In this document: positions 1 through 64,000 of the stretch, one piece after another
Numbering within the stretch: the first letter of the stretch is position 1
Layout: each line of letters opens with the position of its first letter
Notes under the pieces: generated by a model
The model's input: only the letters and a program-made list of their open reading frames with translations
Told to the model about the DNA's origin: nothing
Databases searched by the model: none
Source of the DNA: Cellulophaga sp. BC115SP
GTDB taxonomy: Bacteria; Bacteroidota; Bacteroidia; Cytophagales; Spirosomataceae
DNA: 64,000 nucleotides
Assembly: GCF_009905545.1 (NCBI RefSeq)
Contig: NZ_JAAALB010000017.1
Location: 62,001 to 126,000, forward strand
Direction of reading: 5' to 3'
Position numbers and translations under genes: made by a program

Positions 1-35
1 TAACTGCAAGAGTTACCACTACATCAATTTTATTT

Positions 36-78
36 TAAACCTTCGTACAGTCCTAACTCACAACTCATCACTTAACAA
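36..78. repeat. Partial copy of family A intergenic repeat (outer end)
   Basis: The first bases of the window carry CCTTCGTACAG followed by a CTAACTCA...CTCATCA stretch. The same string, with small changes, ends the family A copies near 1667-1678 and 18146-18180. Only the outer end is present because the rest lies left of the window. It overlaps the stop region of the GH1 gene. Confidence 0.5.
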
Positions 79-1475
79 GTAACCTTTTCCGAAACTAATA
101 TATCAGCTTGCTTATTCTCTTTTTCGGCTGTTAAAAATTCCTTAAACCATTTTCCAGAGCTTTTTACAATTCTTTCTTGGGTTTCGAAATCTACATATAC
201 TAAGCCGAACTTGGGTTGATACCCCTCTCTCCATTCGAAATTATCGGTTAATGTCCATGCCAAATATCCTCCCAAATTGATGCCTTCTTGCTTTGCTTTC
301 AAAATACTCTGTAAATACGTTTGATAAAAAGCTGTTCGCTCGGGGTCATGTATTTCACCGTGGCGAAGGGTATCTTTAAAAGCAGCACCATTTTCGGTAA
401 TAATCAACTGCTTGATTTGAGGATACGAAGCAAATTTCTTGATAATTTCATACATTCCATCTGGTGACACCTCCCAGCCCAAATCTGTTGTATGATGCAC
501 CCCACGCTTATGAGGTTTTACTTCCATAGCATTGATATAGGGCATCCACCAAGCACCTTCCATTACCAACTTAAAATAGTTTTGGATACCAATAAAATCA
601 AAATCAAATACCAAACGCTCCATATCGCCTTCAAAGACATACTTTTTCATCATGGTTTTCAGAAATGGTAAATCTTCGATAGGATATCCCATACCCAATG
701 CTGGTTCTAAAAACAAACGATTGAGTAAAGCATCAACTTTTCTAGCGGCCTTCAAGTCGGCATAGCGATGCGTATGCGGTTCGATATGCGAACATGAAAA
801 AGTAGTACCAATCACTGCATCTGGCACATTTCTGCGAATTACTCTTGCCCCTTCAGCTTGACATAGCGCTGTATGGTGTACTGCTGGTAAAAAATTACTC
901 ATACCCATGCGTCCAGGTGCGTGATAGCCAGTCATATAGCCTAGCCCAGTAAAACCTGCTGGCTCATTGAGTACCATCCAATGTTTTACCTTTGAGCCAA
1001 ATTCTTCGGTCAATATCTCACAGTATTCCACAAACCAATCTACGATGTGGCGGTTGGTCCAGCCACCCATATCCTCCAAAATCTGTGGTAAATCCCAATG
1101 GTAAATGGTTGGCCAAGGCTCCAAACCAAATTCCAAACAAGTATCTATCACTTTATGATAGAAATCAATACCTTCACGATTGACCGTACCAATACCATTG
1201 GGGAGAATCCTTGCCCAAGCAAACGAAAAGCGAAACACTTCAAATCCTAGCTCCTTGGTAAGACGGATATCCTCACGATAACGATGATAAAAATCGGTAG
1301 TTACATCGGCATTCGTTTTATCTAAAATTTTATTCTTTTTATGGCTAAATCTATCCCAAATAGATTCACTTTTATTTCCTTCAGTCCATGCTCCTTCATT
1401 TTGAAAGGCCGACATTGCGATGCCCCACACGAAATCATTTCCAAAATCTTCCTTACGCAACTGTTGATGGTTCAT
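72..1475 (-). CDS. Family GH1 beta-glucosidase-like glycosidase
   Basis: Retaining glycoside hydrolase of family 1, expected to cleave beta-linked glucosides or galactosides by a two-glutamate mechanism. The 467-residue length is that of a complete single-domain GH1 enzyme. Visible motifs are the N-terminal FVWGIAMSAFQNEG substrate-site segment (about residues 15-28), WMVLNEP with acid/base Glu171, and ITENGAAF with nucleophile Glu361, plus the aglycone-site segment WTLTDNFEW (407-415). No signal peptide is evident, so it is probably cytoplasmic. It stands alone: the next gene, at 2133, is divergent, and the gap between holds a family A repeat. Family assignment is sure; natural substrate is unknown. 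Confidence 0.95.
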   Translation of the reverse strand: MNHQQLRKEDFGNDFVWGIAMSAFQNEGAWTEGNKSESIWDRFSHKKNKILDKTNADVTTDFYHRYREDIRLTKELGFEVFRFSFAWARILPNGIGTVNREGIDFYHKVIDTCLEFGLEPWPTIYHWDLPQILEDMGGWTNRHIVDWFVEYCEILTEEFGSKVKHWMVLNEPAGFTGLGYMTGYHAPGRMGMSNFLPAVHHTALCQAEGARVIRRNVPDAVIGTTFSCSHIEPHTHRYADLKAARKVDALLNRLFLEPALGMGYPIEDLPFLKTMMKKYVFEGDMERLVFDFDFIGIQNYFKLVMEGAWWMPYINAMEVKPHKRGVHHTTDLGWEVSPDGMYEIIKKFASYPQIKQLIITENGAAFKDTLRHGEIHDPERTAFYQTYLQSILKAKQEGINLGGYLAWTLTDNFEWREGYQPKFGLVYVDFETQERIVKSSGKWFKEFLTAEKENKQADILVSEKVTC

Positions 1476-2132
1476 AATTTTATTTTTTTTTGACTGTAAG
1501 TATTAATGCTGAATGATGAGTTAGTACTGTACGAAGGATTATAAAAACTATTTATTTCGGATATCGGATGTTGGATTTCGGAAGTATAATCTTCTATATT
1601 TTGCAAGAAACAAAGGTATTTTACTTTATTTCCGAAATCAGAAATCCCAAATCTGCAATAGTTTGAAATCCTTCGTACACCAGCAGTTGTGAATTATGAA
1701 TACAAAATTTTAATTATCAACACTTTATATCAAAATCCCTTTCTATCTTATTCTACATGATTAGGCTTTGGATCCTTGGCGTTCAGCCAATATAATATTC
1801 TGGTAGCTTTGGTCTTTATTTGCATGAATTCCACTACAACCCACTCCAACTTCCTGATAATTAACGCCTTTGTATTTCTTTAAAGGGCGACAAAAGTAAA
1901 AAAACTTTATGAATTGTTTATGTTAAATCTTTTTTGATTGCATTTAAGTTCTCTCGATGTCTCCAAAATTTGACAAGAAATTCATATTGAGCCTCCTCTT
2001 TTTACAAATTCTTAACTTATTACAAATCATCAAGTTATACTAAAATCACAATTTTGCACTGTGCTTCTGAGGAGGTAGAGGTGTTAGCCAAGCACTACTT
2101 GTTAGCTATTTCTAACCAAGCAATCGCATATT
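1476..2132. other. Gene-poor gap of 657 bases with repeat and unexplained hairpin block
   Basis: The gap lies between two divergent genes. Positions 1529-1678 are a family A repeat. Further right, 1776-1790 forms a short perfect hairpin (TTGGC-5-GCCAA), and on the minus strand a TACTTTTG -7-like element sits near 1883-1890 with a 25-codon reading frame at 1825-1748. No convincing -33 element or homology supports a real gene there. The last 100 bases before 2133 contain a purine-rich AGGAGGTAGAGGTG about 60 bases before the start codon, too far to be its ribosome site. Confidence 0.4.
1529..1678. repeat. Family A palindromic intergenic repeat, copy 1
   Basis: Imperfect long inverted repeat. 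Outer arms GTACGAAGGATT (1529-1540) and AATCCTTCGTAC (1667-1678) are perfectly complementary. Inner arms are GGATGTTGGATTTCGGAA (about 1566-1583) and TTCCGAAATC plus AATCCCAAATC (about 1630-1653). The central spacer includes CAAAGGTATTTTACTTTA, which recurs in the 18 kb copy. Related copies are at 6315, 18031, 27742 and 57594. Confidence 0.8.
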
Positions 2133-3050
2133 ATGCAAAGAAGAGATTTACTTCGACAATTGGCTCTTACCGCAGGAGGTTTATCACTTCCTTCGTTAGC
2201 AAATGCTCAAAAACCCAGCGCTCCTAAACGTGTACTTCGTGTAGCTCATATTACCGATGTGCATATCCAACCTTTGATTGGAGCAGCAAAAGGCTTTGAA
2301 CGTTGCTTACACCATATTCAGTCTTTGGATGTCAAACCAGACCTTATTATCAACTCTGGTGACTGTGTGATGGATGCTCATAAACGCACACCACACAATG
2401 CAGACAAACAGTGGAAGCTTTTTAATGAAGTACTTAAAAGTGAAAATAATTTACCTGTTATCAGTTGTGTGGGCAATCACGACATCTGTTGCGAAGGTGA
2501 TAGTTTCAAAACCTTCGAGGATGGTAAAAAATGGGCTATGGACGAAATGTCGATGCACAAACGCTATTACTCGTATGATACCGACCAATGGCGTTTTGTC
2601 ATGCTTGATAGCGTTCAGCGCAAAAAAGACGGCTCTTGGTACACTGCACACCTCGACGACGAACAATATGATTGGCTAAAGTCAACCCTAAAAACCACTC
2701 CCGACGACAAGCCCGTAATGGTGATTTCGCATATTCCGATTTTGGCGGCTTGTGTTTTTTTTGATGGTGACAATAGCAATAACGGCAAATGGGAAGTACC
2801 TGGTAGTTGGATGCATACCGATGCCAAACGTATCTCGAATCTTTTTGACGACCATAAAAATGTAAAATTGGCCGTTTCAGGACATATTCACCTAACCGAC
2901 AGAGTTGACTACAACGGCGTTTCATACTGCTGTAATGGCGCCGTATCGGGCAGATGGTGGTTTGGCAAATACCAACACACCGAAGCAGGTTATGCCGTAG
3001 TCGACCTTTATGATGACGGTTCGTTTACCAATACCTATATAAGTTATTAA
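2133..3050 (+). CDS. Exported calcineurin-like metallophosphoesterase
   Basis: Two-metal phosphoesterase of the calcineurin-like superfamily, 305 residues. The N-terminus MQRRDLLRQLALTAGG is a twin-arginine-type signal followed by a hydrophobic stretch and an ANA-Q cleavage-like site near residue 25, so it is probably exported folded. Metal-binding motifs appear in the canonical order: HITDVH (39-44), NSGDCV (74-79), GNHD (115-118), ISHIP (about 199-203) and SGHIH (about 249-253). Substrate is not deducible; relatives include cAMP phosphodiesterase-like and nucleotide or phospholipid phosphoesterases. It is monocistronic: the downstream gene is convergent and separated by the hairpin at 3240. 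Confidence 0.9.
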   Translation: MQRRDLLRQLALTAGGLSLPSLANAQKPSAPKRVLRVAHITDVHIQPLIGAAKGFERCLHHIQSLDVKPDLIINSGDCVMDAHKRTPHNADKQWKLFNEVLKSENNLPVISCVGNHDICCEGDSFKTFEDGKKWAMDEMSMHKRYYSYDTDQWRFVMLDSVQRKKDGSWYTAHLDDEQYDWLKSTLKTTPDDKPVMVISHIPILAACVFFDGDNSNNGKWEVPGSWMHTDAKRISNLFDDHKNVKLAVSGHIHLTDRVDYNGVSYCCNGAVSGRWWFGKYQHTEAGYAVVDLYDDGSFTNTYISY

Positions 3051-3055
3051 GTATG

Positions 3056-3091
3056 CTTTAGGCTATAAGCTGTAGGCATTAGGCAAAGTGT
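3056..3091. repeat. Family C repeat unit (TTAGGC type)
   Basis: Immediately after the metallophosphoesterase stop lies GCTTTAGGCTATAAGC followed by TGTAGGCATTAGGCAAAG. The same words recur at 5664-5735 and, as an inverted pair, at 8694-8753. It looks like one arm of that repeat. The remaining bases to 3239 show nothing recognisable. Confidence 0.6.
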
Positions 3092-3239
3092 TTAACATTA
3101 ATATCATAAAAGCCCTTTTAGGTCTTACCTCATTCTAAGTTCTCATATTTCCAATTGCATTAGGTTCGCTCATCTATTACGTCATGCACTGAGAATATTT
3201 TTTTGGTAGCTAGTTATGAAATAAGTGGTTCTCGTTTAT

Positions 3240-3269
3240 AAACGGTAAGGCTTTGTCTTACCGTTTTTT
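3240..3269. terminator. Bidirectional rho-independent terminator
   Basis: Arms AAACGGTAAG (3240-3249) and CTTACCGTTT (3257-3266) with a 7-base loop, followed by a T run on the plus strand and preceded by A residues that give a shorter U run on the minus strand. It sits between the convergent metallophosphoesterase and SMR genes and could serve both. Confidence 0.8.
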
Positions 3270-3272
3270 GTT

Positions 3273-3641
3273 TTAAGCCTTTCCCGATGTTTTGAGCCCA
3301 ACAATACCAATGGCAATTAGGGCTATCCATCCGATTTCTTGCCAAACCCATTTTTCATGTAAAATAAAAACATCTGCTAGTTTGATAAAAACCAAGGCAA
3401 GGGCTGTCCAAACGGCCATAGCCACGGCTGTAGGAAGCATTTTGAGTGCCAGCGCAAAAAAGTAAATATTCCCTATTCCAAAAAAGATATATCCCAGTAA
3501 AGGTGAAATAAGCCCCCAAGTATTCATGGAGAAAATGGTATCCCATTGAATCGTTTTGATTTTCTGAAAATCAAGATATTTTAAAGAAAATGCCCAAGCA
3601 GCTTCAAATACCGCGGCAATTAATAAGTAAATCCATTGCAT
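3273..3641 (-). CDS. Small multidrug resistance (SMR) family transporter
   Basis: A 122-residue four-helix membrane protein of the SMR type (EmrE/SugE/Gdx relatives), proton-coupled exporters of cationic compounds or guanidinium acting as dimers. The start MQWIYLLIAAVFEAAWAFSL carries the family's membrane glutamate in helix 1 (Glu13) followed by W.FSLKY. Helix 3 has ALKMLPTAVAMAVWTAL, matching the family's AYAVWTG-type segment, and the last helix is WIALIAIGIVGLK. It is slightly longer than the usual 105-110 residues because of the segment at about 28-45. Subtype and substrate cannot be told. Confidence 0.8.
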   Translation of the reverse strand: MQWIYLLIAAVFEAAWAFSLKYLDFQKIKTIQWDTIFSMNTWGLISPLLGYIFFGIGNIYFFALALKMLPTAVAMAVWTALALVFIKLADVFILHEKWVWQEIGWIALIAIGIVGLKTSGKA

Positions 3642-3644
3642 GAA

Positions 3645-3718
3645 TTATTGAGTGATTGAGTGGGTTGTGATTGAGTGATTATTTAAAAACCGCAGTAGAG
3701 ACGCAATGTTTTGCGTCT
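3645..3718. repeat. Family B composite repeat with GAGACG hairpin, copy 1
   Basis: GAGTGATTGAGTG-type direct repeats, then ATTTAAAAAC, then a hairpin with arms AGACGCAA (3699-3706) and TTGCGTCT (3711-3718). The same order of elements is found at 58838-58912, so the unit is about 75 bases rather than just the hairpin. Confidence 0.75.
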
Positions 3719-3753
3719 TATGCCAAGCGAATACACATGCCTTACAGCTATTA

Positions 3754-4617
3754 TCATCTTTTTATTTTCTCCAAAAACCAGTTCCAAAGATTGATTCTGA
3801 AGAAATAATACTTTTTGAATAGCGGATATTTCAAAAGCTTTTTTTCCTCAAATCTTTTGACTGAAAAGGCATGTTGTAGGAAATAATCTTTGGGGTAATC
3901 ATAGTATAATCCCCAGTTTTCAGAGGCATTCCCTGGCTTATGGTTGGGGTCATATACTGTTTTAAAGAGATAATCCCATACAGCAAATTTGGTAGAGAAA
4001 TTGGCGTGAAATACCTCTTGATAATTGGCATGATGCCAAAGATGTAATTCAGGCGAATTGAAAAGGTATTTCCATTTACCTAATTTGACATCGATATTGC
4101 TATGAATAAACATCCCAAACATGGCATCTAATAAGGCTTTTATAGGTAATACTTCTGGCGATGCCCCTAGCAAAATAATCGGTAAAAACTCAATGCTTTG
4201 ATTAATAATAATCTCGACAATATGAGAGCGTGAGCCACTCAGAAAGTCTACATTTTTACCCGAATGATGTGCCTCATGTGTCCGCCAAAAGAAGGCATTG
4301 GCGTGTTGAAATCGATGAAACCAATAGATATAAAAATCATGTGTTACCAGAAAAAAGAGCACCTGTAATGCCAAAGGCCAATGACTCACCGACACCCAAG
4401 AAGACCAAGGATAAGCCTGATGAATCGGCTCGATAATGCCTTGAAAAATAAGAATTTTGAGAAAATAGCTTTGGATAAGAGTATACCACACTAAATCAAC
4501 CCAAAAGCCCTCCCTGAAAAATGGGAGTCCTTTGCGATATGGAAAAAGTCTTTCGAATAAAATGATAAGCACAATCCAAACTACCAAAATGGAAGTAGTG
4601 ATTTCAACCGTTGTCAT
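3754..4617 (-). CDS. Fatty acid hydroxylase / sterol desaturase superfamily protein
   Basis: Integral membrane di-iron hydroxylase-type protein. The three histidine clusters are present: HDFYIYWFHRFQH, HEAHH and HLWHHANY. Hydrophobic segments at the N-terminus (around VEITTSILVVWIVLIILF) and before the first His cluster (LALQVLFFLV) fit a multi-pass protein with a cytoplasmic metal site. I chose the ATG at 4617; an upstream in-frame GTG at 4644 abuts a hairpin and is less likely. Bacterial relatives act on lipids, carotenoids or alkylglycerols, so the substrate is open. It lies just downstream of the sugar cluster but is separated by a hairpin, so I treat it as a separate unit. Confidence 0.88.
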   Translation of the reverse strand: MTTVEITTSILVVWIVLIILFERLFPYRKGLPFFREGFWVDLVWYTLIQSYFLKILIFQGIIEPIHQAYPWSSWVSVSHWPLALQVLFFLVTHDFYIYWFHRFQHANAFFWRTHEAHHSGKNVDFLSGSRSHIVEIIINQSIEFLPIILLGASPEVLPIKALLDAMFGMFIHSNIDVKLGKWKYLFNSPELHLWHHANYQEVFHANFSTKFAVWDYLFKTVYDPNHKPGNASENWGLYYDYPKDYFLQHAFSVKRFEEKKLLKYPLFKKYYFFRINLWNWFLEKIKR

Positions 4618-4644
4618 TTGAATGAGGGTTCCGTTTTTTAGCAC

Positions 4645-4676
4645 AAAGACCTATAGAGTTGAATCTATAGGTCTTT
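4645..4676. terminator. Hairpin terminator at the end of the sugar cluster
   Basis: Arms AAAGACCTATAGA (4645-4657) and TCTATAGGTCTTT (4664-4676) are perfectly complementary around a 6-base loop. The long T run is on the plus strand, but the minus strand also exits into TTT. The position just after the NeuB-like gene suggests it ends the minus-strand cluster. Confidence 0.7.
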
Positions 4677-4739
4677 TTTGAGCCATGAACAATCAGCTTT
4701 CTCCTGTCGGTTTTTCGCCCGAAAGCTGAAAGCCGACAG

Positions 4740-5645
4740 CTATTTATTATACTCAGCAGAAATATGCTTTCTCAATTTTTTCATCTGACCTACTTCAGAA
4801 TCATATACTTTTTTGACACCATCACCACTTGCTGTTTCTACGTCGCGGATATCTTTTACTAGGCGAGACAAACCTTGTGGTTCAACCGACGCCGCATGGT
4901 CAGAACCCCACATAGCACGATCAAGCGTAAAGTGTCTTTCTACAAAAGTAGCCCCCATTGCTACCGCTGCCACAGTAGTAGCCAAGCCAGTTTCATGTCC
5001 AGAATACCCAATAGGATGATTAGGGAACATCGTTTTTAGGGTATGAATCATGTTCAAATTCAGCTCTTCTGGCTTACAAGGATAAGCAGATGTAGCGTGA
5101 GCAATCGACAAAGGATATTCAGGGTCAAAATCAAGGATAAAACGAACTGTTTCTACGATTTCATTTTGGGTCGACATTCCTGTTGAAATCATCAACGGGC
5201 GACCCGTTTTCAAAATACGCTCAATCAATTCAAAGTCTGTCAACGATGCTGAAGCCAATTTGTACAAAGGCGTTTCGAACTGCTCCATAAAATCTACAGA
5301 TTCTACATCCCAAGCCGATACAAACCAATCCATTCCACGCTCTTTGCAATATTGGTCAATGATAGAAAACTCTACTGCGCCAAATTCAGTCTTACGTTTG
5401 TAGTCGATATATGACATACGTCCCCACGGTGTATCACGCATGATTTCCCATTGGTCGCGAGGCACACATACTTCTGGAGTTCTTTTTTGAAATTTCACCG
5501 CATCCACTCTAGCATTGACTGCCTCGTCGATGAGTTTTTTAGCAATATCAATCGAGCCATTGTGATTGATACCAATTTCTGCAATGATGTAACATGGCGC
5601 ACCTTCGCCAATTACTTTTCCTGTGTTAAGTTCAATTGATTTCAT
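4740..5645 (-). CDS. NeuB-family ulosonic acid synthase lacking the SAF domain
   Basis: TIM-barrel synthase of the sialic-acid synthase family, which condenses phosphoenolpyruvate with an aldose to form a ulosonic acid. Visible: AEIGINHNG (22-30), VDAVKFQKR, ISTGMS (153-158), GYSGHETG with metal-ligand-type His217, ERHFTLD (236-242) and SDHAASVEP (248-256). The protein stops at 301 residues right after the barrel, whereas NeuB, PseI and LegI proteins normally run to about 330-350 residues with a C-terminal antifreeze-like SAF domain that covers the partner active site in the dimer. It is the last gene of the cluster, after a KdsC-like phosphatase. Family is sure; the product sugar is not identified and need not be a nine-carbon acid. 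Confidence 0.9.
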   Translation of the reverse strand: MKSIELNTGKVIGEGAPCYIIAEIGINHNGSIDIAKKLIDEAVNARVDAVKFQKRTPEVCVPRDQWEIMRDTPWGRMSYIDYKRKTEFGAVEFSIIDQYCKERGMDWFVSAWDVESVDFMEQFETPLYKLASASLTDFELIERILKTGRPLMISTGMSTQNEIVETVRFILDFDPEYPLSIAHATSAYPCKPEELNLNMIHTLKTMFPNHPIGYSGHETGLATTVAAVAMGATFVERHFTLDRAMWGSDHAASVEPQGLSRLVKDIRDVETASGDGVKKVYDSEVGQMKKLRKHISAEYNK

Positions 5646-5663
5646 GCGTTGTTATTAGTTTTT

Positions 5664-5735
5664 GAGGCATTAGGCAAAGAGGCATCAGGCAAGGAGTATT
5701 TATATACTGATGACTAGTGCCTCTCCCCTAACCCC
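5664..5735. repeat. Family C repeat in the sugar cluster
   Basis: GAGGCATTAGGCAAAGAGG and a near-direct repeat GGCATCAGGCAAGGAG, then TATACTGATGACTAGTGCC. The words match 3056-3091 and 8694-8753. It fills nearly all the space between the NeuB-like and KdsC-like genes. Confidence 0.6.
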
Positions 5736-5740
5736 TTGTT

Positions 5741-6253
5741 TTACGCTTCTAATAAAATTTCAGTTATCACTTCTGGAGTCTGTGCTTCTAGAATAAGTTC
5801 AGCTAGTTCGCGGAAGCATCCTTCGCCACCTTTAGCTTCGCAGATATAGTCTACTTGACTACGAACTTGCTTAAGGGCGTCGGCAGGACAAGCCGTAAAG
5901 CCTACGTGCTTCATGATTTCGAGGTCATTGACATCGTCGCCGATATAGGCAATTTGTTCGGGCAGGATATTACGATTCACCAATATTTGTTGGAGTACCG
6001 CTAGTTTGTCTTTGATACCCATGTGCAATTCGGTAATCTTGAGTTTTTCAGCACGTTTGCGTACAGAAGGCGAAAGCTCGCCAGTGATAATGCCCGTTGC
6101 AATTTGTCTGTTGCGTAAACGTTCAACACCCATCCCATCACGGATATTGAATTTTTTCAATACTTCTCCGTTTTCTCCATAATACACCCCTGCATCGGTC
6201 AATACCCCATCACAGTCGGTAAGGAGCAATTTTATATGTTGTAATTTTTCCAT
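5741..6253 (-). CDS. KdsC-like HAD phosphatase
   Basis: A 170-residue cap-less (C0) HAD phosphatase resembling 3-deoxy-manno-octulosonate 8-phosphate phosphatase and the phosphatase part of bacterial CMP-sialate enzymes. Motif 1 is LLTDCDGVLTDAG with Asp13 and Asp15, motif 2 is ITGE, motif 3 Lys is in GIKDK (Lys82) and motif 4 is YIGDDVNDLE with Asp106/Asp107. Size and motif spacing match the tetrameric KdsC family. With a PEP-condensing synthase next door, the likely job is dephosphorylating the ulosonic acid phosphate before activation. Whether it serves Kdo or a cluster-specific sugar is inference from context. Confidence 0.88.
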   Translation of the reverse strand: MEKLQHIKLLLTDCDGVLTDAGVYYGENGEVLKKFNIRDGMGVERLRNRQIATGIITGELSPSVRKRAEKLKITELHMGIKDKLAVLQQILVNRNILPEQIAYIGDDVNDLEIMKHVGFTACPADALKQVRSQVDYICEAKGGEGCFRELAELILEAQTPEVITEILLEA

Positions 6254-6314
6254 TGAGTAATTTGTGGTTGAACCAAAGAATAATGAGTGTAGTCAGAAAC
6301 GCTATGGCTTTTGC

Positions 6315-6412
6315 TGATTTGGGATTGCTGATTTCGGAAATATTGAAAAAACTTCGTTTTTATTTTTCATAATGTTTTATACTTCCGCAATCCCACATCC
6401 GATATCCGAAAT
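6315..6412. repeat. Family A palindromic repeat, copy 2 (reverse orientation)
   Basis: Arms TTTGGGATTGCTGATTTCGG (about 6318-6337) and CTTCCGCAATCCCACATCCG (about 6382-6401). Read on the opposite strand this matches copy 1: the right arm here corresponds to the left arm there. It lies between the SDR and phosphatase genes of the sugar cluster. Confidence 0.75.
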
Positions 6413-6446
6413 GGACAATTTATAACATCCTTTACACACAGTTAGG

Positions 6447-7286
6447 TTAAATGCTTGTCCACCCACCATCGACCACTAGGTTGGCGCCCGTCATATAAGC
6501 CGAAGCATCAGAAGCAAGGAATACCAATGCACCTTGATAATCGTTAGGCTGAGCCATACGACCGAGTGGAGTTTTATTTGTGTAGTTTTTGATAAAAAAT
6601 TCGTTCTGACCGTTTTCAACACCTCCTGGCGATAGCGTATTCACACGCACGCCTTTATGTCCCCAATAGGCTGCCAAAAAGCGAGTGAAGTTGAGAACAG
6701 CGCCTTTGGTTGTTGGATACGAAGGAGATTTGAAAAAACTCTGTTCCCCATTTTCGTCACAGTAAATTTGTTGATCAGGCCCCACCATACCGTAGGTAGA
6801 AGCGATATTGATAATGCTACCAGCACCCGCCTCAGCCATTACTGAACCAAATATCTGCGAGCATAAAAAGACCCCAAGGACATTTACTTCAAGTGATTTT
6901 CGGAAAGACTCCAAAGGATAGTTTTCGAAGGCGGACAATTCTTTTGCCATCAATGGATTTTCGAACATATCGTTGATAGCCGCATTGTTGACTAACACAT
7001 CGATTGAGCCATATTTTTCGAGAATAGTCGCTTTGGCTTTTTCTAAACTATTAGGGTTTGTTACATCGAGTTTTAGACCGATATGTTTTTCTCCTAATTG
7101 ATTAGCCAAACCTTTGGCTTGTAATTCTAGAACATCGGCTACTACCACGTTGGCGCCTGCGGCAGCGAGTGCTTCGCAGTGTTTTTGTCCAATCAATCCT
7201 GTAGCACCTGTAACAATAGCTGTTTTACCTGCCAATGAGAACAATTGAGGAACAGCCAAAGAGGGATTCGAGATAAGCTGATTCAT
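6447..7286 (-). CDS. Short-chain dehydrogenase/reductase of the sugar cluster
   Basis: Classical SDR oxidoreductase of 279 residues. The Rossmann nucleotide motif TGATGLIG is at 26-33, NNAA at 100-103, catalytic Ser163 in NIASTYG and the YxxxK pair Tyr190/Lys194 in SYPTTK. The C-terminus ends YMTGANLVVDGGWTS, the usual SDR tail. An insertion of about 20 residues between Ser163 and Tyr190 is longer than in most fatty-acid-type SDRs and is typical of sugar-cluster SDRs. Only two bases separate its start from the stop of the upstream aminotransferase gene, so the two are probably translationally coupled. Likely reduces or oxidises a sugar intermediate; the exact substrate is unknown. Confidence 0.9.
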   Translation of the reverse strand: MNQLISNPSLAVPQLFSLAGKTAIVTGATGLIGQKHCEALAAAGANVVVADVLELQAKGLANQLGEKHIGLKLDVTNPNSLEKAKATILEKYGSIDVLVNNAAINDMFENPLMAKELSAFENYPLESFRKSLEVNVLGVFLCSQIFGSVMAEAGAGSIINIASTYGMVGPDQQIYCDENGEQSFFKSPSYPTTKGAVLNFTRFLAAYWGHKGVRVNTLSPGGVENGQNEFFIKNYTNKTPLGRMAQPNDYQGALVFLASDASAYMTGANLVVDGGWTSI

Positions 7287-7288
7287 GA

Positions 7289-8632
7289 TTAGGCTTTCTG
7301 CAAAGCAGGTTTGATATTGTAGTTTGAGGTTTTTCTAAAAACAGCTTCCAATACTTCTCCACGAATCAATGGCATTGCATCTTTATCAAGAATCGCTTTT
7401 TTCATGATTGGCATCACATCACGATAAGCAGACAAAGTGTAAGCAATATCTTCGTCGCTATGGCTGTAGCACATATTATGAAAACCTGCCCATAGGATAC
7501 CACGCTTAATCATTTCTTGTTGCATGAGCGTTTTTAGCTCTAAGCCATTGCCAGCTTCGGGACTAAATGTTACCATAGAGCGACATGGATAGCCGATACA
7601 CTTGGTAAATGCTGATAAGCCAAACTCCTCTGCAATCTGGTTATATCCTTGTTGTAAAATCGCGCCTTTTTCAGCTAAATAAGCTGGGACATTTTTTTCC
7701 TGTAATTCACGAATGGTTGCAATACAAGCTGCCAATGACAAGGTTTCGCCACCAAAAGTGGTATAACTGAATACTTCTTTATTGAAAAGCTCCATCACAT
7801 CGGCACGACCCGTCAACAAGGCAATTGGCATTCCATTAGCACAAGCTTTTGAATAAACCGCTAAGTCTGGTTTTACTTGGAAATATTCTTGCGCACCACC
7901 TAAGGCAATACGAAAGCCTGTCCACATTTCATCAAAAATCAACAAAGTGCCATTTTCACGACAAGCTTCGGCTAATTCTTGAAGGAAATTATTTTTAGGC
8001 GCTTCAAAAATAAATGGCTCTAAAATCACTGCTGCTACGTCTTCGTCTAAGGCTGCACGAATACTCTCGATGTCGTTATATTCGAAAGTATAAGTCATAT
8101 TTTGAGTACTTTCGGGTACACCTGCATTGCGACTTGTAATGCCGATATACCAATCATGCCAACCGTGATAGCCACAGCAAAAGATTTTTTCACGACCTGT
8201 AAAAGCACGAGATACACGAATCGCTGCCGAACAGACATCAGCTCCCATTTTGGAGATTTTGACTGCTTCTGCATTTGGAATAACATCTTGAATCAGTTCT
8301 GATAATTCTACTTCTAAAGGGTGCGTCAGAGAGAACGAAATGCCATCCGCTAATTGGCTTTGGATGGCCTCATCAACTGCTGGATAGCAATACCCTAAAG
8401 ATACTGGACCTATCGCAGCGTTGTAGTCGATATACTCGTTGCCATCGACATCCCAAACGTGTGAGCCTTTTCCTTTTACCAGATACTTCGGTGCAATACC
8501 TTTGGTAAATTGTCCTGGACCTTTCGCTAGAGTTTGGGTAATAGGTTTTTGAACTGCCAAAGCACGTTCATATAAAATATCCGAGATGGTAATATTAGGA
8601 TAATGGTCGTTGAATTTTACTCCGTTGGGCAT
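7289..8632 (-). CDS. Class III PLP aminotransferase, glutamate-1-semialdehyde aminomutase-like
   Basis: 447-residue fold-type I PLP enzyme resembling glutamate-1-semialdehyde aminomutase (HemL) but probably not HemL itself, because it sits in a sugar cluster. Motifs: HVWDVDGNEYIDY (58-70), the GYHGWHDW cofactor segment (154-161), LIFDEMWTGF with the PLP Asp (231-240) and the internal aldimine Lys262 in VYSKACANG. Family members in polysaccharide loci transfer or shift an amino group on a sugar or short aldehyde. Co-directional with, and almost touching, the SDR gene, which suggests a reduction/amination pair on the same intermediate. The 166-base gap upstream carries family C and B repeats. 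Confidence 0.88.
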   Translation of the reverse strand: MPNGVKFNDHYPNITISDILYERALAVQKPITQTLAKGPGQFTKGIAPKYLVKGKGSHVWDVDGNEYIDYNAAIGPVSLGYCYPAVDEAIQSQLADGISFSLTHPLEVELSELIQDVIPNAEAVKISKMGADVCSAAIRVSRAFTGREKIFCCGYHGWHDWYIGITSRNAGVPESTQNMTYTFEYNDIESIRAALDEDVAAVILEPFIFEAPKNNFLQELAEACRENGTLLIFDEMWTGFRIALGGAQEYFQVKPDLAVYSKACANGMPIALLTGRADVMELFNKEVFSYTTFGGETLSLAACIATIRELQEKNVPAYLAEKGAILQQGYNQIAEEFGLSAFTKCIGYPCRSMVTFSPEAGNGLELKTLMQQEMIKRGILWAGFHNMCYSHSDEDIAYTLSAYRDVMPIMKKAILDKDAMPLIRGEVLEAVFRKTSNYNIKPALQKA

Positions 8633-8689
8633 GGCATTGAATAAATTATGATTCTCGAAATGCGATGTTTTTTATGTTAAAATTAAGTG

Positions 8690-8790
8690 CTCGGCTTTAG
8701 GCTTTACGTATTAGGCAAGCATAACCTTTTGCCTAATGCCTACAGCTTACGGCTTAATGCCTAAAAGACCTTGCGTGCAACGTCTCTACG
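8690..8790. repeat. Family C inverted pair followed by family B fragment
   Basis: Left arm 8694-8718 and right arm 8729-8753 share TATTAGGCAA / TTGCCTAATG and further imperfect complementarity across a 10-base spacer. Directly after it comes TGCGTGCAACGTCTCTACGG (about 8768-8787), a family B half-hairpin. Together they fill the gap between the aminotransferase and transketolase genes. Confidence 0.65.
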
Positions 8791-8798
8791 GATGGGGA

Positions 8799-9737
8799 TT
8801 ATTCAGCAAATTCAGAGGCTACGATATGTGGCTGAATAGCTTCAGTATGATAACCCAAAATACGTTCTGCAATTTGTTTTCCTGTAAATCCTTCGTATTC
8901 TAGCACCTCTTGCAAGCGTGCTGGTTTAAACCATTTTTCAAATAATGCAATGGGTAAAACAGGTGCTTGTATCTGATTTTTCAAGAAAATTTCTGCAACA
9001 ATTGAATACAAACCTCCTGTAACAAAATGGTCTTCAATGGTTACTAACAAATCTGTTTTTTGCGTTAAATCTACAAGATAAGCCTCGTCAATAGGTTTGA
9101 GACTACGAAGATTGACGATACCTACAGACTTGCCTTCTGCTCTAAGAATTTCGGCAGCAATCAGCGTTTGCTCAAGCATAAAACCGTAGGTCAGCAAGGT
9201 AATATCTGTACCTTCAGCAATAACTTCAGCTTTGCCAATTTCAAAGTGTTTTTGATGTTGAAAAGAGGTAGGACGGTGACAAATACGAATATAAGCTGGA
9301 TGTTTAGAGGCAAGAATTTCGGGTAACATAATGGCCAAATCTTGCTCATTGGCAGGTGCAAAAACTTGCATATTAGGAATCCCACGCATCAGAGATACGT
9401 CTTCCACAGCTTGGTGTGTGGGACCATTTCCGTCTGATAAAAAACCTGGGATAAAGGCACTCAACTTGATTGGTAAATTGGGGATTCCTGCATCGGTGCG
9501 CACAAACTCAAACGCACGCATTGAAAGAAAAGAAGCCAATGCGTGTAATACAGGCACTCTTCCACGTAATGCCAGCCCTGCGGCGGCACCTACCATACAT
9601 TGTTCGGTAATTCCTGTATCGATAAATCTTTTACCTAAAACTGAAGGCAAATTACGAATCAAAGCACGGTTTTCGGCTGTCATGACTACGATACGCTCGT
9701 CGTCGATGGCTATATTTTTTAGTAGTTCTTCGTACAT
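8799..9737 (-). CDS. Transketolase C-terminal subunit (split enzyme)
   Basis: 312-residue protein with the pyrimidine-binding and C-terminal domains of a transketolase. DTGITEQCMVG holds the conserved catalytic Glu45 that activates thiamine diphosphate, with GLALRG and the HQAVED/RGIPNMQV segments following. It needs the N-terminal subunit encoded just upstream (9846-10703) to bind thiamine diphosphate at the interface. Split transketolases of this kind are common in archaea and in some bacterial sugar or secondary-metabolite clusters, where they transfer a two-carbon ketol unit. Its place in a polysaccharide cluster suggests a specialised acceptor rather than the pentose phosphate pathway. 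Confidence 0.9.
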   Translation of the reverse strand: MYEELLKNIAIDDERIVVMTAENRALIRNLPSVLGKRFIDTGITEQCMVGAAAGLALRGRVPVLHALASFLSMRAFEFVRTDAGIPNLPIKLSAFIPGFLSDGNGPTHQAVEDVSLMRGIPNMQVFAPANEQDLAIMLPEILASKHPAYIRICHRPTSFQHQKHFEIGKAEVIAEGTDITLLTYGFMLEQTLIAAEILRAEGKSVGIVNLRSLKPIDEAYLVDLTQKTDLLVTIEDHFVTGGLYSIVAEIFLKNQIQAPVLPIALFEKWFKPARLQEVLEYEGFTGKQIAERILGYHTEAIQPHIVASEFAE

Positions 9738-9804
9738 AAATTCAATTAGTTAATTGTGAATGAGCGAGTTGTGAATTAATAACAGAAAACTCAGCCACTC
9801 AATA

Positions 9805-9825
9805 AGACGTTGCGGTGCAACGTCT
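9805..9825. repeat. Family B hairpin between the transketolase subunits
   Basis: Perfect hairpin with arms AGACGTTGC (9805-9813) and GCAACGTCT (9817-9825) and loop GGT, continued by CTAC. It lies in the 108-base gap between the two transketolase subunit genes. Confidence 0.7.
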
Positions 9826-9845
9826 CTACGGGATATACCTTCCTT

Positions 9846-10703
9846 CTACCTTACCACCAAGGTTTCTGAGACTAAGGTAGTCGTGTGTTCGCCGTGGAGT
9901 TCTTGCAAAAGTTGCTCGATTTCGGTAGATGAAAAATTACAAAACCAACGGTCAGCACGAGCCTCGATACTTGGCAAGCCTTTTCCACGAATCGTATCGG
10001 CGATAATTACACTTGGTTTATGTTTTTTGTATGGCAAATCCGCAAATGCTTCTTCCAAATCCAAGAAATTGTGTCCATCAATGCGACATACTTCCCATCC
10101 AAAAGCTTCAAATTTATCTACTAATGGCTCTAGTGGAATGAGATCTTCTGTTGCCATATTGGCTTGGAAATTATTACGATCTACCACAAAAATAAGGTTG
10201 TCCAATTTGTGTGCGTGTGCTACCATAACAGCCTCCCAAACCGAACCTTCATTAAGCTCGCCATCGCCCAAGATACAGACCACACGATTTTGTGAACCAC
10301 TAATTTTCAAATCCATTGCCACACCAACTGATACCGCTGGCAAATGTCCCAATGAACCCGAATGAAACTCAATACCAGAGATTTGAGTGTTGGGATGCCA
10401 ATAGATATGGTCGTTGGTAGATAAGTGATTTTGCAGTCTCTCTGCTTCTAAAACACCCATTTCGACCAACGTACCATAAAGGGCAGGCACATCGTGCCCC
10501 TTCGACAAAAACAAATAGTCTCTGTCGGGGTCATCCAAGTTAGTAGGGTTTAAATTGAGGAATTCAGTATAGAGGTAGACGATTAAATCTGTTGCTGAAA
10601 GCGATGCACCCACAAAACAGCCTCCGTCAGTCGAAAGCTTGATGATATGCTCACGTACCCGCAAAGCTGTTTGCTCCAATTTTTTCAATTTTATCTCGTT
10701 CAT
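9846..10703 (-). CDS. Transketolase N-terminal subunit (split enzyme)
   Basis: 285-residue thiamine-diphosphate domain of a split transketolase. The cofactor motif is GDGELNEG (146-153) followed about 30 residues later by the NN pair at 177-178 (VVDRNNFQ). SKGHDVPALY (68-77) and SGSLGHLPAVSVG (115-127) are the usual transketolase active-site segments. It is followed by the matching C-terminal subunit and preceded by the cytidylyltransferase gene, all on the minus strand. The pair should form an alpha2beta2 enzyme; donor and acceptor sugars are not deducible. Confidence 0.9.
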   Translation of the reverse strand: MNEIKLKKLEQTALRVREHIIKLSTDGGCFVGASLSATDLIVYLYTEFLNLNPTNLDDPDRDYLFLSKGHDVPALYGTLVEMGVLEAERLQNHLSTNDHIYWHPNTQISGIEFHSGSLGHLPAVSVGVAMDLKISGSQNRVVCILGDGELNEGSVWEAVMVAHAHKLDNLIFVVDRNNFQANMATEDLIPLEPLVDKFEAFGWEVCRIDGHNFLDLEEAFADLPYKKHKPSVIIADTIRGKGLPSIEARADRWFCNFSSTEIEQLLQELHGEHTTTLVSETLVVR

Positions 10704-10867
10704 GGGGATTTTATGGAGTGAATTGCGATTGAGAAAATGTGTAACTTTTCAATCTAATCCCTCTTTTATATTTTTAAAGAATTATCTATTCTTAGAAATG
10801 CAATGCTTTGTGGCTTACACCAAATAAGCCAATATAAAGAGTATTCTATTTTCTAACAACCTCTCTA

Positions 10868-11725
10868 TTAATCATTTGGATTCTGCACTTCTGGGGAAGA
10901 CGCAATACCTTGCGCATCTACCTGAACCGTCATAGAGGCATCGATAGTTTTTAACTCGCCCAAATGATTTCTATACCAATTGACACCTGCCCATTGGGCA
11001 TTAAGTGCCATAATTTCAGGCTTTTGAGTCAATAATGTTAAAATATCTTCCAAAGAGAATTCAGGCTTGAGAGGATATAACTCTTCAAAAATCCGCTTAA
11101 TAAATTGGTAGTCTTCATGATAATCTATGGTAAATCTGTGTGACATCGAATAATCTAAACCTGTTTCCCAAAGTACATTTCCCAACTTAAACTTCTCTGG
11201 ATTTTCCCAGAAATAAGGCGTGGTATGCTCTAGTTCCAAAGGGCGAACGGCCTCCTCCCAAGCTTTGGTTAGGGCTTTAAAACTCATAATTTCTACATCA
11301 TTGCCATCGGGATAAGTAGCAGGATGTAAGTTACTTATATAATCATATTGCTCTGGATTGGACAAATACACATCTAACACTTTATCCACAATACGAGGGT
11401 CGATAAGTGGACAATCTGACGGTATTTTGAGAACAACATCTGCCTCTGTCAGATGTCCTACTTGCCAATGCCTGTCGAGTAAGTCATTAAGGCTTCCACG
11501 GTAGCAATCGATTTGATATTTTTTACAAAAACGCTCTATGACATCGTCTTGAGTATGGTCAGAAGTTGCAATAACGATATGTGATATACGCTTTACTCTT
11601 CTAAGACGCTCTATCATGCGATAAAGTAGGGGCTCTTCTAAGATAGGAAGCATTACTTTACCTGGCAATCGGCTCGAACTCATACGAGCCTGTACAACGA
11701 TGGTGATAACTGGCGTTTGACTCAT
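10868..11725 (-). CDS. SpsF-like cytidylyltransferase (sugar nucleotide activation)
   Basis: Nucleotidyltransferase of the CMP-sugar synthetase / SpsF family. The N-terminal TIVVQARMSSSRLPGKVM is the nucleotide-binding signature, followed by YRMIERLRR, IATSDHTQDD, CYRGSLNDLLDR and LKIPSDCPLIDP, the conserved Asp-containing metal segment. It should activate a ulosonic or related sugar as a CMP ester. I chose the ATG at 11725 because it overlaps the upstream stop codon as ATGA, a strong coupling signal; the longer frame would begin with TTG. The C-terminal 40 residues have no motif I recognise. Length 285 residues fits the family. Confidence 0.88.
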   Translation of the reverse strand: MSQTPVITIVVQARMSSSRLPGKVMLPILEEPLLYRMIERLRRVKRISHIVIATSDHTQDDVIERFCKKYQIDCYRGSLNDLLDRHWQVGHLTEADVVLKIPSDCPLIDPRIVDKVLDVYLSNPEQYDYISNLHPATYPDGNDVEIMSFKALTKAWEEAVRPLELEHTTPYFWENPEKFKLGNVLWETGLDYSMSHRFTIDYHEDYQFIKRIFEELYPLKPEFSLEDILTLLTQKPEIMALNAQWAGVNWYRNHLGELKTIDASMTVQVDAQGIASSPEVQNPND

Positions 11726-12777
11726 GCGATTTCGCAAAGACTAGGTTTAATAATGGGTGTTGCAGTGTATTGGTACTGTTTGGTAAATTCTTCTTTTTTA
11801 CCATTAAATTCCAAAAAATCACGGCAAACACGAGCTATATTTTGCGCTGAAGTCCCTCCGTTTTGAATAGGGGCTAAGCGGTTTAACTCTTCGACATCAA
11901 AATATGAATGTACTTTTTTCCCCAAGGCTATACCCACATATACAAGCGTCGAATATTGTGTAATCAATTCATCACAATTGGCAATCATGTGATTAACATT
12001 GCCATTGGTATAGATGAAAGTACCTTCGGGTGTGTTTTCTTTGATTTCGGCAATGGCTCTTTCAAAAATCTCGTTGGGATGCAATTTGAATACCAATGGT
12101 CGTCCGTTGGCGATTTCAACACAACGTTTGATAAAGCCTATTCTATTGTCTGGTCGGTAACACTCACGAATATCCGAAGTTGTTACCAACACATAGTTTT
12201 TCATATCGAGGGTATTATCCACAAACTTTTCACAGTTATCAAAATTAGGCATACCTGTGACCATAATTTTGTGAGCTTGGGTTCCCATTTTCGAAAAATA
12301 TCCTTTGTAGCCCTCCGATGCAGCGCAATACACATCGCAAATATTGGAAGTACCGTTCAGCGATGTTCCAATAGCCAAATAAGGAGGAAGATGTAACTTT
12401 TTGACCCATTTACTAATAGTGGTGCATTCGTCTATCATGCCTTCTTGTACCCACAAAGTTTTGGTTTGAAGCATTCTGTCAGGAATTATCAAATCCGAAC
12501 AGTAAACCACCAAATCATAACGGTTCTTTTGGGCTTTGTAGTCCATTTGTAAACCGTGCTCAGCGCAATAAGTCTCCGAATTACGACGAAATTGCCCTGC
12601 TAATACAGTACGGTCGGCCCAAGTAGTGTTTTCAATCACCCAGTTCACCAATGGCGAGTCTGCAAAAATCTGACTAAACCAACAATCATACTCAGGCAAT
12701 TGCTGAGCGATTTGGTGCATCTGCGAGGTTTGGTTAATCGACCCTGTGATAAACAGTATTTTCTTTGGTATGTGCAT
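11722..12777 (-). CDS. GT-B-fold glycosyltransferase/epimerase-like protein of the sugar cluster
   Basis: 351-residue protein without a signal peptide. It begins with a Rossmann-like strand (KKILFITGSIN) and its C-terminal half has KLHPNE, then ITQYSTLVYVGIALGKKV, which resembles the nucleotide-sugar-binding half of UDP-GlcNAc 2-epimerases and CDP-glycerol/capsule-type transferases. I therefore infer a GT-B fold, but no catalytic residue is certain. It is the first gene of the minus-strand cluster and is translationally coupled (ATGA) to the SpsF-like gene, which suggests it uses or prepares the CMP-sugar. It could equally be a hydrolysing epimerase that supplies the synthase. Confidence 0.65.
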   Translation of the reverse strand: MHIPKKILFITGSINQTSQMHQIAQQLPEYDCWFSQIFADSPLVNWVIENTTWADRTVLAGQFRRNSETYCAEHGLQMDYKAQKNRYDLVVYCSDLIIPDRMLQTKTLWVQEGMIDECTTISKWVKKLHLPPYLAIGTSLNGTSNICDVYCAASEGYKGYFSKMGTQAHKIMVTGMPNFDNCEKFVDNTLDMKNYVLVTTSDIRECYRPDNRIGFIKRCVEIANGRPLVFKLHPNEIFERAIAEIKENTPEGTFIYTNGNVNHMIANCDELITQYSTLVYVGIALGKKVHSYFDVEELNRLAPIQNGGTSAQNIARVCRDFLEFNGKKEEFTKQYQYTATPIIKPSLCEIA

Positions 12778-13030
12778 TCGCTATTGATAAGCTTAGTGAG
12801 TCCAGAATACTAGTAATATCTAGCGTTTTCTGTGATGTAAAAGTAGAGAATTATTGTTACCCAAATATTATGAATAGGTTACGAATTATTGAGTTAACAA
12901 TTTGATAATAAAGGGAGTGGAAGAGAAGCTTTGCACATATACTTCCTGATTGCTTAGCTTAGTTTGATGCAAAAAACATTGATTTGATATAGTTAAGAGA
13001 ATTCCGTAAATTGCATATAAAAAATTTTGC

Positions 13031-14044
13031 ATGAAATTTACATCTGTCGAAGAAATAATAGAGCATTTCAGTTTAAATGCACAAAGTCGTGAAGATATTA
13101 AAAAGATATTGAAGAATTTGATTAAAGAGTATCATCCTGACAAAAATATGGGAGACTTTCAGGATGATACTCAGAAAAGTAAATTCCACGAAATAAACTC
13201 AGCTTTAGAGTATTTAAATAGTGCATCATCAGAAGTATTGCAATCAAAGCAAAATGAAATGTTAGCCTTGGTTAATATTTTGACAGAGCTTTCTTCAATA
13301 AAAAAAGAAGAAGTAAAAGTTGAAAATTTCGAAGCAAAAAATTCTTCTTTGAAATCAAAATTGAACGATAGTGTTAATACCTTTCACAAAAAAAATATAA
13401 CGCCTAAAATCACGAGTCTAGCACTAACCTCAGTACTGACAACTATTTGGTTATTTCCTTCAATTGTTAAAGATCATCCAATCCTTAAAACTCTATATAC
13501 TTATAACGAAGAGTTTACTCTCGTATGGATAATATGCCTGTCTTTGACGGCTATAATTTGGTTTTTCACCAAGTATATTGAAAAAAAAGACGAAATGATT
13601 AAGCAAAGCTTTAAGTTAGAATCAACGCAAAATAACATATTTCTACTCTACACCATATGGATGAGAGCAACATGTCGAAATTATACAATGAGTGAGGATA
13701 ATAAATTTATTGCTTTATTTACAAAAGAAGACTTCATTTACTTTTTAATGAATCGATTTAGTATTTTGGATACTCATGCGGAAGAAATAGAATTACTCTC
13801 GTCGCGTTATGAAAGAATAAAGCTGGTTGAAGAAATAGAAAATCATTTAAAGTATAATCTTAGGAAAAATAAATTAAAGACCATAAGACCATTAAAGCTT
13901 TTTCCTGTAGCTGGAGAAATTGATATAGAGACAGCTCAACTTATATCCGACTTACTTATCGAAAGACTTATAACAAAAGAGGTTATTAGTAAAACTGGTA
14001 CCAAAAGTCTAAGTGATACATTCCAATTTGCTTACGATTATTAA
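13031..14044 (+). CDS. Orphan membrane protein with N-terminal J domain
   Basis: 337-residue protein whose first 65 residues form a J domain: a helix with LKNLIKEY, the HPD motif at 35-37 (YHPDKN), then KFHEINSALEYL. J domains stimulate DnaK-type chaperones. There is no glycine/phenylalanine region, zinc finger or DnaJ substrate domain. A lysine-rich linker (about 95-125) leads to two hydrophobic segments, about 127-146 and 161-180, so it is probably a membrane protein with the J domain in the cytoplasm. The C-terminal 150 residues are charged and helical, with no recognised family. The gene is very AT-rich and stands alone between the sugar cluster (divergent) and a convergent gene. Function unknown. 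Confidence 0.75.
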   Translation: MKFTSVEEIIEHFSLNAQSREDIKKILKNLIKEYHPDKNMGDFQDDTQKSKFHEINSALEYLNSASSEVLQSKQNEMLALVNILTELSSIKKEEVKVENFEAKNSSLKSKLNDSVNTFHKKNITPKITSLALTSVLTTIWLFPSIVKDHPILKTLYTYNEEFTLVWIICLSLTAIIWFFTKYIEKKDEMIKQSFKLESTQNNIFLLYTIWMRATCRNYTMSEDNKFIALFTKEDFIYFLMNRFSILDTHAEEIELLSSRYERIKLVEEIENHLKYNLRKNKLKTIRPLKLFPVAGEIDIETAQLISDLLIERLITKEVISKTGTKSLSDTFQFAYDY

Positions 14045-14226
14045 TTTTATTAAATACTAAACATTGTCACAGTTTATTATGTATTGGTATTTTACAAATA
14101 AATCTGTGACTTTAATATACATAATATCTGCTAAAAATGAGAATTATCTCGTGATTCAATGTAATGGAAAGGTAAAACTAAATACAGTATTGTAAGACAC
14201 TTAATTATATTAACACATCTACCTTT

Positions 14227-14282
14227 ATTACAATTAATCCATAGAGACACCAAGCATGACGTCTCTATGGGTTAATTGTAAT
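14227..14282. terminator. 22-bp hairpin combining family B sequence and terminator position
   Basis: Arms 14227-14248 and 14261-14282 are complementary with one mismatch; the inner part is CCATAGAGAC / GTCTCTATGG, a family B relative, and the outer part is ATTACAATTAA. It lies immediately after the stop of the DUF5686-type gene on the minus strand and after the J-domain gene on the plus strand. TTTTTCC follows on the plus strand. The upstream bases 14045-14226 hold nothing I recognise. Confidence 0.6.
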
Positions 14283-14290
14283 ACTTTTTC

Positions 14291-16858
14291 CTAAAAATCA
14301 AACTTCACTCTAAACCTAACTGCCAGCGAACTAGGCGCATTAGGATGGTCGAGATAAGATAAACGTTTGAGAAGGTCTATTCGAAGAATTTTAAATACGT
14401 TTTCTACCCCAACGCTCATCTCCATATAAGGTCGATGGTCTAAGGAATAAGTAATAGGGTCGCCATTAGTATATTTGGGAAACGCCAGTAACTGATTATC
14501 CGACGAAGGTTTGTTCTGGTCGGATACGCTTCCCCACAAACCAGTAAATGAGGCAACTTCACGAATTTTGAGTCGGTTCAATAAGGGGATTTTATTAAAG
14601 AAAAATCCGTTGAAATGATGGTCGAAGAATATCGTGGCATATTGGTCACTCACAAACTCCAAGAAGTTCATCAAGTTGTAGGATTCTAACTGATACGAAT
14701 ACGTTTGGTTGGCTCTATGAATGAGCAATAGTGGAAATGGTACTTTCCCCCATAACTTAGCTCCTTCAATCGTTAAATTGGTATAACCCAATGGCGGAAT
14801 ATTTACCCGTTTGTACATCTGTGCCATCACGCGACTATATTCGTATTCACTTCCCAAAAATCCTTTTGGCGAATAATTATAGCGTAATTGAATAACGGGA
14901 TATTGATTCACAATCGGGATACGATAGTTTTTCCCTTGATAAAACTGCTCATTGGGCGCATATCTCAAACCTACCCCAAATTCAGTATTATCGAGTTGCG
15001 GTACGGTTTGTCCTAGTCCATTTTCGTAGGTCAACGAGCCTGTTGGTGTTTGAATCGTTTTCTTGATTTGCGCACTCCACGCTACCCCAGATTTCGATTC
15101 TCGTAGCCAGTCGAGTGTCCATACTTGGTTGTAGGTTCGTTGGTTGTTGATACCTCTTTTGAAAGAAAGTAAAAAGTTATCTTCTTGAACAAACTGTAAT
15201 TCTTGTCCTGGGATTTTCAAGTCATTTTGATAAGACAAGCGTAAATGACGAATCGGATAGGTATAAATATTATGGTCGGTCAGTGATAACGTTGCCGAGG
15301 CAAAATACTTCCATTTTTGATCACGGAAACCATACGCCGAATATACCTCAAAAGCCATTCGTTCGCTAAATTTGGCAGTAGTTCTCCCTCCCAAACGTAG
15401 ACGAAGCCCCTCAACAGGGTTGAAGCTATAAAAAGTATTTACGGGACCTATTTCTATAGCACCTAATGGCTTATAACCTTCCATCAAAAAGGACGCCGTA
15501 TTCATAAATCGCTGAAAGGCTGGCACTCTTTTGACACTATCTACCATGGTATAAATACCCATTTCCTTGGTACTGAGTGGTTGGTGACGTGCTTGCGACC
15601 AATAATCATCTTTCCGTTGAGTAGCATCTTTGAGGACTTCGGTACGATACCCCTCAAAACGGCTTGCTTCAATCGGTAAATCAAGTTTATAATCATGATA
15701 GGACACGCTTCTTTGTCCAAACAAGCTCATGCCATTTTCTTTTTTCAAAGGATTAAACTCAATAATTAAATCGTCCTTGGTAAGCATTAAGCCCTTATCC
15801 CCTACAAACTCGAATTCCTGTGCAATTTTGAGGTCAGTCACAAAGTTGACATTAATATCTTTCGAAAAACCCATTTCTACTTTTCGTACCGCATAACTCG
15901 AATCCATTGCGACAAGCATTTGCCCTTGAAACAGTTGGTCATTGGTATTGCGAGGTGCAAATCCTAAGGTAATGCATTTTACATCTTTATAAACGGTTGT
16001 ATCAATAATGGCATAACGATAAAACTGCGGCGCAATCGGCGAAGTAGGCCCTAAAAATTGCTTCGCAAGTAATAGGATATTATTGTCATAAAAATTGACC
16101 TCTTGATACAATGCCTCCAGATAAAGTTTTATCCCATTGTTATCCACATAGCCACCCAGACCAGTCATTTTATCTCCAGTAATAACCTCTTTTTTAGATT
16201 CTGGATTTTTACGATAATACACATCAGAGATAGTCTCTTTGAGATACATAGGCAACGTAACCTTCCCAGTGATTTTAGACGTATCGAGGTGATTAAATAC
16301 AAAGTCAAATTTGCGAAGAGAGCGTTTGTTTCTAAATTTTTCAGAAATATTACTCAAATCAAATTCTAACTTTTCGTATTTATTGTATTGATAAAAATTG
16401 AGCGCCTCAGGGCGGTTCATGGATTTGTGCTCAATCACTTTGCGTACCAGTTGTACCGCAGGGTTATCTTTATTACGGTATTTGTCCTTTTTTCCTTTTA
16501 CCACCACTTCGTCCAAACTGGTATTGAGCGATTGAAGGCGCACAGTAAGTTGTTGGACATCTTTGGCAGTTTGAAAGGTTTTGGTTTGGGGCTGATACCC
16601 AATAATCGAAACTTTGATAGAAGGATGCTGTGGAGAGGTTTCAATAAAGAAATTTCCGTTGAGGTCGGTTTGCGTTCCACGATTGGTACCTTGAATCAAT
16701 ACGCTGGCAAAAGGAATAACTTCGCTGGTCTTGGCATCAACCACCTTTCCTTTTACCTTGATATAAGTTTGAGCACTAGAATTCCAAGCAATTAGTAGAA
16801 TACAAAAAAGCCAAAATGGTCGATAAAACGCTTTCAAAATAAATTGATTTGATAACAT
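14291..16858 (-). CDS. DUF5686-type outer-membrane protein with carboxypeptidase-regulatory-like domain
   Basis: Large Bacteroidota envelope protein (855 residues from the ATG at 16858). A signal peptide ends near SSAQ, followed by a carboxypeptidase-regulatory-like beta-sandwich (VKGKVVDAKTSEVIPFASV, then LNGNFFIE, VSIIGYQPQ), the linker LDEVVVKGKKDKYR, and then a long beta-strand-rich region ending in aromatic-Phe (RFRVKFDF), as in barrel proteins. This architecture is that of DUF5686/CarboxypepD-reg-like proteins of unknown role at the outer membrane. The TTG at 16879 gives a longer frame but lies inside a promoter-like GCATCTTTGCCCC read on the minus strand, so the ATG is preferred. Single-gene unit. 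Confidence 0.85.
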   Translation of the reverse strand: MLSNQFILKAFYRPFWLFCILLIAWNSSAQTYIKVKGKVVDAKTSEVIPFASVLIQGTNRGTQTDLNGNFFIETSPQHPSIKVSIIGYQPQTKTFQTAKDVQQLTVRLQSLNTSLDEVVVKGKKDKYRNKDNPAVQLVRKVIEHKSMNRPEALNFYQYNKYEKLEFDLSNISEKFRNKRSLRKFDFVFNHLDTSKITGKVTLPMYLKETISDVYYRKNPESKKEVITGDKMTGLGGYVDNNGIKLYLEALYQEVNFYDNNILLLAKQFLGPTSPIAPQFYRYAIIDTTVYKDVKCITLGFAPRNTNDQLFQGQMLVAMDSSYAVRKVEMGFSKDINVNFVTDLKIAQEFEFVGDKGLMLTKDDLIIEFNPLKKENGMSLFGQRSVSYHDYKLDLPIEASRFEGYRTEVLKDATQRKDDYWSQARHQPLSTKEMGIYTMVDSVKRVPAFQRFMNTASFLMEGYKPLGAIEIGPVNTFYSFNPVEGLRLRLGGRTTAKFSERMAFEVYSAYGFRDQKWKYFASATLSLTDHNIYTYPIRHLRLSYQNDLKIPGQELQFVQEDNFLLSFKRGINNQRTYNQVWTLDWLRESKSGVAWSAQIKKTIQTPTGSLTYENGLGQTVPQLDNTEFGVGLRYAPNEQFYQGKNYRIPIVNQYPVIQLRYNYSPKGFLGSEYEYSRVMAQMYKRVNIPPLGYTNLTIEGAKLWGKVPFPLLLIHRANQTYSYQLESYNLMNFLEFVSDQYATIFFDHHFNGFFFNKIPLLNRLKIREVASFTGLWGSVSDQNKPSSDNQLLAFPKYTNGDPITYSLDHRPYMEMSVGVENVFKILRIDLLKRLSYLDHPNAPSSLAVRFRVKFDF

Positions 16859-17048
16859 AATTAAGGGGCAAAGATGCAATGCTAAACTGGCATTTCGGAT
16901 TATGGAATTATTAATTTAGCATTAAAGAAAAATATATGTAACGTACTGATAAACAACGGAAAAAAGAATAATAATTAGATAACATACCGATAACCTTTTC
17001 TCCATTTTGTTCAAGTATTTTGGGTCGAAATTAAAACCCTTTTTACCC

Positions 17049-17996
17049 ATGACAACCAAAAGGCTTATCTACCTTTACTCGGATTCTAGCTTTACCCCAT
17101 GGAAGGAAAATATTTTTGCTCGTACAGTAGCTAATTTTTTAGCTTCCACACCCGAAGAATATTACCCCTATGTTACTCATTTTGTAGGATTCACTTCCGA
17201 ATTTGCCAATTTTCTTAAACAATTTGACATTGTATTCAACGTATGTTATGGTTTTGGCGACGAAGGACAACATGACATCGTTCGTTGGCTCGAAGATAAT
17301 GGAATAAAACATACCGCTAGCAATTATCAGTCACAGATATTGGCTAAAGATAAACTACATTTACCAGAGGTATGTGCCAAAGTGGGTGTTGCCACGCCTG
17401 CAATTATTCCTCTGAGCGAAGTTAGTACTTCAACCTTTACTCGTTTTATTGCCAAACCTCGCTTTGGTAGTCTTCACCAAAATATGTTGGTATTTGACAA
17501 GGAAAATATTCCTTATCAGCAATTATTGGAAAAAGATGAAATGATTATCCAACCGTATCTTTCGGGTCGAGAGTTTACGGTCGGTGTAATTCCTAACGAA
17601 GAGGCGAGCGATTATATTTGTTTGAATCCCTTAGAAATTCGTCCTGATGACGAACGAGAAGTGTACATTGCGGGACAGCAATACGGTCGTACCGAAAAAG
17701 TGCTGTATCATGACTTAGATGCAGAGACTTGCCAAGCTATGCAGGAAATGGTATTACGAGTGCATCATGCCTTAGGATTAAGAGGAATGTCACGGACAGA
17801 TGTACGTGTGTCGGACGGAAAAATCTATATTTTGGACATTAATACCATGCCAAATTTGGACTCAAATAGCTTTTTGCCTTTTATTGCTCAACATCAAGGC
17901 ATCAGTTTACAAGAAATTTTCAGAAGGATTTTACTACGTCTCGAAAAAGAAGAACAAGTAAGAGAACGAGGTCTGGTAGTCTCAGACTTTATGTGA
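17049..17996 (+). CDS. D-alanine-D-alanine ligase-like ATP-grasp enzyme
   Basis: 315-residue ATP-grasp ligase. Seen: FNVCYGFGDEGQHDIVRWLE, close to the substrate loop of D-Ala-D-Ala ligases, the Lys-containing FIAKPRFGS, IIQPYLSGREFTVGVI (ATP/metal Glu), and GLRGMSRTDVRV...YILDINTMPNLD with the metal-binding Asp/Asn residues. It likely joins an amino acid or carboxylate to an amine with ATP. It is not next to cell-wall genes, and a dedicated peptidoglycan Ddl may be elsewhere, so I do not name it ddl. The ATG at 17049 is preferred over a TTG at 17007. It is divergent from the DUF5686-type gene, and a family A repeat follows. Confidence 0.85.
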   Translation: MTTKRLIYLYSDSSFTPWKENIFARTVANFLASTPEEYYPYVTHFVGFTSEFANFLKQFDIVFNVCYGFGDEGQHDIVRWLEDNGIKHTASNYQSQILAKDKLHLPEVCAKVGVATPAIIPLSEVSTSTFTRFIAKPRFGSLHQNMLVFDKENIPYQQLLEKDEMIIQPYLSGREFTVGVIPNEEASDYICLNPLEIRPDDEREVYIAGQQYGRTEKVLYHDLDAETCQAMQEMVLRVHHALGLRGMSRTDVRVSDGKIYILDINTMPNLDSNSFLPFIAQHQGISLQEIFRRILLRLEKEEQVRERGLVVSDFM

Positions 17997-18030
17997 GTTG
18001 TGAGTGATGAATTGTGAATGACAAATTGTC

Positions 18031-18180
18031 TATTTCAGATATCGGATGTGGGATTTCGGAAGTGTAAGCTTCTATATTTTGTGAAAAATAAAGGTATTTT
18101 ACTTTATTTCCGAAATCAGAAATCCCAAATCCTCAATTGTTGAAAATCCTCCGTACAGTTCTAACTCACAATTCATCATT
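18031..18180. repeat. Family A palindromic repeat, copy 3
   Basis: Same orientation as copy 1. Left arm TCGGATGTGGGATTTCGGAA (about 18042-18061), right arm TTCCGAAATCAGAAATCCCA (about 18107-18126), shared spacer AAAGGTATTTTACTTTA, then AATCCTCCGTACAG and CTAACTCACAATTCATCA, the same outer end seen at the start of the window. Confidence 0.8.
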
Positions 18181-18193
18181 CACAATTCACTGC

Positions 18194-18490
18194 TTAGTTG
18201 CTAAAACTTTGATAGCAAGGTTGCAGCATTCTAGCTGTTTTTTGAGAAAGTATCGAATATTGATTAGCCTTTTCGACAGAATGATGTCGCTCCAATCGTC
18301 GAATAGCAAATTTTAAAGGATTGTCATTTGAAATAAAAATCAAGGAGATTAGCCATTCACCATTTTGTTCGTCGACCATATATCCTACCAAGGAGTTCCC
18401 TAACCATCTTTCGTCTCTCACCACCTCCAGATCCTTCTTTTGTCCTTTACCTTCGTTTGTATAGTTATAATTAAAAATAGGTAGCTCCAT
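18194..18490 (-). CDS. Hypothetical protein, 98 residues
   Basis: Small soluble-looking protein with no signal peptide or membrane segment. It begins MELPIFNYNYTNEGKGQK and contains a WLISLIFISNDNPLKFAIRR strand/helix region. I recognise no family. It is preceded by an ATG with AT-rich upstream DNA and lies between two repeat blocks. Its frame does not coincide with a repeat unit, which makes it more credible than the other small frames here. Coding status is probable, not certain. Confidence 0.5.
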   Translation of the reverse strand: MELPIFNYNYTNEGKGQKKDLEVVRDERWLGNSLVGYMVDEQNGEWLISLIFISNDNPLKFAIRRLERHHSVEKANQYSILSQKTARMLQPCYQSFSN

Positions 18491-18590
18491 TTGATCTATA
18501 TATTTAAACTATCCAAGAATTTATTAAACTTTTTAAATATAACGATTTGTGATAATAAATGTTTCTTTGAGGAGGAATATTTATCATTGT

Positions 18591-18978
18591 TTAGTGAACA
18601 GGGGCAAAGGCACAGGGTGAGTTAGGGGATAGGGTTTAGGCAAGGAGGCATTAGTTTTTTTATTGAGTGAACAGTAGCAAAGGCACAAAGGTGCAAAGTG
18701 GATTTAGGGATATAGTCTCTCTAAAGTTGACATATAGATAGTTCTAAATCAATGATTCCAATTAGCGGGTAAATTTATTCACCTGTTATTGATTCAGTTT
18801 TAAAACTATTTAAAAAGTAAGTTCAAGGCTAAGTCTTGAACTAGGAATTTGCTATCTTACCTATCCCTTAAACCCACTTTGCACCTTTGTGCCTTTGCGA
18901 CTGTTCACTCAATAAAAAAACTATTCCCTCCTTGCCTAATCCCTATCCACTCTGTGCCTCTACGCCTTTGTGCCCGTT
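18591..18978. repeat. Composite long inverted repeat (about 120-base arms)
   Basis: Fills most of the 580-base gap 18491-19070. The left arm (about 18591-18712) and right arm (about 18858-18978) are strongly complementary over the stretch with TATTGAGTGAACAGT, GCAAAGGCACAAAGGTGCAA and TTTAGGGA. The arms also include the family C word TTAGGCAAGGAGG. The loop holds the 49-base element at 18795-18843. Reading frames inside are products of the repeat. I see no gene here. Confidence 0.75.
18795..18843. repeat. 49-base element D, left copy
   Basis: Begins CAGTTTTAAAACT and ends in a perfect small hairpin GTTCAAG-7-CTTGAAC. By base-by-base comparison, its reverse complement matches 20286-20334 at 42 of 49 positions. 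The two copies flank the class V aminotransferase gene in inverted orientation. Confidence 0.75.
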
Positions 18979-19070
18979 CACTCAAAAAAACTCACCCCTA
19001 TCCCCTATCCCCTAAATATTCTTTAAAAAACTCTATCTTTGAAAGACGTTCACTTCTAAATTCAAACTAA

Positions 19071-20234
19071 ATGTCGTTAACCTGTCAAAAACATCTTTTT
19101 AGTCTCGAAGACGGAATTCATTATATCAATTGCGCTACCATGTCGCCCAACCTGAAGTCGGTAGAGGAGGCAGGTATTCAAGGAATTTTGCGTAAATCTC
19201 AGCCACAACGTATTACGCAAGAGAGCTTTTTTGAAACTACTGCTCCAGTACAAGAAGCCTATTCAAAGCTGATTAATTGCCCTGAACCCAAACGCATTGC
19301 CCTCATTCCATCGACCTCTTATGGAATGGCAATCGTTGCTAAAAACTTAGCCTTCAAGGCAGGTTTGGCATCGGGACAGGAAATCTTGATGGTGCATGAA
19401 GAGTTCCCTTCAGATGTATATGCTTGGGAAGAAATTGCTGAAGACAAAGGCTTATCTATTCGCTATATTTTACCTCCAGACACTTTAGAAAATCGTGGTA
19501 AAATCTGGAATGAGCGTTTATTAGACGCTGTCAATCAAAATACTTGTATGGTGGTAGTTTCGCCAACACACTGGGCTGATGGTACACGATTTGACCTAGT
19601 AACATTAGGGGCTCGTTGTCGTGAAGTTGGAGCTTGGTTGATATTGGATGGTACTCAGTCGATCGGTGCGATGCCTTTTGATGTGCAACAGGTACAACCA
19701 GACGCCATCATTAACGTAGGTTATAAATGGTTATTGGGTCCCTATTCGGCAGGTGCTACATATTTTGGTCCTGCTTTCGACGAAGGTCGCCCTTTAGAAC
19801 GCAACTGGATTAATAGAGTAGGTTCAGAAGAATTCAAAAACTTAGTTAATTATCAAACCGAATACCGTCCCTTTGCCGATCGCTATAACGTCGGCGAAAG
19901 AAGTAATTTTATCTTGAATCCTATGTTTTGTGCTTCGCTGACACAGATTCTTGATTGGGGCGTCGAAAATATTGAAGCCTATTGCCATCAACTACTAGAA
20001 GAACCTTTAAAATTACTACAAGAAAAAGGTTTCTGGGTAGATGACCTACCATATCGTAGCAAACACTTGGTTGGCTTACGTATTCCACCACAAGCAGATA
20101 TTGCTCGAATTCAAGCATCACTCAAAGCTCGAAATGTTCAGGTTTCTTTCAGAGGACAAGCTATTCGTATCGCACCGCACGTGTACAACGATATGAATGA
20201 TATAGATGCCTTGGTAGAAGGACTAATATTATAA
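19071..20234 (+). CDS. Class V PLP aminotransferase-like protein
   Basis: 387-residue fold-type I PLP enzyme of the class V family (cysteine desulfurase, isopenicillin-N epimerase-like and kynureninase relatives). The N-terminal YINCATMSPN is the substrate-proximal segment, VSPTHWADGTRFD and LILDGTQSIGAMPFD contain the PLP-stacking and Asp residues, and NVGYKWLLGPYS contains the PLP lysine. No catalytic cysteine loop of a desulfurase is obvious near the C-terminus, so I favour an epimerase/lyase-type relative over IscS/SufS. Single gene between two inverted 49-base repeats. Substrate unknown. Confidence 0.85.
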   Translation: MSLTCQKHLFSLEDGIHYINCATMSPNLKSVEEAGIQGILRKSQPQRITQESFFETTAPVQEAYSKLINCPEPKRIALIPSTSYGMAIVAKNLAFKAGLASGQEILMVHEEFPSDVYAWEEIAEDKGLSIRYILPPDTLENRGKIWNERLLDAVNQNTCMVVVSPTHWADGTRFDLVTLGARCREVGAWLILDGTQSIGAMPFDVQQVQPDAIINVGYKWLLGPYSAGATYFGPAFDEGRPLERNWINRVGSEEFKNLVNYQTEYRPFADRYNVGERSNFILNPMFCASLTQILDWGVENIEAYCHQLLEEPLKLLQEKGFWVDDLPYRSKHLVGLRIPPQADIARIQASLKARNVQVSFRGQAIRIAPHVYNDMNDIDALVEGLIL

Positions 20235-20235
20235 T

Positions 20236-20368
20236 TTGAAGATTGGGTGATTTGAAGATTTGAAAATGAGGGTAATTTTCATCCCTAGTTCAAGACTTAG
20301 TCTTGGGCTAATTTTTTTAACAGTTTTAAAACTGAAATTTTCAAATCTTCAAATTATCTCATTTTCAA
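20236..20368. repeat. Nested inverted repeat: family E arms around element D
   Basis: Outer arms are built of ATTTGAAGATTTGAAAATG (about 20252-20270) and AAATTTTCAAATCTTCAAAT (about 20335-20354). Inside lie the hairpin CAAGACTTAGTCTTG and element D (20286-20334). It occupies the convergent gap between the aminotransferase and Nudix genes. A second structure with the same outer words is at 21970-22137. Confidence 0.7.
20286..20334. repeat. 49-base element D, right copy (inverted)
   Basis: Reverse-complement counterpart of 18795-18843: 42 of 49 positions match, with the first 15 bases and the last 12 bases identical. It includes CAAGACTTAGTCTTG and ends CAGTTTTAAAACTG, itself palindromic. Confidence 0.75.
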
Positions 20369-20904
20369 ATTGCCAAGCTCTTTCTAGCCATTCTCATAAT
20401 CGATTCGCTATTATTAAGATTAGATACTTCTGAAATTGCTACCCAAGCCAAATCTTTTGATTCTGAACTCACAACCAAAGGTTCGTGTTTGTCAGCTTCT
20501 ATCAAAAAACGAACATCATAATGATAGTGTTCAGGCTCGGTTTTACGAGCAGGAATGATATGTACATCAATATCGAAAATCTGAGGAGATATAGCCTTTA
20601 CAGATGTTAAACCAGTTTCTTCCTCCGCTTCGCGTAAGGCTACTGCCAATACATCTGGGTCACCATCGCAATGCCCACCAGTCTGAAACCACTGATTCAA
20701 TTTATGGTGATGTGTCAATAAAGTGTGTTGACGTTCAGCATCAACAATCCAAGCCGAACCTGTTACATGACCTATCAGTAGAGTACGTTCAAAACAGTCT
20801 GGTTGTTGGTTAACAAACTCACAAATAGCCTCATAGTGTAGTTGTTCTGTAGCATCGGCAGGCGTGTATTGCTCTAGCAGTTGAAGAAGTTGCTTTCTGT
20901 GCAT
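20365..20904 (-). CDS. Nudix hydrolase
   Basis: Nudix-fold pyrophosphatase of 179 residues from the ATG at 20904. The Nudix box is seen as GGHCDGDPDVLAVALREAEE then ETGL; the REAEEETGL core holds the metal-binding glutamates. A longer frame begins upstream but its first 56 residues do not look like Nudix sequence. Substrates of this family are diverse nucleoside diphosphate derivatives, and nothing here decides which. The tail overlaps the end of a nested repeat. Convergent with the class V aminotransferase gene and divergent from the DUF2911 gene. Confidence 0.88.
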   Translation of the reverse strand: MHRKQLLQLLEQYTPADATEQLHYEAICEFVNQQPDCFERTLLIGHVTGSAWIVDAERQHTLLTHHHKLNQWFQTGGHCDGDPDVLAVALREAEEETGLTSVKAISPQIFDIDVHIIPARKTEPEHYHYDVRFLIEADKHEPLVVSSESKDLAWVAISEVSNLNNSESIMRMARKSLAI

Positions 20905-21102
20905 GGAATAAGGATTTTTAATTGAGCCTACAAAGTTGAGGATATTCTGTTGGGATAGCAAGGATATTGTGTCTCGAATTAAAATCTTAATCAACCTTAC
21001 ATAGCTAGCTTTCTGAGCATTTGAGCGAAAAAATAGTCTATCTCCACGAAAGACTTTTAGCTTTGTATTCAATTCATTCTAATCATCATTTTTACCAATC
21101 TC

Positions 21103-21960
21103 ATGAAAAAAATCCTCTTAGCTTTACTCGTATCAGGCTCATTTGCAGCCTCGGCTCAATTGCGTTTGCCACAACCTAGTTCGGCAGCATCGGTTTCTCA
21201 AACTGTTGGAACAACTGATATTGCTATCAAATATTCTCGTCCGAATGTACGTGGTCGTGAAATCTTTGGCGCTTTGGTTCCTTACGATAAAGTATGGCGT
21301 ACAGGTGCAAACGCTGCTACACAAATCACTTTGTCAAATGATGTAACAATCAATGGTCAAAAATTAGCGGCTGGCACATATTCTATTTTCTCAATTCCTT
21401 CGCAAAGCGAATGGACGTTGATTTTCAACAAAGATATTACTGCTTCTGAGCAATCTTATAGCCAAGAAAAAGACGCTCTTCGTGTAAAAGCTTCGGCAAG
21501 TGGTAATGCTAAAGTTGAGTCTTTTAGTTTTGATTTATCTGATATTACAGATAGTACTGCCAACTTAAACTTTTCTTGGGCTGACAAAAAAGTTTCTGCT
21601 AAAATTGGCGTTGAAACTACCAAAATGATTGAAGCTGCTATTGCAAAAGCTGCTACTGACAATGCCAATACGATGAATAATGCAGCTGGCTTTTTGTTAG
21701 GAAAAGGTAAGTTGGAGCAAGCGTTAAAATTAGCTAACTCGTCAGTTGGAGCAGTAGAAACGTTCAGAAATGTATGGACAAAAGCTCAAATTTTGGCTAA
21801 AATGAACAATTTCGTAGAGGCTGTTCCATTGGCACAAAAAGCCCTTGAGTTAGGTAAAAGCGACGCAAACTTCGGTTTCTTCAAAGATGCTATCGAAAAA
21901 GGCGTGGCAGAATGGACTGCAAAACTTCCAGTAATGAATCCTATTAAAAAGAAGAAGTAG
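21103..21960 (+). CDS. Exported DUF2911 protein
   Basis: 285 residues with a signal peptide (MKKILLALLVSGSFAASAQ). The N-terminal half, with SVSQTVGTTDIAIKYSRPNV, RGREIFG.LVPYDKVWRTG, ITLSNDVTINGQKLAAGTYS and WTLIFNK, is the DUF2911 domain that is common in Bacteroidota and has no assigned activity. The C-terminal third reads like a TPR-type helical repeat (LEQALKLANSSVG, AKMNNFVEAVPLAQKALELG) and ends in KKKK. Expected location is the periplasm. It is followed by the nested palindrome structure, which likely terminates it. Confidence 0.85.
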   Translation: MKKILLALLVSGSFAASAQLRLPQPSSAASVSQTVGTTDIAIKYSRPNVRGREIFGALVPYDKVWRTGANAATQITLSNDVTINGQKLAAGTYSIFSIPSQSEWTLIFNKDITASEQSYSQEKDALRVKASASGNAKVESFSFDLSDITDSTANLNFSWADKKVSAKIGVETTKMIEAAIAKAATDNANTMNNAAGFLLGKGKLEQALKLANSSVGAVETFRNVWTKAQILAKMNNFVEAVPLAQKALELGKSDANFGFFKDAIEKGVAEWTAKLPVMNPIKKKK

Positions 21961-21969
21961 GTTCTTATT

Positions 21970-22137
21970 AATTTGAAAATTGGGGGATTTGAAGATTTGA
22001 AAATGTCTTTTTTTAATCTTCGAATTCTAAAAGATAAACTATTGCATTTTTCCTAATAGGGTGCGACTTAAGTCGCACCCTATTAGGAAAAATCTCTTCA
22101 TTTTCAAATTTTCAAATTCCCTCGTTTTCAAATCATC
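21970..22137. repeat. Nested inverted repeat around a 48-bp palindrome
   Basis: Outer words GATTTGAAGATTTGAAAATG (about 21987-22006) and CATTTTCAAATTTTCAAATT (about 22099-22118) are complementary family E arms; the perfect palindrome 22046-22093 lies in the middle. It fills the convergent gap between the DUF2911 and 5'-nucleotidase genes. Confidence 0.7.
22046..22093. terminator. 48-bp perfect palindrome, probable bidirectional terminator
   Basis: Each 24-base arm is exactly complementary with no loop; the centre is GCGACTTAAGTCGC and the outside is ATTTTTCC / GGAAAAAT. A T or A run borders both sides, so either strand's transcript would fold into a GC-rich stem followed by U residues. The position between convergent genes fits a shared terminator. 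Confidence 0.75.
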
Positions 22138-22141
22138 AAAA

Positions 22142-23686
22142 TCATTTTGTCTTCAAATACGCAATCAATACCTTTCTCACATCTGAGCGCACGTCATTAG
22201 TATCATTGGCATCGGGTTCGACTACCTTCAATACATCAGGATTTTTATCTGTCAAAAACCCTAGATTTGTTTCTTTTCCTTCTATCAAAAATTTAGGTAA
22301 CACCACGTAATAGGTTTGATTGACATCCAATAATTTATCATTGATTGTCCACTCGTTTTTTGTAGCATCGTAGGTAATTTTATCCCACTGCAAATATCCC
22401 CCATTACCTTTGTTTTTCAGGCCTGTATTCAATACTTGTTCAAGCAAGCGGCCTTTCATTTCGGCCTCCACGATTTTTCCACCAAAAGGCAATACACGCA
22501 TAATATCCAACTGTGTCACCTTACCGCCCACTTGGTCATCGATACGCACCGAACCACCATTAAATATCGCACAGTCGTTGGGTTTGCTTGATGCTTTTGA
22601 CATCGCTTTGGCAATAGCAGTACCAAGGTTAGTTTGAAAATTGCGAATACTACTTTCACGACCGTCAAGAGGTGTATCGAGTGTGGCAACTACATCATTT
22701 TTATCAAGCCCCATTTTCTTGATAGCTGCATCCAATATTTGCTCCCATTTTTGTACAATAGTTGCCACAGAGGCATCTTCCACAATGGTGTCGTCTATTT
22801 TGCGTAGTTCGCTTGTAAGGCTCACTTTTTTCGTTTGGGTATCAAAAGAAAAATGATGTACATAAACTGTTTTTGCATTGGCATCCGCTTTGGCAATAAC
22901 AACATCTCCTACTTTCTGAATCATATTGTCGTGATCGTGCCCACCCATCAAAAGTTTTACTTCTGGTAACATTTCAGCTAGTTTTGCATCATCTACCTTG
23001 TTGAGGTGAGTAATAGCCACTACAAAATCACATTGGGGTTTGAGTTCTTGATACGCTTTTTTAGCTGATTCAAAAAAGTCGTCATATACTACAAAGTTCT
23101 TCTTGTTGGCTGGCAATACCACCGAGAACATTCCCACTTTTACAGAGGCTCCTGAAGCATTTTTGAAAGTCAAAATTGTAGTCTTCGGAAATGGAACACC
23201 ATTTTTGGCAAAAGGCTCTGCGCCATTTGGGGTATTATGAAAAGCATTTGAAGCCAACCAATTAAATTTAGAAAGGTTGATTCGTTCTAATAATTCGGCT
23301 TCGTCTACATCAAACTCATGATTGCCCAATCCTACCCAATCCATTCCAATGGCATCCATTACCTCCACCATTTGTTTGCCTTTAATACTTTTCCCTTCAT
23401 GCTTAAAAGTTCCTATTAAAGACGGATTTAGGAAGTCTCCAGCCAACAACGTAATCGTATTGGGGTTTTGAGCTAATAACTCCTTGCGAACTGTAGCTAC
23501 GCGTGCCATTCCTCCTACTTTACCTCCTTCAAGCGGTGCGATTTCATACACATCATTGAGATGCAAAAACGTAACATTTACAGTTGACTTAGAAGAAGAA
23601 TTAGGCGTTTGTCCGCTTTTACAACTAATAAGAAGTGCTTGAAAGACAAGCAAAAGAAGTAGTAGTTTTTTCATATTGGTATTCAT
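22142..23686 (-). CDS. Lipoprotein 5'-nucleotidase (UshA/CD73-type)
   Basis: 514-residue bifunctional metallophosphatase/5'-nucleotidase. A lipoprotein signal (MKKLLLLLLVFQA, lipobox LLISC) puts it in the envelope. The N-terminal metallophosphatase domain has LNDVYE, LAGDFLNPS, LGNHEFDVDE and ITHLNKVDD/LMGGHDHD. The C-terminal nucleotidase domain shows FNGGSVRIDD and VLPFGGKIVEAEM, the nucleoside-stacking region. It likely scavenges phosphate and nucleosides from extracellular nucleotides. The convergent DUF2911 gene lies downstream. Two nearby ATG codons (residues 1 and 5) are both possible starts. Confidence 0.92.
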   Translation of the reverse strand: MNTNMKKLLLLLLVFQALLISCKSGQTPNSSSKSTVNVTFLHLNDVYEIAPLEGGKVGGMARVATVRKELLAQNPNTITLLAGDFLNPSLIGTFKHEGKSIKGKQMVEVMDAIGMDWVGLGNHEFDVDEAELLERINLSKFNWLASNAFHNTPNGAEPFAKNGVPFPKTTILTFKNASGASVKVGMFSVVLPANKKNFVVYDDFFESAKKAYQELKPQCDFVVAITHLNKVDDAKLAEMLPEVKLLMGGHDHDNMIQKVGDVVIAKADANAKTVYVHHFSFDTQTKKVSLTSELRKIDDTIVEDASVATIVQKWEQILDAAIKKMGLDKNDVVATLDTPLDGRESSIRNFQTNLGTAIAKAMSKASSKPNDCAIFNGGSVRIDDQVGGKVTQLDIMRVLPFGGKIVEAEMKGRLLEQVLNTGLKNKGNGGYLQWDKITYDATKNEWTINDKLLDVNQTYYVVLPKFLIEGKETNLGFLTDKNPDVLKVVEPDANDTNDVRSDVRKVLIAYLKTK

Positions 23687-23732
23687 AAAAGATAGTATTG
23701 AAGGTTAACTGACTTTTCTCTAACATCCTGAA

Positions 23733-23808
23733 AATAAAGAAAAAAGGCACAAGATTTAAGTTAATGTTTTTATACATTTATTCCTTAAATCTTGTACCTT
23801 TTTATTTT
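23733..23808. terminator. Terminator after the aldose epimerase gene
   Basis: AAAAAGG.ACAAGATTTAAG (about 23741-23760) pairs with CTTAAATCTTGTACCTTTTT (about 23784-23803), flanked by A- and T-rich runs on both sides. It sits just past the epimerase stop on the minus strand and before the 5'-nucleotidase gene. Confidence 0.75.
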
Positions 23809-23820
23809 CCTAAAATCTTC

Positions 23821-24690
23821 CTATATCAGTTTTACACTCCACGAACGAGTAAAGGTTTCGGAAGGGTTTAAAGCGATAATACCTTCTTTTTGAGTAATAT
23901 CTTGGTTATGACTTACATGGTCGGCAATGCCACACCATGGTTCTATACAAACAAAATTGGCATTTTTAGCCGCCCAAATTCCTAAGAAAGGATACCCTTT
24001 GAACCCAAACTCTAATTGATGCTGCCCCGAATTAGACTTTAATGTAATACAATCAGATTGTAAGTTTTTATAGACCAAAGCATCTTGTTGAAATAGCTCT
24101 TTTGTAAGCAGAATTTCATGAGAGGTCACCACGGTACTTTCTGGCGTATCCATAATCAAACCTTCGGGTGACAAAGGCCAACGAGCAAAGTCTTCGGTTT
24201 TATTAAAAACTAATCGATAATCTTCATACGCAAGCCCTTCTTCTATTGGAACTTTGAAGGCTGGATGCCCCCCCACCGAAAACCAAAGTGACTTATCCCC
24301 AGAGTTATCCACAATGTATTGTAATTCCAATTGGTTTTCTTGAAGAGTATATTTTAATCTAAACTCAAAGTCAAAAGGATATACCGTTTTTGTATTTTCA
24401 TCAGAAGCTAGCAAAAAAGTTACCGTATCTTCTGTCTGCGTTTCTATTTCAAATACGCTATCTCTAGCAAATCCATGACGTCCCAATTGATAAGCTTTTC
24501 CTTCGTAGAAATAGGTATTATCCTTCAGCGAACCAACAATTGGAAAAAGTACAGGCGAGTGTTTACCCCAATAAGCAGCATCTCCCTCCCACATATAATC
24601 GATATGGCTAGATAACTGTATAAGGCTCACTAACTCAGCACCTTTGGGATTAATCGTTGCTTTGAGGTATTGGTTTTGAATGGTAATCAT
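23821..24690 (-). CDS. Aldose 1-epimerase family protein
   Basis: Galactose-mutarotase-like beta-sandwich enzyme of 289 residues (the LACX/YeaD-like branch). Active-site features: GRHGFARD with a catalytic-type His, SVGGHPAFKVP with the second His, and CIEPWCGIAD with the general-base Glu near residue 259. No signal peptide, so cytoplasmic. It probably interconverts anomers of a hexose or hexose phosphate. Downstream of, and co-directional with, the sodium symporter gene but separated by 144 bases, so a shared transcript is possible but not shown. Confidence 0.88.
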   Translation of the reverse strand: MITIQNQYLKATINPKGAELVSLIQLSSHIDYMWEGDAAYWGKHSPVLFPIVGSLKDNTYFYEGKAYQLGRHGFARDSVFEIETQTEDTVTFLLASDENTKTVYPFDFEFRLKYTLQENQLELQYIVDNSGDKSLWFSVGGHPAFKVPIEEGLAYEDYRLVFNKTEDFARWPLSPEGLIMDTPESTVVTSHEILLTKELFQQDALVYKNLQSDCITLKSNSGQHQLEFGFKGYPFLGIWAAKNANFVCIEPWCGIADHVSHNQDITQKEGIIALNPSETFTRSWSVKLI

Positions 24691-24834
24691 GAGACAGAGG
24701 TAATGGTTTGTTGTTTGTTTTAAGAGAACACAAAATTAAGCTGTAAAGATACTTACAAAACATATCAATCTTTATAGAATTAGGGAATGGTCAGTGGTAG
24801 CTACCCAATAAGCTAACTATCTAACTAATAACCA

Positions 24835-26523
24835 TTAGCCTATAATCTTTTTAGGTGTTAGTAAATGAATCAAATACGCAAAAACAATCACCAATACACA
24901 GCCAATAAGATTTAACCATAAAAAGGCAGTTAAATCAATCCACCAAGTATAAATCACGATAATTTCGGCTAAAATTGCTGCCCAAAACACAGCATTTCCT
25001 TGGATATTTCTGAAATAAAAAGCTACTAAAAATACCCCAAGGATTGTTCCATAAAACCATGAACCAAGGATATTTACCGCTTCAATCAAACTACCAATAT
25101 TGACAGTAAATTGCGCCACGATAATACAAAAAATCCCCCAACCAAGCGTGACCCAGCGTGATACGGTCAAATAATGCTGATCGGTATCTTCAGGATGTAG
25201 CAATCTTTTATAAATATCAATAATAGTACAAGAGGTAAGCGAACCAAATGCCGATGCCATCGAGCCCATAGAAGCTAATAAAATCACCGCAATCAATAGT
25301 CCCACCATCCCAACAGGAAGGTATTTAGTCACAAATGACAAGAAGATATAATTGGTATCGTTGGTATCTGTTTCGGGGCTAGTCTTTTTCAATAAATCTT
25401 TTACTTCTGTTCTCAACTCACCGCTTGCCTTATCGGCCTCAGTCACCTTGACTTTTGTTTGCTCGATTTGTTGCTCATTGCCACTTTTAAGGGCATCGAA
25501 CATTTGAGCAACTGCTACCTTTTTTTCTTGAAAAATCTGTGAATGTTTGGCTTCTATTTGTCGGTATTCCTGCGTATTGGCAATTTTATCTAAACCTGTT
25601 TGGTTAAAAAATAGCGGTGGTTGATTGAACTGATAGAAGACAAAAACCAAGGCTCCAACCAATAAAATCAAAAACTGCATCGGTATTTTAAGCATACCAT
25701 TCATCAATAAACCAATACGGCTTTCACCTACAGATTCCCCAGATAGATATCGACCTACCTGCGACTGATCTGTACCAAAATAAGATAACTGCAAAAAGAA
25801 ACCACCAATTAAACCCGACCAAACATTATAGCGATTATTCAAATCAAATTTCCAGTCGATAGCATTGAGTTTTCCCATTTTACCAGCAACTTTTAACGTA
25901 TCCACGAAACCAATTTCCGTAGGTAAAAGGTGTACGACCATATAACCAGCCAAAAACATTCCTATCAATACCACAAACATTTGCTGCATTTGGGTATATG
26001 AAATGGTTTTTGAGCCCCCATACATACAATAAAGCGTTACGACCAAACCTGTCATGATATTGGTCCAGTACAAATCCCAACCCAGAATAGTCGATAAAAT
26101 AATCGAAGGCGCCGCAATAGTCACCCCTGTAGAAAGTGCTCTAGGAATCAAAAATAAGAAAGAAGTCAGTACACGTGTTTTTAAATCAAAACGACCTTCC
26201 AGAAACTCATAAGCGGTATAAACGTTGAGTTTTTTAAACATCGGTATAAAAGTTACCGACAGCACAATCATGGCCAAAGGTAAGCCAAAGTAAAATTGTA
26301 CAAAGCGCATACCATCGGTATATGCCTGCCCTGGAGCCGACAAAAAAGTAATAGCGCTTGCCTGCGTGGCCATCACCGAAAGCGTGACATGATACCAAGG
26401 TAATTGTCTGTCAGCCAACAAGAAGCCTTCAATATTTTGCCTAGAAGCACGCCCCTTCCACATACCAAATCCTACAATTCCACCAAGGGTAGCCACCAAA
26501 ACTAACCAGTCTATATTCTTCAT
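24835..26523 (-). CDS. Sodium:solute symporter (SSS family)
   Basis: 562-residue multi-pass transporter. The N-terminus has a TM segment ending GMWKGRASRQNIEGFLLADR, then LPWYHVTLSVMATQASAITF, a signature of the SSS family, and FYFGLPLAMIVL. A long hydrophilic insertion (about residues 305-390, EYRQIEAKHSQIFQEKKVAV and following) interrupts the membrane core; such insertions occur in Bacteroidota SSS proteins. The C-terminal half has ILLASMGSMASAFGSLTS. It likely imports a sugar or organic acid with sodium; substrate unknown. A small membrane-protein gene at 26612-26746 precedes it by 88 bases on the same strand. Confidence 0.9.
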   Translation of the reverse strand: MKNIDWLVLVATLGGIVGFGMWKGRASRQNIEGFLLADRQLPWYHVTLSVMATQASAITFLSAPGQAYTDGMRFVQFYFGLPLAMIVLSVTFIPMFKKLNVYTAYEFLEGRFDLKTRVLTSFLFLIPRALSTGVTIAAPSIILSTILGWDLYWTNIMTGLVVTLYCMYGGSKTISYTQMQQMFVVLIGMFLAGYMVVHLLPTEIGFVDTLKVAGKMGKLNAIDWKFDLNNRYNVWSGLIGGFFLQLSYFGTDQSQVGRYLSGESVGESRIGLLMNGMLKIPMQFLILLVGALVFVFYQFNQPPLFFNQTGLDKIANTQEYRQIEAKHSQIFQEKKVAVAQMFDALKSGNEQQIEQTKVKVTEADKASGELRTEVKDLLKKTSPETDTNDTNYIFLSFVTKYLPVGMVGLLIAVILLASMGSMASAFGSLTSCTIIDIYKRLLHPEDTDQHYLTVSRWVTLGWGIFCIIVAQFTVNIGSLIEAVNILGSWFYGTILGVFLVAFYFRNIQGNAVFWAAILAEIIVIYTWWIDLTAFLWLNLIGCVLVIVFAYLIHLLTPKKIIG

Positions 26524-26611
26524 CTATTTAATCATTTACAATTCAAAGCTTGCGATTTAGCAGTACAAAATTCATAAACTATAACCAAGCTTTTACTAGT
26601 GGTATTTTGGT

Positions 26612-26746
26612 CTAGCGAAAATATTCGCTGAATAGTTGGAATAAACATATCATCAGTACAAGGTTGCCGACAACAATCCAATATAATTGTGACCATGAAG
26701 ACACAAATGGAGGCAAAGCTTTATCTTTTTTAGTTTCTGGTTTCAT
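26612..26746 (-). CDS. 44-residue membrane microprotein upstream of the symporter
   Basis: Short frame from ATG at 26746 to TAG at 26612. The translation starts MKPETKKDKALPPFVSSWSQ and continues LYWIVVGNLVLMICLFQLFS before EYFR. It has a charged N-terminus, a proline-containing linker and a single hydrophobic helix of about 20 residues, an organisation seen in small companion subunits encoded next to SSS-type transporters. It reads in the same direction as the symporter gene and ends 88 bases before it. The clear residue pattern and lack of repeat sequence argue for a real gene. Function as a symporter partner is inference. Confidence 0.7.
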   Translation of the reverse strand: MKPETKKDKALPPFVSSWSQLYWIVVGNLVLMICLFQLFSEYFR

Positions 26747-26928
26747 AAATTACGTTAAGAAATAGTCTGTATTCAATCAGCAATAAACCTTCTGCAAGAT
26801 AAGACATTTGCAATGGAATTGAAACAGGGCTTACAAAGTGCCTCTATCTTGTGTTTTTGAAAAAATTCATTTAAATTTAGTATGCAAGCATAATATTTTA
26901 CTCAAAAGCAATCTTAACTATTGAAAAA

Positions 26929-27696
26929 ATGAATGCCAATCAAATTTTTAGTCTTGAAAATAAAGTAGCCCTTATTACAGGTGCCAGTAAAGGAATCGGA
27001 GAAGCCATTGCACGCCATTTTGCGGCCTGTGGAGCCAAAGTGGTGATCAACTCTCGAAAACAAGAAGAACTAGATAAAGTAGCAGAAAGTATTCGTGCAG
27101 CAGGAGGATTCTGTGTAGGTATGGCTGCCAACGCTGGCGATATTCCAAGTTGTAAAGCTCTCATTCAAAAAGTAGTTGATGAACTGGGCGGTATCGATAT
27201 TCTTGTCAACAATGCCGCCACCAATCCTGTATATGGTCCTGTACTAGACTGTGAAGAGTGGGCATTCGACAAAATTATGAACATCAATGTAAAAGCTCCT
27301 TTTGAAATCAGCAAATTAGTGCATCCTATCATGAAACTACGTGGAGGAGGTTCTATCATCAATATTAGCTCTATTGCAGGTCTCACCCCCGACCCAGGCT
27401 TGGGCATCTATTCTGTATCGAAAGCGGCATTGAATATGCTGACAAAAGTTACGGCTAAAGAATGGGGAAGTGACGGTATCAGAGTAAATTCAATCTGCCC
27501 AGGGCTTATCAAAACTAAGTTTTCAGAAGCACTTTGGCAAAATGAACAAGTACTTAACCATTTCGTCAAACGCTTACCTATTGCTCGCATGGGAACTGTA
27601 GACGAAATCGCTGGCTTAGCCTTATTCCTTGCCTCCGAAGCCTCTGGTTATTGCACAGGAGGAATCTACGAAGCCGACGGAGGAACAACAATATAA
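26929..27696 (+). CDS. SDR family oxidoreductase
   Basis: 255-residue classical short-chain dehydrogenase. GASKGIGEAIARHF is the nucleotide-binding loop, NNAATNPVYGPV follows strand 4, the active site has NISSIAG with Ser and YSVSK with Tyr and Lys, and the C-terminus is GIYEADGGTT. The preference for NADP is suggested by SRKQEE after strand 2. Relatives (DHRS4-like, FabG-like) act on ketones, sugars or steroids; substrate not deducible. Divergent from the symporter/microprotein genes; a family A repeat follows. Confidence 0.9.
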   Translation: MNANQIFSLENKVALITGASKGIGEAIARHFAACGAKVVINSRKQEELDKVAESIRAAGGFCVGMAANAGDIPSCKALIQKVVDELGGIDILVNNAATNPVYGPVLDCEEWAFDKIMNINVKAPFEISKLVHPIMKLRGGGSIINISSIAGLTPDPGLGIYSVSKAALNMLTKVTAKEWGSDGIRVNSICPGLIKTKFSEALWQNEQVLNHFVKRLPIARMGTVDEIAGLALFLASEASGYCTGGIYEADGGTTI

Positions 27697-27741
27697 CTCG
27701 AACGGAGAATTAATAGTGTGTGAAAGGAACTAAGATTTGTC

Positions 27742-27858
27742 AATTTCGGATTTCTGATGTCGGATTTCGGAAGTGTAATCTACCTGTTACATGGTATTTC
27801 ATAAAAACAGAAAAGGTTTACTTTACTTCCGAAATCAGAAATCCCGAATCCGTAATAG
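27742..27858. repeat. Family A palindromic repeat, copy 4
   Basis: Left arm includes TTCTGATGTCGGATTTCGGA (27751-27770), right arm CTTCCGAAATCAGAAATCCC (about 27826-27845) followed by GAATCCGTAATAG. The spacer is diverged from copies 1 and 3. It separates the SDR gene from the convergent hypothetical membrane protein gene. Confidence 0.75.
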
Positions 27859-27893
27859 AAATCCTTACTACACTACTAATTCACTCAATAAAC

Positions 27894-28436
27894 CTACTCA
27901 ATTTCTTTCCATTCGCCTTTTTTGAAATAGACATTATGATATTTTTTTGATTTAAAAACTAAAAACAGTTCATTGTCTTTGAAATACAAGCGTGGATTTG
28001 TCTTGAGAATGTGGTGTGTTGGGGTATCCATGTGCAACATCAAATTTTCATTTGAATCCAGCTTGGTGGTAGAAATACCTCCTCTGTGAGTTTTATTGAT
28101 TTTGGCCCCATTAGTCAAATGGAAATAGATAGAATCGTTGTCTTTTATTTCAAATCTAAAATGATTGTATTGCCAGTCTACTTGGTCGCCCGAAAAAAAC
28201 TCTCTTGCAATTACATACGAGCCATAATAGTGCTTTTTCTCGATAGGAATATTCACCAGTTTTTCTTCAGGTGAGGATCCACGTTTACTAAACAAAAATA
28301 GTATTCCCACAACTCCCCAGAGCATTACCAAAAGCCAGATGTAGATTTTCTTTTTGGTAAGATCCCAAGCACCTACTAAAATCCCAGATATGGGTATGAT
28401 GATTAGAATAAATACCCAATTAGCACTTATTTCCAT
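27894..28436 (-). CDS. Hypothetical membrane protein, 180 residues
   Basis: Two N-terminal hydrophobic segments (WVFILIIIPISGILVGAW and IWLLVMLWGVVGILFLF) followed by a soluble domain of about 120 residues rich in beta-type sequence (HYYGSYVIAREFF, FRFEIKDNDSIYFHLTNG, PRLYFKDNELFLVFKSKK). I recognise no family. The topology suggests a membrane-anchored domain. Convergent with the SDR gene, divergent from the BNR protein gene. Confidence 0.7.
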   Translation of the reverse strand: MEISANWVFILIIIPISGILVGAWDLTKKKIYIWLLVMLWGVVGILFLFSKRGSSPEEKLVNIPIEKKHYYGSYVIAREFFSGDQVDWQYNHFRFEIKDNDSIYFHLTNGAKINKTHRGGISTTKLDSNENLMLHMDTPTHHILKTNPRLYFKDNELFLVFKSKKYHNVYFKKGEWKEIE

Positions 28437-28601
28437 ATTTTTAAGAGTTTATCAATTTTAATTTTAGGCAAAAAAGACAGTCAAAATTGCTCATTATTTC
28501 TCAAACTTGTTAGTCTAAGTTATTATTAGGCTTCTTCGATATGAGTTCTCCAAGAATTCTGTAACTTCAATACCACATCTCTAACAAACTGTATTATTTC
28601 T

Positions 28602-29684
28602 ATGAAATTTCTATTTAGATTGCTCAGTAAAAGCATTTTCATACTTCTATTTTTTTACAACGGTCAAGCACAAACGTCTCCTGAAGGCATTATCAATTCA
28701 GAATTCATTTTTCCAACAACTGAATTTCCCGAATGTCATGCTTCAAGTATTGTACAAACTAAGGATGGTTTCTTGGTTACGTGGTTTGCGGGTACACACG
28801 AAAAAAATCCAGATGTTTCTATTTATGCCAGCAGATATAGCCATGGAACATGGTCTAAGCCCATCGAACTAGCCAACGGTATTCAATCTTCGGATGTACG
28901 CTACCCTTGTTGGAACCCCGTGCTGTTCCAAGTACCCCAAGGTGATTTATTATTATTTTACAAAGTAGGCCCCGACCCTGTTCATTGGTGGGGAATGATT
29001 AGACGTTCAAAAGACGAGGGTAATACTTGGTCTGAACCAGAAAAGCTTCCAGAGGGAATTTTAGGTCCTATCAAGAACAAACCCGTTTGGTTACACAACA
29101 AAACAATCTTATGCCCTACTAGCACCGAGCTAGATGGCTGGAAATTGTACTTTGAATATAGCAAAGATTTAGGAAAAACATGGCGTAAAACGGCATTTTT
29201 AAACGATGGCAAAAATATTATGGCTATCCAACCAAGTGTACTGTTTCACCCTAAAGGCAAACTTCAGCTACTATGTCGTAGTCAAAACGATGCCATATTA
29301 GAAGCATATTCAAATGACAATGGCATGACTTGGAGCGAAGTTCAAAAAACAAACCTTCCTAATCCCAATTCAGGAACTGATGCTGTTACGCTCAAAGATG
29401 GTCGGCATCTTTTGGTATATAATCATACAATTAGGTATGAAGGCAAATGGGGTGGACCTCGCTCCCCTATCAATGTCGCTATTTCGAAAGATGGTAAAAA
29501 GTGGTTTGCAGTTGCCGAATTAGAAACCGAACCTGGGGAATTTTCATATCCAGCCATAATCCAATCGACCGATGGAATGGTACATATCATCTATACTTGG
29601 AAACGCAAAACAGTCAAACATGTAGTTTTAGATCCCAAAAAGATTTCAGGTACAGAAATCATGAATGGACAATGGCCCAAGTAA
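28602..29684 (+). CDS. Exported sialidase-like BNR-repeat protein
   Basis: 360-residue protein with a signal peptide (hydrophobic SIFILLFFYNGQAQ) and a six-bladed beta-propeller pattern: repeats such as SKDEGNTWSEP, SKDLGKTWRKT, SNDNGMTWSEV and SKDGKKWFAVAE are Asp-box (S.D.G.TW) motifs. The fold is shared by GH33 sialidases and several other exo-acting glycosidases and lyases. The sialidase Arg triad and Tyr/Glu pair cannot be assigned safely, so substrate is open. Extracytoplasmic carbohydrate degradation is likely. Single gene; the next element is tRNA-Leu. Confidence 0.82.
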   Translation: MKFLFRLLSKSIFILLFFYNGQAQTSPEGIINSEFIFPTTEFPECHASSIVQTKDGFLVTWFAGTHEKNPDVSIYASRYSHGTWSKPIELANGIQSSDVRYPCWNPVLFQVPQGDLLLFYKVGPDPVHWWGMIRRSKDEGNTWSEPEKLPEGILGPIKNKPVWLHNKTILCPTSTELDGWKLYFEYSKDLGKTWRKTAFLNDGKNIMAIQPSVLFHPKGKLQLLCRSQNDAILEAYSNDNGMTWSEVQKTNLPNPNSGTDAVTLKDGRHLLVYNHTIRYEGKWGGPRSPINVAISKDGKKWFAVAELETEPGEFSYPAIIQSTDGMVHIIYTWKRKTVKHVVLDPKKISGTEIMNGQWPK

Positions 29685-29851
29685 TTGACAAAGTAGCGGA
29701 GATTGGTCATTGAAACCTTATGAATAAATCAGTAGTAAATTTTGAATTTATTTTTTAAAAAATATCTCAAAACAATCAACTGAAAGACAATTAGTTGCGA
29801 CACAAACAGCAAAAAACAGAAAAAATATTTTCATTTTTTTTTCGTAAAAAG

Positions 29852-29882
29852 TTTGGAATGACGAATCTCTTCACTAATTTTG
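29852..29882 (+). promoter_or_regulatory. Bacteroidota-type promoter of tRNA-Leu
   Basis: TTTG at 29852-29855 and TAATTTTG at 29875-29882 are separated by 19 bases and match the Bacteroidota -33 TTTG / -7 TAnnTTTG consensus exactly. Transcription would start near 29887, just before the mature tRNA at 29899. Confidence 0.85.
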
Positions 29883-29898
29883 CAACTCCAAAACGCAA

Positions 29899-29980
29899 GC
29901 GGGCGTGGTGGAATTGGTAGACATACCAGACTTAGGATCTGGCGCCGCGAGGCATGGGGGTTCGAGTCCCTCCGCCCGTA
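29899..29980 (+). tRNA. tRNA-Leu (anticodon TAG)
   Basis: 82-base class II tRNA. The acceptor stem pairs GCGGGCG with CGCCCGT (one G-U end pair), the anticodon stem CCAGA/TCTGG holds loop CTTAGGA with anticodon TAG, a variable arm (CGCCGCGAGGCATG region) is present and the T arm is GGGGGTTCGAGTCCCTC. CCA is not encoded (CTA follows), so it is added after transcription. A terminator hairpin follows directly. Confidence 0.97.
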
Positions 29981-29987
29981 CTATCTC

Positions 29988-30025
29988 AAAGCCCTCTCAA
30001 CCGACAAGGTTTTGAGGGCTTTTTT
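29988..30025 (+). terminator. Terminator after tRNA-Leu
   Basis: AAAGCCCTC (29988-29996) pairs with GAGGGCTTT (30014-30022), followed by TTT. It lies 7 bases past the tRNA end. Confidence 0.85.
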
Positions 30026-30252
30026 GATTGTGGATACACGGGTTGCGGAATCAGATTTACACATTTAAGTAAACGAAAATGTAGAAAAGTTTAGGACAGC
30101 CTACAGATACAGCGCCTATCCATTTCTATATCCTCCATTTCAGAGATGACTCATTCTCGCATTACTTAAACGTAAATTTTTGATTTTCAAAAATTATCCA
30201 CCTTCAAGTATCAAGCCGCAATCCTTAATTGCAAATCAGAAATCTCAAGAAA

Positions 30253-31587
30253 ATGAACATTACGCTCGAAAAAAGTAGCAACGTAAACGCCAAGCTTATC
30301 GTAGCATTGGTTGAGGAGGATTACAAATCACAAGTTGAGAAAACACTTAAAGATTACCGTAAACGTGCTAACATCAAAGGTTTCCGTCCTGGAACTGTAC
30401 CAATGACTGTTGTACAAAAAATGTTCGGAAAATCTGTTTTATTAGAAGAAATCAACAACTTGTTGGGTAGTTCTGTTCAAGAATATATCAAAGAAAACAA
30501 ATTGAACATCGTTGGCGACCCAATGCCAGTAGTTGAAGACCAAGAGTCTATCGACTGGAATACTCAAAAAGAATTTACATTCTCTTATGAGTTAGGTTTA
30601 GCTGGTGATTTCACTGTAGATTTCGACGCAATTCCTGCTGTTACTTCTTACGAAATTCAAGCAACTGAGAAAGAAGTTGAAGAAACTATCGACAACTTGA
30701 AAAAGCAATTTGCTGAGCAAATCCACGCTGAATCAGTTGAAGATGGCGATATGATTTTCGGAACTTTTACTCAAGGTGAATGGTCAGAAAAGTCTGCTAT
30801 TCCAACAAAATCAATCAAAGACGAAGCTAAAGCTACTTTCGTAGGTGCTGCTAAAGGTGCTACTTTGACTTTCGATATCGACAACGTGTTTGTTGACGAA
30901 AAATCAAAAGGTTTAGCAACTAATAAAAAAGGTGATGATGTAGCTGCTTTAGCTGGTGAAGTATCTTTCGCTATCGAAGATATCACTCGTCAAGGAGTTG
31001 CTGAATTGAACCAAGAGTTGTTCGACAAAGTATTAGGTGCTGGTAAAGTATCTTCAGAAGAAGAATTCAGAAAAGAAATTCTTTCTATCATCGAATCTAA
31101 CTACGTTCGTGAATCTGAGTATTTGTTGAGAATCGATGCTGAAAAAGCACTTCTTGAAAACATCTCTATCGAACTTCCAGAAGAATTCTTGAAAGAGTGG
31201 TTGGTGAAAGTAAACGAAGGTAAATTTACAATGGAACAAATCGAAGCAGATTTCGAAGCTGTAAAACGTGACGTTCGTTGGAACTTTATCAAAAACGAAA
31301 TCGCTGACAAATTTGAAGTAAAAGTAGATTACCCTGAGGTAATCGAAAAAACTAAAGATATGGTTCGTGGTCAATTCGGTATGTACGGTCCTGGCGATGC
31401 TCAAATGGAAGAAATGATCGAGCGTATCGCTAACGGTTACTTGACTGACAAATCGAAGAAAGACAACTTTATGAATATGTTCAACCAAGTATATGCAGAT
31501 AAAATTGCTGCTGTAATTGTTGAAAAAGTAAAAGTTGAGAAAAAAGCTATCGATGTTGAAGAATTCAAAACTATTGCTGGTGCATAA
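30253..31587 (+). CDS. tig: Trigger factor
   Basis: Ribosome-associated chaperone and peptidyl-prolyl isomerase, 444 residues from the ATG at 30253 (MNITLEKSSNVNAKLIVAL). The N-terminal ribosome-binding domain has the GFRPGTVP signature loop (the counterpart of GFRxGxxP), followed by the middle FKBP-like domain (VEDGDMIFGTF and following) and the long helical C-terminal arm domain. An in-frame codon 8 residues earlier gives a less typical N-terminus, so the later start is chosen. Codon choice is noticeably regular (AAA, GAA, GCT, GTA), as in highly expressed genes. Not followed by clpP here; a terminator comes next. Confidence 0.95.
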   Translation: MNITLEKSSNVNAKLIVALVEEDYKSQVEKTLKDYRKRANIKGFRPGTVPMTVVQKMFGKSVLLEEINNLLGSSVQEYIKENKLNIVGDPMPVVEDQESIDWNTQKEFTFSYELGLAGDFTVDFDAIPAVTSYEIQATEKEVEETIDNLKKQFAEQIHAESVEDGDMIFGTFTQGEWSEKSAIPTKSIKDEAKATFVGAAKGATLTFDIDNVFVDEKSKGLATNKKGDDVAALAGEVSFAIEDITRQGVAELNQELFDKVLGAGKVSSEEEFRKEILSIIESNYVRESEYLLRIDAEKALLENISIELPEEFLKEWLVKVNEGKFTMEQIEADFEAVKRDVRWNFIKNEIADKFEVKVDYPEVIEKTKDMVRGQFGMYGPGDAQMEEMIERIANGYLTDKSKKDNFMNMFNQVYADKIAAVIVEKVKVEKKAIDVEEFKTIAGA

Positions 31588-31605
31588 TTAAGACTTTTGA
31601 AAAAT

Positions 31606-31641
31606 AAAAAAGGCTAAATCTTATGAGATTTAGCCTTTTTT
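31606..31641. terminator. Bidirectional terminator after tig
   Basis: Perfect arms AAAAAAGGCTAAATC (31606-31620... ) and GATTTAGCCTTTTTT (31627-31641) with a 6-base loop. A and T runs on both sides let it work for tig and for the convergent small-protein gene. Confidence 0.9.
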
Positions 31642-31649
31642 ATTGACTC

Positions 31650-31838
31650 TTACTTGGTGTTTGCAACCGTATCTGTTTGTGTACTGGTACTAGTCGAATC
31701 TCCTCCCCAAGCCCTTACAAGTTGTTTCTTCTTATTCCACGGTGCTGTGGTATTTCGAGCCATATCAATAGCCAGAATTACGACAATAGTTGTAAAAATA
31801 ACAAATACCCAACGAAGGATTTTTTGATTCTTATTCAT
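31650..31838 (-). CDS. Small single-pass membrane protein, 62 residues
   Basis: MNKNQKILRWVFVIFTTIVV starts a single hydrophobic helix (about 10-25) ending ILAIDMARNTTAPWNKKKQL; the tail is Ser/Thr-rich (DSTSTSTQTDTVANTK). Positive-inside rule suggests the short N-terminus is cytoplasmic and the tail outside. No family recognised. It is bounded by its own terminator and sits downstream of the SixA-like gene on the same strand with a 63-base gap. Confidence 0.65.
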   Translation of the reverse strand: MNKNQKILRWVFVIFTTIVVILAIDMARNTTAPWNKKKQLVRAWGGDSTSTSTQTDTVANTK

Positions 31839-31901
31839 CGTATCACTCGGTTTTATAAATTGATTTGATATAAAGAAAACCTCTTCTTTAATATCAAAGT
31901 T

Positions 31902-32402
31902 TTAGGTTATACTAATAATCGAATCAGGTGAATCATATATAAACATGTGTCCTGTTCTCTTGGATACCTCTGCCCATGTTAAATTCTCGAAAGTCATTCC
32001 TACGACTGCACAAGTTGGCATTGAACCGATATCTTCATGTGTTAGATATTCAGCAAAATAACTGATACTTGGATTATGTCCTACCAACATTGCCACTGTA
32101 ATGTTCTCTGGTATAGCATTAATAGCATCGAGATAATATTTGGGGGTGCTTTCATACAAAGAAGCCTCTTCTTGAATCATTCCTTCATCCAACTTCAGTT
32201 GTTCACAAAAAACTTGTGTTGTCATCCGTGTACGTTCTGAATTGGAGGTAAGAATTAATTCAATTCCTGTCAACTTATCAGCCAAATGTCTGCTCATGCG
32301 TGCGGCATCAATCATTCCACTGGGTGTGAGTGGACGAAATATATCTGGACTTACCGAGCTCGATGCTTGTGCATGACGCACCAAAAAAAGTGTTTTTTTC
32401 AT
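31902..32402 (-). CDS. sixA: SixA-like phosphohistidine phosphatase
   Basis: 166-residue histidine phosphatase superfamily member. It opens MKKTLFLVRHAQASSS, with the catalytic LVRHA motif; further on are LTSNSERTRMTTQVF (conserved Arg) and AMLVGHNPSISYF with the second catalytic His. SixA-type proteins dephosphorylate histidine-phosphorylated proteins, though sugar phosphatases share the fold. Cytoplasmic. The neighbour upstream on the same strand is DNA primase, 70 bases away. Confidence 0.85.
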   Translation of the reverse strand: MKKTLFLVRHAQASSSVSPDIFRPLTPSGMIDAARMSRHLADKLTGIELILTSNSERTRMTTQVFCEQLKLDEGMIQEEASLYESTPKYYLDAINAIPENITVAMLVGHNPSISYFAEYLTHEDIGSMPTCAVVGMTFENLTWAEVSKRTGHMFIYDSPDSIISIT

Positions 32403-32472
32403 AGACCAATAGCGGTTTAAAATTGTTGGTAACGATTATTTGTTAACAGGATCTGTTATGTAAAATATGTTT

Positions 32473-34542
32473 TTATCGAACTACTACAGTTCCTAATTCT
32501 TTAGCAATTTGCTTCTCTACTTCTTTGGCCTGCATAAATTGCATCAATAAAGTATTTTGTTCTTGAGGATCTTTGGTTTGTGCAAGTTGCTTCATTAATG
32601 AACTTAGATGATCGTCATTAAATGATTTTTTCAAACGTAAGATATTCGTATAGGCCATATCAGCCAGTTTATCTAATTCAGTTGGTACAAATATTTCATG
32701 CTTACTCAACCATGCTTCTGAAACTGAGTGCTTTTCTGCTACTAGGTTAATTGATTCGGATTGGATTTCTGCAATCGGATGGGATAAAAAGTATTGAGTA
32801 TCTGCCACCGTACCTTCGAGGAATTTCTGGCGACAAAGCATCAGCATTTCCTGATAAATAGGTGTATTAAATTGTAAACCATCTATTTCCCCTAAGACAT
32901 ATTGCATAAGGGTAATTCCTGGTGCTACCGCTGGGTCTACCTCTCGTGTACCATGATTGATCAATAAACGAATACACTCTTGTTCATGTAAAGTTGTGGC
33001 ATAGTTCGATATCTGAGGTAAAGGGCTAGGCTCAGGCGTTGGTAGCACGGTGGCTGGTGCTCCTCCAAACTCTTCGTACCCAAAATTATCCTCTTCCGAA
33101 AAGCTCATCATACCTTCATCAAAGGCAGGCACGTTATTGGTTGAAGTCGATAAGGTTATCCCCGAAGGCAAGTCACTTTGAAGTCGTTGGCGGTTATTAT
33201 CCCTTTGAGCGTCTTTCTCTTTTTGTTTAACCTTTTCAAGTGCTAGCTTATTGCTTTCTGTAATCAATAACCCTTCGTCGATTTGCATCAAGCTCGCAGT
33301 TTTTTGAAAAAACACCGAACGCTTAATAGAGTCTGGAATTCTGGAAATACTTCCAACCATATCCTTAATCAACTCAGCACGCTTGAATGGATCGTTACCT
33401 GCTTCTTTCAGGAATAATTCAGCTTTAAAAGTAATAAAATCGGACGAATGGTCTGAGATATATTGCACAAATGCATCAGAACCAATTTTTTGAACATAAC
33501 TATCGGGATCTTCTCCTTGTGGAAAAACTACCAATTTTACATTCAAGCCTTCCTCCAAAATCATGTCCATTCCTCTCAGTGAGGCTTTGATACCCGCAGG
33601 GTCACCATCGTAAAGAACAGTAATATTTTGCGTAAATCTCGCAATCAAACGTATTTGCTCTATCGTCAAGGATGTCCCTGAAGAAGCCACTACGTTTTCG
33701 ATACCTGCTTGGTACAACGAAATCACATCGGTATATCCTTCCACCAGATAACAAACATCCTTTGAACGGATAGCATTTTTGGCTTGATAGATTCCGTAAA
33801 GAATATTGGATTTGTGATAAACTTCGGTTTCTGGAGAATTGAGATATTTAGGTTGATTTTTGTCAGCTCGAAGGATTCTCGCACCAAAAGCAATCGTTTT
33901 ACCCGATACATTATGAATAGGGAAAATGACACGATTTCGAAATCGGTCAAACATTTTGTTTTCTTCTGGCTTCCGAATTGTCAACCCCGCTTTTTCAAGT
34001 ACATCAATACTATAGCCATTTTTGAGTGCATCTTTGGTAAAAGCATCCCAAATATCAAGACTATACCCCAACTCAAAAGCTTTGATCGTTTTATCAGAAA
34101 AACCTCTTTCTTTAAAATACGGATAGCCTATCGACTGCCCTTCTTCGTGTTGAAATAAGTTATTTTGATAATAATTTTTGGCATAATTCAAGGCGATGTA
34201 CAAACTCTCACGAGCATTTTGTGCTTGTAATTGTTCATCCGTCAACGGAGATTCTTGAATAGTTATATTATATTTTTTGGCAAGGTGACGAAGCGCTTCT
34301 CCATACCCTAAACCTTCGATGTCCATAATAAAGCGCACCGAGTCTCCTGCTTTTCCACAGCCAAAACACTTATAAATACCCTTGGCTGGCGATACGGAAA
34401 AAGAAGGTGATTTTTCGCCATGAAAAGGACAACAAGCCCATAAATTCGCCCCTTTCTTCTTCAACGACACATAGTCGCCTATCACATCTGCAACCTGCGC
34501 AGCCTGTTTAATTCGCTCTATGGTTTCTTGGTCAAGTCTCAT
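32473..34542 (-). CDS. dnaG: DNA primase
   Basis: Synthesises RNA primers at the replication fork, 689 residues. The N-terminal CHC2 zinc finger is CCPFHGEKSPSF...YKCFGCG (Cys38, His41, Cys59, Cys62). The catalytic core has KYNITIQE, FRNRVIFPIHN, and the TOPRIM domain with VEGYTDVISLYQAG (metal Glu) and VLYDGDPAG (Asp pair). The C-terminal region (about 430-689) has an unstructured Pro/Ser-rich stretch and then helical sequence that should contact DnaB helicase. Complete gene. Here it is not next to rpoD or rpsU, unlike the arrangement in enterobacteria. Confidence 0.96.
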   Translation of the reverse strand: MRLDQETIERIKQAAQVADVIGDYVSLKKKGANLWACCPFHGEKSPSFSVSPAKGIYKCFGCGKAGDSVRFIMDIEGLGYGEALRHLAKKYNITIQESPLTDEQLQAQNARESLYIALNYAKNYYQNNLFQHEEGQSIGYPYFKERGFSDKTIKAFELGYSLDIWDAFTKDALKNGYSIDVLEKAGLTIRKPEENKMFDRFRNRVIFPIHNVSGKTIAFGARILRADKNQPKYLNSPETEVYHKSNILYGIYQAKNAIRSKDVCYLVEGYTDVISLYQAGIENVVASSGTSLTIEQIRLIARFTQNITVLYDGDPAGIKASLRGMDMILEEGLNVKLVVFPQGEDPDSYVQKIGSDAFVQYISDHSSDFITFKAELFLKEAGNDPFKRAELIKDMVGSISRIPDSIKRSVFFQKTASLMQIDEGLLITESNKLALEKVKQKEKDAQRDNNRQRLQSDLPSGITLSTSTNNVPAFDEGMMSFSEEDNFGYEEFGGAPATVLPTPEPSPLPQISNYATTLHEQECIRLLINHGTREVDPAVAPGITLMQYVLGEIDGLQFNTPIYQEMLMLCRQKFLEGTVADTQYFLSHPIAEIQSESINLVAEKHSVSEAWLSKHEIFVPTELDKLADMAYTNILRLKKSFNDDHLSSLMKQLAQTKDPQEQNTLLMQFMQAKEVEKQIAKELGTVVVR

Positions 34543-34769
34543 TTCAAAAATTTCTAAAAATACTTACAACTTAAGGATTCGCTTTTACAAGCACGATGTC
34601 TTCTTTACTAAAAACAATACTAAATTAATGAATGTCTCATAGATTTTGTCGAAATCCTTAGTTATTCCATAAAACGGTATATTTTTTCGTTTGTGTATCT
34701 TCTTAGAAAGTTACATTTACCAAACCATCGTTTTGATTTATATCATCAAAACAACGCGTTCTTAGGCAT

Positions 34770-34777
34770 TATTTTTG
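34770..34777 (+). promoter_or_regulatory. -7 element before the first haloperoxidase-like gene
   Basis: TATTTTTG matches TAnnTTTG exactly, 75 bases before the ATG at 34852. A TTTG exists at 34732-34735 but at too long a spacing, so only the -7 half is convincing. The rest of the gap from dnaG (34543-34851) is AT-rich with no other feature. Confidence 0.5.
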
Positions 34778-34851
34778 CACAATAATACTTACGCAATCAA
34801 CCGCCGAATCCAAATCACACTGCTTTTAGTAGTAGCTTATTGAAAAATATA

Positions 34852-36246
34852 ATGAAAAAAAAATTACTCAACTACAGATTGTCTGTACTCAAACAGCTAT
34901 TTGTACTTAGCCTCTTTTCAGTCTTTCTTGCTGGATGTTCTAAAAACTCAGATGTCAATCCTTCAAATAAGACCAACCCAGCCGATGCCTTTACGTATGA
35001 AATAGCCACTAATTGGGCAGAGCTTCAGCTCAATTTAACCAAAAGCACAAGTGGCTACACTCCCCCTGTGGCTGCACGAGCTTATGGACTAGGTGGACTT
35101 ACGATGTACGAATCTATTGTTCCAGGATTGTTGGATCATAACTCCTTAGCAGGTCAACTTTCTAATTTAAGTAAACTTCCTACCATCGAATCTGGAAAAA
35201 GCTATAACTGGGCATTGGCACTCAATGCAGGACAAGCTACTATTTTAAAAGCGCTCTATACCGAAAGCTCTTTAGCACAAGCTTCCAATAATCAGAAAAA
35301 AATAGATTCGCTAGAAACAGCAATGACTGCCTATTTTAAAGGTAGCTCAAACACAGACGAAATCGAACGCTCCGTTACTTTTGGAAAAAATATTGCTAAT
35401 GCCATTTTCGAATGGTCAAAAACCGATGGTGGGCATGAAGGATATAAGCGTAATTTCCCTTCAAGCTACATAGTACCTATTTTTCCTGGGGCTTGGCAGG
35501 CTACCGAGAATGGACAGAAAATTCCTATGCAACCGACTTGGGGCAACAATCGTACTTTTGTTCCTGTAAATACCACACTTGTCCCTCCAGCACCGATTGC
35601 TTTTTCAACGAGTATTACATCACAGTACTTTGCTCAATATCTTGAGGTTTATACCAAAAATAAAACTTTAACTTCTGAGGAAAAAGAAATTGCCGTTTGG
35701 TGGGCAGATAACCCTGTTGAGACTTTTACGCCACCAGGACATTCATACAACTTGGCCAACATCGCGGCCAAAACTTCAAAAAGTACTTTAGGAAAAGCTG
35801 TTGAGGGATTTGCTCGCACAGGAATCGCCGTTGCCGATGCTTTTATTCTTTGTTGGAAATGCAAATTTTTGTTCAATAACGAACGCCCTTACACCATGGT
35901 GAGAAGAGCCATAGATCCTTCATGGAAGCCATTTTGGCCAGCTCCACCTTTTCCAGGTTATTCTTCAGGCCATGCGACACAGTCGGGTGCTGCTGCCGAA
36001 GTATTGACGTATGTATATGGAAATAATTTTAAGTTCGTAGACAATTCGCACGTAGGCCGAGGAAATGATGCTGCTACAGGTACACCATTCAAAGCAAGAA
36101 GCTTTAATAACTTTTATGAATTTGCCGACGAATCAGCTATGTCACGCTTTTATGGAGGAATTCATACTCGTCAAGATAATGAAGTTGGGTTAAAAGAAGG
36201 AAAAAAAATAGGCAGAAATGTTAATAGTTTAGCTTTCCTGAAATAA
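34852..36246 (+). CDS. Vanadium-dependent haloperoxidase-like lipoprotein (PAP2 superfamily), first copy
   Basis: 464-residue exported protein with a lipobox (VFLAGC). The all-helical PAP2/haloperoxidase core has the vanadate/phosphate-binding motifs in order: Lys338 in KFLFNNERP (K-x6-RP), YSSGHAT with His374, and SRFYGGIHTRQD with Arg432, His438 and Asp442. His438 would coordinate vanadate covalently. The motif set fits both haloperoxidases and acid phosphatases; Bacteroidota homologues are mostly annotated haloperoxidase but lack demonstrated activity. The ATG at 34852 is preferred over TTG at 34840. It is terminated by the hairpin at 36268 and so is separate from the next operon, which ends with a second copy. 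Confidence 0.87.
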   Translation: MKKKLLNYRLSVLKQLFVLSLFSVFLAGCSKNSDVNPSNKTNPADAFTYEIATNWAELQLNLTKSTSGYTPPVAARAYGLGGLTMYESIVPGLLDHNSLAGQLSNLSKLPTIESGKSYNWALALNAGQATILKALYTESSLAQASNNQKKIDSLETAMTAYFKGSSNTDEIERSVTFGKNIANAIFEWSKTDGGHEGYKRNFPSSYIVPIFPGAWQATENGQKIPMQPTWGNNRTFVPVNTTLVPPAPIAFSTSITSQYFAQYLEVYTKNKTLTSEEKEIAVWWADNPVETFTPPGHSYNLANIAAKTSKSTLGKAVEGFARTGIAVADAFILCWKCKFLFNNERPYTMVRRAIDPSWKPFWPAPPFPGYSSGHATQSGAAAEVLTYVYGNNFKFVDNSHVGRGNDAATGTPFKARSFNNFYEFADESAMSRFYGGIHTRQDNEVGLKEGKKIGRNVNSLAFLK

Positions 36247-36267
36247 TCTAGCATGTATTTTTCTTTC

Positions 36268-36302
36268 AAAAGCCCTAATCATAACAATTGATTGGGGCTT
36301 TT
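36268..36302 (+). terminator. Terminator after the first haloperoxidase-like gene
   Basis: AAAAGCCCTAATC (36268-36280) pairs with GATTGGGGCTTTT (36290-36302), one G-T pair, followed by an A/T-rich tail. Confidence 0.8.
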
Positions 36303-36414
36303 ATATGATCAAAATAATCAGACAAAACAGTTTTTATCTCCTTCAGGCTCCCTATAAAACTTGTACATTCCTAAGAATCGAATTTTACCCTGATTTTTTT
36401 GGTATATTTTTCTG

Positions 36415-36422
36415 TAAATTTG
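36415..36422 (+). promoter_or_regulatory. -7 element of the barrel/haloperoxidase operon
   Basis: TAAATTTG matches TAnnTTTG exactly, 31 bases before the TTG start at 36453. A TTTG at 36398-36401 is closer than the usual 19-base spacing, so the -33 half is uncertain. It supports independent transcription of 36453-40953. Confidence 0.5.
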
Positions 36423-36452
36423 TTCTAGAATCATTGTGCAAATATCTATCCG

Positions 36453-37001
36453 TTGAAACGTATTCTTTCCATATTACTGGTTGGTCTCCTTCTGTATAAC
36501 ATGATGGGGTATTCGGTAGTCTATTGGTTTGAGACCAATAGAGCCGAAAGTTCGTTTGCGCATACGGTTCAGCCTGTTTCGGGTAAAGAAGATTATGTGC
36601 TTCTCAAAATGCCATTGTCACTTCCTTATCAAACAGATTGGAGCACAGATAAAAAGGTAAGTGGTACTATCCGACAAGGAGATATTCATTATCAGATGAT
36701 TTCTCAGAAATTAGTCAATGATACCCTTTATACGGTTTGTAAAATAGACCAATCTGCTCGTGATCGCTTTTTCAACCTTGCTTCGCATATCAACGAGCAT
36801 GTGGCTGACAAAGCTGGCGACTTCTCCAAAAAATCATCTTCTCAATTACTCAAAAACTTCTTGAAGGAATACATGTCTTCTGACAAGAAGCATATCGTAT
36901 TCGTCATTGACTGGGTACAACCACGTCACAACACCATTCATTTATTCACACCAGAAACTCGTTCTGTAGATACTCAATCGCCGCCTCCATGGCAATGCTA
37001 A
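36453..37001 (+). CDS. Exported protein of unknown function with PPPWQC tail
   Basis: 182 residues starting at a TTG (no ATG is available nearby). The N-terminus MKRILSILLVGLLLYNMMGY is a hydrophobic signal or anchor. The body has no recognised domain; it carries FNLASHINEHVADKAGDF and HIVFVIDWVQPRH and ends with QSPPPWQC, a proline-rich tail with a terminal cysteine. It is the first gene of a plus-strand run with two barrel proteins and a haloperoxidase-like protein, so an envelope role is likely. The short Pro/Cys tail recalls small metal-handling envelope proteins of Bacteroidota, but that link is only a guess. Confidence 0.65.
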   Translation: MKRILSILLVGLLLYNMMGYSVVYWFETNRAESSFAHTVQPVSGKEDYVLLKMPLSLPYQTDWSTDKKVSGTIRQGDIHYQMISQKLVNDTLYTVCKIDQSARDRFFNLASHINEHVADKAGDFSKKSSSQLLKNFLKEYMSSDKKHIVFVIDWVQPRHNTIHLFTPETRSVDTQSPPPWQC

Positions 37002-37049
37002 TTTGTACGATTTGTTGGCAGTAGCAATTGCTATTGTATAATTTGTTTT

Positions 37050-37064
37050 GGGTAAAATTTACCC
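37050..37064. promoter_or_regulatory. 15-base palindrome, possible operator
   Basis: GGGTAAA-A-TTTACCC is a perfect inverted repeat with a one-base centre, 45 bases before the barrel gene at 37110. It has the size of an operator but no known regulator matches. Confidence 0.3.
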
Positions 37065-37109
37065 AACAGATCTCCTATGTCCATACAAAACGCTTAAATT
37101 CAGCATTAT

Positions 37110-38210
37110 ATGAAAAAATTCTCCTCAATCGCAATTATCTTTTTTTGCATTTTTCTAATAAATTTTAAAAATTTTTCACAAGGATGTGTAGCCGTTCGTC
37201 ACATGAGCTGCTCGACTGGTAGTGGTACTAGTTCTTCATCAATGTTACAACCTGGCCAATGGCAGGTTTCATTAGGGTTTAGAAACCTTCATTCTCACAG
37301 ACACTTTGTGGGTACAGAAGAACAAACTCAAAGAGCCTTAAACAATACTGAAGTAATCAACGATTCTCAAGGATTTGATTTAGGTATCTCTTATGCTTAC
37401 AACAGCCGCTTAAGTTTTGCTCTAAATATTCCATTTGCTGTCAATGTTCGTGCATCTAAATACGAACACTATGGTAACACTGCTGCCAATACACAATACT
37501 TTGATACTCACTCAACAGGTATTGGTGATATGCGTTTGACAGCTACTTACTGGTTATTAGACCCATTAGATCATGCAAAAGGCAATATTGCTTTAGGTCT
37601 TGGTGTAAAAGCACCGACTGGCAATTCGAATGTGCAAGATCAGTTTCATAAATTAGATAAAGAAGGAAAAGAGTATCTACTTACTAAGGCCGTAGACCAA
37701 TCGATTCAGCTTGGAGATGGCGGATGGGGCGCAAACCTAGAAATTCAAGGTTATCAGCAGATACTTCCTAAGACTGTTCTTTATTTCAACGGGTTTTATT
37801 TATTCAACCCACGTAACGTAAACAATACTTTAACGTCAGGAACTAAAGAGGCCGCTGCAAATGAAATCGTGGTATATCACTCTGTAGCCGATCAATTTGC
37901 AGGTCGCGTTGGAGCTAGTTATTCACTACTTCCAAAAGCTGGTTTAGCGGTAAGCTTTGGCGGTCGTATCGAGGGTGTTCCTGCACACGACGTTTTTGGC
38001 AAAAGCGAAGGCTTCCGCCGTCCTGGTTATATCATCTCAGTAGAGCCTGGTGTTGTTTACTCAAAAGGAAAAAACACTTTTGCTCTCACAGTACCTATAG
38101 CTACTACTCGCAACAGAATCCAGAGTGTAGCTGACTTGAAATACGGTAAGCATGGCGATGCTGCTTTTGCGGATTACTTTATTTCGGCAACCCTTTCTCA
38201 TCGCTTCTAA
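37110..38210 (+). CDS. Outer-membrane beta-barrel protein, transporter-like (first of two)
   Basis: 366 residues with a signal peptide (MKKFSSIAIIFFCIFLINFK). The mature part begins with Cys- and Ser-rich GCVAVRHMSCSTGSGTSSSS, then alternating amphipathic strands such as WQVSLGFRNLHSHRHF, FDLGISYAYNSRLSFALNIP and ISVEPGVVYSKGKNTFALTV, and ends SATLSHRF, a C-terminal aromatic typical of barrels. It resembles porin-like proteins annotated only as transporter. His and Cys residues cluster at the N-terminus (RHMSC, LHSHRHF), which could bind metal. Between a small exported protein and another barrel, same strand. Confidence 0.78.
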   Translation: MKKFSSIAIIFFCIFLINFKNFSQGCVAVRHMSCSTGSGTSSSSMLQPGQWQVSLGFRNLHSHRHFVGTEEQTQRALNNTEVINDSQGFDLGISYAYNSRLSFALNIPFAVNVRASKYEHYGNTAANTQYFDTHSTGIGDMRLTATYWLLDPLDHAKGNIALGLGVKAPTGNSNVQDQFHKLDKEGKEYLLTKAVDQSIQLGDGGWGANLEIQGYQQILPKTVLYFNGFYLFNPRNVNNTLTSGTKEAAANEIVVYHSVADQFAGRVGASYSLLPKAGLAVSFGGRIEGVPAHDVFGKSEGFRRPGYIISVEPGVVYSKGKNTFALTVPIATTRNRIQSVADLKYGKHGDAAFADYFISATLSHRF

Positions 38211-38306
38211 ACTCTATTTAGACCGGTCGGGGTGCTCTTTTTGATGCACCCTATGACCCAATTACGAACTATTTTGATAGCAAAATTCCAATTTATATAT
38301 AACAGT

Positions 38307-39302
38307 ATGAAATTTAGACTATTACTCGTATCAAGCATTCTTGCATTTAGCTCATCGCTTTTTGCACAAAATATGACAGATGGTATTTTCATGGCAAAAA
38401 ATAATTTTTGTGGTGGAATTGGCTATACACATGACACATGGAATAAATACTGGGAAGGAACCCTTTTCAGAGAAAATAAAAACTTAGGTAATGTAAATAC
38501 CCAAACTATTACGGCCATGGGTAACTATGGTATTTCAGACCGTTTTAATGTTCTTTTTATGCTTCCGTATGTGAAAACCGAGGCAACAAAAGGTACTTTG
38601 AAAGGCATGAGTGGAGTACAAGACCTTACGCTAGCGTTGAAATATAGACTCGCTCAAATCAAGAACTTGTCAGTAATTGGCTCTGTGGGTGGTTCTCTTC
38701 CTACAAACAATTATGTTGCTGACTTCTTGCCATTGTCGATAGGTATGCAAAGTAAGACAGTATTTGCTCGTGGAATTTTGTATTACACACTTCCTCACGA
38801 ATTGGCGCTTACAGCTCAAGGCGCTTATATTCATCGTAGTAATGTTCGTGTCGACCGTGAGATGTACTTTTCTGACCAAGCATACTTCACTAATGAAATG
38901 ATGATGCCAGATGTAGTAAACTTGGGAGCTAAGTTTGGTCACTATTCATATCGTTGGCAATTGGAAGCTACTTACGAGCAAAATATCGTAAATGGTGATA
39001 TTGACATTCGTAGAAATGATATGCCAGGTTTGTGTGCTAAAATGGACTTAACTCGTATTGGCTTGGTGGCAGCGTATCGCATTCCACAATTGAAAGACTT
39101 ACAAATTATGGGGACTATCGGACAGGTAGTTGCAGGTAGAAACGTAGGAAAATCTACAACTTTCTCTATCAGTATTCTTCAATATATTGACTTACGTAAA
39201 AATAAAGGAGGTGGCGGTATCCCAACTGGGCCAATTTGTCGTCCAGGAGATACTAACCATGCAGGTAATATGTCGACAGATGAGCATAAAAGTGGTCATT
39301 AA
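38307..39302 (+). CDS. Outer-membrane beta-barrel protein with Gly/Cys/His tail (second of two)
   Basis: 331 residues from the ATG at 38307, which gives a clean signal peptide (MKFRLLLVSSILAFSSSLFA); the longer frame starting at 38232 lacks one. Alternating strands (FNVLFMLPYVKTEATKG, KNLSVIGSVGGSLPTNN, IMGTIGQVVAGRNVG) fit a barrel. The last 30 residues are not barrel-like: KNKGGGGIPTGPICRPGDTN then HAGNMSTDEHKSGH, with Cys, His and Asp that could bind a metal or cofactor. 80 bases upstream of the second haloperoxidase-like gene. Confidence 0.78.
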   Translation: MKFRLLLVSSILAFSSSLFAQNMTDGIFMAKNNFCGGIGYTHDTWNKYWEGTLFRENKNLGNVNTQTITAMGNYGISDRFNVLFMLPYVKTEATKGTLKGMSGVQDLTLALKYRLAQIKNLSVIGSVGGSLPTNNYVADFLPLSIGMQSKTVFARGILYYTLPHELALTAQGAYIHRSNVRVDREMYFSDQAYFTNEMMMPDVVNLGAKFGHYSYRWQLEATYEQNIVNGDIDIRRNDMPGLCAKMDLTRIGLVAAYRIPQLKDLQIMGTIGQVVAGRNVGKSTTFSISILQYIDLRKNKGGGGIPTGPICRPGDTNHAGNMSTDEHKSGH

Positions 39303-39381
39303 TAAATCAGTGTATGCATAGATAGTTTATCAAAACATTGATGACTTTTTTTATTCTCTTTAAAATTATAATTCTTGAATC

Positions 39382-40953
39382 ATGAAATCTTCATTTTTAT
39401 CTATAAAAAAACTAATTGCAGCAACGGCAGCATTAGCAGTTATTTGGGCTTGTGAAAAAAGCTTAGAAAGAGACGGTACCGAATTAGATACCCTTGTTCC
39501 AACAAAAGTTGACGCTGATGCTGGAACTTGGAAACCATATATTTTACAAACAGCTACAGAAGTAGCATTGACAGCACCCGAAGATGTAAGTTCGGCGAAC
39601 TACCAAAAGGAGCTTCAGGAAGTAAAAACAGCCATGGGAAATATCAGCGATGATCAACGTTTGGCTATTCGTTATTGGGCTGGCGGCGGCATTTTGCGCT
39701 GGAATCAGATTATGCGTAGTTTGGTGGCGAAGCGTAACCTTCCTCCTGCCGAAAATGCCACAGGTGAATATCCGATTCCGAATTCGGCAAACCCTAATGC
39801 TGATCCGATATTTCCATTTGCCAACCCTCCTTATGCATCACGCTCGTATGCGTATGTATCTGTGGCACAATATGATGCATTGATTGCGGCTATGGCTTAC
39901 AAACAGCAATACAAAAGAAAAGCACCTTATCAGGTAGATGCTAGCATTACTCCTGTTATTGTAAGCAAATCTACTCTTCCTTCGTATCCATCTGAAGATG
40001 CAGTAATGGCAGCCGTTTCGTATGAATTCTTGAAACGTCTTTTCCCTTCTACAGAAGATACTTTGTTCCTTTACAAAAAGAAAGAAGAGCAAAAATGGTT
40101 TAAGCTTTGGGCTGGTGCGTCTACTCGCTCAGATATTGAGGCAGGAGAAAAACTAGGAAAAGCAATTGTGACCAAAATTCTAGCTCGTTACAGTTCAGAT
40201 GGTATGCGTAATGCTATTGGAGTAAAAGCACAATGGGATAGTCTTTCAAAAAGAGTTGAAGAAAAAGGTGAAGTAGCTTGGAAATCTTTAGAAGATGCTC
40301 CTCGTCCACCAATGCTTCCATTCTTTGGTAATGTTAAACCTTGGAACATGACCAACCCTGAGTTACAGCAATTGAGTATTCAGTATCCTCCACTCTCTTA
40401 CAATTCTGCGGAGTTCAAAAAGCAAGTAGCAGAGGTAAAGGAGTATGTTACTACCAAAGCTACTCGTGAAAATATCGCTATCGTACATTTCTGGGCAGAT
40501 GGAGCGGGAACTTATACGCCTCCAGGTCACTGGAATGCGATTGCAGAAAAATATATTGTAGCAGAAAAACAATCTGAGTTCCGTGCAGCACGCAACCTTG
40601 CCTTATTGAATACAGCCATGATGGACGCTGCGATTAGTTGTTGGTACACTAAAACATACTATTACTTTCCTCGTCCTAGTCAAGCTGACCCAAGTATTAA
40701 GACCCTGACAGGAGTACCAAACTTTCCTGCTTATTCGTCAGGTCACTCAACATTTTCTGCGGCAGCAGCTACAGTATTAGGATATTTGTTCCCGACGGAT
40801 GCAAGCAAATTCAATGATATGGCTTCAGAAGCATCTATGTCACGTTTGATGGGAGGTATTCACTACCGTATGGATTGTGAATATGGATTGAAATACGGCA
40901 AACTTGTGGGAGATAAAGCTGTAGCTCGTGGGCAACAAGACGGCGTAAAATAA
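39382..40953 (+). CDS. Vanadium-dependent haloperoxidase-like lipoprotein, second copy
   Basis: 523-residue lipoprotein-type protein (signal ending VIWAC). The core carries Lys424 in KTYYYFPRP (K-x6-RP), YSSGHST with His455, and SRLMGGIHYRMD with Arg488, His494 and Asp498, the same set as the 34852 copy. The N-terminal half is longer, with RYWAGGGILRWNQIM and a Pro-rich loop. The two copies share motifs but little else, so they are old paralogues rather than a recent duplication. It ends the operon 36453-40953; two hairpins follow. Activity could be haloperoxidase or phosphatase. Confidence 0.87.
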   Translation: MKSSFLSIKKLIAATAALAVIWACEKSLERDGTELDTLVPTKVDADAGTWKPYILQTATEVALTAPEDVSSANYQKELQEVKTAMGNISDDQRLAIRYWAGGGILRWNQIMRSLVAKRNLPPAENATGEYPIPNSANPNADPIFPFANPPYASRSYAYVSVAQYDALIAAMAYKQQYKRKAPYQVDASITPVIVSKSTLPSYPSEDAVMAAVSYEFLKRLFPSTEDTLFLYKKKEEQKWFKLWAGASTRSDIEAGEKLGKAIVTKILARYSSDGMRNAIGVKAQWDSLSKRVEEKGEVAWKSLEDAPRPPMLPFFGNVKPWNMTNPELQQLSIQYPPLSYNSAEFKKQVAEVKEYVTTKATRENIAIVHFWADGAGTYTPPGHWNAIAEKYIVAEKQSEFRAARNLALLNTAMMDAAISCWYTKTYYYFPRPSQADPSIKTLTGVPNFPAYSSGHSTFSAAAATVLGYLFPTDASKFNDMASEASMSRLMGGIHYRMDCEYGLKYGKLVGDKAVARGQQDGVK

Positions 40954-40983
40954 ATAAATGAATTTGAAATTTGAAAAATAAAA

Positions 40984-41015
40984 AAATCACCTGTCCTTGG
41001 GAAGACAGGTGATTT
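40984..41015 (+). terminator. Terminator after the second haloperoxidase-like gene
   Basis: Perfect arms AAATCACCTGTC (40984-40995) and GACAGGTGATTT (41004-41015), loop of 8 bases, preceded by A7. Works best on the minus strand by run composition but its position fits the end of the plus-strand operon. Confidence 0.8.
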
Positions 41016-41055
41016 AACCTCTAAATAAAGATCATATATAAATGGTTAGTGAACG

Positions 41056-41084
41056 ACACCTGTCTGGATTTTCTGGGCAGGTGT
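41056..41084. terminator. Second hairpin in the convergent gap
   Basis: ACACCTG (41056-41062) pairs with CAGGTGT (41078-41084), followed by TTCTTTT on the plus strand. The stem shares ACCTGTC with the hairpin 40 bases upstream, so the two hairpins may be related copies. It lies just past the stop of the anti-sigma-like gene. Confidence 0.6.
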
Positions 41085-41092
41085 TTCTTTTA

Positions 41093-41575
41093 CTAACGAT
41101 TTACCTTTGTTTCAATTTCTTGCTGAAGCTTGGTGTTTTCTTTTATCAAAGACTCTGCTTTGAAATAAAAGTACACAGCCAAAACCAAAAATATCTTTGA
41201 CAACACAAATACCGCAATGAAGGCTGGTCGCCAAAATTTATGCACTTTGATGTGTGTATTATCGTATTCCACCTCCAGATAACTTGTATCTGCTTTAGGT
41301 TTTTCTTCATGATGCCCTCCCTGTTCTGTAAACTCCCATTTTTTGAGGTCATTCGTTTCTTCTTTATATTTCAATCTATCACGAATAACTGGGGGAGGTG
41401 GTACGGCTTGTACCATAAAATGCTGATTTATGGTAACGCTCAGTTGGCTTAAGGCATCGGCAATTTCTGGAAATTCATAGGCATATTGCTCTACCTGTTG
41501 TTGCTCTGACTCATTAGCCACACCCAACAGATATGCTTCCAGAACACCACTTTCTATGTATGTTTGCGTATTCAA
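41093..41575 (-). CDS. Anti-sigma-factor-like membrane protein
   Basis: 160 residues. The N-terminus IESGVLEAYLLGVANESEQQ and following EQYAYEFPEIADALSQL resembles the helical N-terminal domain of RskA-type anti-sigma factors. A single hydrophobic helix (about 118-137: FIAVFVLSKIFLVLAVYFYF) follows and the C-terminus is a short coiled-coil-like tail (SLIKENTKLQQEIETKVNR). No zinc-finger HxxxCxxC motif is present. It follows the sigma-like gene by 18 bases, the usual order. It should hold the sigma factor at the membrane; the C-terminal sensor part is unusually short. Confidence 0.7.
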   Translation of the reverse strand: MNTQTYIESGVLEAYLLGVANESEQQQVEQYAYEFPEIADALSQLSVTINQHFMVQAVPPPPVIRDRLKYKEETNDLKKWEFTEQGGHHEEKPKADTSYLEVEYDNTHIKVHKFWRPAFIAVFVLSKIFLVLAVYFYFKAESLIKENTKLQQEIETKVNR

Positions 41576-41593
41576 TTTAGTTCAAAATTAGGA

Positions 41594-42031
41594 TTAACGA
41601 AATAGTTTAAAATACTCGTTGAAAGCCTTCAATACTCTTTCTCTTGAGATATTGAGTTTTTCGGCAATCACTTCAGGCTTTAAGCCTTGTCTAAACGATA
41701 AGTCAAACACTAGTTTTGGAATGGCATCCTCCGAAACTAGGTTTTCGTTAATAGGAGGTGAAGTCGAACTTGCATATTTTGTTTTATATTCAACAGCTTT
41801 TGCTCTTGCATTACGTATAATACAAATAGTTTTATTCACCACATTTTCATTACATCCTTGCAAGGATATAGAACTAAATAACGATACCAGCACCTCCTGT
41901 GCTAGTTGTTCGTTTGGAATAATTTGAAGAATTACCCCATAAGCTAGTGCTCCATACTGGTCATACATAGACAAATGATCAGAGTAAACAGCTAACTTTT
42001 TTCCCAATAGATTATTGTTTGACGGCTCCAA
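41594..42031 (-). CDS. Short divergent ECF-type sigma factor
   Basis: 145 residues. The first half, MYDQYGALAYGVILQIIPNE then QLAQEVLVSLF, matches ECF region 2.1-2.2 (LYDRYAPALYGVI... pattern). The part that should hold the DNA-melting and -10 recognition helix is short and diverged. The last 35 residues, GLKPEVIAEKLNISRERVLK, form a region 4 helix-turn-helix. The protein is 30-40 residues shorter than a typical ECF factor. It is paired with the anti-sigma-like gene. It may be a functional minimal sigma factor or a regulator that no longer melts DNA. Confidence 0.7.
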   Translation of the reverse strand: MEPSNNNLLGKKLAVYSDHLSMYDQYGALAYGVILQIIPNEQLAQEVLVSLFSSISLQGCNENVVNKTICIIRNARAKAVEYKTKYASSTSPPINENLVSEDAIPKLVFDLSFRQGLKPEVIAEKLNISRERVLKAFNEYFKLFR

Positions 42032-42376
42032 TATACTTATTTGGTTTTGATGTAATTTTCCCTACGGAAATATAAATTAAAATGCCTATACCGCTTGTTT
42101 TGCACGGTTATAAGACAACAAAATGGTTTATTGATAACTATAGTAAAACTAAGGATTATCGCCTGTGTTTCCAAATTTGGAGTGGCTTTTCAACTGGCTA
42201 TACAGAATCATTCTAACCAAAATCAATATCTATATCTACACTTAAGAATTTTTAACACAAAGTATCAAATATTTTCTCCAACTTTGTGTTATAATAAAGT
42301 ATACGTACAGAATCGTACCTAGTTGAGCGTCAATTACTGACCTAATTTTTTACATATTCAAACAAATTATACATTC
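42032..42376. other. Gene-poor gap of 345 bases between sigma and barrel genes
   Basis: Divergent genes flank it. The only structure I see is a hairpin with 11-base perfect arms TAACACAAAGT (42253-42263) and ACTTTGTGTTA (42281-42291). No clean TTTG / TAnnTTTG pair is visible for either gene. No credible coding frame. Confidence 0.5.
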
Positions 42377-43204
42377 ATGAAAAAGGCTTTACTCGTAAGT
42401 TTACTACTGGGAGGTGCAAGTACAGGCACAATTGCTCAGTCCGTGGATGATTCAAAGCCATTGACTATCACACCTCAAGTATCTATTGAACAGTTTAACT
42501 GGATTGAAAATTATACGACAGGAAAAGCAGGAATAAAGTTTGAGCTAAAACCCTCAAGCAAGCTAAATATCAATTTGGATTTAGGGGCTTATAAAAATAT
42601 CAATAAACCTTATGCAACGCAGTCAAGTGGAAACGCCTTAAGCATAAATTTTAGTGATTATAAAACAGCTCCGCCCTACTCTGCTAGTATTAATCCGCTT
42701 TATAATCAACCAAAGGCTAACCTCTCTGGTTTTTATGCTAATATAGATGCAGGTGTTCCTTTCAAACTTAGTGATACCTCAAAAATAAGCATAGAGCCAT
42801 TTATCGGTTTAGAAGGCAAAATGTGGAGCCGTTCATTGATATATGGACAGGAAGGAGAACAAACAGTTTTTGAAGAAAAATATAAGTTTCTCTCCCCAAG
42901 TCTTGGTGCAAAATTGAATTATACCTCTAAATCAAAAGTCAAATTAACTTTAAGAATAGGTGTTAGCTATCCAGCTTTATCAAAGCTCAAAACAGATGAA
43001 AAAAACCTTACTGCTCCTAATACTGAATTTAACTTGTCTAAGCACTTATCGCCTTCAATAGAGGCTTCTGCAAAGATGAAAAAGCTTACGATAAAGATTC
43101 GGTATGAAAGACTTAACTTAGGCTCTACAGACTCATTGAAAGGTGTTACACAACCTTCTACCAAAGCCAATGTAACAGGATTCTCGATTGGATATGATTT
43201 CTAG
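42377..43204 (+). CDS. Exported beta-rich protein, probable outer-membrane barrel
   Basis: 275 residues with a signal peptide (MKKALLVSLLLGGASTGTIAQ). The rest alternates polar and hydrophobic residues (ISIEPFIGLEGKMWSRSLI, KVKLTLRIGVSYPAL, KLTIKIRYERLNLG) and ends GFSIGYDF with a terminal Phe, as expected of an outer-membrane barrel of about 12 strands. No family recognised. Adjacent divergent sigma/anti-sigma genes could control it, by analogy with other Bacteroidota pairs, but no operator is seen. The following terminator is shared with nuoJ. Confidence 0.72.
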   Translation: MKKALLVSLLLGGASTGTIAQSVDDSKPLTITPQVSIEQFNWIENYTTGKAGIKFELKPSSKLNINLDLGAYKNINKPYATQSSGNALSINFSDYKTAPPYSASINPLYNQPKANLSGFYANIDAGVPFKLSDTSKISIEPFIGLEGKMWSRSLIYGQEGEQTVFEEKYKFLSPSLGAKLNYTSKSKVKLTLRIGVSYPALSKLKTDEKNLTAPNTEFNLSKHLSPSIEASAKMKKLTIKIRYERLNLGSTDSLKGVTQPSTKANVTGFSIGYDF

Positions 43205-43236
43205 AATTTTAGACTATAACTTAACATTTTATTAAA

Positions 43237-43289
43237 AGATATATCAACAAAAAAGGGAGCCGAAAGCTCCCTTTTTTGTTGATATATCT
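43237..43289. terminator. Strong bidirectional terminator closing the nuo operon
   Basis: Two perfectly complementary 24-base arms (43237-43260 and 43266-43289) with loop CGAAA. The inner stem is GGGAGC/GCTCCC flanked by A6/T6, so U runs follow on both strands. It is 6 bases from the nuoJ stop and 33 bases from the barrel gene stop. Confidence 0.92.
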
Positions 43290-43294
43290 AAAAT

Positions 43295-43804
43295 TTAGAA
43301 ATTTCTTTCTCCTGCTTCTCTCTTACCTAGCATTACTGCACCCACCATTGCTACAAAGAACAAGATTGATACTAACTCAAAAGGAAGAAGATAATTGCGA
43401 TATAAGAGCTTACCTAAATTCTCAACCATACCCGTTTGAGAATCATATAAAGCATTATCAGCACCTGTACCTAGATTGATTTTGCGTGTTGCTGCAATAA
43501 AAATTACTAAGACAGTACCACCTACAACAGCCCCAGCCAACTTTGTTAAGTTAGTTTTCGAATCAGGGGAGTTTCGTCGTAGATCGAGCATCATGATTAC
43601 AAACAAGAACAATACCATAATAGCTCCAGCATAAACGATGATATTAACCGCCATCAAGAACTGCGCGTTGAGCAATACATAGTGTCCTGAAATACAAAAG
43701 AACGTAAACACCAAATACAATACACTGTGAATTGGGTTTTTGGAAAGTACAACCATCAACGCACTAATTAACGTAAGGGCTGTAAGAAAGTACCAAAATT
43801 GCAT
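43295..43804 (-). CDS. nuoJ: NADH-quinone oxidoreductase subunit J
   Basis: 169-residue integral membrane subunit of complex I with about five helices. The start WYFLTALTLISALMVVLSKN and the YVLLNAQFLMAVNIIVYAGA segment, then IMVLFLFVIMMLDLR, are the standard NuoJ signature. It helps connect the hydrophilic arm to the proton-pumping subunits. It is the last nuo gene here: a strong terminator follows at once, and nuoK is missing. Confidence 0.93.
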   Translation of the reverse strand: MQFWYFLTALTLISALMVVLSKNPIHSVLYLVFTFFCISGHYVLLNAQFLMAVNIIVYAGAIMVLFLFVIMMLDLRRNSPDSKTNLTKLAGAVVGGTVLVIFIAATRKINLGTGADNALYDSQTGMVENLGKLLYRNYLLPFELVSILFFVAMVGAVMLGKREAGERNF

Positions 43805-43861
43805 ATTTTTCGAATTTAAACAGGTAAAAATACCTTCTGCTGTTAAATCTATAAATGTTTC

Positions 43862-44380
43862 TTATTTCCAACCATCACGTAGATAACGGTCATCCATTTT
43901 TTCTACGAGTTTATCTTTACCGAAAATTACTTCGTTACGGTCGTTGAAAACAGGTACCATTTTGTCATGGCGTAAGAAAATAGCCTCTTTAGGACAAGCT
44001 TCTTCGCAAAGTCCACAGAAGATACAACGAAGCATATTGATTTCATATACTTTAGCGTATTTCTCTTCGCGGTACAAAGTTTCTTCTCCTTTTTTACGTT
44101 CTTCGGCTACCATAGAGATTGCTTCGGCAGGACAAGCTACGGCACAAAGACCACAAGCTGTACAGCGTTCTGCTCCGTTTTGATCTCTTTTCAAGATATG
44201 GTGCCCACGAAATATAGGACCTAAATATCTTTTTTGCTCAGGATAACGAATTGTTACTGGCTTTTGAAAGAAGTGCTTGAGGGTAGTTAACATCCCACCT
44301 GCAATCGCTGGCAAATATATACGCTCTGCTAGCGTCAATTCTTCTTGTTCTAATACTTTCGTTCTATTACTTAATTTCAT
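43862..44380 (-). CDS. nuoI: NADH-quinone oxidoreductase subunit I
   Basis: 172-residue 8Fe ferredoxin-type subunit of the peripheral arm. Two CxxCxxCxxxCP motifs are present: CTACGLCAVACP and CIFCGLCEEACP, binding clusters N6a and N6b that relay electrons towards subunit B. A short amphipathic N-terminus (LTTLKHFFQKPVTIRYPE) anchors it. Follows nuoH with a 41-base gap. Confidence 0.96.
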   Translation of the reverse strand: MKLSNRTKVLEQEELTLAERIYLPAIAGGMLTTLKHFFQKPVTIRYPEQKRYLGPIFRGHHILKRDQNGAERCTACGLCAVACPAEAISMVAEERKKGEETLYREEKYAKVYEINMLRCIFCGLCEEACPKEAIFLRHDKMVPVFNDRNEVIFGKDKLVEKMDDRYLRDGWK

Positions 44381-44421
44381 ACTAAGTCAGTAAAAGTTGG
44401 GATATTGAAGGCTATTGGGGA

Positions 44422-45588
44422 TTAACGAGCCAATGCTGTTTTCTTTTTCTTTCCTCCAGCAATCGAGTGATAAATAAACAAACCTACAACCAAAACAGGA
44501 ATACCTGCAATGGCGATACCGATTGAGGCCAAGCTTGACAAATTAAATTCAGCTGGTAACAAAATGATAAGACCCGTCCATACTACATTGAACATGGCGA
44601 TTGGAATCAAGCCTGTCCAGCCTAAGTTCATCAATTGGTCATAACGGAAACGTGGTAATGTCCAACGAACCCACATGAACACAAACACAAAGAATAATGC
44701 TTTTCCGATTAATGCGCCGAAACCAATAAAGTTTGCAACATTTTCGCCAAATGAATTGACTACTGTTTCGTAGAATGGATAGTCATAACCTCCAAAATAC
44801 AAAGTAGCCATTACTGCGCCTGAAACAAACATGTTGATGTATTCTGCAAACAAATAGAAACCTAATTTCATTGAAGAATACTCTGTATGGTAACCACCAA
44901 TCAATTCAGTTTCACATTCAGGTAAGTCAAATGGAGTACGATTACACTCTGCAAAAGCACAAATAATAAAAAGAATAAACCCTACTGGTTGGTAAAGGAT
45001 ATTCCAGTGTCCATTTTGTTGCGCTTCAACGATTGCTTTGGTTGACAAAGAACCTGTCATCATCAAGATAGAGATGATTGAAAGACCCATTGCTAATTCG
45101 TAAGAGATATTTTGCGAAGCCGCACGGATAGCTCCCAATAAAGAGTACTTGTTGTTAGATGCCCAACCACCTACTAAGATACCATAAACACCAAGAGATA
45201 CGATACCAAATACCCACAAAATACCGATGTTTACATCGATACCTTGCAAGTCAAATTTCACACCATTACCTAAGTCAATAGTATCGCCAAAAGGAATTAC
45301 AGCAGAAGTCATAAGTGCTGTAAACATAGACAAACATGGGCCTAGAATAAAGAGCCATTTACTTGAATTAGCAGGAATAAAATCTTCTTTCATAAACATC
45401 TTTACAGCATCGGCAAGAGGCTGTAAGATACCAAATGGTCCCGCTCTATCTGGACCAACACGGTCTTGAAAGAAGGCAGCAAAAATACGCTCGAAATAAG
45501 TAGAGTACGCTGCTACGCCCAAGGTGATAGCAAAGATAACACCTACATATATGGCTTTTGCGGTAAATACTGTGGATGTAAGTTCCAT
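44422..45588 (-). CDS. nuoH: NADH-quinone oxidoreductase subunit H
   Basis: 388-residue membrane subunit at the quinone-binding interface. The family signatures are present: AAFFQDRVGPDRAGPFGILQ and ECNRTPFDLPECETELIGGYHTEYS (in two parts), the latter holding the glutamates of the E-channel. A later FVFVFMWVRWTLPRFRYDQL is also typical. It is longer at the C-terminus, with a positively charged GGKKKKTALAR tail. Fifty bases after nuoG. Confidence 0.96.
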   Translation of the reverse strand: MELTSTVFTAKAIYVGVIFAITLGVAAYSTYFERIFAAFFQDRVGPDRAGPFGILQPLADAVKMFMKEDFIPANSSKWLFILGPCLSMFTALMTSAVIPFGDTIDLGNGVKFDLQGIDVNIGILWVFGIVSLGVYGILVGGWASNNKYSLLGAIRAASQNISYELAMGLSIISILMMTGSLSTKAIVEAQQNGHWNILYQPVGFILFIICAFAECNRTPFDLPECETELIGGYHTEYSSMKLGFYLFAEYINMFVSGAVMATLYFGGYDYPFYETVVNSFGENVANFIGFGALIGKALFFVFVFMWVRWTLPRFRYDQLMNLGWTGLIPIAMFNVVWTGLIILLPAEFNLSSLASIGIAIAGIPVLVVGLFIYHSIAGGKKKKTALAR

Positions 45589-45638
45589 GAATATACAATA
45601 TTAGTGCTATTGACTACTGTTGACAGTAGCGACAAAAA

Positions 45639-46655
45639 TTATTTCAACTGCTTTTGTGGTTCCAAAAATGAACGATCACGATTATCGTCAATTTGCTTAT
45701 ACTGTTCAGCAGCTTGCTTCAATGGGAAAGCAGGTTTGATAGAGCTTGCACCATATTTATTCGCTGAAATCACAGAATGACGAGCTACTTTCATTGGGCC
45801 TTCGATAGTCCAATCAGAAGTTTTCTTACGTTCAAAACGACAAGTATTACAGATAAAGTCTTGTACTTCACCCCACTCATTTTTACGAGCAGTTACACGA
45901 ATTACTTCATCGCCACGATACCATAAAGTTACTTTTCCTGAGCATTTACCACAATCACAGTGAGCATCTACAGGCTTAGTAAACCATACACGGTTTTTGA
46001 AACGATACGTTTTATCAGTCAAAGCACCTACTGGACAAACATCAATCACGTTTCCTGAAAAATCGTTATCAATCGCTTTCTCGATATAAGTACTAATTTC
46101 GGCATGGTCACCACGGTGCATTACCCCATGAACACGTCCTTCAGTAACTTGGTCTGCTGTGTACACGCAACGATAGCAAAGCACACAACGGTTCATATTC
46201 AATTGAATATATGGACCTAAATCCTGTGGTTCGAAAGTGTTACGTTCTTCGATGGTACGAGTTTTAGAAACACCATGTTCGAAAGTAAAATCTTGTAAGT
46301 GGCACTCCCCGGCTTGGTCACACACAGGGCAATCAAGAGGGTGATTCAACAATAAGAATTCTACTACACCTTTACGAGCCTCAAGCACTTGTGGACTGGT
46401 TGTGTTTTCCACAATCATACCATCCTGAACTTGAGTAATACAAGAAGGTACTAATTTTGGCATTGGACGAGGGTCTTTTTCAGAACCTGCAGTTACTTTC
46501 ACCAAACAAGCGCGGCATTTACCACCCGAACCCTTGAGTGGTTCGTAGTAACACATCGCTGGAGGGGCAACATGCGCACCGATTTGACGAGCCGCCTGCA
46601 TAATAGTGGTACCCGGTTCTACCTCAATAGTGATGTTATCAATAGTTACTTTCAT
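45639..46655 (-). CDS. nuoG: NADH-quinone oxidoreductase subunit G, short form
   Basis: 338 residues from the ATG at 46655 (MKVTIDNITIEVEPGTT); a longer frame to 46760 has an atypical N-terminus. It carries the plant-type 2Fe-2S domain (CYYEPLKGSGGKCRACLV), the His-Cys3 4Fe-4S segment (HPLDCPVCDQAGECHLQ), and CVLCYRCVY, and then a second zinc/Fe-type cluster (CDCGKC...CNTC). The molybdopterin-like C-terminal domain of enterobacterial NuoG (about 900 residues) is absent; this short form is common in Bacteroidota. The 92-base gap to nuoF contains a family E-like TTTGAAGATTTGA word. Confidence 0.92.
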   Translation of the reverse strand: MKVTIDNITIEVEPGTTIMQAARQIGAHVAPPAMCYYEPLKGSGGKCRACLVKVTAGSEKDPRPMPKLVPSCITQVQDGMIVENTTSPQVLEARKGVVEFLLLNHPLDCPVCDQAGECHLQDFTFEHGVSKTRTIEERNTFEPQDLGPYIQLNMNRCVLCYRCVYTADQVTEGRVHGVMHRGDHAEISTYIEKAIDNDFSGNVIDVCPVGALTDKTYRFKNRVWFTKPVDAHCDCGKCSGKVTLWYRGDEVIRVTARKNEWGEVQDFICNTCRFERKKTSDWTIEGPMKVARHSVISANKYGASSIKPAFPLKQAAEQYKQIDDNRDRSFLEPQKQLK

Positions 46656-46747
46656 TGTTCTCTTATTTGAAGATTTGAGAATTTGAAGGTTTTGCCTTAA
46701 ATAATCAAATTTAAAAAGACTTATTAATAGAAAAATATGGGCAAATC

Positions 46748-48088
46748 TTACAATGTCCAACTAGCACCTTCACGCATAAACACCGCACCAGGCTTTGTAG
46801 CTTCTTCTGGATGTTTTACGTGCCATTCAAACTCATCACGGAAGTGACGGATGGCTGCTGCCACTGGCCATGCTGCTGCATCTCCTAATGGACAAATGGT
46901 ATTTCCTTCGATTTTCTTCGCAACATCAACCAACAAATCAATGTCTTCCATACGACCTTTGCCATGCTCAATACGATGAATTACTTTATCCATCCAGCCT
47001 GTACCTTCACGACATGGAGAACATTGTCCACATGATTCATGATGGTAAAAACGAGCAAATGTTAACGTATTATGTACGATACAAGTAGTTTCGTCCATTA
47101 CGATAAAACCACCTGACCCTAACATTGTACCTGTAGCAAAACCACCATCAGATAACGATTCGTAAGTCATCAAACGATTTTCACCGTTGGTTGTTTTCAA
47201 GATTAATTCTGCTGGTAAGATGGGTACTGACGAACCTCCCGCTACAACAGCCTTGAGCTTGTGTCCATCACGAATACCTCCACACCATTCGTCAGAATAG
47301 ATAAAATCCTCTACCGTAATACCTAGTGGAATTTCATAAACGCCAGGTTTGCGTACATGTCCAGAAACCGAAATCAATTTGGTACCTGCACTACGTCCTA
47401 CGCCTATTTTAGCATATTCTTCACCGCCGTTGTTTACAATCCAAGAAGTAGCGGCAATAGATTCTACGTTATTAACTACGGTTGGGCACTGATACAAACC
47501 TTTTACCGCAGGAAAAGGAGGCTTATTACGTGGATTACCACGTTTACCTTCCAAAGACTCTAGCAAAGCTGTTTCTTCACCACAGATATAGGCACCACCA
47601 CCAGGTTGTACAAAAAGGTCTAGATCATAACCTGAACCTAAGATGTTTTTACCTAACAATCCTTTATCATAAGCTTCTTGAATCGCTTTTTCTAGGATGT
47701 TAATCACATACATCAACTCACCACGCACATAGATGTATGAAGTATTGGCTCCCAAAGCATAAGAAGATACAATCATACCTTCGATTAAGGTATGTGGAGA
47801 CTTCATCATCAAATAGTGGTCTTTGAACGTACCAGGCTCTGATTCGTCGGCATTACAAACCAAATAGCGAGGTACACCCTCTGGTTTAGCCAAAAATGAC
47901 CATTTCATTCCTACAGGAAAACCTGCACCTCCACGACCACGCAAACCTGATTTTTTCACTTCTTCAGTTACTTCATCTGGCGCCATTGTCTTGATGGCTT
48001 TTTCTACCGCTGAATATCCACCATGCTTACGATAAACGTCGATGGTTTCAATACCAGGTACATCAATATGTTGGGTTAATATTTTCAT
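46748..48088 (-). CDS. nuoF: NADH-quinone oxidoreductase subunit F
   Basis: 446-residue NADH/FMN-binding subunit. GLRGRGGAGFPVGMKW and CNADESEPGTFKD bind FMN and NADH, GAGAYICGEETALL-type sequence appears as GGGAYICGEETALLESLEG, and the N3 cluster is bound by SCGQCSPCREGTGW plus a downstream NTICPLGDAA cysteine. The start at 48088 (MKILTQHIDV) is clean. The gene before it on the same strand is the phytanoyl-CoA dioxygenase-like gene instead of nuoE. Confidence 0.96.
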   Translation of the reverse strand: MKILTQHIDVPGIETIDVYRKHGGYSAVEKAIKTMAPDEVTEEVKKSGLRGRGGAGFPVGMKWSFLAKPEGVPRYLVCNADESEPGTFKDHYLMMKSPHTLIEGMIVSSYALGANTSYIYVRGELMYVINILEKAIQEAYDKGLLGKNILGSGYDLDLFVQPGGGAYICGEETALLESLEGKRGNPRNKPPFPAVKGLYQCPTVVNNVESIAATSWIVNNGGEEYAKIGVGRSAGTKLISVSGHVRKPGVYEIPLGITVEDFIYSDEWCGGIRDGHKLKAVVAGGSSVPILPAELILKTTNGENRLMTYESLSDGGFATGTMLGSGGFIVMDETTCIVHNTLTFARFYHHESCGQCSPCREGTGWMDKVIHRIEHGKGRMEDIDLLVDVAKKIEGNTICPLGDAAAWPVAAAIRHFRDEFEWHVKHPEEATKPGAVFMREGASWTL

Positions 48089-48145
48089 GTGATTAAAAAA
48101 TACATTAAAGCATGAAATGTTATTTTCAAGAAAAGTAAAAAGTGC

Positions 48146-49183
48146 TTATTCTGTCCAATCTTTTCCTTGTGAAATAATATCTTCTTGTGCCAAATTTGCA
48201 GGGTTTGCATAGATTGCTACCCCATTATAATAGCTTGTCTGAGACACATCTTTAGTTTCTGCACGGTGCTTAGGTTGCGCCTGTACTGTTGAATAATGGC
48301 AAACAAATGACTTGCGTGTCATTTCAGCATTATTGATACGACTTCCGCCATGTGCTAATGCTCCGTGCCAAATCAAAATATCACCCTTTTTAATCAAAAG
48401 TACTTTCTTTTGAATTCCGAACTTGGCGCATATTTTATCCAAATACTTACCAAATTGATCAGGGCTAAACAGCGACAAACCATGTTTGTACAAAATACCT
48501 GTAACTCCAAAATGAAACTTTGGCAATTTATGAGAGCCAGGATAATAGAACAAAGGACCAGAATCAGGGTGTACATCTTCTAGGGGAATCCAAGCAGCAG
48601 CTAAATGGCTCGGAACACCCGATGTTACCCAAGGATAATCCTGATGTGTACTTTGTTGACTACTATACTTAAAGATTAAACTTTGAAAAGCAGTAAGATC
48701 ATTATCCAATACGGCACGCAAAAAGGCTACAATATTGGGATGAGTCATTACTTTTTTGGCTCCAATCGAAGCATTGTGGTAATCATTAATACGAGCACCT
48801 ATGCTTTTCAACTTATCTTTTGGTATATCCTTTAGCTTGGCATCCTTAGTATTATTAAATTGATATACCAAAGCTGTCATATCATACTTCTCATGATTCT
48901 CGATGGTTTCTTCAACTTCATTCCAAAGATTATCTAACCATTGGGTCGGCAAAACATTTTCAAGAACCACAAAACCATTTTCTCTCCAGAATGCTAGCTT
49001 TTCTTTTAAATCAAAAGGCAACGACCCTTCAATTTTAACTTTATTTATTACTTGTTCCAAAGAAACATCCTTATCAACTAGTGGTAATGTTTCGCTATCA
49101 AAGTCTTTTGGACCTTGAGGCGCAACATAATGTCTAATTTGGTGATAAGGTCTTCTAAAGGTATTTTTCAAAAAAGCTATCAT
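48146..49183 (-). CDS. Phytanoyl-CoA dioxygenase-like protein inserted in the nuo operon
   Basis: 345-residue Fe(II)/2-oxoglutarate oxygenase of the PhyH family. The facial triad is suggested by THQDYPW (His and Asp) and IWHGALAHGGS (distal His), with TRKSFVCHY supplying the 2-oxoglutarate Arg. The N-terminus is basic and not a signal. PhyH-type proteins hydroxylate lipid, amino-acid or small-molecule substrates; this one's substrate is unknown. It lies 37 bases after nuoE and 58 bases before nuoF, on the same strand and so probably in the same transcript, without breaking either neighbour. Confidence 0.85.
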   Translation of the reverse strand: MIAFLKNTFRRPYHQIRHYVAPQGPKDFDSETLPLVDKDVSLEQVINKVKIEGSLPFDLKEKLAFWRENGFVVLENVLPTQWLDNLWNEVEETIENHEKYDMTALVYQFNNTKDAKLKDIPKDKLKSIGARINDYHNASIGAKKVMTHPNIVAFLRAVLDNDLTAFQSLIFKYSSQQSTHQDYPWVTSGVPSHLAAAWIPLEDVHPDSGPLFYYPGSHKLPKFHFGVTGILYKHGLSLFSPDQFGKYLDKICAKFGIQKKVLLIKKGDILIWHGALAHGGSRINNAEMTRKSFVCHYSTVQAQPKHRAETKDVSQTSYYNGVAIYANPANLAQEDIISQGKDWTE

Positions 49184-49220
49184 TAGGTAGAGGAATTAAG
49201 TATCAAATGATTTATTATAA

Positions 49221-49715
49221 TTATTTTGAAAGATCTTCGATGATGGCATCTACCTTTTCTGTCGTAAGGTTCATATAGTACTTCTCACGAATCTGAAAAA
49301 CTGGTCCCCAGCCACAAGCAGCAAGACATTCTACTTCTTTTACTGTAAACTTGCCATCTGCCGAAGTACCACCAGTATCAACACCCAATTTTTTCTTTAA
49401 GTGGTCATACACTTCACCACCGCCCATTAGGCAGCAAGGGCCTGTACGGCAGTATTCAATTACATGCTCACCCACAGGCTCAAGGTGGAACATCGTATAA
49501 AATGTGGCTACTTCATAAACCTCGATTGGCTTAATATTTAATAAGCCAGCTACATAGTCCATTACCTCAGAACTCAACCAACGCCACTCAGCTTGTGCTA
49601 AGTGTAAAATTGGAAGTAAAGCTGACTTTTGTTTACCTTCTGGATAACGTTTGATGATTTTGTGTACCCTCTCCAACGTATCTGCTGGAAACTGAACGGT
49701 TTGTGTGTTCGTCAT
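49221..49715 (-). CDS. nuoE: NADH-quinone oxidoreductase subunit E
   Basis: 164-residue thioredoxin-like 2Fe-2S subunit of the NADH module (cluster N1a). Cluster ligands are in CRTGPCCLMGG and ECLAACGWGP. The domain start PADTLERVHKIIKRYPEGKQ and the VYEVATFYTMFHLEPVG region are typical. An ATG five codons upstream (49730) is also possible. Normally nuoE and nuoF are adjacent; here the PhyH-like gene separates them. Confidence 0.95.
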   Translation of the reverse strand: MTNTQTVQFPADTLERVHKIIKRYPEGKQKSALLPILHLAQAEWRWLSSEVMDYVAGLLNIKPIEVYEVATFYTMFHLEPVGEHVIEYCRTGPCCLMGGGEVYDHLKKKLGVDTGGTSADGKFTVKEVECLAACGWGPVFQIREKYYMNLTTEKVDAIIEDLSK

Positions 49716-49822
49716 GTTCGGTATTAGCATTTCGGAAGGAATACTTTTGAATATTCCTTTTCGCTTCTAACTAAATATTTCTACTAAAACTATTGGGTCG
49801 ATTTGTTTGAAATGGAAAAACA

Positions 49823-51058
49823 CTAGGTATCCAATTCGCCAGCAATCACGTTCATAGATGACATCGTAATGATAGCATCAGAAAGTGTTGAGCCTTTAAT
49901 CATTTCAGGGAAAGCCTGATAGTAAATGAAGCAAGGGCGGCGGAATTTCAAACGGTAAGGAGTACGTCCACCATCAGAAACTAAATAAAAACCTAATTCA
50001 CCATTACCTCCTTCTACAGAGTGATAAACCTCGCCCACAGGAGCATCAATTTCACCCATCACAATCTTAAAGTGATAGATTAGTGCTTCCATGTTGTTAT
50101 AAACTTCTTGTTTGGGAGGCAAATAATAATGAGGAGCATCAGCATGATAAGGTCCTTCTGGAAGGTTATCCATGGCTTGCTGAATAATGCGTAAACTTTG
50201 CCACATTTCTTCGCCACGAACCAAGAAGCGGTCATAGGTATCACCAGTTGTACCTACTGGGATTTCAAACTCGAAGTCTTCGTAAGAAGAATAAGGGTTC
50301 ATGACACGTACATCGTAGTCAACACCCGTTGCACGTAAGTTTGGACCCGTGAAGCCATAATTTAAAGCTCTGTCAGAAGATATAGCACCTACTCCTGTAG
50401 TTCTATCCATGAAAATACGGTTACGCTTAACCAAACTTTCAAACTCTCTAAGACCTTTAGGGAATTCACTTAGGAAATGTTTGATTTTACGAATAGCTTC
50501 GGCAGAGAAGTCACGCTCCATACCACCAAAACGCCCCATGTTGGTAGTCAAACGAGCACCACATAGTTCTTCGTAAATTTCATATATATGCTCTCTCCAC
50601 TGCATTACATACAAGAAACCAGTCATGGCACCAGTATCTACAGCGAGTACCGAGTTACAAATAATGTGGTCAGCAATACGAGCCAACTCCATCATAATCA
50701 CACGCATATATTGTGCTCTCTTAGGAACTTCAATACCCAACAGTTTTTCTACAGTCATGTGCCAACCCATATTATTGATTGGTGACGAACAGTAGTTCAT
50801 ACGGTCGGTAAGCGTTGTGATTTGATAAAAAGGACGACGTTCAGCGATTTTTTCAAACGCACGGTGGATATACCCTACAGTTTGTTCTGAATCGATGATT
50901 GTCTCCCCGTCCATGGTAAGGATATTCTGGAAAATACCATGGGTGGCAGGGTGAGTAGGACCAAGGTTGAGGGTGGTCAACTCATTAACATATTTTTTGT
51001 TTTCTTCTGATTTGGCGATTCCTACATTAGGACTCGACACTAAAGCAACATCTGACAT
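49823..51058 (-). CDS. nuoD: NADH-quinone oxidoreductase subunit D
   Basis: 411-residue 49-kDa-type subunit that forms the quinone site with NuoB. LNLGPTHPATHGIFQN (the conserved GPTHP loop), GYIHRAFEKIAERRPFYQ, DRMNYCSSPINNMGWHM and the C-terminal DAIITMSSMNVIAGELD are family signatures. It is separate from nuoC, unlike the fused nuoCD of enterobacteria. Complete. Confidence 0.97.
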   Translation of the reverse strand: MSDVALVSSPNVGIAKSEENKKYVNELTTLNLGPTHPATHGIFQNILTMDGETIIDSEQTVGYIHRAFEKIAERRPFYQITTLTDRMNYCSSPINNMGWHMTVEKLLGIEVPKRAQYMRVIMMELARIADHIICNSVLAVDTGAMTGFLYVMQWREHIYEIYEELCGARLTTNMGRFGGMERDFSAEAIRKIKHFLSEFPKGLREFESLVKRNRIFMDRTTGVGAISSDRALNYGFTGPNLRATGVDYDVRVMNPYSSYEDFEFEIPVGTTGDTYDRFLVRGEEMWQSLRIIQQAMDNLPEGPYHADAPHYYLPPKQEVYNNMEALIYHFKIVMGEIDAPVGEVYHSVEGGNGELGFYLVSDGGRTPYRLKFRRPCFIYYQAFPEMIKGSTLSDAIITMSSMNVIAGELDT

Positions 51059-51110
51059 ATTTCGCTTGGGTGAATGAGCTACCGAATAGCAACCCGATAG
51101 TTACCGATTA

Positions 51111-51611
51111 TTATCTTCCAAATAAAGCATCAATCTTATCTTGACGAGTAGCATCCTCCATTGGATACTCTTTGCGCATAGGATGATAGTCCATATCTTC
51201 TACATTCAAAATGCGAATAAGATTTGGATGTCCTTCAAAGATAATTCCATAAAAATCGAATGCTTCACGCTCCATCCAGTTAGCTGTAGCATAAAGCCCT
51301 GTGATGGTTGGCACTTTTGGAGACTCGATAGGAACATACAATTTGATAATCAATCGTACATTGTTTTCGAGGCTATGCAAGTGATAGATGACACCTAATT
51401 CCTGACCTACAGCATCGGGAAAGTGGATACCCGCTAAATCAGTAAGAAATTGGAACTTGAAAGTGGGATGTTGATATAAATAATGCAAAAGAGGTACAAT
51501 AGTATCTACAGAGGTAGTTACGTTCAAAAGACCGTAATTTTCCATGATTCCGTAAATTTTATCCTCTCCGAATTTCGCTACTAAGTCTTGAGCAATTTGT
51601 TCGTTTGTCAT
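51111..51611 (-). CDS. nuoC: NADH-quinone oxidoreductase subunit C
   Basis: 166-residue 30-kDa-type subunit of the connecting module. The core FLTDLAGIHFPD..LGVIYHL and WMEREAFDFYGIIFEGHPNL with the conserved ERE..D.YG pattern identify it. Stands between nuoB and nuoD with short gaps. Confidence 0.95.
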   Translation of the reverse strand: MTNEQIAQDLVAKFGEDKIYGIMENYGLLNVTTSVDTIVPLLHYLYQHPTFKFQFLTDLAGIHFPDAVGQELGVIYHLHSLENNVRLIIKLYVPIESPKVPTITGLYATANWMEREAFDFYGIIFEGHPNLIRILNVEDMDYHPMRKEYPMEDATRQDKIDALFGR

Positions 51612-51675
51612 TGTAAACGCTGAAATGATAGACTAATGAAAAAGGGATATTTAGTTATAAAGTGTTGCTTTATAA

Positions 51676-52236
51676 CTATTCAATACCATAAGAAGACAAC
51701 AACGCCTTGTATTCAGGAGATTCTCTTCTTCTTCTTTGTTCTGATTTAGCTAGCTCCTGAATTTCCATAAAGCCATCAAGGATTTGTTCTGGACGAGGAG
51801 GGCATCCTGGTACATACACATCGACAGGGATAATACGGTCGATACCTTGTAAAACAGAGTAAGTATCAAACACACCGCCAGACGAAGCACAAGCACCAAC
51901 AGCAATCACCCAACGAGGCTCAGCCATTTGAAGATACACTTGTTTTACAACTGGAGCCATTTTTTTAGCAATGGTACCCATTACCATCAAAACGTCGGCT
52001 TGACGTGCTGAGAAAGAAAGACGTTCTGCACCAAAACGAGCTAAGTCATAGTGCGAAGCCATGGTTGCCATAAATTCGATACCACAACATGAGGTAGCAA
52101 ATGGTAAAGGCCAAAGTGAGTTTGCTCTCGCCAAACCAACCAAGTCATCTAGTTTTCCAGCGAAGAATCCTTGACCTTCTAGTCCCTGTGGGGCATCTAC
52201 TGTCTTTATTATTCTATCACTCATTGTCTTATTCAA
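51676..52236 (-). CDS. nuoB: NADH-quinone oxidoreductase subunit B
   Basis: 186-residue PSST-type subunit holding cluster N2, which reduces quinone. Ligand cysteines are in [16 protein letters not shown] (the tandem CC pair), [10 protein letters not shown] and [32 protein letters not shown] is also family-specific. Confidence 0.97.
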
Positions 52237-52311
52237 TTAATAATATTTGATGTCTTACTACCTAACTAGCTGTTGAGGCAGAAGGTTTTATAGAGAAAGA
52301 GGCTTTGAGAA

Positions 52312-52680
52312 TTATTTTTCCCAGTCAAGCACTCCTTTTTTCAATACATAAATAAAGCCTGCTAAAAGAAGACCCATAAAAACTACCATTTCCAAGAAGC
52401 CGTCCCATCCTAATGTCTTAAAATTTACAGCCCATGGATACATAAAGATAATTTCTACATCAAAAAGCACAAATAGGATAGCCACAAGAAAGTATTTTAC
52501 AGAAATAGGCGTGCGTGCATTTCCCACTGACTCGATACCACATTCAAATACATCGTCTTTTGCTTTGCTATGTCTTTTAGGTCCTAACCAGTGAGTAGCC
52601 ACCATTGTCAATACGATGAATGCAAGTGCTGCCCCTATTTGGACAATAATCGGAAGGTAGTCTGATGGTTGATAGTTCAT
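52312..52680 (-). CDS. nuoA: NADH-quinone oxidoreductase subunit A
   Basis: 122-residue three-helix membrane subunit, first gene of the operon. The signature DDVFECGIESVGNARTPISV (with the loop cysteine) and KYFLVAILFVLFDVEIIFMY are present. The 372 bases upstream hold the probable promoter region. Confidence 0.95.
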   Translation of the reverse strand: MNYQPSDYLPIIVQIGAALAFIVLTMVATHWLGPKRHSKAKDDVFECGIESVGNARTPISVKYFLVAILFVLFDVEIIFMYPWAVNFKTLGWDGFLEMVVFMGLLLAGFIYVLKKGVLDWEK

Positions 52681-53052
52681 TTCTTTGTCTTTAAGTTTTG
52701 AAATTTGCCTACAACGGCTCTTTTCTCTCGGTGCTTTTAGTCAATATATTCTGAATGAGAGACTTGTGTTTTGCTCGTTGTGAGATTGTTTTTGCTATCA
52801 CAGCTTTTTAATGGTCGCATAGCAACAATTTCAGAAATCAAGTCGCAATTTACTGATAAAAATTTACATGAAGTGTTTTTTTTACCTGAAAAAGCTCGGG
52901 AATTATTGTGCTTGAGCATGATTACTTAGATGTTTTTCAGGATTTCAGCTAATTCAGAATTATTCTAAATTAGACAGCTACTTTTGTTTACATAGAATTA
53001 ATATCTGCCTTTCTTTCTCGAAATCTTCCAGTAAAATAACCAAATTTTAAAA
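52681..53052. other. Upstream region of the nuo operon, with a palindrome at 52949-52973
   Basis: A 372-base AT-rich gap before nuoA. CTAATTCAGAAT-T-ATTCTAAATTAG (52949-52973) is a 12-1-12 inverted repeat with a single mismatch, close in form to Fur/PerR-family boxes (7-1-7 core TCAGAAT-T-ATTCTAA). A TACTTTTG (52979-52986) fits a -7 element but points right, away from nuoA. No clean nuo promoter could be picked. The one frame here (52737-52919 minus) does not look coding. Confidence 0.4.
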
Positions 53053-54429
53053 TCAATTTTCTTCTGGCTCTTGTATCTTAACGGTTGGCGCATTTTTCGT
53101 CAAAATACTATTGATCACTTCTTGAAAATATTGCCCGTTCTGAGGACCATACCAATTCATTACTCGAGTTTCGTATTTATTCAAATCATAATGGTTGTCT
53201 TCGGTAATGTATCCTACATAACTTCCATCAAAACTAGTAACAATGAGATTTAGATGCTGAGCCTTAGCGGTTTTGAGGACTTCTGGCATCAATTCGCCAC
53301 TGTAATCACAAGGTGTACCTACAAAAATGGTATTACCCAATTGGAACACCTTCATTTCGGCAGGATATTCTCCAAAAAATGTTTGAAATACCCAAGGACG
53401 AAAACGTAGGTCTTGCGATACTCGTACTTGTGGGTCACGCATCGATAACGGAATCACCGAAGCATGAAGGTTATCCACAAGCCCAGTTTTAATTTGTGGA
53501 CTAACTTTAGCAATTTTTTGGTAAAGACCATCAGCCACACGATTGAGTTGAGCATAATCATCTTTCATCTCCTCTCCTATTGGACCTGTACTGCCAACAG
53601 AGCCAGCCATAAACATTGCAAAATTGGCTTGGTCTTTTTCGAGCTTATCCACCAAAACCCCTGGATAATCTCTTGACAAAACCATTTTATCAGCATTAAG
53701 CGTAGTAGCATGTGCCGAATACACACAAATCAAGGCATTTTGTCCATTGTCTTTATGAATTTTCAATACACGTAAAGTCGGGTCTACCGTACCTTTTTCA
53801 TGAACCAACCTATTGAACACCAACTCTGGAGCGTCTATTTGCCCATAGCCGATTTCAGCAGCGGTCGTATTTGCATCAGCTAATTGGATAGCCTTGACAA
53901 TCTTATTCGCAATGTCCTCCACCACTTCAGGATGGTATTTTCCAGCAAATAATTCTCCAATAGCATTTTTACCCCATGCACCTATGCTATTGTGCGTATG
54001 TGTAGCGCCTATAAACACATGCTCCCATGAAAAACCAATTTTACCAAGTTTATCTTGCAAGCTTAATCTTACCTCGGGTGGAATAATCAGCAAATCACAA
54101 GAAACCATCGCAAACTTACGACCATTATCAAACACCATAGCTCGCACATAAATAGAGTCATGTACACTCTGATAAGGTTTGCCATCGCGATTGCCATATC
54201 CTGCTGTAGCCAATGGCTGTGAGGGTGTTAGGTTTACTTTTGCCCAACCTACATATACCGAATCATACTGTGGCTCAGTATCTGGAGTATAATTAGCCAA
54301 CCAGTTTTGCATTTGAGCATAAAACTCGGTCTGGTGCAATTCTGTTCTGTCTACTGTCGTAAAAGTCCCGATGGCGGCTATTACAATTAGCGCCAAGAAA
54401 CCTAAAATAATATTTCTGAAAATCTTCAT
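53053..54429 (-). CDS. Neutral ceramidase-like exported hydrolase
   Basis: 458 residues from the ATG at 54429, which puts an N-terminal membrane or signal helix first (MKIFRNIILGFLALIVIAAI); the longer frame has an unlikely N-terminus. The domain has VGWAKVNLTPSQPLATAGYG, IGATHTHNSIGAWG with the zinc histidines, VYSAHATTL with a further His, and GSVGSTGP, all typical of the neutral/alkaline ceramidase N-terminal domain. Related Bacteroidota proteins may hydrolyse ceramides or other amides. Complete apart from the C-terminal immunoglobulin-like domain of full-length ceramidases, which is absent. Confidence 0.8.
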   Translation of the reverse strand: MKIFRNIILGFLALIVIAAIGTFTTVDRTELHQTEFYAQMQNWLANYTPDTEPQYDSVYVGWAKVNLTPSQPLATAGYGNRDGKPYQSVHDSIYVRAMVFDNGRKFAMVSCDLLIIPPEVRLSLQDKLGKIGFSWEHVFIGATHTHNSIGAWGKNAIGELFAGKYHPEVVEDIANKIVKAIQLADANTTAAEIGYGQIDAPELVFNRLVHEKGTVDPTLRVLKIHKDNGQNALICVYSAHATTLNADKMVLSRDYPGVLVDKLEKDQANFAMFMAGSVGSTGPIGEEMKDDYAQLNRVADGLYQKIAKVSPQIKTGLVDNLHASVIPLSMRDPQVRVSQDLRFRPWVFQTFFGEYPAEMKVFQLGNTIFVGTPCDYSGELMPEVLKTAKAQHLNLIVTSFDGSYVGYITEDNHYDLNKYETRVMNWYGPQNGQYFQEVINSILTKNAPTVKIQEPEEN

Positions 54430-54513
54430 GAGCAGTTTGTGATTAAACCAATAAGTATTTGAGCATATTTTCATGAATAAGTCAATTACACTTCTGTACT
54501 TTTCTTCAAAAAT

Positions 54514-54547
54514 AAAACTCCTCACCTAAGTTTAGATGAGGAGTTTT
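54514..54547. terminator. Terminator after the Bax-inhibitor-1 gene
   Basis: AAAACTCCTCA pairs exactly with TGAGGAGTTTT around a 12-base loop. It is 19 bases past the stop of the minus-strand gene at 54566. Confidence 0.85.
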
Positions 54548-54565
54548 AAGAAAAATGCTTTTGTA

Positions 54566-55276
54566 TTAATCTCTTCTATTTCCGAGTAAACGAAGTAGAT
54601 ATAAGAATAAGTTGATAAAGTCTAAATACAAGGTCAATGCCCCCATAATAGCTTCTTTATGATCTTCGTCTGTGCCTTCGTTGCCGATGATATTCATCTC
54701 TTTGATTTTTTGAGTATCGTACGCTGTTAAGCCTACAAAAATCAATACGCCAATAGAACTAACTATCATTCCAAACATATCGCTACGCAAGAAGATATTG
54801 ACAACACCTGCAATTACTAAACCGATAACACCCATCATCAAAAGGCTACCCCAAGAGGTTAAATCCTTTTTGGTATAATAGCCATAAGCCGCCATTGCCA
54901 TAAACATTGAGGCTGCAATACCAAATACATAAACAATCGAATCAGCAGTGAATACAAAGAAAATGACCGATAGTGTTAATCCATTCAAAATCGAATACAG
55001 AAAGAACCAGACAGTAGCAGAAGTAGCCGACATAGTTGCCACTCGCGACGATAACCACAACACAACCCCCAATTCAGCTATCATCAATCCATAAAAGGTA
55101 AACTTGCTACTAAAAATAATGTCAACGATTTGAGGTGTACTTGCTACACCAAATGAAACCGCTGCTGTAACTATTAAAGCCAAAGACATCCAAGCAAATA
55201 CTTTGGTCATATAACGAGCCTGTTCGGACTGAACAGCCTCCTGTGAGTAATAAGGTGAATACTGATTGTTTTGCAT
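54566..55276 (-). CDS. Bax inhibitor-1 / YccA family membrane protein
   Basis: 236 residues, seven hydrophobic segments. Family features: the N-terminal Tyr/Gln-rich cytoplasmic tail (MQNNQYSPYYSQ), then FAWMSLALIVTAAVSFGVAS, GLTLSVIFFVFT, and GLTAYDTQKIKEM, whose DTQ carries an Asp of the pH-sensing pair. The C-terminus ALTLYLDFINLFLYLLRLLG is standard. These proteins act as calcium-leak channels or stress regulators at the inner membrane. Monocistronic. Confidence 0.92.
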   Translation of the reverse strand: MQNNQYSPYYSQEAVQSEQARYMTKVFAWMSLALIVTAAVSFGVASTPQIVDIIFSSKFTFYGLMIAELGVVLWLSSRVATMSATSATVWFFLYSILNGLTLSVIFFVFTADSIVYVFGIAASMFMAMAAYGYYTKKDLTSWGSLLMMGVIGLVIAGVVNIFLRSDMFGMIVSSIGVLIFVGLTAYDTQKIKEMNIIGNEGTDEDHKEAIMGALTLYLDFINLFLYLLRLLGNRRD

Positions 55277-55533
55277 AAGCTTGTTGTAATTAGATTGTAA
55301 TGCGAATCTTAATGTTAAGAAAGCTGTATTATAAATTCTACGGAGTATTGAAAATATAACATAAGATTCAAATTTATCTCTGAGGACACTATGTTACTAA
55401 ACTTCGTTGGCATTGCCAAAAATTTAACAATAATTCATTCTTTACTAACGAGAAAATTAATACTTGTGCTATTTCAATAACTCCTTTTTACAATCATAAT
55501 AAAAATATAAAGAGCTTAATTACAAGCTATCAG

Positions 55534-56085
55534 TTATTCAGGAATCGATTTTTTCCTACTTCCAATTGTGACACCAAGCTTAAGTGTAAGAAAATTAAGT
55601 TCATATTGAGAAGAAGACAGAATGAAGTTTTGTTCTACTGATAATCTGAAGTGTTTAATGTCAACTCCTCCTCTAAGAGAGGCTCCCATTTTATCATACC
55701 TACGTTTAGCATTTTCAGCCTCAAAAATTGCATTGTAAATACCAAAGCCTACGCCGAAAAAAGGTCGAGTTCGTTTTTGTCTTCCATAATTTCCAATACA
55801 ATATTCGGATGTAATTAAATAGGACGATACGCTATTTATTGGCCCAGAAACAATAGGTCCTGTTGAAGAAATACTACCATAGGCATTAGCTGATTCAAAT
55901 TTAAATCCTACAGATACCTTATCGTTAAAGCAATATTTAGGTTCAATAGAAATACCTCCTCCAAAAGACGAGGATGATTTTGCTATACCAACTAATAAGT
56001 CTAGCTTGAAAGGATTATTACTTTGCGACCTTACCATGAGACTGTAAGTTAGCAATATCGAGAGCATACATATTTTTGACTTCAT
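55534..56085 (-). CDS. Small exported outer-membrane barrel-like protein
   Basis: 183 residues from the ATG at 56085, giving a signal peptide (MKSKICMLSILLTYSLMVRS). Beta-type strands include KLDLLVGIAKSSSSFGGGIS, FFGVGFGIYNAIFEAEN and LNFLTLKLGVTIGSRKK. It looks like an eight-stranded OmpX/OmpA-type barrel. No family assignment; function unknown. Single gene with AT-rich flanks. Confidence 0.65.
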   Translation of the reverse strand: MKSKICMLSILLTYSLMVRSQSNNPFKLDLLVGIAKSSSSFGGGISIEPKYCFNDKVSVGFKFESANAYGSISSTGPIVSGPINSVSSYLITSEYCIGNYGRQKRTRPFFGVGFGIYNAIFEAENAKRRYDKMGASLRGGVDIKHFRLSVEQNFILSSSQYELNFLTLKLGVTIGSRKKSIPE

Positions 56086-56174
56086 AGGGTAGTTGTATAG
56101 ACTAGATGTAAACAAATAATTTTAACTACGACTTTATAAATCTTTTTGATAAACATAATGACCTCTATAGGTCA

Positions 56175-56244
56175 GTAGTATTCAACTCTGAGTTATTAGT
56201 TTTCGACAAAAGCCGAAAACTAATAACTCAGAGTTGAATACTAC
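56175..56244. repeat. 31-bp perfect inverted repeat overlapping a stop codon
   Basis: Arms 56175-56205 and 56214-56244 are exactly complementary with loop ACAAAAGC. The right arm contains the TAG stop (56241-56243) of the Gfo/Idh gene. Such a long perfect stem is a potential terminator and also suggests recent or selected origin. Confidence 0.9.
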
Positions 56245-57554
56245 ACAAACTTAGTTTTACCCGGAATTGCTACTGGATACAAACCATTTGCATCTGGTTT
56301 GAGTGGCATATCGGCATCCCAAGCAAATGTTTTTGGTGCTAGGTCTAAACCTGAATTTATAGCTTTGTCCCAAGTTATTACCTGACCAGAATAAGTAGCC
56401 ATTCTTCCAAGAATAGAAGTCATGGTTGATTTGGCTCCATTTTCGGCATCGGCAAACTTATATTGCCCTTTGGCGATTGCTTCAAACAATTCGTCGTGCT
56501 CTACTTGGTAAGGGTTAGGATCTTTGCTACCATTGTGTTTGAATAAGGTATTTCCTTTGTAGTCGGTAATATGTCCTGCATCAAACATAATTTTACCTTT
56601 CGTACCAACTACTAATTCATCTACTTTTGCCCAAGTTCCCTTGATATGGCGACATTGAGAATTGAGAATTGTCCCATCGGCATATTCAAACTCAACGATA
56701 TGATGGTCAAAAATTTCGCCATAATCTTTTCCTTTTCGTACCTCACGACCACCAGTTCCTCTAGCCTTGACAGGATAAGAGTTTTTGACCCAGTTAATTA
56801 CATCGATATTGTGAATATGTTGTTCGGTGATATGATCGCCGCATAACCAGTTAAAATAATACCAGTTACGCATTTGATATTCCATTTCGGTTTGACCAGC
56901 CTTTCTTGGGTTTACCCACACGCCATCATTATTCCACCAAGCCGAAGCAGATACAATATCTCCTACCATGCCGTCTTGAAGGCGCTTCATAAGTTCACGA
57001 TAAGAAGTTTGGTAATGGCGTTGTAAACCTACTACGACGTTCAGCTTTTTCGCTTTTGCTTTTTCGGCAGCCGCAAGTACTCGTTGTACACCAGCAGGGT
57101 CTGTAGCAACAGGTTTTTCCATAAAAATGTGTTTACCTGCATTCACTGCCGCTTCAAAGTGTAAAGGACGGAAACCTGGAGGCGTAGTCAAGATAACCAC
57201 ATCTGCCAAAGGAATTGCTTTGAGATAAGCATCAAATCCCACAAAACGTCTGTCGGCAGGGACATCAATCTTTGATTTCAAATTTTCGAAATCATCGCCT
57301 GTAATTTCTTTGTAGCAATTGTCTAAACGGTCTTGGAAGGCATCAGCCATTGCAACCAATTTCACATTTTGCTTAGTGCTCAACGCCTGAATAGCAGCAC
57401 CTGTACCACGTCCACCGCAACCTATCAAGGCAACCTTAATGGTATCGTCGACAAGACTATTAAACATACTTGCTTCCGACAAAAACGGAGCAGCAATTAA
57501 ACTTCCAGTAATTAGCGATGTACTTTTAACAAAATCGCGTCTAGTTTGACTCAT
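56241..57554 (-). CDS. Tat-exported Gfo/Idh/MocA oxidoreductase
   Basis: 437 residues. The N-terminus SQTRRDFVKSTSLITGSLIA is a twin-arginine signal followed by AAPFLSEAS. Then comes a Rossmann dinucleotide domain (VALIGCGGRGTGAAIQ, LTTPPGFRPLH, HIFMEKPVATD with the conserved EKP Lys) and a Gfo/Idh C-terminal domain. Such periplasmic Gfo/Idh proteins often act on sugars or glycosides, some as glycosidase-like NAD enzymes. The stop codon lies inside the hairpin at 56175-56244. Upstream on the same strand is the SUMF1 gene after a repeat block. Confidence 0.9.
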   Translation of the reverse strand: MSQTRRDFVKSTSLITGSLIAAPFLSEASMFNSLVDDTIKVALIGCGGRGTGAAIQALSTKQNVKLVAMADAFQDRLDNCYKEITGDDFENLKSKIDVPADRRFVGFDAYLKAIPLADVVILTTPPGFRPLHFEAAVNAGKHIFMEKPVATDPAGVQRVLAAAEKAKAKKLNVVVGLQRHYQTSYRELMKRLQDGMVGDIVSASAWWNNDGVWVNPRKAGQTEMEYQMRNWYYFNWLCGDHITEQHIHNIDVINWVKNSYPVKARGTGGREVRKGKDYGEIFDHHIVEFEYADGTILNSQCRHIKGTWAKVDELVVGTKGKIMFDAGHITDYKGNTLFKHNGSKDPNPYQVEHDELFEAIAKGQYKFADAENGAKSTMTSILGRMATYSGQVITWDKAINSGLDLAPKTFAWDADMPLKPDANGLYPVAIPGKTKFV

Positions 57555-57593
57555 AGTTAGAATTAGTTTTAGAAAATGAGAGGTATTTTAATA

Positions 57594-57696
57594 TTGGATT
57601 TGGGATGTTGGATTGCGGAATTGTATGATACTTTTTTATAAAAAATAAAGGTAATTTTCCATATTTCCGAAATCAGCAATCCCAAATCCGCAATAG
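57594..57696. repeat. Family A palindromic repeat, copy 5
   Basis: Left arm TTGGGATGTTGGATTGCGGA (57600-57619), right arm TTTCCGAAATCAGCAATCCC (about 57664-57683) plus AAATCCGCAATAG. Same orientation as copy 1. It sits between the SUMF1 and Gfo/Idh genes. Confidence 0.75.
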
Positions 57697-57763
57697 TTTT
57701 AGGTCTTTCGGTAAGGGCAATTTGTCTTAGCACTTTGTGCCTGTGCTCCTGTTCACTCATAAC

Positions 57764-58708
57764 CTACTTTAATACTTTTGCGAAAAATGCTTCGACTTCT
57801 TCTGCCGAAGGCTGTTGTAGAGGTTGTACAATACGGAATCCTACAAAAGGTGCATCGGCATTCCACCATTTACTTTTGGGTACTTGTGGGTCACGACGAT
57901 TCCAAATAGGGTCTGATTTTAGGCGATTAGCACTTCGCAATTCTTTTGCTTCATCTTTATAGTTGCCTCCTCGCACAGTACTCGGATAGCGTTTTAACTT
58001 TTCTGAGTAAGGATTCTCTTGTCCTGCACTTAGTTTTTGATAAAATCCTTCATCGTATTGGTCCATTGTCCATTCGGCTACGTTGCCCAACATATCGTAT
58101 AATCCCCAAGGATTTGGCTTTTTCTCACCTACTCGATGATAATGTCCTTCGGCGTTGGCACCATACCAAGCATATTGAGCAAGGTCTTTTTCATTTTCTC
58201 CAAAGAAGAAACGAGTTTTACTTCCTGCACGACAAGCATATTCCCATTCGGCCTCTGTAGGTAATCGATAGAAAATACCTGTTTTATGATAGAGCCATTT
58301 GCAATACATTAAAGCTGCATACTGCTGCATCGAATTAGCAGGAAAACCACCTACTTTTCCCATGCCCAAAGTAAAATCAATGTACGGAGGACTAGGACGA
58401 GTAATGGCATCGGGCTTGGGCTCAGGGTCACGTTCCTCTTCAAAAAACAGTTGATATTCGTCGTAAGTCACTTCGGTTGCTCCCATCCAAAAAGCTGAAA
58501 GCTTTACCTTCACTTGTGGTGATTCATCTGGCTCATGTCCCGCTTCGCTTTCGGAGCTACCTAAGGATAGTTCTCCCGCTGGAATCGCTACCATTTTAAA
58601 TTTGACAGTAGTATTAGGAATGGTTTGTTCATAAGATTGGAAGTTTTGAGCTTCGGAGATACCAAAAACAGCGGTAAATAAACTCAAGGTCAAAAGAGTT
58701 TTTTTCAT
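57764..58708 (-). CDS. Exported SUMF1/FGE-sulfatase-modifying-factor-domain protein
   Basis: 314 residues with a signal peptide ending near EAQ. The SUMF1-type fold is identified by FKMVAIPAGELSLGSSE, LSAFWMGATEVTYDEYQLFF, YRLPTEAEWEYACRAG, WGLYDMLGNVAEWTMD and VRGGNYKD...FVGFRIV. True formylglycine-generating enzymes have an active-site cysteine pair near the C-terminus; no cysteine is present in the C-terminal 100 residues, so it is probably not a sulfatase activator. In Bacteroidota such proteins include gliding and carbohydrate-binding relatives (GldJ/K-like). Neighbouring Gfo/Idh gene suggests shared carbohydrate context. Confidence 0.85.
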   Translation of the reverse strand: MKKTLLTLSLFTAVFGISEAQNFQSYEQTIPNTTVKFKMVAIPAGELSLGSSESEAGHEPDESPQVKVKLSAFWMGATEVTYDEYQLFFEEERDPEPKPDAITRPSPPYIDFTLGMGKVGGFPANSMQQYAALMYCKWLYHKTGIFYRLPTEAEWEYACRAGSKTRFFFGENEKDLAQYAWYGANAEGHYHRVGEKKPNPWGLYDMLGNVAEWTMDQYDEGFYQKLSAGQENPYSEKLKRYPSTVRGGNYKDEAKELRSANRLKSDPIWNRRDPQVPKSKWWNADAPFVGFRIVQPLQQPSAEEVEAFFAKVLK

Positions 58709-58837
58709 AGAAAAATTATGAGGTTGATATGCAAAGTTGAATTGAGATGACTGTAAACTAAATAGAAATATGTTTTATTAAAATACTCTTTCTTTTTCCA
58801 AGACTACCCAACAGACCCTCACAGTTTGTTTGTGATT

Positions 58838-58957
58838 ATTGAGTGATTGGTGATTGAGTGGTTGAGTGATTTTTAAAAATTTTATATTAGTAGAGACGCA
58901 ATGTTTGCGTCTGAGCCCTAGAATATACCTATGGAGACGCAAGCATTGCGTCTCTAC
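58838..58957. repeat. Family B composite repeat with paired GAGACG hairpins
   Basis: Starts with GAGTGATTGGTGATTGAGTG-like direct repeats and TTTAAAAAT as in copy 1 (3645-3718), then two small hairpins (58894-58912 and about 58934-58954). In addition GTAGAGACGCAATG (58890-58903) and CATTGCGTCTCTAC (58944-58957) are perfectly complementary, making one large stem-loop. It lies between the SUMF1 and ApbE genes, both minus strand. Confidence 0.78.
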
Positions 58958-59000
58958 CGTGATACACACTTTGTGCCTATGTGCCTTTGATACTTTGTCC

Positions 59001-60005
59001 CTATTCCATCATTTTCTCAAAATAGCTGTTTTGCCATTTAAGAATCACTTTACCTTTCTTCTCTACAATCAGTAAACCTGTATTAGGAAAACTATCACAG
59101 AGCTTGATAGCCTTTTTGATTGACAAAACACTGCAAGCTGTAGCAAGCCAATCGGCAGTAGCACCGTCGGGAGCAATAACAGTCACATTACGTTGATGTG
59201 TAAGTCCCAATCCTGTCTTGGGATTCACGATATGTGAATAATGCTTTCCGTCTATTTCTACGTATTGATACATATCGCCAGATGTGGCAATAGCAGTATT
59301 TTGAAGAAATAAATATCGAGGTAATAATTCTTCTGAGGAAGGGATATTTACTCCAACACTCCAAGCTTTTTTACTTGGTGGTGCTTGTCCCATGGCTAAG
59401 TCTCCTCCCGCATCTACGAGTGACGAGCCTAAACCTTCGTTTTTTAAAAAATCTACTACTTTTTGGGCTATATATCCTTTTGCTATTCCTCCTAAGTCGA
59501 GTTGCATATTGTTTCGAAGCAACTTCACTTCATGAGTGGAAGGATTCATTTTTATAAACTTAAACCCCACACGCTGCTGTGCATTTCGAATAGCAGAGTC
59601 ACTGGGAAGTTGTTTGAGCTTTCGAGCTTTTCTCCAAAGTCTGACCACAGGTCCGATAGAAATATCAAACGCACCATTGCTTTTCGAGAAGGCATATTGG
59701 GATTTCTCCAAAATATCCCATAAAGCATTCGAAACTTTGGGGCTTTCGCCTTTTTGTGATAATACACTCAATTCGCTCTGCAAATCATAATCGCTATAAA
59801 TGCCATTAAGCGAATCCACCAACAGATAAGCCTTTTTTATGGTTGTAGCAACTTCAATAGAATCGTTGCTATATACCACAACAGAGAAAGGAGAACCCAT
59901 TTTGGGTTGTGTAAAAGTCCACTTGCGGATAGGCGATTGTGCCTGTAAGTGGGCTGTATGAAAGAGTACCAAAAGAAGAATAAACAAAGATGCTTTTGTT
60001 TTCAC
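59001..60005 (-). CDS. apbE: FAD:protein FMN transferase (ApbE), exported
   Basis: Attaches FMN through a phosphoester to Ser or Thr of target proteins outside the cytoplasm. 334 residues beginning at a GTG (MKTKASLFILLLVLFHTA signal, QAQ cleavage-like site), no lipobox. Motifs: DLGGIAKGY (170-178), VDAGGDLA (197-204), ATSGDMYQY (240-248), HIVNPKTGLG (258-267) and GATADWLATACSVL (281-294), the last binding Mg and FAD. It is divergent from the ankyrin/DUF2271/PepSY genes across a 559-base gap, which makes those products candidate partners. Confidence 0.93.
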   Translation of the reverse strand: MKTKASLFILLLVLFHTAHLQAQSPIRKWTFTQPKMGSPFSVVVYSNDSIEVATTIKKAYLLVDSLNGIYSDYDLQSELSVLSQKGESPKVSNALWDILEKSQYAFSKSNGAFDISIGPVVRLWRKARKLKQLPSDSAIRNAQQRVGFKFIKMNPSTHEVKLLRNNMQLDLGGIAKGYIAQKVVDFLKNEGLGSSLVDAGGDLAMGQAPPSKKAWSVGVNIPSSEELLPRYLFLQNTAIATSGDMYQYVEIDGKHYSHIVNPKTGLGLTHQRNVTVIAPDGATADWLATACSVLSIKKAIKLCDSFPNTGLLIVEKKGKVILKWQNSYFEKMME

Positions 60006-60564
60006 AGAATCAATATGTTCGAGGTTTGTGAGTGTTAACGCAAATATGATACGACAAGTTAAGAAATAACCATTTGTTCACTTGCCCTGATTTGCGCAGT
60101 TCTGTTCGAAATAAGTAAACAATTGGACTACAATACCCTCTTTACTCCCTATTATCTAAATAAACATCTCGTTATTCATACATCCAATATGGCATTCGGT
60201 CGAATAAATACACCTGTTAGCAGGAAATGACTCTGGGTGTTTACTACTACTGATGATTTTATTCTAATTTTATGCAGGCTATTGACTTAAAGCATCTCAT
60301 TACGCATTATCGACTCTTTCCATCGATTTGTCAGTAGGTTATTCATTTTCCTAAAAAAATGTTACAGAATTTTACTTTTCATCATTTTTATGGTCAAAGC
60401 CAATAAATGCTCTTTTCAAGTAAATAAAGTGATTTAGCTAAATTTAAAATAGAGTATTATGGTTAAACAAAGATTCTAATTTATATTTGTACTAATTCTA
60501 AATAAGAAAAACTTATTTGTTTTGAGTCCCAAAACTTCAACCCGATAAAACATACATATTTCAA
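60006..60564. other. 559-base divergent regulatory region between apbE and the ankyrin operon
   Basis: No gene is visible. It contains a perfect 12-base palindrome ATTTAGCTAAAT (60432-60443), a -7-like TATATTTG (60482-60489), an ATTCTAAATAAG word (about 60496-60507) resembling half of the palindrome before the nuo operon, and a hairpin AAATAAG-5-CTTATTT (60500-60518) in the leader. The left half (60006-60400) shows nothing definite. Confidence 0.45.
60482..60489 (+). promoter_or_regulatory. -7 element of the ankyrin/DUF2271 operon
   Basis: TATATTTG matches TAnnTTTG exactly, 76 bases before the ankyrin gene start. No TTTG lies at the expected -33 distance, so it is a candidate only. Confidence 0.4.
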
Positions 60565-62124
60565 ATGAAAAGAATATTCATTGCTGCATCTTTGGCACTT
60601 TTCAGTTTCGCTGCAAGCGCTCAAAGAAATACCTTATTAGAACAATCATTTTGGAGAAACCAACCAAATGCTGAAGCTGTAAAAGCTGAGGTAGCAAAAG
60701 GCAGTAACCCTTCTGAACTTAACCGTCAAGCGATGGATGCTGTAGTAATGGCCATCAACTCTGGCGCGCCGAACGAAACCATCAAGTATTTGTTGGAACA
60801 ACCTGGAAATGATGTAAACAAAATTACTCACGATGGTCGTATTTATTTGCACTGGGCTACAGCAAAGGGCAATATCGAAATCATGCAGTTGTTAATCGAC
60901 AAGGGTTCAAAAGCAAGTATGGTTGATGCTCATGGAACTACTCCATTAAACTTTGCTGCTGGCAACGGACTTACACCAGAAGTAATCGACCTTTGTGTGA
61001 AAGCTGGAGCAAATTTGAAAAAAGACGTAAACCAAGACGGTGCAAACGTTTTATTACTAGCTGTTGCTGGAGATAAAGATTTGGCAATCACTAATTATTT
61101 GGTATCAAAAGGTTTAGATATTAAAAGTGTTGACAAAAACGGAAATAATATTTTTGGTTATGCCGCTCGTAGTGGAAACGTTAACCTTTTGAAAGCCTTA
61201 GTACAAAAAGGTATCACGCCAAACGACAACGCTATTGTGGTTGCATCGCAAGGAGGTAGAAGAGGAACAACCCTTAGTTTAGAGTTTTTTGAATACTTAG
61301 AAAGTTTAGGAGTAAAACCTACAGCGACAACTAAAGCTGGCGAAAACGTTTTACATTTCTTAGTTCGTAGACCTAATCAAAAGGAAATTATCGAGCATTT
61401 CTTGGCAAAAGGTGTTAATGTAAACCAAGCAGACGAGGAAGGTAATACTCCGTTTATATTTGCAGCGGCATCTAACAGAGATTTAGCTACCTTAGGTTTA
61501 CTTGCATCAAAAGTATCAAACATCAATCAGACCAACAATAAAGGAGAATCGGCTCTTTCACTAGCTGTAAAAGGAAACTCTCCTGAAGTTGTTAAGTTTT
61601 TGATAGAAAAAGGTGCTGATGTAAAAGTAACAAACAAAGACGGTGAAAACTTGTTAGCCTATTTGGTACAATCTTATAGTGCAGGTGGTTTTGGCGGTCC
61701 TGGAGGGCCACAAGGTGCTCCGCAAGGCGGACCTCAAGGTGGTGGTGAGGGTCGTGGTGGCTTTGGGCCAAAAACAGAAGACTTTGACGCCAAACTAAAA
61801 ATGTTGGAAGAAAAAGGATTAACAGCCAGCACTCCACAAAAAAATGGCAATACCTTATATCACTTGGCCGTTATGAAAAACGACTTAGGTCTTTTAAAAC
61901 GTATTCAGGCACTAGGTATTGACGTAAATGCAAAAAACTCGGAAGGAATCACTGCGCTTCACAAAGCAGCAATGATTGCTAAAGACGATACCGTTATGAA
62001 ATACTTGGTATCTATTGGTGCTAAAAAAGAAGCCGTTACTAATTTCAACGAAACAGCTTTTGATTTAGCTTCAGAAAACGAATCACTTTCAAAATCTAAA
62101 ATATCTATCACTTTTTTAAAGTAG
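60565..62124 (+). CDS. Secreted ankyrin-repeat protein
   Basis: 519 residues with a signal peptide (MKRIFIAASLALFSFAASAQ), so the repeats act outside the cytoplasm. About ten ankyrin repeats are visible, for example DGRIYLHWATAKGNIEIMQL, HGTTPLNFAAGNG, EGNTPFIFAAASNRD, KGESALSLAVKGN and EGITALHKAAMIA. At residues about 372-403 a Gly/Gln/Pro-rich segment (GGFGGPGGPQGAPQGG and more) interrupts the array between two repeats. Ankyrin arrays bind proteins; the partner is unknown. It is only four bases from the DUF2271-like gene and therefore co-translated with it. Confidence 0.9.
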   Translation: MKRIFIAASLALFSFAASAQRNTLLEQSFWRNQPNAEAVKAEVAKGSNPSELNRQAMDAVVMAINSGAPNETIKYLLEQPGNDVNKITHDGRIYLHWATAKGNIEIMQLLIDKGSKASMVDAHGTTPLNFAAGNGLTPEVIDLCVKAGANLKKDVNQDGANVLLLAVAGDKDLAITNYLVSKGLDIKSVDKNGNNIFGYAARSGNVNLLKALVQKGITPNDNAIVVASQGGRRGTTLSLEFFEYLESLGVKPTATTKAGENVLHFLVRRPNQKEIIEHFLAKGVNVNQADEEGNTPFIFAAASNRDLATLGLLASKVSNINQTNNKGESALSLAVKGNSPEVVKFLIEKGADVKVTNKDGENLLAYLVQSYSAGGFGGPGGPQGAPQGGPQGGGEGRGGFGPKTEDFDAKLKMLEEKGLTASTPQKNGNTLYHLAVMKNDLGLLKRIQALGIDVNAKNSEGITALHKAAMIAKDDTVMKYLVSIGAKKEAVTNFNETAFDLASENESLSKSKISITFLK

Positions 62125-62128
62125 TAAA

Positions 62129-62617
62129 ATGTTCAAATTCTTAAAACTAGCCGTTATTGCATTAATCGTATCGTTGGGTGTTTCTAACACAACACAAGCA
62201 CAAACAACGAAATACAAATGTATGATTCAAATGACTAACTATATGGGCGAAGGCGCTTATATGGTTGTATCTATCGTAGATGCTAAAGGAGCTTATGACA
62301 AAACTTTGTATGTATTAGGTTCTGACAAAAAATGGTACAAAGACCTAAAAGAATGGCATAAAGCATTCTCAAAAAAGCCAAGTAACTTAAGCGCTATCAC
62401 AGGTGCATCGGTAACAGGTGGCGACCGTAGTGTGGTTGTTCTTGAAATCGAAAATGCGAAGTTGAACTCAAATTACAAAATTCGTTTTGAGAGTGCCGTT
62501 GAGGATAAGCCCTATTACGTAAAAGATTTGGAGGTTCCACTAACAACTGATGGCTTAGCGGCTAAAAGTGAAGGAACGGGTTATATCCGTTATGTAAGAT
62601 TTAGTCCTGCAAACTAG
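62129..62617 (+). CDS. DUF2271-like exported protein with candidate flavinylation motif
   Basis: 162 residues with a signal peptide (MFKFLKLAVIALIVSLGVSN...AQ). The body is beta-rich (YMVVSIVDAKGAYDKTLYVL and WYKDLKEWHKAF) and resembles DUF2271. Residues 88-98 read LSAITGASVTG. TGAS-x-T fits the S/T-G-A-S/T consensus that ApbE flavinylates, with Ser94 the candidate acceptor. A GYIRYVRF tail follows. It starts four bases after the ankyrin gene and is followed by a terminator, then the PepSY gene. DUF2271 assignment is by resemblance; the motif itself is seen directly. Confidence 0.75.
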   Translation: MFKFLKLAVIALIVSLGVSNTTQAQTTKYKCMIQMTNYMGEGAYMVVSIVDAKGAYDKTLYVLGSDKKWYKDLKEWHKAFSKKPSNLSAITGASVTGGDRSVVVLEIENAKLNSNYKIRFESAVEDKPYYVKDLEVPLTTDGLAAKSEGTGYIRYVRFSPAN

Positions 62618-62679
62618 AATAGGAGACAACAGGCACAAAGTGATAGCGTGTAATTCAATAACATGGCTTTACTTTGTGT

Positions 62680-62723
62680 TTTTCCCATCAGTTAATCAAT
62701 TCTGTTGACAACTGATGGGAAAA
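62680..62723 (+). terminator. Terminator after the DUF2271-like gene
   Basis: TTTTCCCATCAGTT (62680-62693) pairs perfectly with AACTGATGGGAAAA (62710-62723), followed by TTTT. It may only attenuate, because the PepSY gene 112 bases further on is in the same direction. Confidence 0.75.
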
Positions 62724-62834
62724 TTTTAGAGCAGTGTTTTATGTATTAAGTAACCTATTCGAGGAAAAGATAACAACTGTTCAAGATTCTTATGTATTTC
62801 TCCGTTTGCATTTAATTCAACCAACTCTCAAAAT

Positions 62835-64000
62835 ATGAATCTTTCTATCTGGAGATACAGTCACCTTACGTTGGCGGTATCTTCTTTTCTTTTTCTAGCC
62901 CTTGCCGCTATTACTGGTATCATTTTGTCGTTTGAGCCAGCTTTAGAAAAAATCAACAGACCAACAACGCCATCTCTTAGTCAAGTAACTTTGGCTGAAA
63001 GTATTCCTGTGTGGAAAAAGCAATATCCTTCAATTAGTCAGGTAGAAGTAGATGATTTTCATTCTTTAGTAGCCAAAAGTTCTGATTTTCCAAAAGATAT
63101 TCAGGAAGGATATATTCATCCCCAAACTGGAGAGTTTTTGGGAGCAACCAAGCAGAAAGGTGCCTTCTTTGAATGGATTAATGCTTTACACCGCTCTTTA
63201 TTTTTACATGAACTAGGACGTTTTTTTGTAGGACTCACAGCATTCCTTCTATTCTTAATCACTATTTCAGGTATCTTACTCCTTATTCAGCGTCAGCAGG
63301 GAATACGCAACTTTTTTAAAGGAATTCCTAAAGATAGCTTTGCACAATATTACCATGTCATATTGAGTCGTTGGTCTTTACTACCAATTCTTTTAATTGC
63401 GCTTACAGGGGCTTATCTCTCATTAGTTCGCTTCGAAGTATTTCCTGTGGCTAAAGTAAACTTAGAGGTTGATTTTGATAAGATAAAAGATACTCCTCAA
63501 AAGAAACTGGAAGATTTTCCAATCTTCAAAAACACATCGCTCTCAGAAGTAAAAAGCATAGAATTTCCTTTTTCAGAAGATCCTGAAGATTATTTTACCA
63601 TCAAGCTCAAAGACCGAGAAATTGTCGTAAACCAAATTACAGGAGAAATTCTTGCTCAGCAAGCATATCCTTTTACACAAATTATGAGTACGCTCAGCCT
63701 CGATTTACACACTGGTAGAGCGAGCATCATCTTGGCTATCATTTTGGCTATTGCTTCTGGTAATATCCTATTTTTTATATACACTGGCTTTGCTATTACG
63801 TTTAAAAGACTCTCTGGAAAATCTAAAAACCAATTTACAGCTGAAGAAAGCCGTTTTGTTATCTTAGTAGGTTCTGAAAATGGCAGTACATGGGATTTTG
63901 CCAATGGTTTTTATCAACAATTGATTAAACTTGGAGAGAAAACCTATATCTCGACTCTCAATGAATATCAGAGCTACCCAAGTGCCGAGCATTTGGTTGT
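62835..64000 (+). CDS. PepSY-type membrane reductase fused to flavodoxin domain (partial, runs off the window)
   Basis: Open frame from ATG at 62835 to the window end, 388 codons without stop. Four hydrophobic helices at about 12-33, 131-151, 181-199 and 297-322 with conserved histidines (His119, His125, His174, His292) match PepSY-associated membrane proteins that bind haem and pass electrons across the membrane. From about 340 a flavodoxin/CysJ-like domain begins: RFVILVGSENGSTWDFANGF has the FMN phosphate-binding loop. The complete protein should also hold an FAD/NADPH reductase module past the edge. In context it could supply electrons to an ApbE-flavinylated periplasmic acceptor such as the DUF2271-like protein. 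Confidence 0.88.
   Translation, partial: MNLSIWRYSHLTLAVSSFLFLALAAITGIILSFEPALEKINRPTTPSLSQVTLAESIPVWKKQYPSISQVEVDDFHSLVAKSSDFPKDIQEGYIHPQTGEFLGATKQKGAFFEWINALHRSLFLHELGRFFVGLTAFLLFLITISGILLLIQRQQGIRNFFKGIPKDSFAQYYHVILSRWSLLPILLIALTGAYLSLVRFEVFPVAKVNLEVDFDKIKDTPQKKLEDFPIFKNTSLSEVKSIEFPFSEDPEDYFTIKLKDREIVVNQITGEILAQQAYPFTQIMSTLSLDLHTGRASIILAIILAIASGNILFFIYTGFAITFKRLSGKSKNQFTAEESRFVILVGSENGSTWDFANGFYQQLIKLGEKTYISTLNEYQSYPSAEHLV

Follow-up and report, generated by a model that had tools for sequence, protein, structure and literature searches.

In Shewanella, 8-amino-Kdo (Kdo8N) is made through KdnA/KdnB, an oxidoreductase and an aminotransferase that aminate the finished ulosonic acid before its CMP activation. 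The route to Kdn runs from mannose 6-phosphate through Kdn-9-phosphate and Kdn to CMP-Kdn, as outlined in excerpts of PMC6200933, and SpsF-type domains stand in for NeuA in a known pseudaminic acid (Pse) cluster according to an excerpt of PMC7371886. A search of full-text literature found no description of the pathway or gene cluster presented here. A preliminary description of the locus knew of no biochemical proof of its product.

Ten genes form one conserved, operon-like unit

The preliminary description reported a cluster of eight genes in the window (the whole stretch of 64,000 nucleotides that was analysed). These genes are real and co-conserved, but the count is ten, and the unit runs on to position 3273. 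All eight ORFs are open over the extents given below, lie on the minus strand and match their named families, with the exception of the GT-B-like protein. The features are as follows.

11722..12777, minus strand: GT-B-fold protein, predicted CMP-sugar glycosyltransferase (AlphaFold2 and Foldseek)
10868..11725, minus strand: SpsF-type cytidylyltransferase, predicted CMP-ulosonate synthetase (CTP_transf_3, 102.9 bits)
9846..10703, minus strand: transketolase-like N subunit, thiamine-diphosphate binding (Transketolase_N, 103.2 bits)
8799..9737, minus strand: transketolase-like C subunit (Transket_pyr and Transketolase_C)
7289..8632, minus strand: class III aminotransferase, PRK06209/GSAM-like (PF00202, 163.6 bits)
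6447..7286, minus strand: SDR, gluconate-5-dehydrogenase-like (PF13561, 168.7 bits)
5741..6253, minus strand: KdsC/YrbI-type HAD phosphatase, predicted nonulosonate-9-phosphate phosphatase (TIGR01670, 167.2 bits, cut-off 106.95)
4740..5645, minus strand: NeuB-family PEP-dependent synthase without SAF domain (PF03102, 252.8 bits)
3754..4644, minus strand: fatty-acid-hydroxylase-family membrane di-iron protein, newly added (PF04116, 96.6 bits)
3273..3641, minus strand: SMR-family four-helix membrane protein, predicted flippase, newly added (PF00893, 37.7 bits)
3240..3266, no strand assigned: palindrome, 7 bases beyond the SMR stop codon (consensus match only)

The SpsF ORF as listed begins at a TTG and reaches 11737. 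The ATG at 11725 is the likelier start, since it forms a 4-base overlap (ATGA) with the upstream stop codon. The palindrome, a consensus match only, is terminator-like on the plus strand and has a weak T tail on the minus strand. A promoter scan was uninformative (35 found, 27.7 expected).

Related loci were taken as the best 80 of at least 575 confirmed matches to the window NeuB, with Mucilaginibacter and Hymenobacter among the genera represented in the matches. The co-occurrence check suggested in the preliminary description gave a clear result: all eight families are present in 40 of these best 80 loci, with identical gene order in 40/40 and a single strand in 39/40. Among the same best 80 of at least 575 matches, KdsC is fused to NeuB in 16 loci and SpsF to the transketolase N subunit in two (L064 and L066). 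Presence was also counted by tblastn in 59 evaluable loci, 21 of the 80 having been set aside for too little flanking sequence. Because the 80 loci were picked by NeuB similarity, the counts for the neighbours of KdsC-NeuB are conditional: all ten genes occur in 26 of the 59, the hydroxylase gene in 42 and the SMR gene in 33, while three window genes flanking the cluster, used as controls, occur in 0, 0 and 1. Among 241 genomes of the order, the transketolase and the aminotransferase are found in an identical set of 15, the synthase in these 15 cluster genomes plus G052 and G186, and the hydroxylase in 16, G052 being the one addition to the 15. In G101 the hydroxylase lies on a separate contig.

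The ten genes thus constitute one conserved unit. Chance co-location is ruled out by the conserved order, the gene fusions and the phyletic co-occurrence. Nothing suggestive recurred among genes intercalated in the loci, save a GNAT in L122. Three genomes keep the rest of the cluster with no transketolase found genome-wide, and the hydroxylase is missing from five of the eight genomes checked for it, with Chloroflexi accounting for three of these five; therefore neither gene is essential to the core.

Proposed synthesis and modification of the sugar

We propose, with a probability of about 0.5, that the product of the unit is a membrane glycolipid whose head is an unusual amino-nonulosonic acid. 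Judging from the enzyme families, NeuB would condense PEP with a hexose 6-phosphate, in the simplest case mannose 6-phosphate, to a nonulosonate 9-phosphate, KdsC would remove the 9-phosphate, and SpsF would convert the ulosonate to a CMP-sugar. Less certainly, the SDR would oxidize a hydroxyl to a carbonyl, which the class III aminotransferase would convert to an amine; the GT-B protein would transfer the sugar from CMP to a lipid; the fatty-acid-hydroxylase-family protein would hydroxylate the lipid with O2; and the SMR protein (a PF03706-type protein in other phyla) would flip the glycolipid across the membrane. Our guess is that the remodelled transketolase may act close to the activation step, making or breaking a C2 unit on a sugar without phosphate, and the relative order of amination, transketolase reaction and activation is likewise a guess.

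The view that synthase, phosphatase and cytidylyltransferase form one path to a CMP-activated ulosonic acid, put forward in the preliminary description, is borne out by the conserved order and the 16 KdsC-NeuB fusions. PF03102 and PF02348, a broad mark of NulO biosynthesis, lie in one locus here and occur together in the 40 full loci among the 80. The closest solved chain to the SpsF protein is 6oew (E 8.5e-42). The MWG.D motif is found in 80/80 NeuB homologues (best 80 of at least 575), and no second NeuB homologue was found in the window genome at E <= 0.001. Neu5Ac and Pse were rejected as products, as had been anticipated, since the window NeuB scores 262.3 bits against the Neu5Ac synthase equivalog TIGR03569 (cut-off 399.65) and 200.2 bits against the pseudaminic acid synthase equivalog TIGR03586 (cut-off 340.25). 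Glu59/Lys70 of the phosphatase correspond to the marker pair for Kdn-9-phosphate, to which we ascribe substrate recognition. These positions were placed by alignment to the Kdn-9-phosphate phosphatase 3e81 and its mutants 4hgq and 4hgr. The pair is present in 68/68 phosphatase homologues and favours a nine-carbon ulosonic acid made via a 9-phosphate; it is not limited to full clusters, 20 of the 68 coming from loci without the aminotransferase. The Kdn-9-phosphate phosphatase model NF058599 was missed by 10 bits (169.6, cut-off 180).

The acceptor of NeuB may be an ordinary hexose phosphate, because the synthases of ten loci with KdsC-NeuB only are 62-67% similar to the window NeuB and also carry the MWG.D motif; similarity in the more distant full clusters starts from 61%. 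The SDR adjoins KdsC-NeuB even at loci without aminotransferase and transketolase, such as L074. The aminotransferase scores 364.5 bits against the GSAM model PRK06209 (NF004856), below the cut-off of 486. An amine on the product is suggested by the conservation of the aminotransferase and by the GNAT genes, located between aminotransferase and SDR in L122 and after NeuB at three loci of Chloroflexi as well as in L080.

The transketolase-like enzyme retains its thiamine-diphosphate apparatus, but its substrate site is remodelled. In alignments that left out two fused proteins by a length limit, and whose counts are not independent because they contain close relatives, the GD of the GDG motif is kept in 46/46 N subunits, while the canonical His positions are Phe30 in 46/46 and Trp253/Phe254 in 47/47. 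Both His, which we take to be donor sugar contacts, are kept in the two control transketolases of the window genome. In the C subunit the catalytic Glu45 (59/59), His108 (60/60) and Asn104 (60/60) are conserved, again among close relatives. In what is presumably the substrate channel of transketolase, Ile/Val/Phe96 replaces His and Asn104 replaces Asp in 60/60; control C154 and 6yaj have both His and Asp, and control C170 lacks both. The missing residues presumably bind phosphorylated sugars. A role in the pentose-phosphate pathway is unlikely, since the site is remodelled family-wide and two further split transketolases are encoded in the genome.

According to the preliminary description, transketolase, aminotransferase and SDR would act ahead of NeuB, building an unusual aldose for it to extend, and the product would enter a surface polysaccharide. 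The conserved gene set agrees with this order, and in AHBA pathways of the rifamycin type aldoses are released by transketolases. Nevertheless, we now judge it unlikely. The NeuB proteins of the KdsC-NeuB-only loci are equally similar and have the same motif, the transketolase is absent from three genomes, and in two loci it is fused to SpsF. The enzyme also lacks residues that we assume to hold phosphorylated ketoses, yet the phosphatase suggests a phosphorylated acceptor. Neighbour clustering of 835 ORFs revealed no conserved polysaccharide genes around the cluster, and the conserved extra partners are lipid-hydroxylase-family and flippase-like proteins, at odds with the polysaccharide-locus setting.

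The transketolase-like enzyme could instead act on a keto intermediate of the activated sugar and add a two-carbon branch, as YerE (yersiniose) and AviB1/B2 (avilamycin) do; the product would be an amino-ulosonate that is branched or longer. The SpsF fusions in L064 and L066, the loss of the phosphate-site residues and the Asp to Asn change in 60/60 are consistent with branching, for which the SDR could provide the ketone. However, two fusions of adjacent genes are a weak sign of a common substrate, and clusters without transketolase exist. This outcome also seems improbable.

The proposed lipid acceptor and its partners

The proposed glycolipid requires a lipid acceptor, which is suggested by the hydroxylase-family partner, by the SMR or PF03706 partner, and by the near-ceramide-locus homology of the Chloroflexi GNAT. 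The fatty-acid-hydroxylase family acts on lipids. In the present protein the His motifs are invariant; its model gave no Foldseek match, no PDB relative was found by sequence, and it scores 116.8 bits against the OlsE ornithine-lipid hydroxylase NF052566 (cut-off 475). In L032, a near relative, the SMR gene is present and no hydroxylase gene lies beside NeuB. Five loci without SMR have a PF03706 lipid-flippase-like protein instead, and both are never found together, an exclusion confounded with ancestry because their loci differ in phylum.

The SMR protein might alternatively flip a polyprenyl phosphate loaded by the GT-B protein, the sugar then decorating LPS or protein. ArnE/ArnF, which flip undecaprenyl-linked L-Ara4N, are the model, and the SMR family membership and amino-sugar setting fit. 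We regard this as quite unlikely: the hydroxylase belongs to a lipid-acting family, no ArnT-kind transferase was seen among the genes examined, and the cluster occurs in the Chloroflexi MAGs L087, L089 and L094, members of a group that to our knowledge lacks LPS.

Ceramide as the general acceptor is weakened, because no serine palmitoyltransferase that reaches a cut-off was found in the window genome: the best match (38%) is a KBL, and two others pass no cut-off. One member of this enzyme superfamily, G000:C1, is left without an assignment. Among the 241 genomes of the order, those with the cluster (15) and with the palmitoyltransferase (16) overlap in none, an exclusion that is not significant because about 1 overlap is expected by chance. 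The Chloroflexi GNAT has a homologue beside serine palmitoyltransferase in Mucilaginibacter. The glycosphingolipid of Flectobacillus, for which we know of no gene, was the product considered at first. This near relative of the window genome is reported to make large amounts of that unusual lipid (excerpt of PMC5155239), and no structure of its sugar appears in the excerpts of PMC5155239, PMC10626005, PMC10191378, PMC10383236, PMC3463246, PMC8366399 and PMC8895605.

It is very doubtful, though conceivable, that transketolase and aminotransferase build a sphingoid-like base without serine palmitoyltransferase, the nonulosonate being the head group. The thiamine enzyme would take a non-polar aldehyde that carries no phosphate, for instance a fatty aldehyde, and join a C2 or C3 unit to it; the ketone so formed would be converted by the aminotransferase to a 2-amino-1,3-diol. 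Transketolase-transaminase cascades to 2-amino-1,3-diols are a known biocatalytic route, and the site changes fall where, we believe, engineered transketolases gain aliphatic aldehydes. The identical distribution of the two genes (15/241 genomes), the hydroxylase and flippase-like partners, the ceramide-locus-family GNAT of Chloroflexi and the lack of a palmitoyltransferase passing the cut-off in the window genome point the same way. Against it, a PRK06209-like aminotransferase accompanies the SpsF protein in another ulosonate cluster (L125), three clusters hold the aminotransferase without transketolase, and a Mucilaginibacter genome has both the cluster and serine palmitoyltransferase.

Under the glycolipid proposal, the GT-B protein would attach the sugar. 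The earlier GT-B-like call holds for its predicted structure (AlphaFold2, mean pLDDT 91.7), although no Pfam or NCBIfam cut-off was reached. At TM values of 0.4-0.57, Foldseek matches include UDP-GlcNAc 2-epimerases, TagF and a capsule polymerase with bound CMP, and QEG, HP and S276 are invariant in 30 aligned homologues. From this model the protein is tentatively predicted to be a CMP-sugar glycosyltransferase, although the nearest matches are 2-epimerases at a TM of only about 0.5. That it is a sugar-nucleotide 2-epimerase supplying the acceptor is highly unlikely: 2-epimerases make up most of the top 50 Foldseek matches and Epimerase_2 gives 19.8 bits, but this is below its cut-off of 30.6, the TM is low, TagF and the CMP-bound polymerase also match, and the positions that we take to be the catalytic Arg, Glu and His of 2-epimerases hold other residues.

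Comparison with known systems

If the glycolipid proposal is correct, the cluster marks membrane lipids that have been overlooked as a class, with amino-sugar heads resembling sialic acids, in bacteria of the Bacteroidota, Ignavibacteria, Myxococcota and Chloroflexi. These lipids could affect membrane charge, cationic-peptide resistance, predation and host contact. A natural remodelled thiamine enzyme adjoining a class III aminotransferase is also of interest for biocatalysis.

As in the Kdo8N pathway, an oxidoreductase and an aminotransferase would aminate a finished ulosonic acid. However, that pathway uses other enzyme families and eight carbons, and has no transketolase, hydroxylase or flippase partner. 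With Neu5Ac, pseudaminic and legionaminic acid clusters the locus shares the NeuB family and CMP activation, and in L125 a PRK06209-like aminotransferase beside the SpsF protein; an SpsF-type domain in place of NeuA is found in some Pse clusters (PMC7371886, excerpt). It differs from them in that TIGR03569 and TIGR03586 are each missed by about 140 bits, the SAF domain is absent, and no NeuC, PseB/C or LegB/C homologue is found among the ten genes. The Kdn pathway known from Bacteroides thetaiotaomicron and from Prymnesium, with Kdn-9-P synthase, Kdn-9-P phosphatase and CMP-Kdn synthetase, likewise combines a PEP synthase, a KdsC-like phosphatase with the Glu/Lys pair and CMP activation, along a 9-phosphate route (PMC6200933, excerpts), but needs no aminotransferase, SDR or transketolase; in the cluster, the cytidylyltransferase is SpsF-type and the NF058599 cut-off is unreached. 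Finally, the split transketolase of Carboxydothermus (6yak/6yaj) also has two subunits and belongs to the same sequence family, whereas the active-site His and Asp positions are changed in the cluster family.

Gene content and conservation of the cluster

The eight minus-strand ORFs named in the preliminary description are real, and ORF reading and family profile matches return the same families. Spacing between neighbours is -4 to 193 bases, with an ATGA overlap of the first two genes, GT-B and SpsF, if SpsF starts at 11725. A hydroxylase-family gene (PF04116) lies directly after NeuB, followed by an SMR gene (PF00893).

4740-12777, minus strand: GT-B, SpsF, transketolase N (TKN), transketolase C (TKC), aminotransferase, SDR, KdsC and NeuB
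3754-4644: hydroxylase-family gene
3273-3641: SMR gene
13031-14044: DnaJ-domain membrane-like protein gene, adjoining the cluster

NeuB is the sole homologue in the window genome at E <= 0.001. Scanning genome contigs with it gave at least 575 confirmed matches, of which the best 80 loci were kept; 59 were evaluable, with 8.5 kb or more of sequence ahead of NeuB and 2.5 kb or more behind it. By tblastn, with a threshold set per family, GT-B, SpsF and the aminotransferase were each present in 48 of the 59, TKN and TKC in 45 each, SDR in 49, KdsC in 51, the hydroxylase in 42 and SMR in 33, and 26 had all ten genes. The window's flanking genes were found in none (DnaJ-like, GH1) or one (phosphoesterase); the DnaJ-domain gene is placed outside the cluster because of this absence.

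Conserved co-occurrence of all eight families, the check proposed earlier, was recovered in 40 of these best 80 loci, always in the order GT-B, SpsF, TKN, TKC, aminotransferase, SDR, KdsC, NeuB. In one of the 40, L049, NeuB is inverted. By record title, the loci span Bacteroidota, Ignavibacteria, Chloroflexi and Myxococcota, with KdsC-NeuB fused in 16 and SpsF-TKN in two; eight loci that are nearly complete in other respects showed no KdsC in the neighbourhood of NeuB. Eight relatives were inspected directly: six (L117, L118, L119, L120, L122 and L124) have all ten genes, L121 is without SMR and L123 without KdsC. In Mucilaginibacter aquaedulcis (L045, L127) the fused KdsC-NeuB gene is separate from the other cluster genes, and the genome encodes a transketolase of the cluster type at another site.

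The window is close to the genus Flectobacillus, judging from protein identities to a Flectobacillus MAG contig (L032) of 84% for NeuB, 53% for SMR, 76% for the phosphoesterase and 70% for GH1. On that contig (L032:105-1563) SMR directly follows NeuB, with no hydroxylase gene in between.

In an independent sample of 241 genomes of the order, chosen without regard to NeuB, TKC (E <= 1e-70) and the aminotransferase (E <= 1e-120) occurred in the same 15 genomes. NeuB (E <= 1e-70) occurred in these plus G052 and G186, and the hydroxylase (E <= 1e-60) in these plus G052. The link of the hydroxylase to the cluster is more than adjacency, because in G101 the two are on different contigs.

Phosphatase, synthase and transketolase

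The window KdsC aligns best with the Kdn-9-phosphate phosphatase 3e81 (BT1713) and its mutants 4hgq and 4hgr, but scores below the NF058599 cut-off (169.6 against 180). Glu59/Lys70, the specificity-setting pair, is conserved throughout the 68 homologues compared, of which 48 come from loci that have the aminotransferase and 20 from loci that lack it. All 80 NeuB proteins have MWG.D, and identity to the window NeuB is 62-67% in ten KdsC-NeuB-only loci and 61-78% in aminotransferase-bearing ones. Judging from these sequences, NeuB probably accepts the same common hexose phosphate in both locus types, so that amination would more likely follow the synthase step, or be separate from it, than precede it as previously proposed. 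Six Chlorobi loci (L090, L098, L102, L103, L105, L110) carry only KdsC and NeuB of the window's subfamily, alongside different neighbours that are conserved, perhaps a plain Kdn-like pathway of green sulphur bacteria.

The transketolase was compared with two control transketolases of the window genome, with residue roles taken from the enzymes of E. coli, yeast and human. The His of both controls is replaced by Phe at TKN position 30 (46 of 46 members) and by Trp and Phe/Tyr at positions 253/254 (47 of 47). At TKC position 96, which is His in control C154 and in 6yaj, all 60 members have Ile, Val or Phe, and at position 104, Asp in C154 and 6yaj, all 60 have Asn; control C170 has neither the His nor the Asp. 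Ser26 of TKC, present in both controls, occurs in one of 60. Catalytic Glu45 (59 of 59) and His108 (60 of 60) are kept. This remodelling around retained catalytic residues predicts an active enzyme of changed substrate, probably other than a sugar phosphate. At E <= 1e-40, genome-wide, no cluster-type transketolase was found for L084, L101 and L108, genomes that retain the other core cluster genes.

Hydroxylase, flippase-like and lipid-related genes

The window's PF04116 protein carries the His motifs that are invariant across its family. Genome-wide at E <= 1e-25, the hydroxylase was present in three of eight genomes tested (L096, L083, L107) and not found in five (L079, L087, L089, L094, L111). 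SMR occurs in 41 of the 80 loci and in none of five with a PF03706/HpnL-like membrane protein, an exclusion confounded by phylogeny; several loci have neither. The PF03706 gene lies directly before GT-B, 9-59 bases ahead of its match, in L083, L107, L109 and L111; in L074 it is the third gene after GT-B.

L074:8290-20827, Saprospiraceae variant: SDR, KdsC, NeuB, then GT-B, Gfo/Idh oxidoreductase, cytidylyltransferase and PF03706 flippase-like protein

This variant has neither transketolase nor aminotransferase. L125:5382-13824, by ORF size and order, looks like a pseudaminic-type (Pse) cluster with an extra amination module, in which SpsF adjoins two more enzymes, one of them an aminotransferase similar to PRK06209.

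A GNAT of 371-376 residues follows NeuB in three Chloroflexi loci and L080; its Mucilaginibacter homologue adjoins a serine palmitoyltransferase that scores 746.7 bits against a cut-off of 640. None of three matches in the window genome passes a serine palmitoyltransferase cut-off. One enzyme of the BioF/Kbl/serine-palmitoyltransferase superfamily there, below every cut-off (G000:C1:157870-158961), might have a sulfonolipid or a sphingoid base as its product.

Product and comparison with known enzymes

The product is very probably a CMP-activated ulosonic acid. It is likely to have nine carbons and to be made through a 9-phosphate, a little less surely bears an amine, and is somewhat favoured to be lipid-linked. 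For the whole scheme, a CMP-amino-nonulosonate put on a hydroxylated, flipped lipid, we give a probability of 0.5 at most. Full-text searches of open-licence papers found no description of such a cluster, nor do passages of papers that contain both terms, transketolase and nonulosonic, give one.

The predicted structure of the GT-B protein (pLDDT 91.7) resembles, among the top 50 of 1778 Foldseek matches, mainly 2-epimerases, and also TagF and a CMP-bound capsule polymerase, with TM of about 0.4-0.57 to the top matches. QEG, HP and Ser276 do not vary among 30 homologues, and motifs of the QEG/HP type mark CMP-sugar transferases of the GT-B fold.
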